Positions 1-64,000 of a stretch of DNA of 64,000 bases are shown piece by piece (the first letter of the stretch is position 1; the number at the start of each line of letters is the position of its first letter). A model generated the notes under the pieces. It was not told where the DNA came from. It saw nothing but the letters and a program-made list of their open reading frames with translations, and searched no databases. The stretch spans positions 87,368,520 to 87,432,519 of the forward strand of contig NC_058339.1 of assembly GCF_905475395.1 (NCBI RefSeq), read 5' to 3'. Source of the stretch: Chrysoperla carnea (taxonomy: Eukaryota; Arthropoda; Insecta; Neuroptera; Chrysopidae). The position numbers and the translations under genes were made by a program.

Positions 1-153
1 TAAAACTCCTAGTCATCGGTCGTTGCGTACTTTGAACGGTGGGTCGGGTTGCCAAATGATTGAAAACATGTTTTCTATCCCTTTCAATTAACTGTAAAAG
101 ATAAAAAATTGAAAAAAGACAGCCTGATCCACAGTACAAAGCAACGATCGAGA

Positions 154-271
154 GAACATACTTGACAGTTCTAGAATTTGCTAGACAGTACGGTAACAAT
201 TAAAAGTAAAATATATACGGCATAGAACATACGTGACAGTTCTAGAATTTGCTAGGCTGTATGGTAACAAT
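154..271. repeat. Two-copy direct repeat, about 71-bp spacing
   Basis: Positions 154-203 and 225-271 share GACAGTTCTAGAATTTGCTA and the flanking GAACATAC and GGTAACAAT, with a few substitutions. It is a short local duplication with no coding potential. From 272 to 1083 I see only AT-rich sequence and no supported gene. Confidence 0.7.
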
Positions 272-1083
272 ATATTGTAACTCTATAAACAGTGCAAAGT
301 GTGCGTTACCGTCAGATTACAATACAGACTCTTCAAGTTAACTACAGAATGAGTCAAGTTTTATCATCTAACAGAATAACAATAAAATAAAAGTATTGTG
401 AATTATATTGTATTTGTAAGTAGTAAAAAAACTTAACAATTAAAATTCGTATAATTATTTAAGTATAGACAGTTCATTTTTTCATTACACAAATTTGATT
501 ACATTAAGTCCGCTACATTACTATCTAAACGAGTAAATCCGGGTTTTTCATTTAATACAAAATAGATGTAAATTGTAAAGTACTTATATTCTGGTTGAAT
601 AAACTGTTAATATACCATATTTTTAACAGTTAGGTAATCGCATAAAATAAATAAGGTATTATTTTAAAATTATTATAATAATATTATTATCAACTATAAA
701 TTTTTGTATTGTATTAAAAATATTTTAACATGATTTTTATGAAACATTAAAAAAATATATTATTCACAAAATTACAGAAAAATAAAATATTTCAGATTAC
801 AATCTAAATTGCCCATTAAAATTATGTACATTTATGATGAAATTTAAATTGTAAATTGTATTAAGTGGCATTTTGATCTTATAATTAAAGCATTTTCTTA
901 AAAAATTTTACATATTATTAAATATGATTTATAACTTTTCATTTTTTTATCCAAATTTTTAAAATTAAATATATTTAGTACAGAAACTGAAAAAAATAAA
1001 ATGTTCTGGGATCAACAACCGGTACTTGTTGCATAAAAATTCTTTAATTATACAAATTTATAAAAATTTCTGTAAATATTTCT

Positions 1084-1651
1084 ATTCTTCCTCTTTTAGT
1101 TAGCTTGGGCCATCTGACTGGCGGTAGTGGTTGCGTGTATTACTGCGCAGCCTAACCTTACAGGTAATAATCCTAAATTTTAAAAGTATTTTAGTATGTC
1201 TGTAATTTTAAAGTTATTTAAGTATACAAAAACCTAAAATTAATTTGCCAGACGTTAAATCGGTTGCTAAACCTTGAATAAAAGCGAAAAATTTATGAAA
1301 AATATACCAATACTAAGGAAATTTGTATTATATATGTGTGTTAGATAGCTGCGATTGTTAAGGCGCCAATATTTTTTATATTATTTTAGTGATTACTAGT
1401 TCCGAGTTCGAATCCAGCAACAGTTAGCATTTTTTTGTTTGTTATTTTTATCTTATGTAATTCTATTGAATTTTTTTTTTAAATTATATAATTTTAGATT
1501 TTTGTATACTTAAATAACATAATATTAAAATTACAGACAAAGTAAAAAACTTTTAAAATTTAGGAATATTACCTGTACATTTAGGCTGCGCATTACTAAA
1601 CGCAACCACTACCGCTATCCAGATGGCTCTAACTGAAAGAGCAAGAAGAAC
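1084..1651. mobile_element. Non-autonomous element with long terminal inverted repeats (about 165 bp)
   Basis: The left arm (1084-1246) and right arm (1483-1651) are reverse complements with scattered mismatches. Both contain GCGGTAGTGGTTGCGT, TGCGCAGCCTAA, ACAGGTAATA and CTAAATTTTAAAAG. The 236-bp interior has no ORF but includes a tRNA-like segment, listed separately. The long arms and absent coding sequence fit a foldback or MITE-type DNA transposon. I could not fix the exact ends or a target duplication, so the superfamily is open. Confidence 0.75.
1338..1425 (+). other. tRNA-like (SINE-type) segment inside the inverted-repeat element
   Basis: A box-A-like stretch (TAGCTGCGATTGTTAAGG, from 1346) is followed about 58 bp later by a box-B-like stretch (GAGTTCGAATCC, 1404-1415). 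This is the spacing of an internal RNA polymerase III promoter. The T-arm and acceptor stems do not pair well, so this is not a functional tRNA gene. It is either a tRNA-derived SINE remnant or a captured tRNA relic. Confidence 0.45.
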
Positions 1652-2223
1652 AACATATCAAAAAATCAGCCATAATAAAATTCTTGTTTTGCCGAGCTCC
1701 TGGACCATTAAGAATCGTTGCATTGAGATTCTACTGTATACGGAATAAAAGCTAGATTCATAACTAGTTTAATCACAATATATTTTATAATTTCTTTGTG
1801 TCTTGTTTACAAGTTAACGAAAGTTAAATGATTTCTATATATTATATATAAGACATAATTCGATTTATTGTCATATGATTGGAATTTAATGATAAAATTA
1901 CAGATTTCCATTTAAAAATACCGTTTATATAACCTTGATAACCTTCAATTATAATGAATATAAATAAATAAATATAAACAACATACACAGTGTTCTTTGT
2001 GGTTGCAATGTTGTGATGTGAAATGAGTAGTGATGATGGATAATTTGCGGTAAAAAATTTTTACTTATCAAAAATGAAAATGATTGTTCCGTTCTTTTAA
2101 AAACCATTAATGTGGTATCTACTTTTTGTTTGAAAACTGAGGGTCAAATATTTATATTTGCATATAAATGAATGCTAAAAGCGATTTAAATTATTTCGAC
2201 ACTAAAATAATGAAAATGATCCA

Positions 2224-2804
2224 AAACAAATCAAAACAAACAATTGACTGAGTTAATTGTTGAAATCCCATGTATAGACTGTGTTGATTACACTGCCACA
2301 TTACACATACATACGTATCACACATACACCACTTATATTCCCATATAATACATACTATACAATTTGCACCTAATTTGCGCCCTCACGGGAAAACAGTGAT
2401 GTTTACGGAAAAATGTTTCAAACAAAAATTGTTTATTAAGTAACAAGGTTTTTTTCTATTTAAACTTTTGTTCTATCTCTAACGGTTTACATAATGGGTC
2501 CTACGGACCCATGGGTTCAAGACCCAATTGACCTATGTTGCCCATTTACGAACTCACCTTCCTCTCACCTTCATGTCCTGAGCATGCTGTAAAAATTTCA
2601 GCTTAATATAATTTCTCGTTTTTGAGTCATCGTGTTGACAGACAGACGGACAGATAACCGAAAATGGACTAATTAGGTGATTTTAACACCTATACCCAAA
2701 TTTTTTTCGTAGCATCAATATTTGTAAGCGTTTTGAGACTACACAAATTTGGGATTAAACTTAGTATACCTTGATATATTTCATATACACAGGGTATAAT
2801 TTCA
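2224..2804 (+). repeat. Dispersed repeat family A, copy 1
   Basis: This copy begins near CAATTGACTGAGTTAATTG, itself an imperfect palindrome. It runs through TTTTGTTCTATCTCTAACGG, the palindrome GGGTCCTACGGACCC and GACAGACAGACGGACAGA. It ends near CACAGGGTATAA. The same order of blocks recurs at about 5.1-6.0, 27.3-27.9, 33.6-33.9 and 35.5-35.7 kb, on either strand. No ORF spans it, so it is a non-coding mobile repeat of unknown class. Confidence 0.8.
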
Positions 2805-3208
2805 ATTCTTTATAAGCCAGTAAAAATTTGATTTAAGACGGATAAACATTCAACATATTCAACAAAACTCAAAAAGAAGTGTAGAACGAATTTTTTTATA
2901 TCATGTAACATACAAACCATAGCAAACTTTTTAACACTTCTATATTTAAGCGTAAGTTATTTTAATTGATATATGACCGATCATGCACACATGTAATATA
3001 ATAAAATATAAATAATTAATGACTTCTATTGGCAATACCATTAAAATAAAATTTGTACATATAAGACAAATATATTTGTGTTATATATCCAATCTATAAT
3101 GTAAAAATAATAAATATATATAAATCATTATGTCCAAATGTACTTATTTTATTAAATATGTGTATACTTAACGGCACTAGCATAATATAACACATGAAAT
3201 ATACAAGA

Positions 3209-4104
3209 CACAGTGGCGCAAAAATTATCGTCCAAGCATTAATCATGAGAGTTAAGTTTAGATATATTTTGTAAACAAAAATTGTGGAGGCGAAGGAAAG
3301 TTTAATCCATGTTGACCTAAGGTAAAAAATAACAAAAAGTCAAAAGCCTTTAGAATTGTCTTAAACAAGTCATATGGTTTTCAAACCCAATTTTTTAACA
3401 ATCTTTATTTTACACCAATAACAAATTTTCGGCAAAAACCAGTTTATTTTTCTTCTTATTAGTACTAATACTTAGTGTAGGGTCAATATTTATAAATATA
3501 AGGTATTAAATAATTATTTAAATAGTATTTATCGATAATTAAGTGAAAAAACTGTATAATAGACAGAGTCAATTGTGAATCCCAGACGATTATGCGATTT
3601 TTTTTATTAATTATTCATTAAATACTACTTACACAATTGTTTAATACCTTATATTTATAAATAGTGACCCAGCACTGAAGTACGTTAAGCTTAGTGCACC
3701 ATCTTATGCGCACTCTATTTCAAAAACGATTCAACGTACATAAAAAAGTTTGACACAAAATTTGTAGAAAATTTTATCTGCTACAACTTTCATAATAAAA
3801 TGTTAATACGATTGAAGGCAAAATAAACGAGATATTTAGAAAAAACTGGTTTTCGAGACCGTTGTCTTTGGATATCTAAAGACGCGAAAGCGTGATCAAT
3901 TGCGACTTTTGAGACAACATTTGTACTATCAAAAAAAATTTGTACAAAAATTTAGCTTATTCCGTTAGATTCCGGGGGTGAAATCCTAAGATAATTGGAT
4001 TATAACGCCTTTTTTAAAGCAGAATCTGTACACATCCCTAATTGTTTCCGGACACATGATTCGGATCGAAGTTAAAAGAGCGGCTACTTTTGCGCCGCCT
4101 TGTG
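3209..4104. mobile_element. Probable DNA transposon remnant with CACA..GGCGCAAAA termini
   Basis: The left end (CACAGTGGCGCAAAAATT, from 3209) resembles the reverse complement of the right end (GCGCCGCCTTGTG, ending 4104). The interior has no ORF and contains a smaller inverted-repeat unit. CA(C)AGTG-type ends occur in hAT elements, but I could not identify an 8-bp target duplication, so the class is tentative. Confidence 0.5.
3471..3680. repeat. 210-bp inverted-repeat unit nested in the larger element
   Basis: The left arm (from 3471) and right arm (to 3680) both carry GGGTCA..TATTTATAAATATAAGGTATT in opposite orientation. Arm similarity extends about 75 bp, leaving a short centre. It is either a nested MITE or the palindromic core of the surrounding element. 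Confidence 0.7.
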
Positions 4105-4106
4105 AT

Positions 4107-5074
4107 ACGTATGTACACAGGTGGTCACGCAAATGAATAACTTATTGCATCTATACTTAAGCATCTATAAGTAAAGTATAAATTGTTTTGAATACATACA
4201 TATACAATAAAAATGTTCAATTCTGTGTGTTTTGAATGCAGTATTATCAGAAATATTAAATAATAATAAAAAATTCATTAACTGCACAAATGGTTACATG
4301 ATTCATTCATCCATATAATAAACAAACAAAATAAAAACATCTATAAAATTATTTTGGAAATGTGTTTAAATTTTGTTTAGAGTACAAACGAATTTCAAAA
4401 TTATTGAATAGTTCTTAAATAGTTTTTAATATTCGAAGCTTTAACACGCCAGCACTCGCTTGCTAATTATGACACTAACATTAACATTTTTCATAAATTT
4501 ATTGAATTTTTATCATTTCACTATGTATACTTCTTTTGTATTAATCTTGCACCCGGTGGTTGCAACATAATTATTAATTTTAGAAAAAAAAGTTTAAAGT
4601 AAAAGTTTTAGGAAATTTGCCTAAAAGTTAAGTTATTATCACTTTCAACAAATATTTAAACAAATATTAGAAGGCGTATCGGTTAAACAGTCAAAAAGTA
4701 AATCGACCTAGTCGTATAAGTCATAAACGGTTAGTGATACAAAATAAAATTATTTTTCAAAAAAGGTAGGTAATTATCTACAATAAAGGTTATTACCATT
4801 TTCGGTCTCAAATGCACGGTTATGGAGATATAGCGGTTTTCTAAGACGGTTTTCCTTAAAATTTCCTTAAAGCTACAAAAATAGAATTCTAAAATATTTT
4901 CGCATTTTATGGGTTACTGGCCTTACGTACACCTTACATACACATTAACAATCTTTTAATAAATACAAAAATGGAATATACCGTTCATATTTTTAATTCT
5001 CACACAGATAGGTTCAATATTTTCGAATAGAATCAAAAGTCACACCATATAAAAAACATTACATTTTATACCAT
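4107..5074. other. No gene seen
   Basis: This is AT-rich sequence with many stop codons in all frames. I recognise no repeat copy or coding segment. Confidence 0.6.
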
Positions 5075-5965
5075 GTATATAAAATATATCAAGGTATACT
5101 TAATTTAGTCCCAGGTTTGTAACTCATAAAAATATTGGTACAACGAACAATTGGTATTCGCACCCTGTGTGAGTTTTATTGGAGGCGTTTCCATGGTAAC
5201 GATACACTACTTTAATTACAGAATTATATGGATGCATATATAATTGTATGGATTGCATTTATGACTTTCATTGAAAACTTAATATTATTGTCTCCCAAAT
5301 TTAAATAAATAATTATGATAATTTACATTTGAAAAATAATGTTTGTGCAGTTTGATTTCTTATTTTCACAATTTTTAATGCATTAAGTTTAATTAATGTT
5401 TTTCAATAATTTTAATTTGACATTCACTATAACATTTAATATACATGTAAAGAATTACAAATTAGTCATAACAGCCTCCTTTTTCACTGGAAGCGCTGGC
5501 ATCGATTTTATTGCCCCTACCATGACTACGCACACAACGAATAGGTTTTCATAAAATCTATTTTCGGTTGTCCGTCTAAATGTCTGCTTGGGAGCACGAT
5601 AATTCAAAAATGAAAAGATATCAAGAGATCAAGCTGAAATATTATAGCGTTTTCAGGGCGTAAAAAGTGAGGAGGAGTTCGTAAATGAGCAACATAGGTC
5701 AAGGTCTTGGATCCGTAGGCTTCATCTAGTAAATTGTAATTGTTGAGATAGAACAAAAATTTAAAAGTAAAAAATTTTCCTTATGAAAATTTATTATATA
5801 TAAGAAAATCAGTTATGTGTTCGTGTTATATATTATACACGACTGTGGCTATCTAAGAGTGACTATCTTCTTTTATTTACATGACGTTAAAAAGCAGACA
5901 ATTGCGTAATCAATACTGTCTATATATAGTATTTCAACAATTAACTCAGCCAATTGTTTATTTTT
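5075..5965 (-). repeat. Dispersed repeat family A, copy 2, interrupted
   Basis: The family A blocks occur here in reverse orientation: ATATCAAGGTATACTTAATT near 5090, GTTCGTAAATGAGCAACATA near 5670, and CAACAATTAACTCAGCCAATTG near 5940. Roughly 5158-5550 is not family A. It includes a family B fragment (GGTAACGATACACTACTTTA, near 5196) that recurs at 23.46 kb. The copy was therefore probably split by later insertions. Confidence 0.7.
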
Positions 5966-8100
5966 TCTTGTTTAGAATCTATTTAGTTTCATGTATGGTT
6001 TTCCAAACAATATTGTTATTTTTTTTAATGTTAATGTTATTGTGAAATATTTAATTTAGCCATATATGTTGTTACTTTGTGAACAATACAACTATTAATT
6101 TAATTAATGTATTTAATAAAAAATAAACAGTTAATTTTTATTTTTGTTGTTTAGTTTTTATACATCTAAAATTAAAATGTTCACGTTCTGTTCGTGAATT
6201 GATTATAATAATAAGTCAAGTGTAATTTTTAATTAAACATTAGATTAAAGGTATAGGTATATGTATTATTTTTTTTACTCAGGCGAAGTAATTTTAAATT
6301 ATTATTCACACACCTGTTTTGCATGTTTTTTCTTCCATGAAGATTAAAATGTTAGAAAAATTTTATAAAGATGAACGAACACGGCATCATAGTGTAGATA
6401 ATAGCTGCTGCCCGTATTATTTTAAGAGGTTTCGATACCAATACCAAAAACTGAAATTTTGTGTGTCTGTTTATGAGTATTTAATTCGTCTTCTGTATAA
6501 ACAAGTCGATTCTCCGTACGGTTTACAATAGATTAATTATTAAAAACAGCCTTTTTAATACGCGGTGACATATGAAGAAGTCGTTATCAATATTGCTTTT
6601 TTAGTCAATAAATGCTTTAAAAAATGTTTTACCATTTACATAAAAAACTTTTATCAATATTTCTCAAGTTTTAAACTTTAAAACGATACCAAAATTAAGA
6701 ACTATGCATAAAAAGGAAAAACTTTCTTTGGTCAAAACACTGACTTCGATAGTTTATTTTTCCTAAACCGTTCAGAGAATTGATATTAATTTTTTACAAA
6801 AGACGTATAGAAGGATAATTAATTAATTAATAAATTTTCAAATCTTTGGTATCATTTTCAGTTTACGGTCTCGAAATACATTAAAGAGTTGAAATGAAAA
6901 TGGAAACAAAAGTTAAAAATTTTATTTCAATCAATGAATCCGCCCTTGTATAGATCTTTTGTGAAAAAGTCATATTGATTCTCAGTACGATTTATGTAAA
7001 ATGTGCTTTTCTTTGGTAAAAAAACTGACTTTGATAGTTATTTTCTCCTAAACGGTTCAGAAAATTTGTAACGGGCTGGTGATTCTTATTTCTTATTGAT
7101 CGAATTCAAGATCAATGCGATCCATGGTTACCGTCTTGTACATATTACTTTGGTTACAAACAAACAATTGCCCTCAGAAAGTGGATTTAAAGACGTCAAT
7201 TAGTCGTTGTTTATTATTCACCATATTTCAGCATTAAACGAATAAAAGGAGATGAAACTTGTATCGCTTGTCCTCGCCTCGCCTTACCCGACTTCACAAA
7301 AAAAAGGCGGATTTTGATACTCGAGTTAAAAGTTAACACAAAATACTCTGACGAATACAGGCGAGCTTCAGCCCCACACTCTCATGATTACTTGAGTTCA
7401 CTTCAGCTTCCTTTGGCTATTATTTTCGGCGAGGACACTAGGTACGCGAGAGCGTAGATGAAAGATACAATTTTTTTCACCAATTCATGAAATAACAGTA
7501 TAAAGTCGAAAATATATCACAGAATTGTTTTAAATTTATGTGCGACCAAACCTGGCTGATTATAAGATCATGGCAAAAACTTAAAAGATCTTCCTTTCTG
7601 TCGTTGCGATCATTTGAAAAATCATCCACAAATAACTAAACAGTAACAATTAATGAGCATAAGACTTGCAAGTGACCAAATCATTGAAATAATGAAAGGA
7701 ATATTGTAGTATTTCATTTTCCTGAAAATTACATTATCCAATAGTTCGCTCAGAATCTAGGACTGACACACAGCCGCGAAAATCGCTAAATAAAATCATT
7801 CAACATTTCCAGTCTAAATTTACACTGCCTCCGGCGGTCAATTATTGAAGAAAATTAAGCAATACTTTAAATAAACCAATTGCAGGCCCTTATAAATATA
7901 AAATAAAAACATTATAAGAACTGTACTTAAGTTAGAAGTAAGAATACAAAATTGATGATTTCTTGGTAAAGACATTTTAAAATGATCTGAATTCGTTGTG
8001 GCCACATTCACATATATAACTTAAACTAAAGTAATCTTTGTTGTTGGTAATGGTATTGCAAACAATAAGCTGTTTAACCGGTTACAATATAATATGCATA
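5966..8100. other. No gene seen; intergenic
   Basis: No ORF here has recognisable domain content. The 70-codon frame at 6319 starts at TTG and looks random. Near 7260-7450 the sequence is a little richer in GC and holds a short inverted pair (TGTCCTCGCC and GGCGAGGACA), perhaps the ends of a small element. Confidence 0.5.
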
Positions 8101-8108
8101 CCAATAAT

Positions 8109-8634
8109 ATATATAGGGTGGTCCAAGTTAAAACGGCAGGAATTCATCAAATGATATATAACGTTAAAAGTAACAACAATTTTCTAATACACATTCATAG
8201 CCGAGAAAGACCCGGAAAAATGACATATTATCGAGTATTGCGAAAATAGCTATTACAAAACTTTGGAAATTTGGTATACAGTATGAACAGAGGATCCATC
8301 GTGATTTAAAGCCTTGGGAAAATCAGCCGCAGAAATATGGGTGTGCCATAGCTCAGTTTCGAAAAAATATCTTACGCCGCTGACTTCATTGCAAATACAA
8401 TAACGTTAAGTATTCTCTCATTTTCAATGAAATCAGTGATTTTTTCGAAAACGACCTATGTCATATGCCAAAATTTCAATTTTTCTAAGTACACAATTTG
8501 TTAAAAACTTCAACACTCTGTATTTAAAAAAGAAGATTTTCCGGATTATAATTGTTTTGAGAAATTGTCATTATTTTAACGCTATCTACCTTTTGATGAA
8601 TACATACTATTATAACTTGAATCACCCTGTATAT
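8109..8634. mobile_element. DNA-transposon-like element with AGGGTG..CAAGTT terminal inverted repeats
   Basis: The left terminus (ATATATAGGGTGGTCCAAGTT) and the reverse complement of the right terminus (8613-8634) agree at about 19 of 21 positions. ACAGGGTG-type ends facing outward are common in insect DNA transposons. The 60-codon frame inside has no recognisable domain, so this is a degraded or non-autonomous copy about 525 bp long. Confidence 0.6.
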
Positions 8635-8876
8635 GTATAGTAAATATAATGAAAACTATTCAAGGAACGTGCTTATTTGTTTCATCTACATTTCATACGT
8701 TTGCTTTGCTCTGAGCTCTGAGAGCGCTTGTCTCTTCTCTTCTGTTAACAATAACATAATATTTGAATTGAATTATATACGTATACCTAAGTGTATTATT
8801 TATTATAGCAGAGAACTATTTAGTTTGTTTTAGTATTCCGTATAGTTTCAGATACTCGATCATCCCAAAGCCAGGG

Positions 8877-8945
8877 TTCGAAAATATCCGATATTTATTA
8901 TAAATATCAAAATATCGGATATTTTTGATATATATCCGATATATA
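8877..8945. repeat. Cluster of ATATCCGATAT-type palindromes
   Basis: The motifs ATATCCGATAT and ATATCGGATAT occur three to four times within about 70 bp, directly before the 316-bp satellite. It may be the degraded edge of that array or a separate micro-repeat. Confidence 0.6.
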
Positions 8946-8952
8946 TTTAAAA

Positions 8953-10335
8953 GTATGGCCCAAATTTAGTAGGATTACATACTTGGTTTATCAAAATTGG
9001 ATAAAATTTGCATGTGATAGAGCAAAATTAAATTTTTTGGATTCTGATGACGTCATAAAGTTCAAAAATTCGATTTTTTTGATAACACAGGCAATTGTTA
9101 TCCGATCTTATTGGAATTTTTTTTGAAACCCACTAATTTTGGGTCATTCTTTTCAGCTGTGATGTCAGTTTTTCGCTAGTTATCACTTATGTGCTTAATT
9201 CCGGGACCAGGCCTCCACATTCTTGAAATCTAATAGAGCTAGGTTAATTTTGATCATAAATTTGAAAAATATGGCCCAAATTTAGTAGGATTACATACTT
9301 TGTTTATCAAAATTGGATAAAATTTCGATGTAATAGAGCAAAATTAAATATTTTGAATTTTGATGACGTCATCAAGTTCAAAAATTCGATTTTTTTAATA
9401 ACGCAGGCAATTTTAATCCGATCTTATTGGAATTTTTTTTGAAACCCACTAATTTTGGGTCATTCTTTTCAGCTGTGATGTCAGTTTTTCGCTAGTTATC
9501 ACATATGTGCTTAATTCCGGAACCAGGCGTCCACATTCTTGAAATCTTATAGAGCTAGGGTAATTTTGATCATAAATTTGAAAATTATGGCCCAAATTTA
9601 GTAGAAGTACATACTTGGTTTATCAAAATTGGATAAAATTTGCATGTGATAGAGCAAAATTAAATTTTTTGGATTCTGATGACGTCATAAAGTTCAAAAA
9701 TTCGATTTTTTGATAACACAGGCAATTGTTATCCGATCTTCTTGGAATTTTTTTTGAAACCAACTAATTTTAGGTCATTCTTTTCAGCTGTGATGTCAGT
9801 TTTTCGCTAGCTATCACATATGTGCCTAATTCCAGGACCAGACCTCCACAATCTTGAAACCTAATAGAGCTAGATTAATTTTGACCGTAAATTTGAAAAG
9901 TATGGCCCAAATTTAGTAGGATTACATACTTGGTTTATCAAAATTGGATAAAATTTGGCTGTGATAGAGCAAAATTAAATTTTTTGGATTCTGATGACGT
10001 CATAAAGTTCAAAAATTCGATTTTTTTGATAACACAAGCAATTGTTATCCGATCTTCTTGGAATTTTTTTTGAAACCCACTAATTTTAGGCCATTCTTTT
10101 CAGCTGTGATGTCAGTTTTTCGCTAGCTATCACATATGTGCTTAATTCCGGAACCAGGCGTCAACATTCTTGAAATCTAATAGAGCTAGGGTAATTTTGA
10201 TCATAAATTTGAAAATTATGGCCCAAATTTAGTAGAATTACATACTTGGTTTATCAAAATTGGATAAAATTTGGATGTGATAGAGCAAAATTAAATTTTT
10301 TGGATTCTGATGACGTCATAAAGTTCAAAAATTTC
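8953..10335 (+). repeat. 316-bp-period tandem satellite, about 4.4 copies
   Basis: ATGGCCCAAATTTAGTAG recurs at 8955, 9271, 9587, 9902 and 10218, a period of 315-316 bp. Each unit holds GATGACGTCATAAAGTTC (one copy reads ..TCATCAAG..), TCAGCTGTGATGTCAG and TCGCTAG(T/C)TATCAC. Copies differ by scattered substitutions and single-base indels. The array stops abruptly inside a unit near 10335. There is no coding frame. Each unit carries a TGACGTCA octamer, the palindrome bound by CREB/ATF-type bZIP factors; whether it is used is unknown. Confidence 0.9.
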
Positions 10336-11190
10336 TCCTTTTTTGTTTAAAGTTGGTTAAAAATGTCACACACTCCAACCAAACTGTGCAGTTGAAACTA
10401 TATAGCTATATAAGACATTTACAACATTCAAAATATTCTGACTATTTCACTTATTACATCATAACATCAATATTTCGTTTTTCAACTTCGGAGAATTTGC
10501 CTTTGTGAAAATGGGGTTGAAAATAATTGGGATGATTAAATTGCATTATCGACTACAAAACAGATTAAGCACTCTTCAATGTATTTCTGTTAGATTGCTA
10601 GTAAATCCATTTAAGGTATAATATTGTTTCATGCTTAACCGAAATCTAGAGTTTTTTGTTATTATTTATATTTTTCTCCGACTTCTATGAATTGAAACGG
10701 AATATTCAAATCAAAGAATGAAGATCGTGAAACACTATTAACACATCTATTTCCTTCAGATATAGATTAACTTTTGCAATAGTTAACGTCAATGACCATA
10801 TTTACATAACCTTTATTATTTTGCCAGGTACATCATGATTCAAATATTCAACGTCGGTTGTATTTTAAAAACTTTATCACTTTTCTGAAAAATAAAGCGC
10901 TAAATTATTTACCACAGGAATATATTACTTTGTCAGTGTGAACATCATACTGTATTGAAGGAATAGTAACATTAGCAATAGAGGACGAGTCAATACAATA
11001 AGGACGTCGGGCCTATGCTGGTTGGCGATACCCGTAATACTTCTGAAAGATAGTCCTATTCAATACTGTAATATTACATATGCTAACATAGATACCACAA
11101 TATCTGTCTCTATACCATACTCGCATTGTAGATAACGCCATATATTTCTTACGGTGCATTACGCTCATATAATTATAACGTAATACTGTA
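10336..11190. other. No gene seen
   Basis: AT-rich sequence between the satellite and the mariner remnant. The minus-strand frame around 11013-11210 runs into the mariner end and has no recognisable domain. Confidence 0.55.
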
Positions 11191-11653
11191 TCCAAAAAAT
11201 AAGGTGACATTTGAATTTAAACTGCGCGCGTTTGTTGTGCATTATGAATTCCTTCCGCCCGGTCAAAAAGGACGGAATTGTGGAAAGATAATTCATGGTT
11301 TTTACACCACGATAATGCACCATCCCATACTGCACTCATAATTCGTGATCATTTCGTCAAAAACTCAACTCATATCGTTCCGCAACCACCGTATTCACCT
11401 GATCTGATGCCATGCAACTTATGACAAGCTCAAAAGACCGCTCTGAGGACACCGTTTTGATAGAGGAGATTCAAGCCACAGCGAAGACGGAACTGAAGGC
11501 AATCCCGGAAAGTGACTACAACCAGTATTTCGAAGATTGGAAAGCATAAGTGCATTGCATCGGGAGGGGATTACTTTGAAGGAGTTGAAATTGATTTGGA
11601 AGAATAAATAAAAAAATTTCAAAATAAATACAATTTCACCTTATTTTTTGGGC
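11191..11653 (+). mobile_element. Internally deleted mariner transposon
   Basis: The left end (CCAAAAAATAAGGTGACATTT, from 11192) and the reverse complement of the right end (CCCAAAAAATAAGGTGAAATT, to about 11653) form matching terminal inverted repeats. Between them only the 3' third of a mariner transposase remains, so the 5' part was lost by internal deletion. At about 460 bp the copy is far shorter than the roughly 1.3 kb usual for an intact mariner. No ORF spans it, so it is inactive. Confidence 0.85.
11272..11610 (+). pseudogene. Mariner transposase C-terminal pseudogene
   Basis: Read on the plus strand from about 11312, the frame gives WFLHHDNAPSHTA, then PPYSPDLMPCN followed by a stop. 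These are the hallmark blocks around the second and third acidic residues of the mariner D,D34D catalytic triad. The third position, usually Asp in the PCD block, is Asn here, so the catalytic residue is lost as well as the frame. Later pieces appear in shifted frames: IQATAKTELKAIP, YFEDWK and DYFEGVEIDLEE followed by the terminal stop. The gene thus has at least one stop, frameshifts and a missing N-terminal two thirds. Confidence 0.85.
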
Positions 11654-12600
11654 ACAGTTTTCGAACGAAAGAATGTGTTTGAGACGTAAAACATTTTTTT
11701 CATTATAATGATTCAGAAGAGAAAAATCTCTCTACTATTAAAATACACAGATATCATTTATCAATATTTACGTAAAAAGTTAATAATTCGTATTGACATA
11801 CGCAAATTTCAACGCAACTGCAAATATCCATTAAAGCATTTCAAATTATTCAAGTTTATTGCATTCCACTTTGACTTCAATAAATGGCAACACCACAATG
11901 GCACCGAACTTGGTTGAAAACTGATGACAAGTACCATCCATATAGATATGAATTCAAATTACTCATCAGCAGTAGCACATGTGTGTTGTTCTTGTCAAAC
12001 TAGCAGCACCGACTCACAACTAAACATGTTAGTGAGTAGTAATTGGAAACTATCCAAAACATCGGTTTAGTATTAAATGTAGTTTACTTTTATTACATAC
12101 ATTTAAAGTCAAGTCAAATAATAATAAAAATGTATTATATACATTGACAATGTATACGGTATGTATTTTTTTGAACTGAATATACGCTTGAAACGCTTGT
12201 AATAGCCTAATGCGAAGGGTTTAGTATGAAATAATTAGAAAAAAGTTTGAGAAAACTTAAGTTTCAATTTAAATCAATAAATGTGGTGGAAGCGAAAAAA
12301 ATTCTTACTTGGTCACGATATTAGCTACAAGAATCAGCTTTGTTTAAAGATTTTTTATTTCCAGTATAGTCTGTCACATGCCATTAAAAAATGTACCAAA
12401 TTGATTTTCTTCTGCCACCCTATCTAAACGATGCAGGGGAAGGAGGCAAACAATATTGCTCATACTTATAATCGTTTCCTCAGCGTTTTTTTATGATCGA
12501 GTTTATAGTTTTTTTCCTTAAGATATCTGTTAGTTTTCAAAATATGCCATTAAAAAAAAAACGCTTTCCTGTCTAAATTAAACACATAGAAGCCCTTGCA
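11654..12600. other. No gene seen
   Basis: AT-rich intergenic sequence. The 69-codon frame at 11708 is lysine/isoleucine-rich, as expected of random AT-rich DNA, and has no domain I recognise. Confidence 0.5.
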
Positions 12601-12636
12601 CCTTGTTAGATTTAAGAAAATAGATACATCAAAGGA

Positions 12637-12828
12637 TCAAAAGAATTTTTGATATTGTTCCGTAAAATAAAAACGCTTCGGTTTAACCTGCCAGTGATAT
12701 TTTTGTATTATTAACGTCTCGGAAAATGATTCAGGTGTTGCAACGAAGTTGCCGCTTTCCGCCTCCGTCGAGGAGAAAAATAGTATAACCACTACGAAAG
12801 CAAGCAAAGAATGTTTCAAATGTCATGT
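12637..12828 (-). pseudogene. Possible first exon of a secreted-peptide gene, frame broken at the start
   Basis: On the minus strand a 60-codon frame begins LKHSLLAFVVVILFF and continues SSTEAES. That is a textbook signal peptide (h-region, then small residues at a cleavage site), followed by a short hydrophilic segment. The frame has no ATG. An ATG lies just upstream (12826-12828) but is out of phase by one base and followed by an in-frame TGA. Either a one-base change broke the gene, or the resemblance is chance. A GT after CAG near 12689 could act as a splice donor. I do not recognise the mature peptide. Local GC is higher than in the surroundings. Confidence 0.3.
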
Positions 12829-12839
12829 TTATCACCCTC

Positions 12840-15755
12840 GGGACTTTAGATGTGTAACACACTCTGGTAGAAGAAAAATCTCGATTCACGTGAAAATGCT
12901 GGGAAAACGACTATAAGTATCATGAGCAATATTTTTCACATGATGATGGCACGGGGCGGACTAGTATAATTTAGCATGTTTACCCTGATTTCAAGCCAAC
13001 AGATTCAAGCCATAATGAAATTTAACATCATTAGGAGCTATAATTTTGATCAATTAGAAAACACTGTGGATTTAAGAGTTCTTGATCATTGTCTATAACA
13101 TTTACTTAAAATTGCTTGATTGTTGCAAGAAATCTCTCTTCGTATGGGTTTTTGTTTAAGTACTCTTTGTCTGGGAATTGGTGCCTTTATAGAATAAATT
13201 TGACCCAAAAATAGAAAAATCGAGTTCATTTGACGATTGGTATTATCCTTAGTACCGACCGATACCCTATATAAGATCCTATATTTTGAAGAGATTTTCG
13301 GCAACATTTCGAAAACCACTAATCTATAGTTGTCAAATGAACAAAATTTTTATGTGTTTTTAGGTTTCCTGGTGTTTAGCTTATTGTACTCCTTTTATTT
13401 CAAAGCTTTTAATATCTTTATTTCTAAGGTTTTTTTTTTAAAACCAAACGATTCATAAAGAAGGCAAGATATATTATTAATCAGATTGACTGTAGCAAGA
13501 GGAACTCCTCAAAGATGTCAGTGGTAGGAGTATTTTATATTTGCAGTTTCAAAAAATACAACCTGTACGGTATAAACGTATGGACAAACGAACGATACCC
13601 GATATTGTGAGAGAGATGATTTGCTTTGGTTTTACTAGAACTAGCTTAGCTAAGTTTAGCCAGGATGCCTGCCTGTTGCATTGGCTTTTGTTCTTTTAAA
13701 TAACAAAACATATTATTATTATAATGTTGAAAGCATTGAACTTGTTACTTTTTTATTGCAATCATAATAATACCTTATTTACGTACGTACAAGATGGTCC
13801 CCTCCTTTCATAATTATAACTTCTTTTAGTTGCATTTCCATCTTGTTTCTTTAGTTGTTATCACCTCACCGCAAAAATTTTGATAATAATGAAAAAATTT
13901 GAAATCAAGCATTTAATGGACGAACCTATGTTTTGTTGAGACAAATGTTATAAGTGTACCCCTCCTGGACAGTCAATATAACCTAACCTAGCCGAACATG
14001 CAATTGAATTATGCATCGATTTACATTATTCATGGTTAAGTCACATTTAGGTTTAAAAATAATGTAAGTTGCAATTTGAGCAGCCCCATTTAACAAAATT
14101 TAATGTTATAATCTAAAGTAAAATCTCAAAACTACTCATTATCTCTTCAGTTGATATTTTATGCAGTCGGGTTTTCTTTTATTATTTTTATTTACGTCTG
14201 ATTAGTTTATTTTAATAAAATAAACACATAACTTTCATTTGATACCCATGTAAATATTTTTGTTGTTATCGGATAAAATGAGGTTAGAACCCTCCTACGA
14301 TTAATATAAACCGTTCTTTTGAACCTCATTTAAAAAACTCGTATCCATCAAGACACAGCAAAAAATATCGTTTCTCATGGAAAAAAACCTTTCCCCGCTA
14401 CTGCCATGTATTTTAGCTCCTATTACCTACACTGAGTTAGCACAATGTTAACAACCTGCAATACATAAAGATGTAAATCAAATCCCATCTAAATCCATTC
14501 TTTGTAATCCGTATTAGAAACATTACTCGTTGAATTTAGCAAAGGCTGCAAATCTTACCTTTATTTCTCTATTAAAGCAATTTAAGAAACATTCATTTCT
14601 CTGAGGAGGTGTAATAATCCAGAAAGCTTTATGAAGAGAATCAGGATAAAAAAAACTGGACAATGTTCTAATAGATCGGCATAAAAATCAGGAAGACTGT
14701 TTTTGACTTAAGCCGATATACTACTTGAGAAAGTTAGTAATACCTTCACTAAGACACTCTGTAAGGAATATATTCTTACACAAAACAATAACAATTATGG
14801 TTTTGTTATGTCTGTGACATTTTATAAAAATAAAAATAATAAAAAGTACCTACATATATCATTAGTATGCATCCGATTATAGACGTAATGGTAGCAAGTA
14901 GGGGTCAGTCAGGTTGTCACTCAAGAAACTACTCAAAACTACTCTTTATTTTCAAGTTAAAAGGTGAAGAGAACACTCATAAAAATTTATGAGAGCACTT
15001 AAATTACTTGATTATATCTAAAACGTTTATTATAGTGAAATCGGATTTGCGCAATTGATGATCTTAAGTATGGGCGTAGCATTCAGTTCATTAGAACTAT
15101 AAATTTTAAAATATTGTTGTTTAGTTAATGAGCATTGCTTCATAAAGTAGAAGAGTGGAAATTACTGATTGAAAAAATAATACATAAATTAAAAATTTAA
15201 AGAAACCTCCGACACAAAATCAGGTCTGATCGATTGGTTTGTGGCGTCGTAGCTTCTAAATAGATGAACCCATATTTTTTTGTTTGAAAGTTAATTTGAT
15301 CGATAATGTATTTAGCTATGTTTGAAACAACGCGCCGAAATAGTAATGCTCCTTTTTGAAAATAATCGTTTAGTTGTGGGAACTCAATGTTTAAATATAG
15401 ACATCAAAGATGGCGCACCCGTTACTTGAAGAAAAATCAATATGGTGGTAATATTTACATATTAATTGTTCTGGATCCGATAACAACTTCCGATTCATGT
15501 AAATTTTTCGAGACATGAGATAAAATAATATTCGTTAAACCTTGACCATATGCAAAATAAATATTCATGTTTTCACATTCAAACGTAATAATATTTCAGC
15601 TAATAAATTTGATTGTCTCATAAATTTAGTCTAGGATCGTATACAGAAACAAAATCCAAATTTTAATAATTAAAGTATGTATTCCTAATAAATTTTGATT
15701 ATATTTTCAAATTTTATAAGAATTTTTATATATGGAATCAAATATGGTTAAATTA
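12840..15755. other. No gene seen
   Basis: AT-rich, with no ORF of recognisable content. The 77-codon frame at 13086-13319 (-) overlaps a phrase (AATAGAAAAATCGAG, near 13211) that recurs near 34391, so it lies at least partly in a dispersed repeat. Confidence 0.5.
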
Positions 15756-15764
15756 TCAAAAAAA

Positions 15765-16230
15765 AATTTTTTGTACTTAATGACGTCATCAAAATCGAAA
15801 AATATTTATTTTGCTCTATCACGCGCAAATCTTATTTAATTTGAATAAACTAAATATGTTATTCTCTTAAGTTTTGATCATATTTTTCAAATTTTATGGA
15901 TCGGATCAAATTTGGCTGATTTATCAAAAAAACGATTTTTGTACATCAAGATAAAAAAATTGATTTTTCATTAGGCCTACGCGCAAATTTTATTCAATTT
16001 AAATAAACGTAATATTTAGTTCTATTAATTTGTTGCATTTTTTCCAAATTTTATCATAAGCTTTACATATAAGATCAACTTTGACTGGCTTCTACAAAAA
16101 ATCAATACTTACATGATGACGTCATGTACATCATCATTTTTAAAAAATTGATTTTGCTTTATTCCGCGCAAATCTTATTAAAATTGAATGAACTTAAATA
16201 TGCAAATTTTACTAAATTTTGGTCATATAT
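15765..16230 (-). repeat. Diverged, inverted relatives of the 316-bp satellite
   Basis: TGACGTCATC (15780), TTTTGCTCTATCAC (about 15810) and GCGCAAATCTTATT (15824, 16167; variant at 15981) match, in reverse complement, blocks of the 316-bp unit (GATAGAGCAAAA, TGATGACGTCA). Spacing is irregular (about 157 and 186 bp). These are older, rearranged units in opposite orientation. Confidence 0.6.
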
Positions 16231-18980
16231 AAATTTGGCTAAATGTATTGTTTTTTTGTTTTATACAATTGTATATTAAGTGCAACCTTTTTCATATAGA
16301 ATTCAAACTCCCACATAAGTGCATCGAGAGGAAGGCAGACCAACGCCTGCCAAAATACTGTTAATTAAAGGAAATTTTTAAACCGAAAATTAGAGATTTT
16401 CTCCTTTTTAGACTAAAAATTCTTGTATATTGCCTCACTTCGATAAAAAGCTGGGTACATCCATGAACTCCTAGCCTATAAGTGACATGACTAGGTACTT
16501 TTAAACATATGTACACACCAATATTTAAAATCAATATTAAATTTCTGTGGTATCATGATATTACATACACCAAACTATATTATGTAATAAGAAATAAGAA
16601 ATTTAATTTAAAAAAAAACCAAACTTCTCCATTTTTCTACATATCAACTAATAATAAATATCAAAATTCCTGCTTCCAGCTTGATAAACATGTTTCAACA
16701 ATTAATAATATCATCGCATAATCTTCCCTACCAAATAATTTACAAACATTCAAGGTAAATAAATAAAAAACATGTTTCTTATATTCAATATGTATGTATA
16801 TGTAACTTCCATGTGCAATTAACTTCCTGTAAGTGCATATATTAAGATGATGACATATATGGTATGAAGTTATGTAGCAGAATGTTGGAAATTATATTTT
16901 TACCAAGTTTAGTAAAATATTGTTTGTTGTAATTTAAGTTTTTTATTGTTTTGAATTGTTTATATAGTGGATTTGTTTGAAAAAAAATTTGGTCAAAAAC
17001 ACTCATACGTCATCTATATACAGATACAATTAAAAACTTTTCGATCCTTATCCAAAGTTTCAACCAATTCCGTCCGGTATGGGTGAAGATCGACCATATA
17101 CCGCCTCTTTACTATACTATCTAACTTACGATAAAATAACGTCACGAAATAATTTTAATTTAAAATTTAGAATCTTGAATCTAAGAACGAGTGCAATTCG
17201 AAAACCTTGTAAGAATCAAACAGTAAAACAACAAATTGTTTTGCTTCTAGTTTTAAAAATTATTATTTTTTATTTATTGGAAACGGAAGTAAACAATAAT
17301 TTGATAATTAAGAGAAATTCCAATTTTTGCTCTTCCCAGCGCTTTTACAGTAGTATTCCTTAAACCATACCTAAAAACTACTTGGACTAAACAATGCTTT
17401 AGATGGAAATCAAATATCATTTTGAGTCTTTAGATGCCACAAATACGTAGATGTGAGGATTCTTTAAATTGATAACTTTCCCCTTTTTAGTCGGTGTTTG
17501 ATTTGAAAGTCGGTGAAACAAAAAATAGCCCCATCCCAGAGCAATTCCTTTTACAAGGATATGATGAGAAAAGTAAGAAAATGAAAGAATCTAATATAAT
17601 GGTACTGACCACATTTTGAAGTACCACATTGCTCTTGAATTATTTCCAATTTCTTTTCTTTATTTTTGTCTTCTCATTTTGGGGAATTATTTCTAATAAA
17701 GAGTGGAGGAGTATACGTTAAAATGCGATCATCTACAAACAAGATCTCAATTAACACAAGCCAACATGTAAGGATGGAGCCAAGCCAACATGTCCGGAGA
17801 ACGGACATGTTCAATATGAAAGTATCGCTTAAAAGTTCGTATCGCTTTTGGCAAAAATAGCAAACTTTCAAAAGTAGTACATCTTTTACGTTTTCATCCC
17901 TTCACTGAGGAAAGATAGGGGGGAGGTATTATTGCTAGAGCTCCTGTACACAAAAATTTTTAAATAAGGGACACATCCGAAATAGTTATTTTCGATACGA
18001 GTGATATAACAGTATAATTTACGTACGCCTGCGAAATTTGAAGCTAACAACAAAGTCTAGGTTGTTAGCTTACATTTTGACTGTAATGATTTTATTATCG
18101 CACTTGCATTGTAATGAATTCATTACCACACTAGGATGGTAATGAACTATTTTTTCCACGCATACTTAATGAGAAAATTACTTCTTAACTCACGGGCGTA
18201 GATAAAAAAATTCAATACTTTTGTAGCTGAAAAAAGAGGTTTCGATGCAAAAGCTTTCAATGTGGAAACAAAACGTTTAACAGCACTTAAGTCATTATAT
18301 AGATGTAGAAAATGCAATTTACAGTCTATGTTTAGTCTGTATAAGATTTTATAATGATGAGAGATTCTGTAATCTGTAATAGCCGTCACAGAACAAGTAA
18401 AGCATATGGGGCAATGCCTGTGTATAACTACCTACCACTACTTATTACTATCTACTATTGACTTTAGTGGTAATATGCAATGTTTGTTGTTGCACTAAGT
18501 TCGTTCACTACTGACTGAAGACTGAAGACCTACGTGTGTAGTATATGTGGTCTAAATGTTTTTTAAAATGTATTTTATATTATTTGTAAAGGTGTATTTA
18601 CATAAACTTTATAAAAATATGGTTTAGTTTTAAATAAATATTACAGAAGTTTGAAGTACCAATCTTATATGTTTTATACAGAAAACTGGGTTACGTGTAT
18701 GTAGATTGGAACGATAATGGAAATAATGTTATATGATTATGGCTTTTAGAAGCTATTTCATTCGGGAGTACAAACTGAGTTAAAAAACATGCATACCTTA
18801 TGAAAGTTTGATTTAAAAAAAAACTGGCATATCATATTTAAGTACTACAGGAGTTGGTATCAATTAAGTGGATAATTCAAAGTACATAGGATAGCTTTAG
18901 GTTTTATTTGTATTTTGGGACCTGCCTTTGTTATAAACAGTTTCATATTTTAAAATTCTTGCTTCCTTATTAATATTAAA
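16231..18980. other. No gene seen; contains a short perfect hairpin
   Basis: No supported gene. The 94-codon frame at 17079 and the overlapping frames at 17666-17871 on both strands lack domains. Near 17760-17811 AGCCAACATGT occurs twice and a perfect 10-bp stem is present. Confidence 0.5.
17787..17811. other. Perfect 10-bp hairpin
   Basis: AACATGTCCG, a 5-base loop (17797-17801), then CGGACATGTT form an exact inverted repeat. No T-run or coding context gives it a role. Confidence 0.6.
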
Positions 18981-18995
18981 AATGCGAAAATAACT

Positions 18996-19060
18996 CTGCC
19001 TGTCTGTGTGTTAAGCATTCACGCCTAAACTACAGAACCGATTTAAGTGAAATTTGCTAC
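18996..19060 (+). repeat. Dispersed repeat family D, copy
   Basis: CTGTCTGTGTG, then TTCACGCCTAAACTACAGAACCG: a conserved block of a common insect dispersed repeat. Related blocks occur at 20935-21005, 32250-32305 and, reversed, 36425-36505. Confidence 0.55.
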
Positions 19061-19899
19061 AGAGATAGTCTAGAGCCTGAGAAATATGAAAAATGGGCAG
19101 CTAGGGGCTGGAATAGGAGATGCAAATTAGTATGGAAATTACGTCATTTTTAAAGCTAGAAGCCTAAAACTTATTTTTTAGACTTATGATTAGATATAAA
19201 TAAATACGACATTCAAAGTTTGTGAATATTTTACCATAAAGGGTATAAAAATAGGACCAGAAAATTTTTGTGTTTATAATGTGTGTTTATAAGAAAAAGT
19301 ACATATTAGTGTTGTGTAGATAATTTTCTATAATGCACGTATAATAATTAAGATATGTAATAGAAAACAATTGAAATTAAAATAAATAATTTAAACCAAA
19401 TTAATTGAACATAAATTTCATATAATTTCCTATTATTATTTAAATTTAAATCTATATATCTACATTACTTTCCAATTTACCTAAATCAGGTAAAAATCGT
19501 GAATAAAATATTCATCAAAATGATTGCACACAAGTGATATAGATATATAAATAAAAATAAAAGTACTTTCTCTATAGTAGGTATTATAGAGAAGAAAGAA
19601 AGCCTATCTATAACGATTTAGAAATAAAAAATATATAATAAGATAAAAGGAAGTTAGTTTATGTTTTTGTATATAAGTGATTTATTAGTTATCTGATAAA
19701 AACCGAAGATAAGATTAGAGTTTTGATTGAGCATTTATTCACTTTTTTATACTGTGATCAGTTAATCGATTGTACCTTCTTTTCGTAAAAGAGATCTTCA
19801 AATATTCGAATAGTTTTAATGGACGAAGAGATAGAGACGTGGTTATAATGGCACAAATATTAACCAACATAGTTGATCAAACATCTCTTTAAAAGTCCA

Positions 19900-20140
19900 A
19901 TTTGAAGCTGACTGACTGACTGATATACCCATACAAACTCAAGTCACTTTTAGACGTGCTAGAAAGATGCGGTTTTCGGCATTCTACGCGGAATTGCTTG
20001 AAAATACGGGAAAAATAGAAAACTGAAACCTTCTTAATGCAATCCTTCAAAAAATTAATAAAACAACCCCTAAAATACAGTTTTCCTGTTCTATACATGC
20101 TAGAAAGATAGGATTTTCACCATTCAGCTCAAAATAAAAT
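19900..20140. repeat. Locally duplicated GCTAGAAAGAT-containing segment
   Basis: GTGCTAGAAAGATGCGGTTTTC (about 19956) and ATGCTAGAAAGATAGGATTTTC (about 20096) are imperfect copies about 140 bp apart, preceded by (GACT)n near 19911. It is non-coding and the repeat class is unknown. Confidence 0.45.
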
Positions 20141-20934
20141 CAAATTAACAGGGGAGAGGCCCTAAAAAATGTGAAAAAATGCTAAAATTACCCCCTTTTT
20201 TTTCTGTATAAGCCAAAGCTTAAGGTCGCAACGTGCGTCAACTCCCTTGCGAGGAAAATCAGAAATCTGTTTTTTATTAACAAAACTAAATAAGTTTTTT
20301 TGTCACAGTTTCTCCTTACTGATAAGGTAAATGTTACTTATTCTTATTTTAATTACTAGAAAAGGTTTTTTCTATGACGGGTATGTCAAATTTTTTTTTA
20401 AATTCTAAACATTAAAGCATCAAACATCAATTAAAGCCGCGCCGAAGTGATAACGTCACTAGAAGGAAAAATTTTTTTCCCGAATAATATAATAATGTAG
20501 TAACTGGATTATACACAATAAATTTCCTGACACTCTGCCACTATTGTTTGAAACAATATGATAGCATCAGAGTGTAATAAATGTGTAACATAAAACGGAG
20601 ACAAATTTGATTTATGTCAAAAACAGTGAAATGCTTCTTTTTTTTGTTGCAATTAAAAGTACCATTTGGAATAGTTTAATTTAACGAAGGATAACATTTG
20701 ATTGACTGTTTTTGTTGATCAATTTGAATTTGATTAAATTTATTTAGCATCTACTGACGTTTGATATTGATCCATATACGTATAAAAACTATCGAGTGAG
20801 ACGTAAGTGAATATACAGTTTGAATATTGGAAATTGATGAGAAATTGAAAAAGTTGTTGCTCGATACCATAGTTTTATGTTACACATCATTAAAATTTTA
20901 CTCTAAAAGGTTATAATCTATATTTTATATTATA

Positions 20935-21005
20935 AATGCGAAAGTTAGCATGTTTCTCTGTTTGTTTGTTTATTAGTTTGTTACGCTTTCACGCTAAAAC
21001 TAGCG
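20935..21005 (+). repeat. Dispersed repeat family D, copy
   Basis: GCGAAAGTTAGCATGTTTCT, then TTTGTTTGTTTATTAG and ACGCTTTCACGCTAAAACTA. It shares the (TTTG)n and CACGC(T)AAAACT blocks with the other family D copies. Confidence 0.55.
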
Positions 21006-21135
21006 AATAGTTTGTAAAGTGTACAGCAATAAAGCTCATAGTTCAGAACATACTATATAGAACATACTATAATAACACATGAGATATGATTTATAAAGAT
21101 ATATTAATTAAAAAAATAAAATTTAATTAATTTAA

Positions 21136-21212
21136 TTTGACATTACCATAAATTACAGATTTCTGTAAAAGTAGATATTTGACATTACCATAAATTACAG
21201 ATTTCTGTAAAA
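21136..21212 (+). repeat. Tandem pair of a 42-bp unit
   Basis: TTTGACATTACCATAAATTA followed by CAGATTTCTGTAAAA occurs at 21136 and again at 21178 with no difference I can see over about 35 bp. It is a recent local duplication. The unit contains the palindrome CAGATTTCTG. Confidence 0.8.
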
Positions 21213-23250
21213 ATAGTCAATATAAAATATTTCACGGTCGTCTTTTCTGATATACTCAATGAATAATTACGACTATTATTCATTTAAAAAAATAGAAAAC
21301 CATACACATATTTTACCTGTGTAAAACAATCCTTACCATTATTTCGAGTGTTAATAGAAAGGGGATAAGCGAGAGTAATCTTTATCAATCTTTACTTTTA
21401 AACCCAGCGAAGCGGGTGGATATCACTCTAGTTAAGAAATAAATGGCTTTTATAACTGTATATTTACTTACTCTCCACTCTGTATATCTCTCTTAGTACA
21501 GTACATCACAAATACTAACTAAGTAAACTAACATTTCTATACACACAATTAAACAATAAATATGGCGCCATATATTTAATTGACAAAGATTATATCACAG
21601 TGTATATTAAATGAGTGTATAATATAAATTTAATAATATAACATTATTTTATTATACAGGGTAATCGAATCGAAACGCCCTAATTTGAAACACTTATACG
21701 GAACATAATAAACAATCCAGCCTCAAATTTATATTTATTTCAGGAGTTAAAAACGGAAGGATGTGAAATGAAATCTTATATATTATTACTCTACCAAGTT
21801 TTTTTCTGCCCTATCCTTATCTTCTTTATTCCTTTATCAAGTTCCATGATTCACTCTTCATTTTCAAGCTTGTCTACGTTTGACGAAAAATATACTTACG
21901 GTCTAAATAGTTCAAGGATAAGTTTCCATTTTCGTAATTGTACAAAGAAATTTTTTTTATACTTTACACAATCACAAATTATTATAGAGAAACAACTTAA
22001 ATCCATTTCAAAATATGGAGTTAATAAATTGTATAGCACTTGAAGCTCTTAAAGGTTTGAACTACATGTATCTCAAATCACATATATGTGTGGGAACGTA
22101 AGAATAACGACCAAGAATGAATCGGAGTCGTGCATTCAAGGTTTCGTGTCCTAACTCTGACAACAAATCGATATAACAAATATTTAAAATTCTATCAAAA
22201 TATCATCCACGTACGTATCTGGCCATTGTAAATAAAAATTTGTCTTTCTACTTGGACCTACTGTTCCCGGTTGCCTGATCTTTTCAAAGATCGACACAAA
22301 ATAGTAACGAGTGATAGAATTCTTGAAAATTCGAGTTTTTTTTGACGGGCTAGTATTTTGATGAATGTATTTGGATCAAATTTTGTGGCGATGAATATAT
22401 TTTATCGTCTTGTGTGTAAGTATCTCGATGTCTATGAGCCGCGACGGTAAATTAACCGCAATATTTAAACGTGCCTGTTGTCTAAGATTATAACTTGCCG
22501 CAAAACTTAATGAATAGTAATACGGATTCCTAGTAAAAACAAAAGAACAAATATATATAACCAAACATCATAAATCCTTTTTAAGAGCTAGAATCCAGTT
22601 GATAATACTAGAAAAAGTAAAAATAATACTTTAAATCAGCTACACACAAATATATAACAATAATTTATAGACCTTTTTGAGTAAGAAATCACTTTAAAAG
22701 TGTATGAAGTAACTTTTAAAACTTTTTTATTATTATATTATTAAATAATATAAAACAAACACATATGCATATAAATAAAAATAAAAATAAAACATAACCT
22801 TAATTGGATATGGTAAATTATAGAAACATGTTCATATATTTCAATAATTCAATTTAAAATCAATTAGTTTATTTCAATTCAGATTAAATTACCATATGTT
22901 CATTAAATTATCTAGATGTGAGCTATCTAGATATTGAAATTTTAATTAAGAGTGTCATAAAATAGCTTAATTATGACACAGACATGTTTTATGAAATTTT
23001 TGTTGATGAAATTAGTATTATGAAATCTAATGTACATACAGATTACACATAATCTTTGTATTGTTTATATTTTAAGATAAATTTATTATTTCTCAATGCG
23101 TTGAAAACATTCAAAACATTAAGAAAATTATATATTAGGGCATATTAATCGATGTGGCTGACACAATCGAAATATAAAAGACCCCTTTAAAAAATCCAGG
23201 CCAAAATAATGAAATTATAGAGATATTGCTGGTGAAGACTAATCCCACCG
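21213..23250. other. No gene seen
   Basis: AT-rich. The 91-codon frame at 21768-22043 (+) opens with ATG and a hydrophobic run (YILLLYQVFFCPILIFFIPL) that resembles a membrane segment. The rest has no recognisable domain and the composition matches the background, so I do not call it a gene. Confidence 0.45.
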
Positions 23251-23252
23251 TG

Positions 23253-23480
23253 CATGAGTTTTATTTCAAGCGTTAACACGGTAACGATGGTATGGTATGG
23301 TATGGTATGGAGGTTAGCGGGCCATGCTCGAGCATCGCGCCTCGAAGCAATGGTTCAGAGCACCTAGCCAAATAGACCCTTGTATTCTATCCCCGCTACG
23401 CTTTTCAGTGGCTATTATAACCAACTGATGTACTGAAACTCAGGATTTTCCTAGCGCCACGGTAACGATACACTACTTTA
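23253..23480 (+). repeat. Dispersed repeat family B, split by an insertion
   Basis: TGAGTTTTATT..AAGCGTT and GGTAACGATACACTACTTTA flank a foreign 169-bp segment. The uninterrupted form of the family is visible at 5168-5217. Confidence 0.7.
23277..23469 (-). mobile_element. 169-bp insertion with 12-bp target duplication and a (GGTAT)n end
   Basis: CACGGTAACGAT occurs at 23277-23288 and again at 23458-23469, exactly bracketing 23289-23457. The insert starts with about four and a half GGTAT units. It is more GC-rich than its surroundings (GCGGGCCATGCTCGAGC). Read on the minus strand it ends in a (CATAC)n tail. A long target duplication plus a simple-repeat tail is how SINEs and other LINE-mobilised elements integrate. 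The copy of the host repeat at 5.2 kb shows the unfilled arrangement. I see no clear box A/B. Confidence 0.75.
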
Positions 23481-23834
23481 TTTATATAATATTACTAACA
23501 GAACCCGAAAAAAAAATTAGCGATGGTTTCAAAATCGGTTCAGTTTGGAAAAAGCTTTAGAAAAAGTTAATTTAATGGGGAGAGTGCTTAGATATGTTTC
23601 AAGTGCGAGTTTAGTCCAGTGAAACGATCATTTTATTTTCTCATAAAATTCATCTCAATATCGTACTAACAATAAATATATTATAAATAATATAATTAAT
23701 ATAAAATATAAAATAAAAAATAAACTTACATGTAAGAACAGCAGTTCATTAGCCTAATAAATACCACACGTTCTGATTATATTTTTTATAATCAAAATAC
23801 CACCTATAATATTACATTAATGTATCTAATGCAC

Positions 23835-23865
<31 letters not shown>

Positions 23866-23893
23866 CTTGTTATTATTATTATATTATTATTAA
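23835..23893. repeat. (ATT)n microsatellite
   Basis: An uninterrupted ATT run from 23835 to about 23860, then further interrupted runs to about 23893. Confidence 0.85.
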
Positions 23894-23899
23894 TCATTA

Positions 23900-25880
23900 T
23901 TATTTTAAATAATTAGTTAATTAGTGATGAAGAGATATTTAAAATGCATCAATAGTTTGTTTTTATTTGAGTTTTTAATTAAACACTGTAGTGTAATATA
24001 AAAATCAAAGTTCAATAAAAATACTTTATTTTATATTTTATGTAAATATATCAATTATTTATTATTGTTTATTTTGTTTTGAAGTTCTAAATAATAGAAA
24101 TTATTTTTAATGTCTTTAATATTAAATAATAAAAGGAATCAATATTTCAAAAATCGGATTAACAAATTTTTGTATTATTAAGATTCTTAATTTTTATTCA
24201 AATCGTTAAATTATAATGAAACTCAAAATTATAATTATCTGAATAATATTGTTTTATTATAATTTAAGTGGTAGTGGAAAAAATTCCTTTAAAAAAATTA
24301 ATTATAATTACGACAAAATTAACCAACTAAAATGTAGCAAGACTTCGTTAAAATTGTGATGATGAATTGATTTTTTCTCGTTTAAAATTGAGTTTGCTTT
24401 GATACAAAATTTTGTGTCAAATTTTCACAAAAACTTTATTTTCAGTTACTTTTTAACTCCAACGGAGCTAAGAAGAAATAATAACAAACTTACAATTACA
24501 ATAATTAAAATTTAATTAAAACATTAGAGAAGAAAGGTGGAATTATTACCGGCATTTTTTTTTTGTATTATGAAAAATTTATTAAAAAAGTAAGAATACA
24601 TGACCAAAATAATGACTGATATATAATCTTATTTTTCATGAATAAAATTGGATTAATTATTGATATTTATAAATAAATTACCCTTCCCGTCGCCAACATC
24701 AAATTGGTAGGACCAATTAATTAAAATATTATTATGTAGTGATTCTTGAATTTATTTGAGCATATTATAATTAGGTAGTAAAATACAATTAAGTGAATTA
24801 TTATGCTTTTTGTAGAAAAAAAACACTAATTTTTAATCCATTTCCGTGAAAATTCGAAAATAGATTCCATGAAAATGCGATAAATATTGTGTCTTGAATT
24901 ATACGAATTTTTAACAAAATATTTAACAAATTTAGAATCAACTAAAAATAGGACAGCTAAAAACTATAATAAAATATATTTTCAAATAAAATCAACGAAA
25001 CGCAGATCTGCTATCAATAAATTTCGAATACATCAAAATGAAAACGTCAAAATTATTAAGCAAACAAATTTAAACAAGTAAATCACATTCAAAATATGAA
25101 TTTAAAAAAAAAAAAAAAATTAATCGAGTTTTATCCCCTTCAAAATATTTGACTGACGGTTTATGTAAAGAAAATTCAATAAATTTCTAGTATATATTGA
25201 TTTTACGAAAATAAAAACCCATACTTGTCATGGGAAATTTATCATAGATAAAAACATTACAATAAAATCTAGAAAATAATTTATTGCTTCGATAAAACGT
25301 CACTTTGTATATAAACAAATCAATACAATTTTCGCGTAACAACAGCAAAAAATCTAACATTTGTTTTAACAAAAGCTCTTCATGAGACGAAGTTATATAC
25401 ACTATATAATTTCAAAAATATTAAAAAATTAGAAGTTTCTTGATAATTGTTTTCATTCTAAAATTATATTAATCCATTTTTACTATCAACGTTTGTTTTA
25501 AAAAATTAAACTAATTAAATCGATCCTGATTTTAAAGAAAACAAAAAAAAATTTCTTTTCGAATTTGGTCCCTTAAAAACTGATACCACAAAATAAAACT
25601 ACAAATTAACTTGCCATGGAAAATTTTGAATTATCGTAGAAAAATAACTTAAAATTTAACCCAAAAAAAACCTACTAAGCGTTTCGATGAAAACATAAAC
25701 AAACGATAAACGTAAATCAATAAAGTTTTTTGCGTAACAACATGCAAAAAAGACAACACACTTGTTTCAAAAACCACTTCACACGAAGTCGTTATTACAA
25801 CAAAAAAAAAAAACCACTTTAAGAATTTAATTAAAACTTTATTTTAATTTAATTTTTTCCGAAAGTGTTGATTATGTATT
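23900..25880. other. No gene seen; very AT-rich
   Basis: This is one of the most AT-rich parts of the window. The 64-codon frame at 24887 and the 71-codon frame at 25187 (-) have only lysine/asparagine- or phenylalanine-rich content typical of such DNA. Confidence 0.55.
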
Positions 25881-25899
25881 CAAAACATTCGTTTGTTCG

Positions 25900-26165
25900 T
25901 ATGGTTGTTATCACAACACACACACAGCTGTTTTTTGATAACAAAAACACAACGAAACATCACCTACAGTCGACAGAACCAGTCAAAACATAGAACTAGA
26001 AATGTTCATTGGTTGGTTGTTGTACGACGAAAGCTTTTGTTGTATCAAGTTCCAGAATTCATGTTACTATACGCTATGTGTGTGAGTGTATTCATATAAC
26101 GACGCCACCACCATCAGCGTCGCTACGATCGTGACGTCCATCGTCCACCACCACCGTTCGTTTTA
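25900..26165. promoter_or_regulatory. GC-enriched stretch, possible promoter or untranslated exon
   Basis: CGACGCCACCACCATCAGCG and CGTGACGTCCATCGTCC (26100-26150) stand out in GC and CpG from the AT-rich surroundings. There is a poly-CCA run near 26145. No splice-supported coding frame is visible on either strand. It could be a transcription start region or untranslated exon of a gene whose coding exons I cannot see, or an old insertion. Confidence 0.25.
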
Positions 26166-26454
26166 TTAGTAAATCCAACAAATGTAACTGAAATTTTTAC
26201 AATATATGCCTATGTAGATAAATGGTCATTTAAAAATATTTGAGCTGTATTCGGATTGATTTTTACCACATTTAAGCATTAGAGCTTAGGGCAACCAAAA
26301 TATTTGAGTAGTCTCAACAAATTTTTTTTTAAATTAAAATAAACAAGTGTTAAATAAAATTTAAAAACATATCTAAGAAAACTCTCTATTAAATCACCTT
26401 TTTTCTTAGAGCTTTCTCCAAATTGAACCGATTTGGAGGATAATCGCCGATTTT

Positions 26455-26580
26455 TTAGTTGTTCGAAACAAAAAATATAAAAATAGGTTCATCCATTTAG
26501 ATGCTACGATGCCACAGACAGACAGACAGACACACACACATAGCGGTCAAATTTATAACACATCAGAGCTTAGAGCAGAA
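26455..26580 (+). repeat. Dispersed repeat family C, copy
   Basis: CACAGACAGACAGACAGACA, then TAGCGGTCAAATTTATAACAC. The block recurs reversed at 38236-38300 (GTGTTATAAGTTTGACCGCTA) and, degraded, at 47145-47185. Confidence 0.55.
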
Positions 26581-26689
26581 CCAAAATGGGCACTACCTCG
26601 CCAAAATATCTGAGTAGTCAAACTTTTTAAAAATTAAAATTAAAAATATATAACTTATTATAATAACGGGGTTTAAACTCCGTTTTTCA

Positions 26690-26900
26690 GACATTCATCT
26701 ATAACAAAGCCTCAGAGGCCACCCACATCATTTTTTTAATCTTTATTTATTTTAAACAACATCCGAATACACAATCAAATGTAGAATGTGGGTGGACTCG
26801 GTTACTTCGATCCTATCCAAGCGACGACCCTCAATCTCCCAGTCAGTAGTTAAACGGTTAAAGACCATTACGCCTTTTCCTCGCTCGGCCACTAAGATTG
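26690..26900 (-). mobile_element. tRNA-derived SINE
   Basis: On the minus strand GTGGCCGAGCGAGG (box A, about 26879-26892) begins a tRNA-Leu/Ser-like head. It continues AAGGCGTAATGGTC and reaches a weaker box-B-like AGGATCGAAGTAACC (26800-26814), about 65-75 bp downstream. An AATAAATAAAG tract and a tail follow. TGTGGGTGG near 26787 pairs with CCACCCACA near 26718. The divergence rules out a working tRNA. Confidence 0.6.
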
Positions 26901-27311
26901 TTTAATATAACTTATTAAACCATAAGAAAATTGCGTAGTTCTCAAATTTTACAATAAAATTTATTTGATAGTTCGAGCATAGATTTCTAAAAGTTAAATA
27001 ACCTCTATCAGCTGCTGTTATAGGACAACTAACTGTTCAGTTAGTAATTAAAGAAATTATCATAAATCAAAAATAATCGCTGTGGTTTTTACCCACAAAA
27101 TCATACACAAATATTTTATATTAAAGCAGACAATACACGTACGGAATTTGACAAATTGGTTATAATTACAGTCATTTGTATGGAATATTTCTAGTAAATT
27201 CACTGATAATGAGCAAAACATTATATTATTTAATCAAAATCATCATTTAAAGAACAGTATTTTAATACTTTGCTTGGAATGTAACATTAACAAATCGTAT
27301 ACAAAATATAA

Positions 27312-27862
27312 CAAGTGAAAACAAACAATTGACTGAGTTAATTGTTGAAATACCATGCATAGTCAGTGTTGATTTCTTTATCACATTACACATACAAACA
27401 TGTGACACATACATAACTGATAATCAAGGATAGTACATATTATAAAATTTCCGCCTAATTGGCGCCCTCACGGGTAAACAGTAAACATGTTTACGAAAAA
27501 ATGTTTCAAACAAAAGTTGTTTAATTTTTGATAAGGAACATTTTTTACATTTAAACTTTTGTTCTATCTCTAACGGTTTACAAGATGGGTCCTACGGACC
27601 CAAGACCCAATTGACCTATGATGCTCATTTACGAACTTGACCTCACTTTTTGCGTCCTGAGTACGCTGTAAAAATTTCAGCTCGATATCTTTTTGAGTTA
27701 TCGTGTCCACAGACGGACGGAAGGACAACCGGAAATGGACTAATTAGTTGATTTTATGAACACCTATGACAAAATTTTTTTCCTAGCATCATTATTTTTA
27801 AGCGTTACAAACTTGGGACTAAACTTAATATACTATGTATATTTCATATATACATGGTATAA
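27312..27862 (+). repeat. Dispersed repeat family A, copy 3
   Basis: The best-preserved plus-strand copy after copy 1: CAATTGACTGAGTTAATTG, GGGTCCTACGGACCC (near 27587), TTTACGAACTTGACCTC, GACGGACGGAAGGACA, and an end near ACATGGTATAA. It has no ORF. Confidence 0.8.
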
Positions 27863-28162
27863 AAAGATCCAAAATCCTGATTAACTGCCTCTATTCCAGA
27901 AAGAAAATTTAAAAAAAAAGTAAATATTTAAAATTCTATCAATAAACTATCGCGAAAATAATTAGGGTCTTGATTCAAATAGTTTAGGGTTTCTGATTGA
28001 TTTGTTTTTTTTAAAGGTGTAGATTTCAGTCAAAATGTGGTATAGATTTACAATTAGAATAAAAATTATTTGTAGGATTTGGCTACTTTGCCCATAGAAT
28101 ACTTAAACAGGAATTTTTCATATACCGTTACAGACTTTATTATGTGTTGTAATGTTTTATCC

Positions 28163-28629
28163 CCCTAGGTCAGGCATGGCGAATTATTTTAAATCGAAGC
28201 CACCGTTATTATAACTTTATTGTGTGTCATAAACTCTATTGGGTATCTCTTTATCCAAGTCCACATTGCTCATAGAGGAGGAAGTGAGACGGGTATACGA
28301 GTCTTCTACCTATCTCAGTTTCTCTAATAAAAATGAGATAAGTCGAAGCCACCGTTATTATAACTTTATTGTGTGTCATAAACTCTATTGGGTATCTCTT
28401 TATCCAAGTCCACATTGCTCATAGAGGAGGAAGTGAGACGGGTATACGAGTCTTCTACCTATCTCAGTTTCTCTAATAAAAATGAGATAGGTAGAAAAAA
28501 AAATGTTGTCTCTCTGTCTTACTCATATTTTAGGTTGTCGCTGGTTAGGGTGTCACTGTCTTACTCGTATTTTAAGTGAGGAGTCCGAGAGACTTCTCTA
28601 TGTCACATTTGCCCATGCCTGCCCTAGGT
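28163..28629. mobile_element. Non-autonomous hAT element with perfect 8-bp target duplication
   Basis: CCCTAGGT occurs at 28163-28170 and 28622-28629, exactly flanking a 451-bp element. The left end reads CAGGCATGGCGAA and the right end, reverse-complemented, CAGGCATGGGCAAA. CA-starting terminal repeats with an 8-bp duplication define the hAT superfamily. The interior has no transposase; most of it is a 149-bp tandem duplication. The small frames at 28239 and 28388 are the two copies of that unit and are not genes. Confidence 0.88.
28194..28491. repeat. 149-bp tandem duplication inside the hAT element
   Basis: Copy 1 starts at 28194 and copy 2 at 28343. I see no mismatch over about 147 bp, so the duplication is recent relative to the other repeats here. 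Confidence 0.88.
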
Positions 28630-28679
28630 ATTACAATAGAAACAGATAGATACAGTAAAAACACCATTGAGTGAATTCT

Positions 28680-31200
28680 TTGAAAACTAATATACAATAA
28701 AATCTTGATAACTCGAACCTCAAGGGAAATGAAAAAAAAATTCGAATTTTGTGTTTTCGACTTATCAAGTAGTTCAAGATACAGAGTATTTAATTACTAA
28801 AATTTCAACTTAGAAAAGCTCGATTAAATTTTACTAACTACGGCGTCATTATATTTTACTTACTACGACTTGCGGAGTCTACTTTTTGAAAATCGGATAC
28901 CAAGATGTACCATTAATAATACCTCGCTAAGGAAGTAACAATTTGTTCGAGTTACAAAATCTAAATAATTCGAGATACCGCATATTTAATGGTTCAGCGC
29001 TGTATTGTTTATTGCAAAGGTACATTCAAAGTACAAAATCAATTTACAATCTCACTTTTCAAATATATGCAGATCGTTATAGTCTATGATCCTAATTAGG
29101 ATCGACCTTCACCCATCCAACTGTTTACCGAATGAAAATTATTTTTTATGAAATATAATATGTTAACAAATATCCTTGAAATGGGTTGCCTAAAAAATGT
29201 GGTCAAGACTACTTTTACTGAAAATTTCAAGAGTAAAATTTTTTGAAAACTGACTTGCATATCTAACGAATTTTGATCTATTCGAAAGTAAGAGCCATAA
29301 AGAATATGCAGCAACTATGTTGTCTGCCTCTTTTCGTTCACTGTTATCGCATTTATACAGGTTTTGAATATTAATTACGTTCATCTGTTAATTTATTGAC
29401 TCGCATATCTAAATAAAGATTGTCCACAAAATATCAGTCAAAAAATAAAGTTTTCAAGCTTTCCAAGTTTGGATATTTTTATTAAAATTCGCCATGACCA
29501 TATTTTTTAAGCAACCCACTACAGGGATATTTGTAAATATTTTACACTGTCCATCGGTAAACTATTAAAAAAATCTAGGAATGAAAGAAAATATTTGCAA
29601 ATTTCTCTCATTCACGGAAGTAGAGCTGTATGTAGCAACTTATACTTTCTATATGCTCACTAATTATATATTTTCGAAAACATATTTAAATTTAAATATA
29701 CCAATTGTGAAAATAATCACATAAACTATAGGAAATAGTTAAAAGTATATAATTTTTAAAATATAAACATCTATGTTTTGACTATGTAATAAACTTGACC
29801 TTAATATGATTAAGATGTACCTACTTTAAAATAAATATAAACGTACCTACTTCTTGTATATACCATATGAATTCAAATCACATATGTAATCAAGTTTCAA
29901 TTCAATTAAAATTATATATTGGATACTTAAAGAAAATAATTCATTATGTAGCATAATTATTAGGAATATCCGATGTGCGGATAAGAGTAAGACTCGCTTT
30001 TCAGATATCATCATCAAATGTACAACTTGAACATAAGATCTAATGACATTTCAATTTCAATTTCCTCAATTTTTAAGATGCTACAATATTGTCAACAAAT
30101 TTGGGATTAAATTCACGGTAAGAGTATATGAGATTGTATTGAAATGATATAATTTTTATCTAATACTGAACAAGTGGAGGCTTCACATACACAACACTTA
30201 TTGTGCGATCAGTTGTGTACAATACTCTTAATATAGTTGTTTCTGTTACAACCACAATACTCTACTATAACTTAATGTCCTCTAGTGAAGCGTTTTCGCT
30301 GATTCTTATTATTACGAGCCATGCGTGTTCATTGTAAAACATCAAATATTTTATCTAGAATTATCATAATCATATCTCATCCATATAAGGATTGCTGCTC
30401 AAGAAACATTATCACTATAATATAAATTCGTCACTCAAATTATGCTCTTGGATTACTGAACGCCTGAAATTTAAAATAACATCGTGTTTTATTATAAATT
30501 TCAAAATTTCTTGAGATACTCGGGAAATCTTGGTCGACAACTCGTCCCGAAATATAAAAAGGTCAAGAAGTCAGAAACTCTAATCCATATGTTTTTGGAC
30601 TTTGTTATGGGTTTTATCGATCATGGACGACAAACTAATTGATACCATATTTGAGAAAACCATTTTTACCTGCGAAAATCGGTAGCTTAGAATCGAACTA
30701 CATAAATAGCTTGATAATCGGGTTTCAAAAGGCGTTGAATAAATAAGTATATATTAAATAACCATAGTAATTTACAAATCAATAAACGAACTGTGTAATA
30801 AAAAACAAAAGAAAATGTAAATGAAAAAGAACTGAATAAAAATAGCGTTATGGTTGATATTTCAACAGGTTTCTGCTTAATAGTTTTAGCTAGACACACA
30901 TTGAACGTGGATATGTTAATAATTTAATAACTAAAATTCATTAAAAAGTGAAATTTTAAGTAAAATTATTGTTTAATATTGTAAAAGCATAGCAAATACA
31001 TGTGACACAATTTTAGTTTACATGTTCAATTAATCGTAAAATAAATTGCCAATCAATATCAACCCGCTTACGATAATGTTTCAATGCGATATATTTGTTT
31101 CAAGATTAAATGATTATCCGATTTAGATATGAATTGATTATTTTTAATTGAAGCTTCATCCGAATGCGTTTTTCGTTTCTTTAACCAAGTGAAATTGGCA
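28680..31200. other. No gene seen
   Basis: GATAACTCGAACCTC (about 28709) and TTCGAGTTACAAAATC (about 28944) in opposite orientation suggest a small pogo/Tigger-like remnant. Near 29100 a GATCGACCTTCACCC block resembles the end of the inverted-repeat element at 51.2 kb. The minus-strand frames at 29096-29384 and 30687-30899 have no recognisable domain. Confidence 0.4.
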
Positions 31201-31230
31201 TTGTACGCAAAAAAAAAAAACTTTTTTTTG

Positions 31231-31788
31231 AAAGGACCCTGCAATACTAGGAACGAAAATGGCTATCTATGAAATTTTTTTTAATCCATCCTAAAATGTT
31301 CTTTGGATTATTCTGATCAAAAGCTCTCACGGTCACAAAATTTTTAACAAGTATCTTTCGAGCTACGGGCGTTCAAAGCTATGAATATAATATAGTTTTA
31401 GTATATGACTAGGAAAATGTCTTTCTGTGAAACTTTTTCAACTGCCTCCAAAATATTCTTTAAATCAGTCTGATTAAAAACTCTCAAGGCCACAAATATT
31501 TTTGAGTAGTAGTTTTCGTGATACGGGCGATCAAAGTTACACATACAACCGATTTTGTGACCGTGAGAGCTTTTGATCAAAACAATCCGAATAACGTTTT
31601 GGAGCGATTAGAAAAAGTTTCACAGAAAGCCACTTTCCTAACTATAAAATATGTCTTTGATCGCCTGTAGCTCGAAAACTTCTCGATAAAAAGTTTTGTG
31701 GCCGTAAAAAATTTTCATTAAAATGATGGAAAGAACATTTTAAGGTCACAAAAAGCCGTTTTCTTTTCTCATATTGCGGGGTCCTTTA
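31231..31788. mobile_element. Foldback-type element with internal repeated modules
   Basis: The left end (AAAGGACCCTGCAATA) and the reverse complement of the right end (AAAGGACCCCGCAATATG) are matching termini. Inside, a roughly 95-bp module with TCTGATCAAAAGCTCTC..ACGGTCACAAAA and AGCTACGGGCG occurs twice forward (31290, 31445) and again reversed (about 31555-31735). The element is therefore largely self-complementary and has no coding sequence. Confidence 0.7.
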
Positions 31789-32249
31789 TTCAGAAGAGCA
31801 ATTTTTCACATATTATTCTATACTTTTTTCACATATCATTCTTTGAATCATTTGTTGTGGTAAATTTATAATCCTGCCCGTATTTTGTTACTTTTTGCCC
31901 GTATCTACTACTAGTTAGATCTGACTGCGGGTTGGTGTTACTTAATTTTTTTATTTTTAACCATTTCTGTAATTACGACTAGTGCAAAGTGATTATTTTC
32001 AAAATTAAACCTTGCTATTCTATCCATCGAAGATTCCATGGCCCGAAATTTAAACTGATGATGTCATTAACACTTTTGCTGAACAGAAAACTCGAAAAAA
32101 GCAATTTTAATAATAAAAATTTTATACTAAAACAAAAATTGTGATTTCAGTCCAGTACCTTCTTGCATTACTATAAAATCAACTAATTATAATAACGCTT
32201 TTTATATTATATACTTTACGTAGTGATTTATCTGTATATATAAAAATAA

Positions 32250-32305
32250 ATTGCTGTGCGTTAGTCTCGCTAAAACTCAAAAACGGCTGGACCGATTTTC
32301 AAAAT
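32250..32305 (+). repeat. Dispersed repeat family D, copy
   Basis: GTGCGTTAGTCTCGCTAAAA, then CTCAAAAACGGCTGGACCGA: the AACGGCTGGACCGATTTT block is a widespread signature of insect dispersed repeats. Confidence 0.5.
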
Positions 32306-32663
32306 TTTTGTTTTGTTTTGTTCGCTATAGTTCAGGGATGGTTTTATTACTGTGTGTCCGAAACAGTAATGAATCATAATTGAAATGAAAAGGACAATTT
32401 CGGAATAATTAGATTCAATGCGGAATAATTTCAGAGCCTGAACGGAATGAAAATGTTAGCTCTACAGTCAGATTCATAAAATATCTCGAAAATTACTCAT
32501 TTAATGGTCAAATAAACACGATTTTTGTAATTTTCGGGTCAAAATTTCCTTATAAACTTAGTTTTATCGAAATCGGAAACAAAAACTTTTTTTACATTTT
32601 TTGCAATTTGTAAAAATCGAAAAAATCATAAAAAATTCAAAAAAACACAATTTTTTTAATTTT

Positions 32664-32856
32664 TGGTTGGGTTGGGTTGGGTTGGGTTAGGTTAGGTTGG
32701 GTTAGGTTGGGTTAGGCTGGGTTAGGCTGGGTTAGGCTGGGTTAGGCTGGGTTAGGCTGGGTTAGGCTGGGTTAGGCTGGGTTAGGTTGGGTTGGGTTGG
32801 GTTGGGTTGGATTGGGTGTGGGTGTGGGTGTGGGTTGAGTTGAGTTGGGTTGTGGT
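32664..32856 (+). repeat. Telomere-like pentamer/decamer repeat tract
   Basis: About 190 bp of GGTTG, GGTTA and GGCTG pentamers. The middle is a regular 10-mer (GGTTAGGCTG), repeated about eight times. The ends are GGTTG-rich, and the right end grades into GGTGTG and TGAGT. GGTTA is the arthropod telomere unit TTAGG in another register. It is internal to the window, so it is interstitial. Confidence 0.85.
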
Positions 32857-33572
32857 TATTTATGAAGCCACTGTTAAAATTTGAATCCTCAAATTATAGA
32901 CCTATAAAATTTACACATTTCAGTTACATTTGGTTTGAATGCAATTTTAAAAATTATGCACATAATTTCCTGCATAGTATAATCAATTTTCTACCATTTA
33001 TACACAAATACTGAATACATATGTTCTATAAAGTGAACACAAAGAAAATATATATCGCTCTCTATTTGATAAAAATATATTTCAATGTGATAAGAAAAGG
33101 TAACAAATATATTATTTTCTAGTTCGTTTCGTTCGTGTATTGTGAAATTTTGTTTGTGGAATGTGTGCGCTTGTGAACTGCACAACTTGTAGGTGTGCAT
33201 ATTTTGTATGTGTATATAAGTTTGTTCTTTTTACATCGGTGAAATTTTCTGAGTGTAAGCAAAACAAACTAATGCTATTACAATGATATAACATCGATCC
33301 TTTTCTACGAACACATAGTGTATACACTGAGATACAAAAAGAACATGCTTTACATGTGTCTATGTATAAAATGAATGTATTTATGTATATGAATACGATA
33401 TTTTAACATGAACTCCAACGTTACTAATCGATATCTAGAAACGACCTACTAGCAAACACTGAGTTCATCGTGAGTTGCTAATAATATAGACTAGAGAATA
33501 ACAAAATTATTTACTTACTCAAGTTATTTCATTTTATTTTATAATTGAAGTGTGCGATTTGCCTTTGTTATA

Positions 33573-33913
33573 CCCTGTATATAAGTAATATATATCAAGG
33601 TATACTAAGTTTAGTCCCAAGGTTGTAACGCTTTAAATTTTAATGCTACGAACAAAATTTTGGTATAGGTGTTCATCTGTCAACACGATAATTTAAAAAC
33701 GAAGAGATATCAAGCTCAAATGTTTATAGCGTAAACAGTGAAATCAAGTTCGTAATTGAGCAACATAGGTCAAGGTCTTAGATCCGTGGGATAATCTTGT
33801 ATACCGTTGGAAATAGAACCAAAGTTTAAATGTAAAAAATGTTCCTTATAAACAAATAAACAGCCTTCGTTTGAAACTTTTTTCGTAGACATCTCTGTTT
33901 ACTCGCGAGGAAA
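33573..33913 (-). repeat. Dispersed repeat family A, copy 4
   Basis: A reversed copy: ATATATCAAGGTATACTAAG, then GAGCAACATAGGTCAAGGTC, to ATCTCTGTTTACTCGCGAGG. The GGGTCC palindrome is eroded here (GATCCGTGGG). Confidence 0.75.
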
Positions 33914-35480
33914 TGAAGACAAAACTTTGGTGCCCATTTGTCCTACTACTATAAAAAATTATTGGTGCTGTGAAACATTCTCGGAAATTTCATAGACAAA
34001 TTTCATTCATAGACAAATTTTTCTAACCTATTTTCAAAAATTATTTCGCCAATTGTGAAATGAACCAATTGTATAATGTTTTTTGAATCATTTGGGTCAA
34101 AACTTCCTTAAGCAATGATTTTTATTCAAATCATAAATATAAAATTTTTTTCGATTTTTCATAATTTAAATTATGGCACATAAAGTAACTTTGACCAAAA
34201 TAATTCAAAAATCTGATTCATTTCACATTTGGAGAAATAGATTTTGAAATATAGCTACAAATCCTAACGAAAAAAAACGATATCTCAAATGGATTTCAGG
34301 TTATATTTCAAAAAATATTTATCCAATTGTGAAATTTTGTATTTTCGGTTTGAATGAAACCCACTCTCTAATGTAATTTTAACCCAAGAAATAGAAAAAT
34401 CGAGATCATTTCATAATTGGGGAAGTAGTTTCTGGGATACAGCCTGAAATCTAAACAGGCAATAACAAAACTGCAACAGATAATACATCAAAAACAATTT
34501 GAAAACAAAGGAAAATAAAAATATTTGGAAAATTTTTCTTGGGTAATACAACGTCTCAAGTTCATTGTAAGCTATTATTATTAATATCAGGTAAACAAGA
34601 ATTTTTATCACTTGATTTATTACTCTCAAGGTCTCATATTACTGAAAATGGATTTCTAATGAAAAATAAACTAAATTGATTAAGTAATTTTTATTTTATT
34701 AAAAACTTAATTAACAAATGCGTTCTATTTACTTGGAGCATGTAAATCTTGTCAACCAATTGTCAGAAATAAGAGAGAAAAATATCTTCAACCAAAATGC
34801 TTTTTTCAAAATTAAAAGCACTAGGCCAAACCCCAAAAGAGTAGTTAAATTGGGTAAACAATTTTGCTATCACAAGATTTTCTAAAAGCATGATTTTGTT
34901 ATGGCCAGCACTTGGAAAAATTATAATATCCAATTTTTTTCGTACTGTGGTAAAGTCAAATCGCTTCGTTTGCAAAAAATACATAATTCTAGAATATTGT
35001 GTAGAATTTGGGGGTTAGAAAACTTCCCATAAGATTTTCTTAAAAATTAAACATCTGTCTTTGTCCCTTTTCTAGACCGACCCCAATCCTATAATAACAA
35101 TCCTGCAGTATGACAAAAATAAAGTATTCAAACAAAATAAAAACTTTAATTTTTAATACCAGGAAACCGTTTTATTGACTAAAAGATATATTATTCGCAA
35201 ATAATTCAATAAAATCATGCTGGCGTATTATTTTATATAGAATAAATTAACACATTTAATAAAGCATATAAATTTTATGCGGGTGTAACGTTTTTAAAAT
35301 TGAATAACTCCCCAAAGATTTAATGATATGTTTTTGCGTCTTTTATAATTTTAATTGACGAAATGTTTAACTAAAACATTAAATAATGTTAGTTTTCAAT
35401 TTCATTTACGTATAATGAGCAAATTACGTTATTATATAAGTAACTAGTTTTTACCCACTCGCTTCGCTGCACAATTTCAA
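33914..35480. other. No gene seen
   Basis: AT-rich sequence. CCAATTGTGAAAT(G/T) recurs at 34051 and 34323, marking an old local repeat. The small minus-strand frames at 34411 and 34763 have no recognisable domain. Confidence 0.5.
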
Positions 35481-35481
35481 C

Positions 35482-35712
35482 TTTAACAAGTGAAAACAAA
35501 CGATTGACTGAGTTAATTGTTGAAATACCATGTATAGACAGTTTTGATGACGCAATCGTTTGTTTTTTGACGTCACGTAAATAAAAAAGATATCCACATT
35601 TTAAATAGTTTAAGTTATAAAGTTTGCACCTAATTAGCGCCCTCGTGGGTAAACAGTGATGTTTACATTTAAACTTTTGTTCTATCTCTAACGGTTTACA
35701 ACATGGGTCCGT
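35482..35712 (+). repeat. Dispersed repeat family A, copy 5 (truncated)
   Basis: It starts at the usual AAACAAACGATTGACTGAG block and passes GCGCCCTCGTGGGTAAACAG and TTCTATCTCTAACGGTTTAC. It stops just after ATGGGTCCG, so the half beyond the palindrome is missing. The 125-codon minus-strand frame here lies mostly in this copy and is not a gene. Confidence 0.75.
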
Positions 35713-36424
35713 GTTCATGGTTTTTATTTTTTTATGCGGGAATTTTTTTTTTATAATAAAACACAACTTTATATTAGTTGTTGATAATGCAACTTCTATA
35801 GGTGAAAAAACTTTTAAAATCGCTTAAACCTTTTTTGAGTTTATACAAAAATACAAACAAACGTACAAAAAAATTAAATCTTTTTTCATTATACAATTAG
35901 GCTAGATTTAAATAGGTAAATTTTCACACTCAGCATTAAGGATATATTAGCTTTTACCCCCGGCTTGACCCGCGTTTTTATCTTGAAATAATTGGCAAAG
36001 GAATGAGATACAATTTATGGACATCTGTTCAACAAAGGTTAATAGGTATGCTTCTTACAAAAAAATTAATTTTTTTAGAAATATGTTAACTATTGCCCAA
36101 AACAAAAATAAATAAATAAAGAGAAAATAGGATTAAAACTTATCTTTAAACAAACAATCTTAATAATCAAAAGTACACTTCTTCGATTGTTTTACACAGA
36201 TAAAAGTATATGTATCAAATAATCAATATTCAATTTTATTTTTAAACGTAAGGAGTTTATCTCATAACCTTGGTTGACAAGTTGTCCATATATTGTATCT
36301 CCATCACCCTGTTTTATGAAATGTCAAAACAATAAATATAATTTGTTTAATTTTTTTTAAATTATTTTTATAAATTAAACCTAATGTGGTATCCTGATGT
36401 ATAAGCTATATTATTGTCTAGTTT

Positions 36425-36505
36425 CATTTAAATCAATTCAGTCGTTTTAGTGTGAAAACGTCACAAACAAATAAACAAACATCCTTACTTTCGCATTTAT
36501 AAAAT
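36425..36505 (-). repeat. Dispersed repeat family D, copy (reversed)
   Basis: CAATTCAGTCGTTTTAGTGT, then AAACAAATAAACAAACATCC and TACTTTCGCATTTATAA: the reverse complement of the 20.94-kb copy. Confidence 0.6.
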
Positions 36506-37359
36506 AATAGGAATTATTCCTCAAGAATAAAACTTTTCGTTAAATTCCGCGGTAAAAATTCAGTTAAATATATAACATGGGGATTTCCATTTGAAATTTT
36601 GTAGTTGACCTTCATAGCGTCTTCCAGGATCATTTCAAGATTACGCTCGCTAACTTAATATTAGAAATTTTCCCTTGAAACATTTTTCAACAAAAAGCGT
36701 CTCTGAAAAGTTCTCGGACTGTCCGTTATTTTTATAGCACCCGATATTCCATGAGTTTTTAGCTCCGATTATTTTAATCACGTGTGAAATACCGTAATCT
36801 TAAACCAAAACAAAAACAATAACAAAACCTTGAACGGTTTATCTGAAACACGAACTCGTAATACACTTTTTTTTGAAAATATGAAAATATTACGTGAATA
36901 TAAATAATAAAAAATAATCAACGTCTGTTTGTAGCACGGCGGGGCCGTTATGGGACATTAAAAAAAATTCTCATAGAACAATAACATTTAATATTGCACA
37001 TATGGGGAAAATTATATGCAATGCTATATAATATTTGTATGTAAATTAAATTATACGTGTTACATATTACGTGACCAGATATAATATGAAGTGGAGACTA
37101 ACCTAACCCCTTTAACTAATAGTCCACAGTACAGCGCTCCTTTTATTTTTAAATTATTATTACAAAAATTAAAATAAAAAATACTTTCTTTTAAGAATCG
37201 CTCATAGTAAAAACTTCAGACTCTCCGAATCATCTTTGATATTTTAATTGAGCGTCTCAAATTTTAACAAATAGTCTTGTATGACTCATAGAAATATTTA
37301 TTTTCTATTTTTTAGTTCAATAAAATCTTATCCATTAAAAAGTATTATTATTTAAATTT

Positions 37360-37650
37360 GTAATTGTAAACTAAACAATTGATTGAATTAATTGTTTTTG
37401 CCTTTCGGCTTCTATTGGTTCTAGTTTTTGAAAGTATTTTATAGAAAACATTTTTTAATTTTTTTTTTTTTTTTTTTTAAATCGCCCAAGAATCAATAGT
37501 TGAAGCTCTCTACAAATTTTCAACTCTCTATCTTTTATAATTTTGGAGAAAATGGTCACCGAAATTATGGACTAATTTGCTCCCTCACGAGAAAATATGT
37601 TTGAAACACAAGTTGTTAATTTTTTTTTATAAGGAAATTTTTTGATATTT
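37360..37650 (+). repeat. Fragments related to repeat family A
   Basis: AACAATTGATTGAATTAATTG (about 37375) and GCTCCCTCACGAGAAAATATG (about 37580) match the start and the GCGCCCTCACGGG block of family A, separated by unrelated sequence including a long T-run. Confidence 0.5.
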
Positions 37651-38235
37651 TAATTATCCGATTAAAATATGTTATTCGTATTCTTCTCATCAAGCCCTTT
37701 CATTTGATACCCCTATCATTGGACTGCATAAAAAATAACTAATCCACCATCTTATATAGAATGACATTACTTAGGTAACTACGCATTGGCATCCAAACTT
37801 AACATGTATGCGAAATTTCAGATTAATTGATTGAGGATAACTGCTTTAAAATTCAGTTGCAAGATTTGGTCCGGACAAACATACATACGTGGAAAAATTG
37901 TAAGCTAAATAAAATCTTGTAAAATACAGTGTGTCCCCGGATAGAGGTAATAACTTCTTTAATTAAAACATTCACAAAGAATAGAATTATCAAATTTGAA
38001 AATATCTTCTTGAAATTTTGTATAGAGTCGTAATTGTTAATTGCGAGTAACTTTTCTTAGTAACATTTTGTCAACTTTAAAAAGGGACGGTAGTTTACCA
38101 AAAATAAAATAGTGATTCCAAACTTTTGCCTACCCTGTACATTATTTAGAAGTTTTAAATATACAAATTTTCAGAACGAGCAAAATTTTTTATAATGTAT
38201 GACTTTTTTTAACGCTCTAATTAAAAAAAAAAGGG

Positions 38236-38300
38236 TGTTATAAGTTTGACCGCTATGTGTGTGTGTCTGTCTGTGACCTCGTAGCGCCTAAACGGTCGAA
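38236..38300 (-). repeat. Dispersed repeat family C, copy (reversed)
   Basis: GTGTTATAAGTTTGACCGCT, then TGTGTGTCTGTCTGTGACC and GTAGCGCCTAAACGG. It is the reverse complement of the 26.5-kb block. From 38301 to 40150 I see no gene. Confidence 0.55.
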
Positions 38301-40203
38301 CCGACTTGATTGAGAACATTTTATAGCTAAGTATCAAAAAATCGTTTTACGAGAATTAAATTTGTCGGGGGTTTTTTTAATTTTGTAAATTTCACTTGTT
38401 CTGAAAATACAAAATACGAAAATTTACAAGTATAGTTATCTGTATCTGGGGCAACACTGTATTTTAAAATCAATCCACGTGTGAACAAAGATTCGCCCAG
38501 TTAGTAATAAAAAAAGGCGATGTACTGTTGACTAAATTACCCTTTCCTAACCTAGAAGAGGATGATTTATTTAATAACAAATGTAAATAACCGTAAAATA
38601 ATATTAAATTCGTATCATTATATTAATTAAAAGTATAATATAATGAGTTTGTTTTACTTTAAAAAGAAAAAAATAATAAACTTGAAACAGAATGATGACA
38701 GGCATATGATTAAAAAAGTTTTTACAAAAAAGTACTCAAACAAAAAAGTATTCCAAGCAGAGTGATTTATTAAATAAACCAAACACATGAAATTCGTATT
38801 GATCTTATGATCTTATGAGCGACATGTTTTTAGTATATTGTTTGAAAAAATGGAATACCACCAATCAAACCAAATTTCGGAAGACAAATTCAAATCGGAG
38901 ACAATACGTTTTCACAATTTTTTGCAACAATAAAAAATATTTCCCGAAATTTCTTGAAAAGTGATATTAAAGGCAATATCGACTCAAATGTTACACAAAT
39001 CAGGTTTCATTCAACTATTGGATTAGAAATTTTTTAGCTGTCGCCTTTTTTTGGACGTTTGATTATAGTAATGAATAGGGTACTTTCGGTAGTGAAAAAT
39101 AAATTTTGAAATTTGATAAAAATTAAAATTTATTTAGATATATACTTACTTAAATATTCTGATTTTGAGTCATAAAAGCACATTATTGTTTTATTATATT
39201 AAAATTAAAAGTCGCAATTTGTAATCTGTATATCACGTGATTTTAAACACGAGCCCCCATGATGTGACAACATATATGCAAAAATAATATGCATAAATTA
39301 CTTATTTGTTGATGGCTTTCATAGTAATTATTGTAGGTTATACCACCATCAACTTTATTATAGGTATAATGATTGACTGTTGTTTTTACCAATATTACGT
39401 CAGCAAAATGGCTGACAGCGTTTTTGCGAGAATAAAACAGGTTTAAAATTTCATTTAATTTTATGACCAGAAAGCGTGTTTATTTTGCTGACATATATTT
39501 TGTTTGTAGCTTTTTATTTGGAAAAACAACAACATTTTGAAGTACTCTTTCAAACATAGTAGAATACCCTATTGAAAAGTTATTTATGGAAATTTGGAAA
39601 TAAGATTGGTCTGACAAAAATTATTGATCAAACTAAATAAATCACACGGTATTATAAATACGTACAGCAAATATAATAAAGTCAACTGTTTATAACATTG
39701 TTTGTTCATAATAAGTTAGTATAAAGTTGGGGGTGTAGAAACTGATATTGAGGGATGAATAAACAACATTCATTGCATAGAAAGAAAAATAACAAAGAAA
39801 AGGTCATTCACCTCATAATTATTGACATGTGAATGCAATTTTTATCTAATTTCACAGTCTATATAAACATATTTTAGAATGTGAATAGGCTGTGGTCTTC
39901 TTCTTTTAATAAAAACTAACTTGATACCCCCGTTTCACTGGGCTTAAAAGTAAAAACCACCGCTTTATAGCCTCCACCTCTCTTGATCTCACTTATACCT
40001 CTTCCATAACACTTGAAGGGATTGTTTTACACAGCTAAAAGATATGCATAGTTTTCAATTTTTTAAATCGTAAAATAGTCATATTTGATTGAACATAAAT
40101 TTTTACAGAAATCTTTAATTTATGGTTCAAAATGATGATCATTTTTGCTAATTAGTATATAGACGGTATACCGTCTACACGGTATACCGTCTATATTTGT
40201 ATG

Positions 40204-40872
40204 ATAATATATTATTACATAATATACGAACGTATTATTACATAATATACGAACATAATTACATAATATATGACGGCACGGTATACGGTATACCGTCTAT
40301 ACGGTATACCGTGTAGACGGTATACCGTCTATATATATATATACCGTCTATACGGTATACCGTCTACACGGTATACCGTCTACACGGTATACCGTCTATA
40401 CGGTATACCGTCTACACGGTATACCGTCTACACGGTATACCGTCTACACGGTATACCGTCTACACGGTATACCGTCTACACGGTATACCGTCTACACGGT
40501 ATACCGTCTACACGGTATACCGTCTATACGGTATACCGTCTACACGGTATACCGTCTATACGGTATACCGTCTACACGGTATACCGTCTATACGGTATAC
40601 CGTCTACACGGTATACCGTCTACACGGTATACCGTCTACACGGTATACCGTCTATACGGTATACCGTCTATACGGTATACCGTCTACACGGTATACCGTC
40701 TATACGGTATACCGTCTATACGGTATACCGTCTATACGGTATGCCGTCCACGGTATACCGTCTATACGGTATGCCGTCCACGGTATACCGTATACCGTGC
40801 CGTCATATATTATGTAATTATGTTCGTATATTATGTAATAATACGTTCGTATATTATGTAATAATATATTAT
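40204..40872. repeat. Perfect 93-bp inverted repeat around the array
   Basis: Positions 40204-40296 and 40780-40872 are exact reverse complements over 93 bp. The arms consist of TACATAATATACGAAC-type repeats followed by GACGGCACGGTATACGG. The 483 bp between them is the palindrome array, so the whole 669 bp is self-complementary at two scales. Confidence 0.95.
40297..40779. repeat. 16-bp tandem array of ACGGTATACCGT palindromes
   Basis: Units of the form CGGTATACCGTCTACA or CGGTATACCGTCTATA repeat at 16-bp spacing. There are roughly 30 copies of the GGTATACC core, counting those in the arms. Each core sits in a 12-bp perfect palindrome. Units preceded by AGAC extend it to 16 bp. Near 40310-40345 the spacer orientation flips (GTGTAGACGG), next to a TATATATATATA tract. 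Two late units carry GGTATGCC. Confidence 0.95.
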
Positions 40873-40896
40873 AATATATTATGCCGTCGAGCCCTT

Positions 40897-41192
40897 ATAC
40901 CGTGTGCGGTATAGTCTCGTCCACGGTATACACAATATAGATTGGAAGGCTTATTTGAAGCAAATGAAACATACCGTGTGCGGTATACTCTCGTCCACGG
41001 TATACATTATACAGATGGGAGAGCGTATTCTACAGAAATGTAACATACCGTGTGCGGTATACTCTCGTCCACGGTATACATTATACAGATGGGAGAGCGT
41101 ATTCTACAGAAATGTAACATACCGTGTGCGGTATACTCTCGTCCACGGTATACATTATACAGATGGGAAAGCGTATTCTACAGAGATTTTTT
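40897..41192 (+). repeat. Four tandem 74-bp units
   Basis: ATACCGTGTGCGGTAT starts at 40897, 40971, 41045 and 41119, exactly 74 bp apart. Each unit also holds CTCGTCCACGGTATAC. Units 2-4 are nearly identical and unit 1 is diverged. ATACCG-TGTG-CGGTAT is an interrupted version of the same palindrome. Confidence 0.92.
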
Positions 41193-41292
41193 GGCGTGCG
41201 AGGTTTTTAACCGCACACGGTAAGCTATAACACACGGTATGCGTTTATACAGAGATTTTCAAGCCATGCGAGGTTTTTAACCGCACACGGTA
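41190..41292 (+). repeat. Two 80-bp-spaced degenerate units
   Basis: TGCGAGGTTTTTAACCGCAC followed by ACGGTA occurs at 41197 and 41277. ACCG-CACA-CGGT is again a split CGGT palindrome. Confidence 0.8.
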
Positions 41293-41503
41293 TGTCATAA
41301 TAGACTGTATACGTCTAGATAGAACTTGTAAGACTTGAAATTGCTTTATACTGCACGCAGTGAGCTATATCTTACGGTACATCTATATATTTAGCTTGTG
41401 GTACATCTATATATTTAACTCTACACTATCAGTTGGCAAAAGAAGACGGCATTTAGGTCCGTAGCTGTACTTAGTACCGAAGTTAGTTGGTGGGAAGTTA
41501 GTT

Positions 41504-41659
41504 GTGCTCCACTGCACAAGTCATAGTAAAATACTGTGACTTGTGCTCCACTCCACAAGTAATTGTAAAATACTGTGACTTGTGCTCCACTCCACAAGTC
41601 ATAGTAAAATACTGTGACTTGTGCTCCACTCCACAAGTCATAGTAAAATACTGTGACTT
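41504..41659 (+). repeat. Four tandem 39-bp palindromic units
   Basis: GTGCTCCACT starts at 41504, 41543, 41582 and 41621. Within each unit ACAAGTCA and TGACTTGT face each other around AGTA..TACT, giving an almost perfect palindrome of about 29 bp. Unit 2 reads ACAAGTAATTG. Frames on both strands read through the repeat and are not genes. Confidence 0.92.
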
Positions 41660-41762
41660 GTATCAGTTGTACATTATGTTGTACTTTATTCATCTACGAG
41701 GATGTAGATGAATAGACCGTATACGGTATACCGTGGACGGTCTAGACCGTAGACGGTATTGT

Positions 41763-42900
41763 GCGGATAGCCACACCGTTAATTAAACAATAACAAAAAA
41801 ATAACTAGTTTATTTAAATTTTCTTTTTAATTGTCGGATTAAATCCATGGCAATTTAAAGGCAATAAACAATTTTATTTATAATAAACAAATTTTATTTT
41901 AAAAATGTTTATTTCACAACTAAAGAATGTAAATAAATTTAAATCAACGTAGACATAATAATTTTATCATTATCCAAATTTGAATTAATTCGGTACAATA
42001 AATCGTTAATAAATTCAATCGATTTAAAATTAAATAAAAATAACTTACCTTCTTCAAAAAACAAATTTCTTATTTATAATAAAAAGAAACATTTTAAAGT
42101 TTATTTTATCTTTAGCGAACCCACCATTATAACACTTTAAAAGTTATTTAATTATTATTTATTAATTTTTTAGTCACATTTTAAATATTATTTATCAGTA
42201 AACAAAACTCACTTTTCAAAAAGTAACCTAAAAATTTTATAAAACACTTTCCATTTTACATAAACAGGTTTACCAACTTTTAATGATTTTGACATTTGCT
42301 TAAAACATCAAATTCTAATCTAATACACACAACGTAATTTATAGGGACCATGACCATCTGTCGCGATACATTTTTTGGAATCTGAGTAAAAATCTTTAAG
42401 AATATCATCTTTAGAAATTCTACTTAAGGTTTAATGTTTATCCAATTCTCAGTTTTTCTATTAAAAAAAATCTATTCTTAAAACTTTAACAATTCTGAGA
42501 AAACTTCCCTTTTATACTTCATTTAAACCGCGAAGCCCTTGATTTATACGTATTGCTCATTACCCTTGTTCATTTTCGTATAACGGAGGATCATTTTAAT
42601 TGATAGTGTAATGATTTTCAAAAAATAAATGTTGAAATCAAATGTAGACATGTTACTTTTTTGTCCTAAAAAATTGCTCCATGTTTACCTCGTTTTAGTA
42701 ATATTTTTAATCATGATGTTGGATGTACTGGATGATGTCAGACCATTTGACGTTGACATTTACACAATAATTCATTAAAATTTATCGTTACTTTCGTTAA
42801 AAGGGGAAGATATTGTTAAAGGAATTAAAATTACAAGTACATAAAGGTTTGTGCAAATTTTTATCCCCATAATTATAATAACTGAATAATAACATTTTAA
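41763..42900. other. Intergenic region upstream of Bet1
   Basis: AT-rich with no gene. The transcription start for Bet1 probably lies in the last 150-200 bp. No TATA box stands out. Confidence 0.5.
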
Positions 42901-42911
42901 AATTTTTCTAG
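42847..42911 (+). other. Candidate 5'-UTR intron of Bet1
   Basis: A GTTTGT donor after AAAG (42846/42847) and a TTTTTCTAG acceptor (ending 42911) would give a 65-bp intron, a common insect size, ending 36 bp before the Bet1 start codon. The acceptor is convincing; the donor is a guess. Confidence 0.4.
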
Positions 42912-42947
42912 GTTAGTTATTATACTGTAAATCTGGATCATCCAAAA

Positions 42948-43280
42948 ATGAGACGAGCACACGGTGCTTATTATCAACCACTAAATCAAAATCCAAGTAA
43001 TGTGGTGGAAGATGAAAATGATCGAATGACCGAAGAATTAAAAGACAAAATAGGAATGTTAAAATCATTGTCAATAGACATTGGCAATGAGGTTAAATAT
43101 CAAGATAAAATGCTACGCGATATTGACGATGACATGGAACGAACTGGTGGATTATTGGGTAACACTATGGCAAAAGTTTTACGATTATCTAGGGGCTCAC
43201 ATAATTACTTTATATTATATATATTTTTATTTTCATTGTTTGTATTTTTTGTATTATATTTAGTGATTAAATTTCGGTGA
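42948..43280 (+). CDS. Bet1: Bet1-like Golgi/ER Qc-SNARE
   Basis: A complete 110-residue protein from ATG to TGA, close to the usual 115-120 of animal Bet1. It opens MRRAHG, the family's typical MRRA start. A Qc-SNARE coiled coil runs from about residue 23 to 84 (KSLSIDIGNEV, QDKMLRDIDDDM, GLLGNTMAKV, LSRGS). The zero-layer glutamine is Gln52, by alignment with other Qc-SNAREs. A single C-terminal anchor (about 88-107, FILYIFLFSLFVFFVLYLVI) ends in a short basic tail. In the known family this protein pairs with Sec22, membrin and syntaxin 5 for vesicle fusion between ER and Golgi. The coding region has no intron. An ATTAAA near 43504 could be the polyadenylation signal. An overlapping 60-codon frame in another phase is a shadow. 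Confidence 0.95.
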   Translation: MRRAHGAYYQPLNQNPSNVVEDENDRMTEELKDKIGMLKSLSIDIGNEVKYQDKMLRDIDDDMERTGGLLGNTMAKVLRLSRGSHNYFILYIFLFSLFVFFVLYLVIKFR

Positions 43281-43597
43281 AAATTTGTGAGTGAATTATG
43301 TGACATTTGGATTAGTTAAATTTTAACAAATTTTTAATGAATGTTTTTTTAAAATATTATTGTTATTATATTTCCATTATTGAAAAATTTGTCATACTTT
43401 AAGTGTACTTGTTACTTTTTATGGGTTAAATGGTTAAATTATTCAAATAATCATTTGGGCTATAATGTAATTTTCCTCAAAAAATATTGTATAGAAAAAA
43501 GAATTAAATTTTATAATTTATAATCAATTGCCCTTAACATAGGGTAGTAATTTTTAAAACACATTAAGAGGACAAGCTGCGTATATGTCTATAGGGG

Positions 43598-44381
43598 AGA
43601 GTACGATAACTGTGGCGCCACGATTTGACGATGGAATATGGTTAAACAAAGTAAAACAAATCGAAAATGAAGGGTGCTAATTTTCGAGTAATCGACTCCT
43701 AAAGTCTACATTTGCAATAACACATATTATGGCCATTTTTTGTATGTTGAATCGTTTAAATTTGACATGTTCCTATAGATACTAAAATTTAAATCTAATA
43801 CTTTGAAAAATTTCTGAAAAACATACCTATAATTTTTTTAATATGTCGTTTTTGAACTAATATAATCGATTTTCAATTATAACACTATACTACCCACTTT
43901 AGTTGATTTAAAAATTTCAAAATTGCCCATTAGTTGATTTTAAATTGTAATATTACAATTTCGTCGAACAAATTCGTTAATTTTTTTTCTTCACTGATCT
44001 ACAGGTTGGTCATGCCTTTAATGGGGTCGTGTTAGCATAGGTCTGCGAGTTTTTAACCCTTGCGTTATCCTGTGATTGCGTTCATTCACTGATCTACAGG
44101 TTGACCATGCCTTTAATGGGGTCGTGTTAGCACAGGTCTGCAGGTTTTTAGCCCTTCTGTTTACTCTGTGATTGCGTTCACTCACTGATCTACAGGTTGG
44201 TCATGCCTTTAATGGGGTCGAGTTAGCACAATGATTATGAATTAAATTACAGAAATGGCATAATGACATAAAATTTTTATTTTTAGACTTTATTATCTCG
44301 AAAACCAAGCCAAAACTGGAAAATTTGGTATTCCTTATTTTCGCCATGTTTATGTGTGTTTGACACAGTTATCGTACTCAA
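43598..44381. mobile_element. TIR element with GAGTACGATAACTGTG ends
   Basis: GAGTACGATAACTGTG at 43599-43614 and its reverse complement CACAGTTATCGTACTC at 44364-44379 bound a 780-bp segment with no ORF. The interior includes a three-copy tandem repeat. It lies about 320 bp downstream of the Bet1 stop, so Bet1 transcripts might reach it. Confidence 0.7.
43991..44235 (+). repeat. Tandem repeat, period 95-96 bp, about 2.6 copies
   Basis: TCACTGATCTACAGGTTG starts at 43991, 44086 and 44182, each followed by ATGCCTTTAATGGGGTCG and GTTAGCA. The third copy is cut short after 44235. Confidence 0.88.
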
Positions 44382-44399
44382 GCCTGTCTATAAATACTA

Positions 44400-46020
44400 C
44401 ACTTATTGCCGAAAAAATTCAAACTAAAATTTTTGTACATGATTTCGAACCTATGCAAATGTAGCATTACGAGATAGCCTTTACAAAATGAAATATAGAA
44501 AGTCATGGGTCAGAAATATATCTTATAAATTATAAAATTTGCTCTCTAGCTACTTCTACTATTGGTCTTCCGAAAATTATGCTCAGGCTATTAGCAAAAA
44601 TTAATTTCCCTTGACTTTATATATTTTTTTGTGCATTGAGATTGTACTGTCCTTTTTGGTGTTTTTCTTAGTAGTGAAACAAAGAAATTTTGATTAGAAA
44701 ATCTTCACCTTTCGGAATTAAGCGCTTTTTTTCTGTTTTCTTGGGTTATATTTAGAACGAATATTTTAACGTTGATATAATATTGAGTGAAAATTTGGAT
44801 ACCAAAATTGAATTTTATCGACTATTTTTAGTTAATGAAGAAAATTAACACGGATAAATTAGTAATTTGTATGATTTCCAAAGTCGGCAATGAATGACAT
44901 ATCTTATCCTCTTAAGAAATATTCTATATTCAAGAAGAAAATACGGTTTTAAATAAATTAGATAAATTTAAAAAAATCGAAATTATTATGATTAAAACAA
45001 TTTTTTATTTGTGAAATTAATTTTTTAAGAACAGGAAAGGAGAATTGTTTTTCTTTGATAAAATGGTAAGCTAATGGTAAATGGTAAGCAAACCACGAAC
45101 CCATATAATCGAGTTTTTGGCCTTGTTATATGGGTTTGTATAGCAAACGCTTGTGTTAGATGGCGTTAGCCAATCAGGAAGTATGTTAGTTGACGAATAT
45201 GACTGAAAAGCATAAAGATAATACCATAGAGCTGTATAGACATAGAAAACGCAATAAGTGAATTCATTACCGAAATGGGAGAAGTTGAAATAGGCAGAAA
45301 TTGTAGGCGTATAAGAGAGATGAAGGTAGTGATACGTGCCTACTATATATGTCGCTCTATACTACGATCAACTGCTTTGGTGGCGACTTTGCAGCTTTGT
45401 GGTATTATCTCTATGGGCAAAAGAAAGCAAATGCCGGCTTTTGATTAATTAACGTGTATATTTCATGTGTCAGTGGAGAATTGCCTTAATTATAATTGTT
45501 GCATTCTTGATGCGTGATTTAAGACTGTTTTCTTCAATTTTAAAACTTGTAAATTTCATATTCAACTTTATTGTGTAATTGGGAAAATTGTGATTGAAAA
45601 GAAATTAAAATCAATATTTATAATACACATATTTTGTTTTATTACGCCTATTTTCAAAAATTGCATTTGGAATAAACGTTTTTGGTTAATCTTTCCAAAT
45701 CATCATTTATCTCTCTTTGATGTTTTTCTTTTATTTTTACCGTTTCGACACAAGCGCACTCAAATATGTAACAAACTGTAGCGTGTGGGATTCCCCCAAA
45801 AAATTTAAATCCTGTATGAAAAATAAAAACTCACAGATGATAATGTTTATCTTCGAAATTAGTAATATCATAATTCTAGGTATATGTCCATTTTTTCTTT
45901 CACAGGAGTACTTTCTAGATAACATTGTTATCATGAAGATAAGAAAAAAAACAAACAAGGTATTAAATCGCTGACAGTGCTGGAGCTAGGCCGAGGTTCG
46001 TCTCCAAAGTGGCGATTTTT
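44400..46020. other. No gene seen
   Basis: Overlapping frames on both strands at 45590-45974 are AT-rich and mutually exclusive, with no domain recognised. Confidence 0.5.
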
Positions 46021-46029
46021 GAAACGCCG

Positions 46030-46231
46030 TGCCTATACTCGTGTTATTTTAGAGAGGCCAACCTTGGGGACTTCGGGCCTATGTAGTACAATTTAATTCA
46101 TTCGAATTTATAATTTTGCTGAATATAAATTCTTTTAAAGTAGAATTAAAAGACAAGTTAAATTAAACTGTGCTTTAAAAACGTACACTTTCTTTTTTCA
46201 ATGTTGGTCTCTCTAAATAACCCGGGTATAG
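46030..46231. repeat. Small inverted-repeat element
   Basis: TGCCTATACTCGTGTTATTT, then AGAGAGGCCAACCTT (46030-46065), is imperfectly complementary to AATGTTGGTCTCTCTAAATA and CCCGGGTATAG (46199-46231). Confidence 0.6.
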
Positions 46232-46718
46232 TTTTTTTACACAAATATGCGGCTATTAGTTAATGTGTCAAAACAAAAAACCCTTTATTTTTTAAATATT
46301 ATCGAACAAAGTATTTCTCGAAAGTTAAATGTTTTCCAAACATAAGATTAGGGTATTTTTATGGGAATTATTAAAATTATGTTATTACTGTCACATCCAT
46401 TTTCAGAATTCGTTCCTGCAGAAATTTAATTTTAGAAAAATTTATTGGGTATAATAAAAACTATATTTTTCTCAAGCCGAATGGAATCAGCAAAAGCCAA
46501 ATGCAATAGCCCACAGAAAATCCAGAGGAGAAAGTTATTTTTTGAAAGATGCACGAGCGCCAGGGCAATTTAGGATAAAAGGCTTGATTTTTTTTATATG
46601 AAGTTAACATTAGTCTTATGGGAGAACGATAGATTGATGTTATGTTTTTACAGATTTTTTTTAATGTTAAAACATTAATAAATTTTTGAAAACAAAAAAA
46701 ACCCGTTGTGCCGACTAA

Positions 46719-47039
46719 TTAAGGATGTATGAGCACGGGTAGTGGGGAAACAAATTTAAAAAAAGTATATTTTCAATTTTGATGGATAATTTGTTATAAC
46801 TTGACAATATAAGACGAAAAGTAAGAATAAAATTTATCGATATCTGGATTAATTTACAAAATATCGAAAATTAAAATTCTTTTTAATTATTTGTCTTTCG
46901 ATATTTTGAAAACTAAGGCAGATATCGAAAAAATTTATTCTTATTTTTCGTCTACAAAATTAATCATCAAAGTTGAAAATAAGGTACAAATAATTTCAAT
47001 CCTAAGTCTAAAATTGCCTTGACGCTCGTACTACCTTAA
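46719..47039. mobile_element. 313-bp MITE flanked by TTAA
   Basis: TTAA at 46719-46722 and at 47036-47039 brackets a segment with ends GGATGTATGAGCAC and (reversed) GGTAGTACGAGCGT. Long internal arms (GACGAAAAGTAAGAATAAA / TTTATTCTTATTTTTCGTC) make it largely self-complementary. TTAA target duplications are the hallmark of piggyBac-type transposition, although the termini lack the usual CCC start. In AT-rich DNA, flanking TTAA could be chance. Confidence 0.6.
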
Positions 47040-47144
47040 TATTTTATTATTTGTGAATTGACATTATGATTCATCACAAGTGTTTACAAAATTCAAAAAA
47101 CCCCTGACCCCTGCAATCATATTTTCTTGAAAGTTGTAACAATA

Positions 47145-48030
47145 GCACACACACATAGCGATCAAGTTTATAACACTTCTGTTTTGGTGTCGAGTTTAAA
47201 AATTGCCTCTTCTGCCCTCTCGTACCTACTTTATCTGAAGAAAAAATGTGCATATTGGTTCTAAGTTATTTACAATAATTATAAACTAAATTCATTAAAG
47301 CATTAAACAGTTATTTATAATCCTAATCACCTAAATGGCCAGTCGATATATTTTTTGTTATCTTTGAATCGGTATGACGTGTTGACAAACCTTTTTTTTT
47401 CTCTCTTATTAAACTTCTTCTATACATCATTTAATTACAACAGTTTGAATGGATCGTTAGAAAACTATCTTGAAAGTTTAAAATTATTATTTATAATAAG
47501 TTGAAAAATTTTAAAGTGAGAAAAAAATTAGTTATTAAACTATTTTGAAAATCGGCAGCGAAAATCGATGAATTAAAAATCTTGTTAATATTCATTTGGC
47601 TATAATATTTGCTGGAATAGCAGGAACATACATGTTTAAAACCGGTAAGAAATTTGTTTATGTATCTCTTAACTACAATCGTAGAAAATTGGGAAAAAAT
47701 TTTGGTTATACGTCTGCGGGGAAACCCCGAAAAATTTATTAGTACCTACTTCATCAATAAATAATTTTGTTTTTAATTGTTTGTATATTATTTGATTCTT
47801 ATATTTTGAATTGTTTATTTTTTTATTTTATGCAAAAGAAAATCATTTTTTTCAGAATTATGCCAGAATTCAAAACTTAGAAAATAATCGAATTTACATA
47901 TATATGACAAACGTATCTATTTATATTTAAAATACTAGGAAAGGCCATTACAAGAATTTGTTTAAAATCGTTATTTCCTGGAATATACAACATACAAGTT
48001 TGAAATTGATAAGACAAAAGGAATTATTTT
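47145..48030. other. Intergenic; degraded family C copy, then cGLR upstream region
   Basis: CACACATAGCGATCAAGTTTATAACACTT (about 47151) is a family C fragment. The rest is AT-rich and should contain the promoter of the downstream gene, but no motif is clear. Confidence 0.4.
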
Positions 48031-48066
48031 ATGCGATTTTTGAAAAATTAGAAGACTCGGGAAAAA

Positions 48067-49146
48067 ATGGAAGGTGTATTACATTATATAAGCAGGCAAA
48101 TTAATATATCTCATAATGAAAAAAGATTGTATAATCAACATTTTCAAAATTTTATATACGAATTTATTGAGGATATGATGGACATTGATGAACTTTTTGC
48201 ATACATGTATAGAAAAATAGCCTTTGTTGGAAGTTACTGGGAAGGTGCAAAAATTGATAAACCCGATGAATTTGATCTAAACATAGTATTAAAATTACCT
48301 GTAAAATGTGAGGAAATCGAAATAAAAAATGCTGGACAATCTGGTTTTTTAACAGTGAAAATTGATCGTAACTCGATTAAAAAACTACCAAAACAAAAGA
48401 TGTTTAAGGTAATGCAAGATTGGTTTGATGATAAAAATTTTTTTTTACCTGATAAATTTCGTAATTGGATGTATTCGGTTGTGCAAAAAACTTTCAACGA
48501 AATAGGCTATGATCTTTGCTTAGATTATAATGTTCAAGTTAAAACAAACGGACCTGCAATTACATTATTTGTTGGGGGAAAATACCCTTTTTCTATTGAT
48601 ATCGTTCCAGTTATACAAATGCCAAATTCAAGGTGGCCAGAACCACCGTTTCGCCCAAATCCTTATCCAAAACTGAACCATTTAGCATGGAGTCTGATAC
48701 CAAAACCAAGGAAAGGTATTAATGTCCAAACAGAACCGGGTTGGATTTATTGGCGACCATCATTCTATGATTACGAACGGCGATTGATGATGGGACAAAA
48801 TCGATTGAAACCTGCTTGGAAAATACTAAAGAAATTAAAGGAAAGCCGTGGAATGGAAAGAATAGTAAATTATCATATTAAAAATTTGTGTTTGATAGAA
48901 CTTGAAAAAAACAAAGACATTTGGAACACAAAATCACTTGAACATGTTTTCTTACATTTATTAAAAGTTTTCCAACTATCTTTGCAAGTCAAGAAACTTC
49001 CATTTTATTGGCAAATGGATGATAATTTGTACAAAACAATTAAAAATGACATTTTACAAGATCATTATCAACACATAACAAAGATTATTAAAAAGATTGA
49101 ACAGAATCCTAAATCCATATCGGAATATTTTCGTTTTTATTATTAA
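48067..49146 (+). CDS. cGLR: cGAS-like receptor (Mab-21/cGAS nucleotidyltransferase)
   Basis: A complete intronless 359-residue protein. An in-frame TAG lies just upstream of the start ATG. The nucleotidyltransferase core shows Gly55-Ser56 (FVGSYWEG), then Glu68 and Asp70 in KPDEFDLNIVLKL, and a third acidic residue, Asp178, in PFSIDIVPVI. This is the complete metal-binding triad of cGAS-fold enzymes, so it is probably active. The C-terminal half has the Mab-21 helical pattern (WRPSFYDYERRLM about 229-241, LKPAWKILKKLK, YHIKNLCLIELEK, LPFYW about 311-315). The cysteine/histidine zinc thumb of vertebrate cGAS is absent, as in invertebrate cGLRs. Studied family members bind nucleic acid (dsRNA for Drosophila cGLR1) and make cyclic dinucleotides that activate STING. 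Ligand and product cannot be read from sequence. AATAAA occurs 112 and 124 bp after the stop. Confidence 0.92.
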   Translation: MEGVLHYISRQINISHNEKRLYNQHFQNFIYEFIEDMMDIDELFAYMYRKIAFVGSYWEGAKIDKPDEFDLNIVLKLPVKCEEIEIKNAGQSGFLTVKIDRNSIKKLPKQKMFKVMQDWFDDKNFFLPDKFRNWMYSVVQKTFNEIGYDLCLDYNVQVKTNGPAITLFVGGKYPFSIDIVPVIQMPNSRWPEPPFRPNPYPKLNHLAWSLIPKPRKGINVQTEPGWIYWRPSFYDYERRLMMGQNRLKPAWKILKKLKESRGMERIVNYHIKNLCLIELEKNKDIWNTKSLEHVFLHLLKVFQLSLQVKKLPFYWQMDDNLYKTIKNDILQDHYQHITKIIKKIEQNPKSISEYFRFYY

Positions 49147-49257
49147 TTTTTAAGAATGTTACTGACCCACATATGGTCTTAATTGGCACCTAAGAGTTAA
49201 GATTATAATTTTAATATAAATAATTGATCCATAAATTGATATTTTGTTAAATATGTA

Positions 49258-49275
49258 AATAAAATCCGGAATAAA
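49258..49275 (+). terminator. Polyadenylation signals of the cGLR gene
   Basis: Two AATAAA hexamers (49258-49263 and 49270-49275), the first 112 bp after the stop codon. That is a plausible 3' end for a short transcript. Confidence 0.6.
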
Positions 49276-49819
49276 ATACATGTAGAGAAAGAATGGCCAC
49301 AAACCAGGTAAATCGAGAATTATCAAAAAAACGATTGACTAGACATTATTATGAGAATAAGAGAGGTATCAAAAAATCTTGGAAATTATAAATCAATAAA
49401 ATGGATTATTATGTTTTTTGAATTTTAATTACCTTAGTCAATCATTTTTATTCAAATCACAACTTTACATATAATTTAATCGATGTTAGCGATGATACCT
49501 GTTTTTTGAGATTTTTCCGATTTGTTAAAAAAAATACCAAGATTCAAAATTTTTGTTTTTTCTTATTTTTGAATACAAGATCCAAAAAAAATTTTAAAAA
49601 TCCTGTTCATTTTACGACTAGATGAATAATTCTCGAAATATCTCCGAAAATTGTCCTAAAAATATGGATTTTTAAAGGATTTTAGGGCGTAATCATAGAA
49701 AATATTCATTCAGTCGTAAAACTACAATTCCGAAACTAAAAGTTGTTATTGTATAAAAGTTGATTATTTTTAAGGTATAAGGAGAAAATTTGTTTCTAAG
49801 GAATCGTCTAATATCCTAT

Positions 49820-50530
49820 ACTAAGAGCGAATTCTCGACTTGATTTCAGGAAATTTCTTAGAAAATAGGTATCTATAAGTCAAATTAATTAAATTTTCGT
49901 GACTATTTCTCCCAAAATGATTGATCGGGCGTTTTACTGATATTTTTATTTTATTCTGGTTCTGAAAGTAAGATATTAAAGTCAAGAAAGGACCCCATTT
50001 ATAAATTACTATTCTAGAAATCAAAAATGAGAAAAGAGTGATAAATTTTTTATGTTTTTAATTTGTTTAGTTTAACAATAATGAAAAATAGTACATGAAG
50101 TGATATAAATTATTCTATAAAATCCAAAAATCGTGATACAAAATACTCATACCTAGGAAGAATAATCAGCCCTTTTACATAGACCTTTCCATTTAAAAAA
50201 ATGATTTTAATTTGTTTCGTACAGATGTCAAAAAGCTGTTCAAGTAAAGACATATTACATATCTTCTATCCGGGTCAAAAAACGCTGTTTGATCAAGGTA
50301 AAAGTTATTTATTTTCTTTACTTGAATAGTCTGAAACAATAGCAAATCGATAAAAAGGTCTATTGCATATATTTTATTCCGACTCTGAAATATAAACATC
50401 GTGGCCTCCATTTAAAAGACTACTATTTAGGAATTGACAAATGAGACACAAGTGATAATTTTTTATGTTTTATATTTTTAATTTTTTTAGTTTAACAATA
50501 ATGAAAAATAGTACATGAAGTGATATTTTT
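49820..50530 (+). repeat. Diverged tandem duplication, period about 415 bp
   Basis: TTTAGTTTAACAATAATGAA followed by AAATAGTACATGAAGTGATA occurs at about 50068 and 50484 almost unchanged. Flanking sequence (TACTATT(C/T)AG.AAT..A.AAATGAGA) also matches. The duplication lies just downstream of the cGLR gene. Frames inside it are not convincing genes. Confidence 0.75.
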
Positions 50531-51160
50531 GTTTTTTTAAAAACTTCTTAAATTTGATTTTTCTAATAAAATAAGCATTCAATTTTATTCCAAAATGTCA
50601 AAAAATAAATTTAAAAATGAGATTAAGGATTGCACTTTGTTTTTTTGTTTTTTTTTCGTTAAGTTAAATAAAAATCTAATAAAGAAAAATGGAAATACGT
50701 TTTTAAACAATAAAATGAACAAATATAGATAACTTTTTATTTACAACATCTAAATTGGATTTATTTTCAGTAAAATTTGTATCAAATTTTTATTGGTCTT
50801 GGATACAAATTCAGTAGGATTAATAGTTTTTTTTTCTTCAAAATGAGACTCATATTTGTATCAACATTGAAAAATAGGTTTTTAATTTTCTAAATTGATC
50901 ATCATTATCACTAATCTAATTTTAGTTTTAATTATGGAAAAATGTTTGAATTTTTTGTAAACTACTAGTTTGGGACAGATATTGAAAAAGTGTATCTTCA
51001 TGCTTAGATCAAGCAATCAAACCGTGGAAGAGTGATCTAAAAAAATTAACAGTGATTTTGAATTAAAATAAAAAAATTTGATATGAAGGAGCAGGAGATA
51101 TTTTGTTTTGTGAAATTTATTTACATTCAAAATTTCCTCCTATCTAACAGCGATTTTAGA
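50531..51160. other. No gene seen
   Basis: AT-rich intergenic sequence without a recognised feature. Confidence 0.5.
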
Positions 51161-51165
51161 AGATC

Positions 51166-51557
51166 TAAGGTCGACCTTCACTCATTTAATAACCAGATGA
51201 GGCAAATTTTTTTATGAAATTTTATTGATTGAATTTTTTCTTTAAAAGAAGGGTTTTGTGCAGGCAAACCTATTCCATCATTTTCGCAATTAAATCATCT
51301 TTCTTCTGATACCAATTTCGTTTGGTTAATAGGTAACGTATGAACAGGTAAGTAAATATAGGTAGCTATTCCGATCTGTTATCTAATTGAAATTGTTATC
51401 AGAAGCAAGATAATTAAGTTATGAATATAATGGTATTAATTATACATGAACACTTCTCGATAAACAAACTATTATTCATAAGCGTGTTTATCAATTAATA
51501 AAATTGTATAAAAAAATATGTCTCATCTGGTTGTCAAATAGTTGAAGGTCGCCCTTA
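51166..51557. mobile_element. MITE with TAAGGTCGACCTTCA-type termini
   Basis: The left arm (51166-51215, with AACCAGATGAGGCAAATTTT) and right arm (51508-51557, with TATGTCTCATCTGGTTGTCA) are imperfect reverse complements over about 48 bp. The interior is non-coding. A similar end (GATCGACCTTCACCC) near 29102 hints at a family. Confidence 0.75.
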
Positions 51558-51559
51558 CA

Positions 51560-54490
51560 CAGTCTTATGTTCTAATACTCAACATAATTAAGACAAAAAA
51601 TGTGTTGTAAGGCAGCTGAAAGGTCTTTAAATGAATTTAACTTTTGTTATATTAATAGAACAGTATAAAAATTTGATAATTTTTATAATTAGTAATTATA
51701 TTACTTCGAAATATTTTTTAATCTCCAAAATACCTAAAAATTTTTGATTGTAGCTCCTTAATTTATTCCTGAGCATCCTATAAATTAATTTTGGCTTCTT
51801 CCATAGTTCGATTGCTTAAAACACAATCTTCTAAACTTTTTCAGTTTCGAATTATATATAAACTTTGAATATACTGTTAATTTTCCTCAAAATTATACTT
51901 CCGATATATAATTAAGCAACTCAATAAGTTGCAGTTTTCACTATATTTGTTGGCATAATTCAGTCTTACAAAAAATCATTTAAAACTAAAAGTAATTTTA
52001 GAACTTATTATTATAATAATTTTGTTGACTAAATTTATATATTTTTTTTTACAAAAATAAAATTTTTGTTAATTAAAAAATGTCTTATTATTTATTTTTA
52101 TTTCCTAATTATTTTACCAAACTGCAAATTATTGGATCACAGTTATAACCAGAGTAAATGCAATATGAGAAAAGTAAACGATACGGAATGTAAGTAAACT
52201 TTAAACCGCATCGCACTTTATGTATCAGAGAGGACCACAGATGCAAAGATATTCATTGTATGAATAATTCGATTGATTATGTCAATGTGTGGGGTCTTTC
52301 AGGAAGGGATAATGTCTACTTATCAAGCATTGATGACATATCATTGAACCTGTGGACTCATTTTAGTTATGGATTTTTAATACTTATCGTTCACAATTAA
52401 AAATTTAGAAATAATTTGTATTAATCTTTATACATTAAAATTTCAAATTATTAAAATACAGGGTAGAAACATCAAATTTTATAAGCTCAGATATTTACGA
52501 ATGGAAATATTTCAATAAAAAAATTATAAGCAATTTTACGAAATGTTTACAAAACTTTGTTTACAAAAATACGGAAGACATTTAGAATAAAACACTGTTT
52601 TTTACGAATTCGAAAGTTATTCAAACGTTGTAGAATTTAACTGATTTTAGTATGGATTACTTCAAACAATAAAGATTAATACACTTGCATTAAAATTACC
52701 ATGCGATGCTAGGTGAGATAAAATCATGCTACGTGAATCAAATCGCACCCCATTGTATAACTTGTGCCTTAATTTTATAACAATAGGAACGTCGAAAAGT
52801 GGAAGAAAAATTAAGATGCATAATTTAAAAAATTATACATCATTTAATATTAACGTAAAGATCTGTCTGATTGGGTCGGGAAAATTTAACGCGTGGAGAA
52901 ATTGTATCCCACAAGTAAAAGAATTCGGAAGACTGCAATTGGGTAGATGACTTATATCGAATTTGCCACATTACCCATAAAATTGTAAAAGTAGATTTGA
53001 TATCATAACAAAATTTCATAGTTAAATTAAAATTAATTAAAAACGGTGAAATTGAAAGCATTCAAAGGTTGTTGCCTGTCTCTTTCTTGCAAAATAGAGT
53101 TTTATATGTATAATCTATGACAATACCGTACAATGACCTCATTATTCTATATCTTCTTCTTTGTTTAATTAGAAGTTTTTTTGCGTCCTTCTAAAGATTT
53201 TCAAAAATCAACTTCACTTTTCTGCTCGTGCAGTGAGAATTTTTCACCTGAAGTGATTCTTATTTTCATATTGTATATAAGAAAAGTCTTTGGCCACGTC
53301 AAGTTAACCCCTTTAGCAGATGGTGAAGTTAGTTGTTATTTTTACGTTATTGACATTTTATTTTTTTGAAAACTTTTTTGTCAAATATAAGCTTTTAAAT
53401 CAATTTGAACTTGCCACGATTACGTTAGTAAACTATTTTATTAAGCATGCGTGAAGATCTTCCGAATCAAAAAGTGCGTTGCTATAGAAAATACTACCAT
53501 CCTAAGATATTTAACATTCGAAAAATAACAAAGCAAATTTAACGTATCGTTGCAAATCTGCAACGTGGCGTCATTTATTTGTATTCCTGTAAACAAGGCT
53601 TCATAAAACCCTTCAAAAAGTGCATTTTTAAAAGTATATTTTACAAAAATTATTATGATTTCAAGAAATTGTATTTATTAGAGTGCAAATTTATCGAATA
53701 AGGAATATTTTTCAACGTTTGATAATACAAAAAATTTATTTTGACATTTTTGTTTTAAAACCTACAAAAATAACGACAAAATGAAATGAAAAAATATATA
53801 AATATTCAATAATAATTAAACTAATTAATATAAATAGTTTATTTCAATTATTGTAAAATATAAAATTGTTGCTTTTTTTTTTAGTTTAGCCAAAGTTTTC
53901 AACTAATCCTTAAAATTATATAAATTCTGTTTTTTTAAATTAAATTATACATTTAGAGGAAAAATTAAATCTTACTTTACTAAATTTGTACAAGAATACT
54001 GTAGCGTTATACCAGAATCATAAATCTGGGGGTCAAATGAATTTAAAGCATCCAAGAAAATTTTTTGTTTTAAGTATTTACAACTTATCTAAGATAATAT
54101 TTTTTTTGTTCTCTTTTGCTTTATATCATTTGCACTAAGATCACAGCGTAGTTTCATATCAACAAGTGATCACTACTCAATTGAGTTTATGGTAGGTAAT
54201 CGATTTTTTTGATATGACTCCTTTTTATAAAATAATTAACTCACAGCAAAATCTAAAAGTAACATAATATTTTAAAGGACTTCATTTAAAATGCTCAACA
54301 TATTATAAATTTCAAAATCTGTAGATTTATTGAAAAAACATTCTGACACAAAAGTATCAATAATTTGTAGACCCTCGATTTAGTGAGTCGCTGTCGTAAA
54401 TGTCTTACGCCAGTAAATGGGCTTACTTTGGTGGTGAAAGATTTACTATTAATAATATAAAGTTATTTGTAGGAAAGTGAACAAGGTCGT
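51560..54490. other. No gene seen
   Basis: No recognisable coding content. The frames at 52726 (+), 52840 (-) and 53181 (+) overlap or contradict one another and lack domains. Confidence 0.5.
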
Positions 54491-54495
54491 GCTTA

Positions 54496-55043
54496 ATTAT
54501 ACCACAATTATTATTTTAGCAACGCTTCAATATTTTGATTAGATCTTCATCAGACATCTAAATCAACAAAACAAATAACTGTGTTGTGACTAGCAGAACG
54601 TCATTTTAATTTTCATCACAATTTTGATCTTAATAATGTTTCGATGCTTGATAAAGGAACGAACTAGTTCAAGAGAAATATAATTAAAATGATTTTTATT
54701 CAGGCTAATAATACAGTGAATAAAAGCACCGACACTAATAATTTAAGTAATTTATAGAATGATACCTTAAATATACATTAATAAGTATAAACCGAGCAGT
54801 AAATACTTTGAAAAATAAATTAAAACTGGAATATTTCAAGTAGCAACACTTGTTGAAAAACTTTGTCACCTGGTGATAGTCATGATTGTATGTTAGCGAT
54901 TAGTTAATAGTTGATGTAAATACGTGTCGTAAATGTCGTAATCATATTATTTACTGGTTAGCATGTGTTTTGTTGATTTTAGATGTCTGATGAAAATCTA
55001 ATGAAGAAATTGAAACGTTACTGAAATAAAAATTGTGATATAA
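54496..55043. mobile_element. TIR element with about 80-bp terminal repeats
   Basis: The left arm (54496-54576: GCAACGCTTCAATATTTTGA, CATCAGACATCTAAATCAAC) and right arm (54965-55043: GTTGATTTTAGATGTCTGAT, AATTGAAACGTTACTGAAAT) are reverse complements with few mismatches. The 390-bp centre has no ORF. Confidence 0.8.
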
Positions 55044-55049
55044 TCATTA

Positions 55050-56340
55050 TAAACGATCCTGACCAGTTTCTTGCGAATCAATTTATATTATAATAATATG
55101 AACGCGAATAATGACATTGATTACTATTAATGGTTTAACAAAAATTGTTTTAAATTCTTGATATTATTGACAGATAATGTGCCATCATAATGAAAATTTT
55201 TCTTGAAAAATATCGTCAATTACACTAGTTTTACAACTAAACGTTGCAATAACTAAAACACTCTGAATAATTTTCCAAGATGACTACTATAATTACAAAT
55301 CTATGGCTATTGACACTTTATAAATAGTGATGGTGCCTCAAAAAACCTGTTTTTTACTCAGTTTTGGAAATAAATATTGTTTAATGACAAGTAAAGGTTT
55401 TTAATATAGTTATTGTTATTTTTTTAGGCCTATTTTTATATTTTTATTATTATTGTATTAATATTAAATTTTTCAGTCATCATTTAAAAATGAATGTTTT
55501 AAAATTTTTTTTGAATTGCTAAATCTTATAAATTAACAAAATTTTAAAAAATTGATTACCTACCAAAAACTCAATTTCTTAATCTTCCTTAATTTATTAT
55601 ACAATTCACTGTAATTTATTACGTTTTTTTTTTTGCGAAACTTCAAGGACACTCTCAAACCAATACAGAAGAGTTGAAGTGAAAATAAATTATAGTACAA
55701 TTTCATTAAAATATGAATTTAGTGGCTTTTTCTTTAGGCCGTTTTCTCGCGGTCATGTGCTCGGCAATTGACACGAGTTTGTTCTTATTTTCATTTCTTT
55801 CCATATTCATCTTTTGCTAGCCAGTAACAAAAGAAAATGTAGTACTTTTCCGTGTTGGTTTAAAAAAAGCCTTTTTTAACTATTGTTTTCTCAAATTATA
55901 TACAAAGGATTGACAATAAACGTACATAAAAAAACTACCTAATGTCTAATACTTTGGAACAATCGATAAACTGTAACTTAACACTCACACTTTTACGCTT
56001 CGCAAAAATATTTTTAAAAATAATTTCTACAGTGAATAAATAATTCCAATATTTTGAACGTTATACGAAATTTAAAAATGTTTCACTAAATGGATTCTCA
56101 CTAATGTACATTTATTTTTGAAAATATAATTATTAAATTGTTCATTCTTTGTTTATCTTCAAAGAATTTGTCAAAATGTTTATTTTTTTAAATATTTTAA
56201 ATCGTAAAAATACGTGCTTTGAGCACAATAAATTACTCGTTTTTTTGTTAAAATAAAAAATAATACAATTCTGAGTAGCCTAAACAGTCATCAAAATTAA
56301 AAATTCTAAATTATTACTTTTTTGGGCGAGGCTACACGAA
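55050..56340. other. No gene seen
   Basis: AT-rich. GAATTTAGTGGCTTTTTCT near 55722 resembles the inner arm of the element at 56.4 kb, perhaps a relic. Confidence 0.45.
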
Positions 56341-56349
56341 AGGGCAACT

Positions 56350-56673
56350 ATTTTATGCTTACTCGGTAATTTTAACGCTAGGACTAAGAGAGAAAGGTAA
56401 AAAAAGATAAGAACGTTCCTTAGTGTCGTCATACAAAAATATGAAACAAATTTAGCGGTATATTACTGTATCGAACCACTCTATTTTCAAAATATTCGTC
56501 AGGTTCGATCCAGTAAAAAGCCACTAAATTTTGTACTTTTATTAAAATGCCAGAAAATCACCGTTCTTATCTTTTCGAATGTTTCTATATTCTATTCTAT
56601 TTTACTAGAATGTTACGCTATTTATAAGCTCTTTCTCGAACCCTAGCGTTAAATCTTCCGAGATAGCGTAAAA
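56350..56673. mobile_element. Foldback MITE downstream of IP6K
   Basis: Outer arms TTTTATGCTTACTCGG..TTTAACGCTAG (from 56350) and CTAGCGTTAAATCTTCCGAG (to 56673) pair. A middle pair is AAAGATAAGAACG/CGTTCTTATCTTT. An inner pair is TACTGTATCGAACC/GGTTCGATCCAGTA. The whole 324 bp could fold into one long hairpin. No coding sequence. Confidence 0.8.
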
Positions 56674-57068
56674 GTGATAAATAAAAACTTATCCATTTTG
56701 TTTAAACTTTAGATAACCGCGCGGTAGTAAGTAAGAGGTTCAGATTTATCAAATTTTGATCACTATTTTGGCTATTACACTTCTAACAAATAACACCATT
56801 AAATAATTACCCTCTTGAGAAAAATACAAGAGAGTTTTTATCATGGATTTTCAAAATATAAATTTTGTTAACACTTTTTAAAAAACAAAAAGAAAAATTA
56901 TTTAAAAATTTGTTTTTACGTCATGCTGCCATAGCAGACCGCACATGCACTGCGTTTTATACACATTTGTTTTTTTTTTACTAAATCCATCACCGAACAA
57001 ATTAACCAATAGAAAAAACTAATTTTTGAAGTCAGCTTATTATTTTTTTTAAATTAAAAATATTTACA

Positions 57069-57074
57069 TTTATT
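57069..57074 (-). terminator. Candidate polyadenylation signal of IP6K
   Basis: AATAAA on the minus strand only 11 bp after the stop codon. This is unusually close, so a more distal signal may be used instead. Confidence 0.35.
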
Positions 57075-57085
57075 TTAAAAGTGAA

Positions 57086-57902
57086 TTAACCTTCGGCTAA
57101 AATTTCTATTAATAATCTGTTTAAACTATCGAGTCCTGTTAGGAAACCACAATCAGGACCTTGATGTACTGTTGTTTGGGAAGGATTTGTTTTGCTAGCA
57201 AATGTTGTATGTGCAAAATCAATCATACGTACATCCACTTGTGGTGAAATCGTCGGCCGTGGACGCATACGTCGTTTCATGGAATTGGGTACTGTTAAAT
57301 TATGTGATGTTTGAATATCTTTAACACGCGGCCGTTTTGTGTTATTTAACGCGGTTGTTGTATGAAGCATATCTTCGTCTTCTTCATCTTCTTCTAATTC
57401 TTCACCAGCCTCGTCTATTCGCAGCTGATGACGATTACGTTTGGTGTTTATGTTACAAGTTTCAAAATCGGATGAAATATCGTCCGCCGAACTGGTGGCA
57501 TTTATTTGACATGAATATTCGTCACTACTACTGTTACTTAGTAACATCCAACTGTCTTCAGACACCGGACTTGATGTTGCTATACTTGGAATTGTTGGGT
57601 CTGAATCTAAGAAAACAGTTTCTTCGGATATTGGAAAGAATGCACTAGTTGCTTTAGCACCACGTGCCGCCGCTTCACCAAAGCCTCGCTGATGTGAATC
57701 TTGACTGACTTCGTCATGGTTCATTGTGAGATTAAAATCTGCTGAGGAGTTACTGATATCAGCATCATAACAGCATGCTTCACTGCTCTCATCTTCTGGT
57801 TCAAGTGTTCGGTTTTCACTGATACAAAATGCAGCTTGATATTCAAGATCACTCCTTTGACGTGGAATCACTTCGTGACCTTCGTAGACCATTAACAGCG
57901 AA
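57086..57902 (-). CDS. IP6K: IP6K terminal exon
   Basis: A TTTATCTTTACAG acceptor is followed by one base completing a split codon, then SLLMVYEG. The exon encodes about 270 residues. A long low-complexity segment includes [11 protein letters not shown]. It ends with the conserved [12 protein letters not shown] block, a [15 protein letters not shown] motif and the C-terminus LLIEILAEG. The stop TAA is at 57088-57086. Confidence 0.93.
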
Positions 57903-59319
57903 CTGTAAAGATAAAAGAATATTCAATAGTATCACAGGATTTTTATTATATCTGGTTCGATTGAGTTCAAATTTCGGACTGCTTGCTTACTTTGTAAAAT
58001 AGATGATAGTTCTACGTCTTGAGCAATAAAGACTTTATTACCCTCATGGAAATATTTCAGGAACAAGGCTTAAAAAGTCTTACTAATACAAAAGAAGAGT
58101 TTTTCAGAATTAGTAAAACTTTAAAGTCTTTCTTTTCAAATATTTCCACGAGAATGAAGTCATATTTGACGTTTAATTAAATAAATAAAATCAATTAATC
58201 AATTTTGGAGATAAAGCTCGCCCCAAAAAAATTACAAAATAGCGTTTGTTTGAAGATTGAGAAAATAGTTAATAAAAATCCGGTTTTTACGAACTAATTC
58301 GCCAACTTAAAAAATATAAAGAAATATTGTTTCTGTTTTTGAATTTAAAATAGTAATAAGAGCTTAACATTCACGAAAATACAGGTGCTGTAACTATTAG
58401 ACATATTTTCTAAAAAATTTCTTGAAATCGAACCAAGAAATTTCTCTACGTATGAGACTTTGCACGATATCTCAAGGATCAGAATTCGGAGTCTTGAACC
58501 AATAATTGAACTAGTTAATAAAAAATTTGAATAACAAGATATCTTACCAAGAGTAAAATCTATAACTGGATTGTTTTTCAATAACCCTTCGTAATTGTTC
58601 CAATTTGGCGAGTACTTTACGAATAACATTCACACGTAATCTATAACCATTATGGAAAAACCTATAAAGTGCTTGCTTGAAACCTTCTTCATTCAATTCA
58701 CGTCCCCAATATTTATCACGTTTTACATAATGATTTGAATCGGCTTGAAAGACTTGCATGCCACACAACCGCACACCCAAAGATGCTGATGTACTTGCCG
58801 CACACTTTGCCATTTGTTTACTTTTCTTTTCCGCTGATGCATCGTCGCCATGTTGCCGGGTTCCCATTTTAAGATCTAATATACACGGTTGCACATAATG
58901 TGACGTAATATTCTCCAACATTAAAAAATACTGTTTATCACTATTGTCCATGGTGGCGATACTCTTCAATACTTCGCTGGCGTTCCCATTCCGATGTACT
59001 TTCATTCTGTAAGGCAAACTATAAAAAAAAGAACTATATTAAAATCAATTTTCTTAAAAAATACGCATCAACAAAAAGGATTATTACCACTCTAGTGTGG
59101 AAAATTCTAGAACGCCTGTGTAACAATAAATTTTCAAAATTTTTTGGAACTAAAATTTGTAAATTGGAATAAAAAAATTTAAAACATACTTTAAAACTTC
59201 GTCACGTTTGCGTTTTCCACCGGTGACTTTTCCTGTACGAGATGAAATATCATCACGAAAATTTGGGCTGTAACGTTTGTCCAATTTGATGCCGGTGATA
59301 TTGGTCGCCTGCATTACTC
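57086..59319 (-). CDS. IP6K: Inositol hexakisphosphate kinase, last three exons (5' partial)
   Basis: Exons 59319-59190, 59018-58548 and 57902-57086 join in phase. The enzyme converts inositol hexakisphosphate to the pyrophosphate IP7 using ATP. Seen in order: the end of the N-lobe (VMQATNITG, following the family's YKG), a basic linker (GGKRKRDE), the kinase signature [21 protein letters not shown] (PxxxDxKxG), [13 protein letters not shown] across the second junction, and the Mg-binding [13 protein letters not shown] near the end. The first visible exon begins with two bases of a split codon. The preceding exon (HQVGGH block) was not found up to 64000, so it probably lies outside. Between SLLMVYEG and VDVRMIDF is an insertion of about 210 residues, rich in Ser, Asp and Glu. 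Frames on the other strand are shadows. Confidence 0.93.
57903..58547 (-). other. IP6K intron (645 bp)
   Basis: GTAAGA donor (58547) and TTTACAG acceptor (57903). It splits a codon after two bases, reading Cys (TG|T) in RFYSCSLL. The 94-codon frame over the intron start is read-through. Confidence 0.9.
58548..59018 (-). CDS. IP6K: IP6K exon with the kinase signature
   Basis: It encodes [11 protein letters not shown] through RFYSC: 156 whole codons plus one leading and two trailing bases. It holds the [14 protein letters not shown] catalytic block, [11 protein letters not shown], and the helical [20 protein letters not shown] segment. The TTTATAG acceptor was chosen over a TTACAG 10 bp further in, because it keeps NLPYRMKVH. 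That matches the NPW..CH spacing of other IP6Ks. Confidence 0.92.
59019..59189 (-). other. IP6K intron (171 bp)
   Basis: GTATGT donor (59189) and TTTTATAG acceptor (59019). It splits an Asn codon (AA|T) after DEVL. Confidence 0.88.
59190..59319 (-). CDS. IP6K: IP6K upstream exon in this window
   Basis: 130 bp from a TTGTTACAG acceptor to a GTATGT donor: 42 codons reading [20 protein letters not shown] and on to [10 protein letters not shown]. It starts with two bases (GA) of a Gly codon, so the gene continues upstream. Confidence 0.85.
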
Positions 59320-59469
59320 CTGTAACAAATTGGCAATAATATTTAATATTTTCATTCATTAAATTATTAAAAAATTATTTATAAATACAGAATTTTCATA
59401 AAAATTGGATAAAAACAATACGAAAAATAGACAATCAAATTTTAAAGCTACTCAAGTTGCACAGTTATT

Positions 59470-59947
59470 AAAAAGCTTTCGGCATGGTTAATAATTCTTT
59501 ATCAGACAAATTCAGTCGTTTTAGATTCGAGTGGCTGTCTAGGGTTGGGACACAGACCATATGGTCCGTTGTGAAACCGAAAAAAGGTTAGCCTACCTCC
59601 AACCACTATGCCATGAGTCATTTGGAGCTGTTTAAGAACAGTAGGAGTGATTTGATGTCAACGGACTTCAGGTCGGAGAGATTGTCAAAGAAAAATTGGC
59701 TCAAGTGTGCCCATCTCCTCATGGCAAGGGCTGGATAGTGACAGAGAAGATGGAACATTGTTTCCTCCTCTCTTCCCCCCATTGTGACGCTCCTGCAATA
59801 ATTGTGATACACTGGGTAGACCTGACAATCATTCAATGTGCCTACCATCAGCCAGTTCAATCGTTTTAATAATGTTGGTAGTACCGAAATTTCAGGAATC
59901 TTAACTTGGGCTTTTTTACAGAAAAAAGAGGCACAATTCAATATCAA
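59470..59947 (-). mobile_element. Non-LTR retrotransposon 3' fragment
   Basis: The minus-strand frame 59947-59618 encodes RLNWLMVGTLNDCQVYPV and then EEETMFHLLCHYPALAMRR. This resembles the end of the RNase H-like region and the C-terminal CCHC-type knuckle (C..C..EEET..HLLC.CPALA..R) of insect non-LTR elements. Reverse transcriptase and endonuclease regions are missing. About 150 bp of likely 3' UTR follows (59470-59617). It lies in the same orientation as IP6K, upstream of the last visible exon acceptor, so probably within an IP6K intron. Confidence 0.7.
59618..59947 (-). pseudogene. Reverse-transcriptase-type ORF2 C-terminal remnant
   Basis: 109 codons starting at a non-ATG position, ending LLLFLNSSK and a stop. 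The knuckle's third cysteine is in HLLCHYPALA, and the usual following Cys is Tyr, so the motif is imperfect. It is a truncated relic, not a working gene. Confidence 0.65.
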
Positions 59948-60654
59948 ACATATTCCTTTTTGTAAATTTACCCAAAGTCAAGGTTAGAAATACAAAAAAG
60001 CGACAGAGAAATCTCTTTTCTTTTAAAACGCTCATGATCGTTAAGGTTTTTTTCTTTTGTTATATTAACATTAATATAACAAAAAATTAGTTCCTGAAAA
60101 TGGCGTTTTAACTATGTCGAAAGCGCTAAAAAATTTTGAACTATTTATCTAGTTTTTGTAATGTTTCATATTGTTTCAAACAATTCAGGATAAATTTTAC
60201 ATATATTATTTTTTACAAAAATTATACCGAATATATCCAGTATAATTTTCGAAAAAATCTAAGTTAAAAGCTTTTATATTTCACATAGAAATTTGAAAAA
60301 TCAACAAAATTAAATGAAAATTATGTGTTATTTTAAAAAATGTTAATTTTAATTTGGTTAAAAAAATGTGAAATAATATTTTTGTCTGTCTGTCGAATGG
60401 AAAAAATGAGAGTAAAAAAAGTGCTTTGAGGAAGTGTAATTATTTTTTTTTTAAAGACACATAATCGTTATGAATTTAAAAATAAAATTTTTTTTAAATT
60501 ATTTTCATTTAAAAAAATACCATTTAACTGATTTCATCATTTTGTCAAACTTAAATTTTGCGAAATAAATGACGCAATTTTGATATAGAGGAAAATTGTT
60601 TTTGATAGGGTTTTTTTTTTGATAATGATGTTATCAGTTAAATGTATCCGATAA

Positions 60655-60905
60655 AAAAGTGTGATAATCCCCTCCCATTCAGTGACATCGATACAAACCG
60701 GTGAATTACCGAATAATGATTGCTTGCGCGAACGATGCGGAACACAACAGCGGGGAGTAGATAGTGTTGTTGATTGATAGGAGACGCAACGAATGTGTGT
60801 GTGAGGAGCCATATGAATCAATCGCCTTGGCCAAAAGGGCTGCCGGATTGGTCTCCCTCGTGTTAGCCGAGTATCCTTGATACAACAAGGAAATCGAGAT
60901 TTTTT
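60655..60905 (-). promoter_or_regulatory. GC-enriched island upstream of the visible IP6K exons
   Basis: A sharply bounded stretch with GCGCGAACGATGCGG, CAGCGGGGAGTAG and CTTGGCCAAAAGGGCTGCC in AT-rich surroundings. Two overlapping minus-strand frames (60537-60962, 60706-60888) cross it but neither has a known domain. It could be an alternative IP6K promoter or 5' untranslated exon, or an inserted element. The evidence is compositional only. Confidence 0.3.
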
Positions 60906-60962
60906 GGCATATGAAGTTTGGTGCTTAAATACACCAATTTTTTTTACTAACGACACAATCAT

Positions 60963-62170
60963 TCATATTTCATACATACCAGAGAAATTTTTTTAGAGTT
61001 CTCCACATTCATCCTTTAAATTTTGAGATTTTTGAATTGAAAAAAAATTTGATAAATGAAATGAATTTATGATTTTTGTTTGTTTGTAAAATTTCGATTA
61101 ATTATTATTGATCCAAGAAATTACGAAACATTAGATTTAGCAACTTGGACCAATTTGTTTTAATTGAAATTTTACTATAAATGAGATGAATAATTTTAAA
61201 AAATTTTGTCCAAAAAAAATTATGTTTTTAAATTCAAGTATTCATTGAATTCAATTCAATTTTTTTGATAGGAATACTGTCGAGATTTGTGAAGATACTA
61301 CCGGAACAATTTACTCAAGTTACCTCCCCTCTTTTAGATTCTATGAGGAGTGACTACTTTCCGCCACTTTTTACTTAGTAGTTGAAATTAATTATTCAAT
61401 CTTATCATGATCGAACAGTTTCCATTTTTATTTAAATTTTGATTATTTAAAAAGTTAAAACTTTTCAGTGAAAACTCGAGAAGCAATACCTGTTTTTTAT
61501 AAAACTTAGAACTCAAAGTTTTCTTTTAAATCAATCTTCAAAACTTGAAGAAGTTTCAGACATAAATTTGGCAATACTATTTTCAAGATACGCCGAGAAA
61601 AGTGACTTCTCTTAATATACAAAATAGGGACCCACTTCTAGAAGAATATGGGAAGGGGGAGGGTCAACTTAAGTAATTTTTTCCGTTCCCAAGGAAATTT
61701 TTTAACGGTTTGACTGAGTTACGATCCAAAAAAATTGAATTGGGCTCATTTTCCACACATATTCACAAACGAAAAACTTTACTTACCTGCCGATTATTGG
61801 TAATTAATTTCTAAAAGCACTTTAGACATAAATTAAAGGTAAATAATAATATTCATATGAATACCGAATTTATTTGTTTTTTCGTAATTTTCTTTTTTGA
61901 ATAAAAAAAATAATTCTGAATGAGAAAACATTCACTCTACAGGCAAACAAATTATTCTTATCGATAAAATAAAAAAATAAAAAATCAAATGCTAATTGCA
62001 ATTGCTTCTAACCTGAATTACAAATAATTGGAAAAAATGCATTTATTCATTTGAGAAAAAGCAATTAATTCAATCTTTACGTGTCGATACACTGATAATA
62101 GCATACGGGGGCTAAGAAAATATGATGTTGGTAAGGATAAGCATTAAAAAACATTTCATAAGTTTCACCT
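60963..62170. other. No gene seen; probably IP6K intron
   Basis: AT-rich sequence. I looked on the minus strand for the IP6K N-lobe blocks (HQVGGH, CKPL) and did not find them. Confidence 0.45.
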
Positions 62171-62177
62171 TCCTGCA

Positions 62178-62450
62178 TAGGTCCAAAGCCAAGTGTAAAA
62201 TATGACATTTTAGAAAGATTGTTGCCAAGATTGTGTCTAAATAACTTTTTCCGGTACGGAACTTTTCTTAACCGAGGATTTCTCTTTCACGGTCACATTA
62301 AAATTTAATGTTCATTGAAAGAGAAGTCCCAAGCTATAAAAATTTCCGTAGGCCAGAGAAAGTTGTTTAGACATGACCTTGAAGGTTAAGTCTATCAAAT
62401 TTCGAGGCGTTCGGAAATGGCTATCGAATACTACCCTTGGCCTTGGACTA
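62178..62450. mobile_element. 273-bp foldback MITE
   Basis: The outer pair is TAGGTCCAAAGCCAAGTGTA/ACCCTTGGCCTTGGACTA. The inner pair is GTGTCTAAATAACTTTTTCC..ATTTCTCTTTCA and its imperfect complement TGAAAGAGAAGTCCC..GAAAGTTGTTTAGACATGAC. The segment is self-complementary almost throughout and non-coding. Confidence 0.78.
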
Positions 62451-62454
62451 AAGC

Positions 62455-64000
62455 ATATTTATCCTTTACCCCTGAGGTATATTTACCCCTTCAAACGTCA
62501 TAAGTCCACACATCCAGTATAAAAATACACATATTAGTTAAAAGAATTTAAATCCTTGCATTTTCCTTTTATAAACTGAATATGAAAATCAAAGCTTTAC
62601 ATTATCGTACAATGAGGTGAAAATTTTATTTAATTTTCCATTAATTAATTAAACATTTATAACATTTTTGAAACAACAAAAAATATCATAAAGTTATTAA
62701 AATTATATCTCAAATGCATTTTTTGTAATAATAAAAAAAAAAAACGTTTAATACCCTTTTATATAAAAATAGAACAAAATAAAAATGACGCATTTTCAGT
62801 TGAAAAATTTATATTTTCATTTGATAATAAATTATTTTTGTTGTTGTATTATTAAAGAGCTACAAAATTACTAGCAATTGCATGATTGAAAATTATTTGT
62901 AAATGTATATATATATATATAAAAAAAAAAATTTATGAGATGAAAATTCGATGAAAAACTGTGATAAAAAAAAAAACATTGACTACATATATACAGGAAA
63001 TGTTTGTTTTTGAATCTTAATTGATGTGTTAACCTTCCTTTTATGGGTGACATTTTATTTGTAAATTCTTTCAGGAAATTGTGGATTTTATTTTTTCAAT
63101 TCAAAAATTTGTTTTATTAGTCCATTTGGCAAGAATAGAGAGATTTTTTTTCAATTTTAAATATACAGGTTTTAGAATTGTTTCGAAATATAACAAAGAT
63201 AATCAAGTTTTTGTTTTAAATTTATTCAAAATTGAAATTTACATCTCCATAACTGATACATCGATTGATTTCGAATCATTGTCAATAGTTTAAAGCTGAC
63301 TGAACTAACATTATCTGTTACAGGCAAATGATCTTATTCAAGCGACTAATTTAAGGGTGCAAAAATATCGAGCAAGCAGGCAACTTTGCCATAAATGCGT
63401 GGAGATTGAAGGAAATAACAATTTTCACATTTCCATGTCCAACACCGAATAATCATTTATGTCTTATTAGGCTGCGATAGCCATAGATTTTTGGCTGTCT
63501 AGCCTGTAAGCAAAGAAATCTTTGTATTTACTTTTTTAAGAGAAGGACTGGAAACGAATTGTAACTGCTTGGGAGTAAGGAAATGATCCAAGAAGCTGCG
63601 TTTCTCTACTTTTAATAGGAGTGGTATGGATTTTTGGTTTTCTAAACAGCTACTGACGATGATAGCATAGCATTCGAAATACCAGTTATAAAGATGTAAA
63701 CTTTTACATTTAAATACAATTAATATTGTGTTAAATTTCTTTTCAGGTTATATAGCTAAGATAATCGAATGAATTTTCGAAAAATTGTATCTAATTTTTT
63801 AGTAAAGCTCAAGAAAAACTTTAGCTCATAGCTGAAGAAAAATTTCGATGAATTAATGTAAGGTTAACTCGAAGAATATATCTAGTCAAATTTTTTCCCT
63901 TTCTTGTATGTTATTTTAGTAATTTTTTTCGAGATCATTATTTGTTTCATGCAAAACGTAATCATTATAGACATTAATAAAAACTGTGCTTTTATTTTGT
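62455..64000. other. No gene seen
   Basis: AT-rich, with an (AT)n run near 62908-62922 and A-runs. The frames at 62871 (-) and 63081 (+) have no recognisable domain. Confidence 0.5.

What the first reader, a model, noticed from the sequence alone, without database searches (positions are those of the whole stretch)
40204..40872. Giant nested palindrome: about 30 ACGGTATACCGT palindromes inside perfect 93-bp inverted arms
The 93-bp arms are identical over their full length as reverse complements, while most other inverted repeats in this window are diverged. Either the structure is young or gene conversion maintains it. The interior is a 16-bp-period array whose every unit is itself palindromic, with a spacer-orientation flip at a TA tract near 40330. 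Such DNA should extrude cruciforms. It could be a foldback-type transposon, a set of sites for a dimeric DNA-binding protein, or a replication-origin-like iteron array comparable in layout to palindromic repeat regions of large insect DNA viruses. I cannot choose between these from sequence.
Basis: partly seen in the sequence, partly recalled or inferred. Interest (0 to 1): 0.85.

Follow-up and report, generated by a model that had tools for sequence, protein, structure and literature searches.

The report
Palindromic repeat scar in lacewing transposon
A long stretch of head-to-head DNA repeats on a green lacewing chromosome appears to be the overgrown, folded-back end of a non-coding jumping gene, and some similar ends elsewhere in the genome also lie between mirror-image copies of neighbouring DNA.

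Summary
In detail: 93-bp arms (40204-40296, 40780-40872) are exact reverse complements around 29 perfect ACGGTATACCGT units. The host is Chrysoperla carnea, chromosome 3. The arms are not a transposon's ends: a genome search found their sequence only here. The repeated unit is larger. Window 40156-41778 is a damaged copy of a terminal-inverted-repeat (TIR) element with 82 conserved termini found, against 0 for a reversed control pattern; 11 of 16 two-ended copies have perfect 9-bp target duplications. TIRs reach 670 bp: foldback-type, probably Mutator/Rehavkus-like, but no transposase was linked to it. TIRs are rich in ATACCG/CGGTAT half-sites, and the array unit matches the TIR's own palindrome at nt 45. 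Of 57 arrays, 12 abut inverted arms on both sides, against 1 of 274 element-interior and 0 of 327 locus control positions; in three (window, L025, L041) the arms are not element DNA. Best reading: the palindromic array is a recurrent fold-back or template-switch centre that duplicates its neighbours in inverted orientation. Virus and origin readings are not supported.

The parts
40156..41778 (+). damaged copy of a long-TIR transposon without a known gene; right terminus present, left terminus not found
   Evidence: element-derived span by comparison with 11 reference copies (slice 4157-5779 = window 40156-41778); right terminus with ACCG core; no left terminus
40163..40190 (.). two palindromic units outside the left arm
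40204..40296 (+). left inverted arm, 93 bp; its AT-rich part was found only at this locus
40285..40791 (.). 16-bp-period array, 29 exact ACGGTATACCGT units plus two one-base variants; spacers mostly CTAC/CTAT with one GTAG
40780..40872 (-). right inverted arm, exact reverse complement of the left arm
40879..41184 (+). inner part of the left TIR, from TTATGCCGTCGAG, with 74-bp tandem repeats at 40897-41184
   Evidence: 74-bp module in 18 of 20 other array loci; comparable order in the TIRs of L029 and L032
41185..41500 (+). further module (H) shared with other copies
41502..41661 (+). 39-bp tandem repeats, 4.1 copies, shared with other copies
41713..41778 (+). right TIR terminus ending GTGCGGATAGCCAC+ACCG
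   Evidence: this locus is one of the 82 terminus hits
41779..41787 (+). where the 9-bp target duplication should lie (TTAATTAAA); only TAATTA recurs beside 40156

Best explanation
The feature is the rearranged left end of a non-autonomous, foldback-type DNA transposon of Chrysoperla carnea, probably of the Mutator/Rehavkus type. Shown: the family has conserved termini, 9-bp A/T-rich target duplications in most two-ended copies examined, and TIRs up to 670 bp that are rich in ATACCG/CGGTAT half-sites. The TIR carries ACGGTATACCGT 45 nt from its end, the same palindrome that forms the array. In the window copy, two units, arm, array and arm stand in place of about the outer 152 nt of the left TIR. 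Shown as a pattern: arrays abut inverted arms on both sides far more often than control positions do, and the arms may be TIR DNA or unrelated DNA. Inferred: the array grew from the TIR palindrome; hairpins in it, at a broken transposon end or stalled fork, let the nascent strand make U-turns that copy adjacent DNA in inverted orientation. The 93-bp arms are such an inverted duplication of DNA specific to this locus. Also inferred: the half-sites first served as transposase binding sites.
For: Termini: 82 hits, 0 for the reversed control pattern. TSDs: the offset (4-nt core, then 9 bp) was read from L021 and L024, then applied to 13 newly fetched two-ended copies: 9 of 13 perfect; 11 of 16 in all, with L021, L024 and L026. 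TIR matches up to 670 bp at 96% in L032. TIR palindrome at nt 45 in 16 of 18 ends of nine copies; 29 and 52 in the other two. Half-sites: 84 in the 1.64-kb element against 16 in the rest of the window, 16.3 expected. Arms: 2 places found, both here. Abutting inverted arms: 12 of 57 arrays, 1 of 274 element-interior positions, 0 of 327 locus positions; at most ten classes by outer flanks. Non-element arms: window (85 bp in that measure, 98.8%), L025 (128 bp, 100%), L041 (130 bp, 100%). L025 reads array, partial flank, inverted flank, array, flank, as two U-turns would leave. L017 is an 8.9-kb array-centred palindrome (92% over the whole; 4453 aligned arm positions at 93.7%) whose right arm ends beside another array. 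Fold-back inverted duplications at breaks are reported in yeast (PMC11724301, abstract).
Against: No transposase is linked to these TIRs. PF10551 has 14 matches in the genome; none of the 10 loci held (3.2-3.3 kb each) carries GTGGCTATCC. 45 of 57 arrays fail the strict arm criterion, which I chose after seeing examples. The looser measure (any inverted flank within 100 bp: 12 of 35, 13 of 22) is weak, because positions inside elements reach 59 of 274, though locus controls gave 0 of 308. Five of 16 two-ended copies lack perfect TSDs: L026 (2 mismatches), L031, L034, L037, L038. In nine of the 12 arm cases the arms are TIR DNA, so joining of two ends could also explain those. Not all cases are independent. 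The window's left terminus was not found and only TAATTA recurs at the expected TSD place. The yeast fold-backs are mostly 5-34 bp, shorter than most arms here.
Confidence: 0.68

Rival explanations
1. The arms and array are themselves a small foldback transposon, mobile as a unit, inserted into the larger element.
For: Perfect inverted arms around a repetitive middle; array-centred palindromes with shared flanks occur at more than one place (L015, L046).
Against: The arm sequence was found at this locus only, and not in L002-L040. No direct repeat longer than 4 bp abuts 40204-40872, and none longer than 6 bp abuts 40200-40876, ends free by 4. The arms include array-like sequence (40278-40296).
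Confidence: 0.07
2. Inside-out circles: an excised element with its two ends joined acquired the array at the junction and re-entered the genome, giving interior-TIR-array-TIR-interior.
For: Nine of the 12 strict cases have TIR DNA on both sides; in seven of the nine the arm starts at ATACGGTCTATTTAGA or close to it, just inside the TIR palindrome; L049 is shifted by 2 nt and L020 differs.
Against: Does not explain non-element arms in the window, L025 and L041, or L017's long arms.
Confidence: 0.12
3. The array is kept by selection as a binding-site cluster (transposase trap, silencing nucleator or other regulatory site).
For: Regular 16-bp phasing; half-site concentration in the TIRs; Galileo TIR repeats carry additional transposase binding sites (as stated in PMC4079207, passage).
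Against: 24 of 41 array loci hold no intact terminus in the stretch examined, so many arrays sit in probable remnants; unit number, spacers and flips vary between loci.
Confidence: 0.1
4. Assembly artefact or collapsed repeat.
For: Palindromic arrays are hard to assemble and the reads were not seen.
Against: PacBio HiFi assembly with contig N50 67.8 Mb (PMC10116181); similar but not identical arrays at many loci and abutting arms at twelve.
Confidence: 0.03

Closest known systems
Tetris (Drosophila virilis foldback transposon)
   Same: foldback element without conserved ORFs, 8-10-bp TSDs, tandem repeats in the TIRs that seed satellite arrays, assigned by its authors to Mutator without a transposase (PMC4079207, passages)
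   Different: its repeats are called TIR-220 and are not described as palindromic in the passages seen; array-centred inverted duplications of neighbouring DNA are not mentioned in them
Rehavkus (Mutator-related DNA transposons of arthropods and annelids)
   Same: 9-bp TSD, TIR 26-400 bp, minisatellite before the 3' TIR (PMC6446971, passages); tandem arrays in the inverted termini of Rehavkus-1_TC (PMC10218199, passages)
   Different: Rehavkus encodes a transposase with a PHD finger; none was found here and no sequence comparison was possible
Galileo (P superfamily, Drosophila)
   Same: foldback-like, long variable TIRs that grow by internal tandem repeats and by taking in non-TIR sequence (PMC4168063, passages)
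   Different: in D. willistoni its TSDs are 7 or 8 bp with consensus GTATTAC; here they are 9 bp and of varied A/T-rich sequence
Fold-back inverted duplications at DNA breaks in yeast
   Same: inverted copying of adjacent DNA from a folded-back end (PMC11724301, abstract)
   Different: mostly 5-34 bp and made through microhomology; here 32 to 715 bp in the strict set and about 4.5 kb in L017, around a palindromic array

Membership tests
Mutator-like element (MULE), including Rehavkus | 8-11-bp target site duplication (9 bp for Rehavkus) | tested here: met
   11 of 16 two-ended copies have perfect 9-bp TSDs; 5 do not
Mutator-like element (MULE), including Rehavkus | long TIRs | tested here: met
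   TIR matches from the ends of 29 to 670 bp in 13 of 16 copies; none in 3 of 16 (L021, L035, L037)
Mutator-like element (MULE), including Rehavkus | an element with these TIRs that encodes a MULE DDE transposase | tested here: inconclusive
   14 PF10551 matches in the genome; TIR motif absent in the 10 loci held, each only 3.2-3.3 kb. Ten frames from three copies (L029, L032, L036) gave no Pfam match above cut-off
Rehavkus | transposase with PHD finger | not tested
   no Rehavkus profile or sequence was at hand
Rehavkus | minisatellite next to the 3' TIR | tested here: inconclusive
   tandem arrays of 16, 39 and 74 bp lie in or beside the TIRs of many copies, but which end is 3' is undefined without a gene
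Foldback transposons (structural class) | long, modular, repeat-built TIRs with little or no coding middle | tested here: met
   L032: TIRs of 670 bp in a 2310-bp element; repeat-built TIRs in L029, L032, L036; no Pfam match above cut-off in ten frames of these copies. Five other copies have short TIR matches only (29-67 bp)
Helitron/Helentron with satellite | no TIRs and no target duplication (recalled) | tested here: not met
   TIRs and 9-bp TSDs present
Insect DNA virus repeat region or origin | viral genes beside the repeats, copies in viral genomes | tested here: not met
   no exact match of the two-unit pattern in the viral contigs; no viral family among the four window frames scanned, other frames not scanned

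The most novel reading that the evidence does not exclude
Palindromic satellite arrays born from transposon ends act as dispersed generators of inverted duplications: each array can fold back and copy any neighbouring DNA, from tens of bases to several kilobases, in mirror image, so that one transposon family seeds palindromes across an insect's chromosomes.
Probability: 0.35. Interest if true: 0.75.

Novelty: new variant of a known kind. Interest (0 to 1): 0.52.

Why it matters
How palindromes and inverted duplications arise in chromosomes is studied largely in cancer cells, yeast and engineered repeats (recalled). Here a set of natural examples shares one seed sequence at a known place in a transposon end, so the fold-back hypothesis can be tested by comparing alleles and sister species. 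It also suggests a route from a palindrome in a TIR to a satellite array, and from there to damaged elements that have lost their ends.

Tried and rejected
Rejected: viral or origin-like array; the arms as TIRs of a mobile unit; Helentron-type satellite carrier (9-bp TSDs); a protein-coding reading of the ORFs over the array, which are repeat translations; tRNA or Rfam features (none reported for the window at default thresholds). The looser inverted-flank count (12 of 35; 13 of 22) was replaced by the strict one because positions inside elements reach 59 of 274 on the loose measure. Loci L001-L007 repeat the window and L008-L013 and were not counted again. L017's array with 89.8% arms falls under the 90% cut and is not among the 12. 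In the half-site count of eight copies the left end of L039 was not anchored and reads 0; the other seven have 9-12 in the first 250 bp. One search scored only 40 of 102 candidates, so the 57 arrays are a part of those in the genome. A search for further, diverged termini (pattern TTGTGCGGATAGCCAC) did not complete. Literature: the two motifs as letters gave 0 papers; a five-term search on fold-back, template switching and foldback transposons listed 10 papers, none of which by title concerns this case; satellite DNA with Chrysoperla carnea gave 1 paper, on ribosomal genes by its title. Repbase and Dfam could not be searched.

Full report
What was checked. The arms and array are as described. 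The arms are exact over 93 bp and stop on both sides; 29 exact palindromic units lie at 40285-40791 with a 16-bp period; the spacer flips beside a TA tract. The strand folds far more strongly than 20 shuffles.

Where it is. The genome search places the window at C3:87368520-87432519 of a 559-Mb genome in 337 contigs. Its contig C1 of 139,979,878 bp and the number 337 equal the longest scaffold and the scaffold count of Chrysoperla carnea inChrCarn1.1 (PMC10116181, first of two parts of the text read), a PacBio HiFi assembly with contig N50 67.8 Mb. The held contig C3 is 94.12 Mb against 94.41 Mb in the paper, so the held copy may differ slightly. Four reading frames of the window were scanned with Pfam: a Mab-21 nucleotidyltransferase, an inositol polyphosphate kinase match in two of the frames, and a Sec20 match below its cut-off.

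The larger element. Searching the genome with the 669-bp feature gave 122 matching pieces on C1-C6, a lower bound with 40 of 102 candidates scored; at other loci only query positions 73-595, the array part, matched. The arm query itself later matched two places, both here. The right flank of the feature recurs in other loci as modules: a 74-bp repeat (in 18 of the 20 loci L008-L027), a module H, a 39-bp repeat and a terminus. The terminus pattern GACGGTATTGTGCGGATAGCCACNNCG occurs 82 times with up to two mismatches, 42 on one strand and 40 on the other; the reversed control pattern gives 0.

Target duplications. L021 and L024 showed a 9-bp direct repeat outside a 4-nt core at each end. The same offset was applied to 13 further two-ended copies, the inward-facing terminus pairs under 3 kb apart that I saw and had not yet fetched: 9 of 13 are perfect. 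With L021, L024 and L026 the total is 11 of 16; L026 has two mismatches, and L031, L034, L037 and L038 have four to nine. By simple arithmetic a chance 9-bp match has a probability of about 1.6e-5 at 71% A+T, and about 0.002 in pure A+T. L034 is special: it is a 79-bp unit of two joined termini whose flanks are reverse complements over 15 bp, an inverted flank where a direct one is expected.

TIRs. In 13 of 16 two-ended copies the ends align as inverted repeats of 29 to 670 bp, the longest at 96% in L032; three (L021, L035, L037) gave no alignment from the ends. Half-sites ATACCG/CGGTAT: 16 in the window outside the element, where base composition predicts 16.3, and 84 inside 1.64 kb; 9-12 in the first 250 bp of seven of eight copies, the eighth (L039) not being anchored at its left end. 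ACGGTATACCGT first occurs at nt 45 from the end in 16 of 18 ends of nine copies, and at 29 and 52 in the other two. The array unit is this palindrome plus CTAC or CTAT, and ACCGTCTACGGT also stands in the TIR, so I infer that the array grew from the TIR. Ten frames from L029, L032 and L036 gave no Pfam match above its cut-off, only four weak matches below; the other copies' frames were not scanned.

The window copy. From TTATGCCGTCGAG at 40879 inward the sequence follows a normal left TIR. In the reference copies TTATGCCG starts at nt 153 in most ends that have it, so about the outer 152 nt are replaced by two units, arm, array and arm. The right end is at 41778; two of my notes say 41780, which was a miscount. 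No left terminus was found; at the expected TSD place only TAATTA recurs. The DNA further left, about 39901-40146, is a separate small repeat with partial matches in L012, L013, L015 and L027.

Arrays as centres of inverted duplications. I examined 57 arrays of at least five units in 41 loci (the window, L008-L027, L029, L035 and L041-L058). A strict criterion was used: inverted arms beginning within 12 bp of the array on both sides, at least 30 bp, at least 90% identical. Twelve of 57 arrays meet it, against 1 of 274 positions inside two-ended elements and 0 of 327 positions elsewhere in the loci. I set the criterion after seeing examples. A looser measure gave 12 of 35 and 13 of 22 arrays, 0 of 308 locus positions, but 59 of 274 positions inside elements, so I do not lean on it. 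The twelve cases are not all independent: L020, L041, L049, L053 and L056 share an outer flank, and so do L015, L046 and L048, leaving at most ten classes. In nine the arms are TIR sequence; seven of these start at ATACGGTCTATTTAGA, just inside the TIR palindrome, L049 is shifted by 2 nt and L020 differs. There two TIRs face each other with the array where their outer 56 nt or so should be. In three the arms are other DNA: the window, L025 and L041; L041's arm sequence also occurs in a host repeat seen in L020. In L025 the order is array, partial flank, inverted flank, array, flank, with the same array end before both direct flanks, as two template U-turns would leave. L017 is an 8.9-kb palindrome, 92% over the whole, with 4453 aligned arm positions at 93.7%, and its right arm ends beside a further array; the array in it with 89.8% arms narrowly misses the strict cut.

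Loss of ends. Of the 41 array loci, 24 have no terminus (17-nt motif, up to 2 mismatches) within 3 kb, 12 have one and 5 have two. For L041-L058 only 1.5-2.6 kb were held, so termini further off would be missed. L029 and L035 were chosen by their termini, so the figures mix two ways of sampling.

Mechanism. Shown: element, TSDs, half-site concentration, the shared palindrome and the excess of abutting arms. Inferred: that a folded-back palindromic end primes copying of neighbouring DNA. Fold-back inverted duplications at breaks are reported in yeast, though mostly of 5-34 bp (PMC11724301, abstract and section list). Whether the trigger is transposase cutting, a stalled fork or a random break is not known. 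That the half-sites bind transposase is inferred by analogy with Galileo (statement in PMC4079207, passages).

Classification. It works like a foldback transposon whose TIR repeats seed satellites, as Tetris does. The 9-bp TSD, long TIRs and minisatellites match the published description of Rehavkus (PMC6446971, passages; PMC10218199, passages), but the defining transposase was not found. A 2026 survey of arthropod MULEs uses Rehavkus as outgroup and reports TIRs of 13-1193 bp; the terms Neuroptera and Chrysop do not occur in its main text (PMC13359780, passages). PF10551 has 14 matches in the genome, 12 of them near one end of chromosome 1; the 10 loci held carry no such TIR. One of them, L059, encodes a protein with a ZSWIM1-3 RNaseH-like match above cut-off and MULE and FAR1 matches below theirs. 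I file the element as foldback-type, probably Mutator-like, with the superfamily open.

Novelty. TIR satellites and foldbacks are known. The palindromic 16-bp unit and the repeated finding of arrays between inverted copies of neighbouring DNA were not seen in the listings and passages of my searches, which do not include Repbase or most subscription journals.

Noticed in passing
G000, 82 termini: Termini are unevenly spread, by my tally: 19 of 82 on C6 (the X by size) against 6.0 expected by length, and 5 of 82 on C1 against 21.8.
   Followed up: partly
ends of L021, L024, L028-L040: The outermost 4 nt between the 9-bp TSD and the conserved GTGGCTATCC vary (CGGT, CGAA, GGAA, GCAA, GAAA) and often differ between the two ends of one copy.
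   Followed up: no
L020 3560-5330; also L041, L049, L053, L056: A TIR-array-TIR composite sits in another repeat with an end like CAGTGGCGGATT, flanked in L020 by a 248-bp direct repeat at 97%; shared flanks suggest that it spread with that repeat.
   Followed up: partly
L015 3117-5422 and L046: Array-centred palindromes at two places on C1 with shared flanks, arms about 1.15 kb in L015 and at least 0.8 kb in L046; in L015 both arms end in TAGGTTAAGAGCCGGCCG.
   Followed up: partly
L034 (79-bp unit): Two element termini joined as a short palindrome with 15 bp of flanking DNA inverted on the two sides instead of a direct target duplication.
   Followed up: partly
window 48067-49146 (+): Single-frame Mab-21 family nucleotidyltransferase, the family of cGAS-like receptors (Pfam; the receptor link is recalled).
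   Followed up: no
window 8941-10333: Tandem array of 316-bp units, 4.4 copies at 92%, with a diverged inverted copy at 15758-15894.
   Followed up: no
window 32665-32857: Degenerate pentanucleotide array, unit GGTTG, about 38 copies.
   Followed up: no
G000 C1:138.28-139.76 Mb: Twelve of 14 PF10551 (MULE) matches cluster in the last 2 Mb of C1.
   Followed up: no
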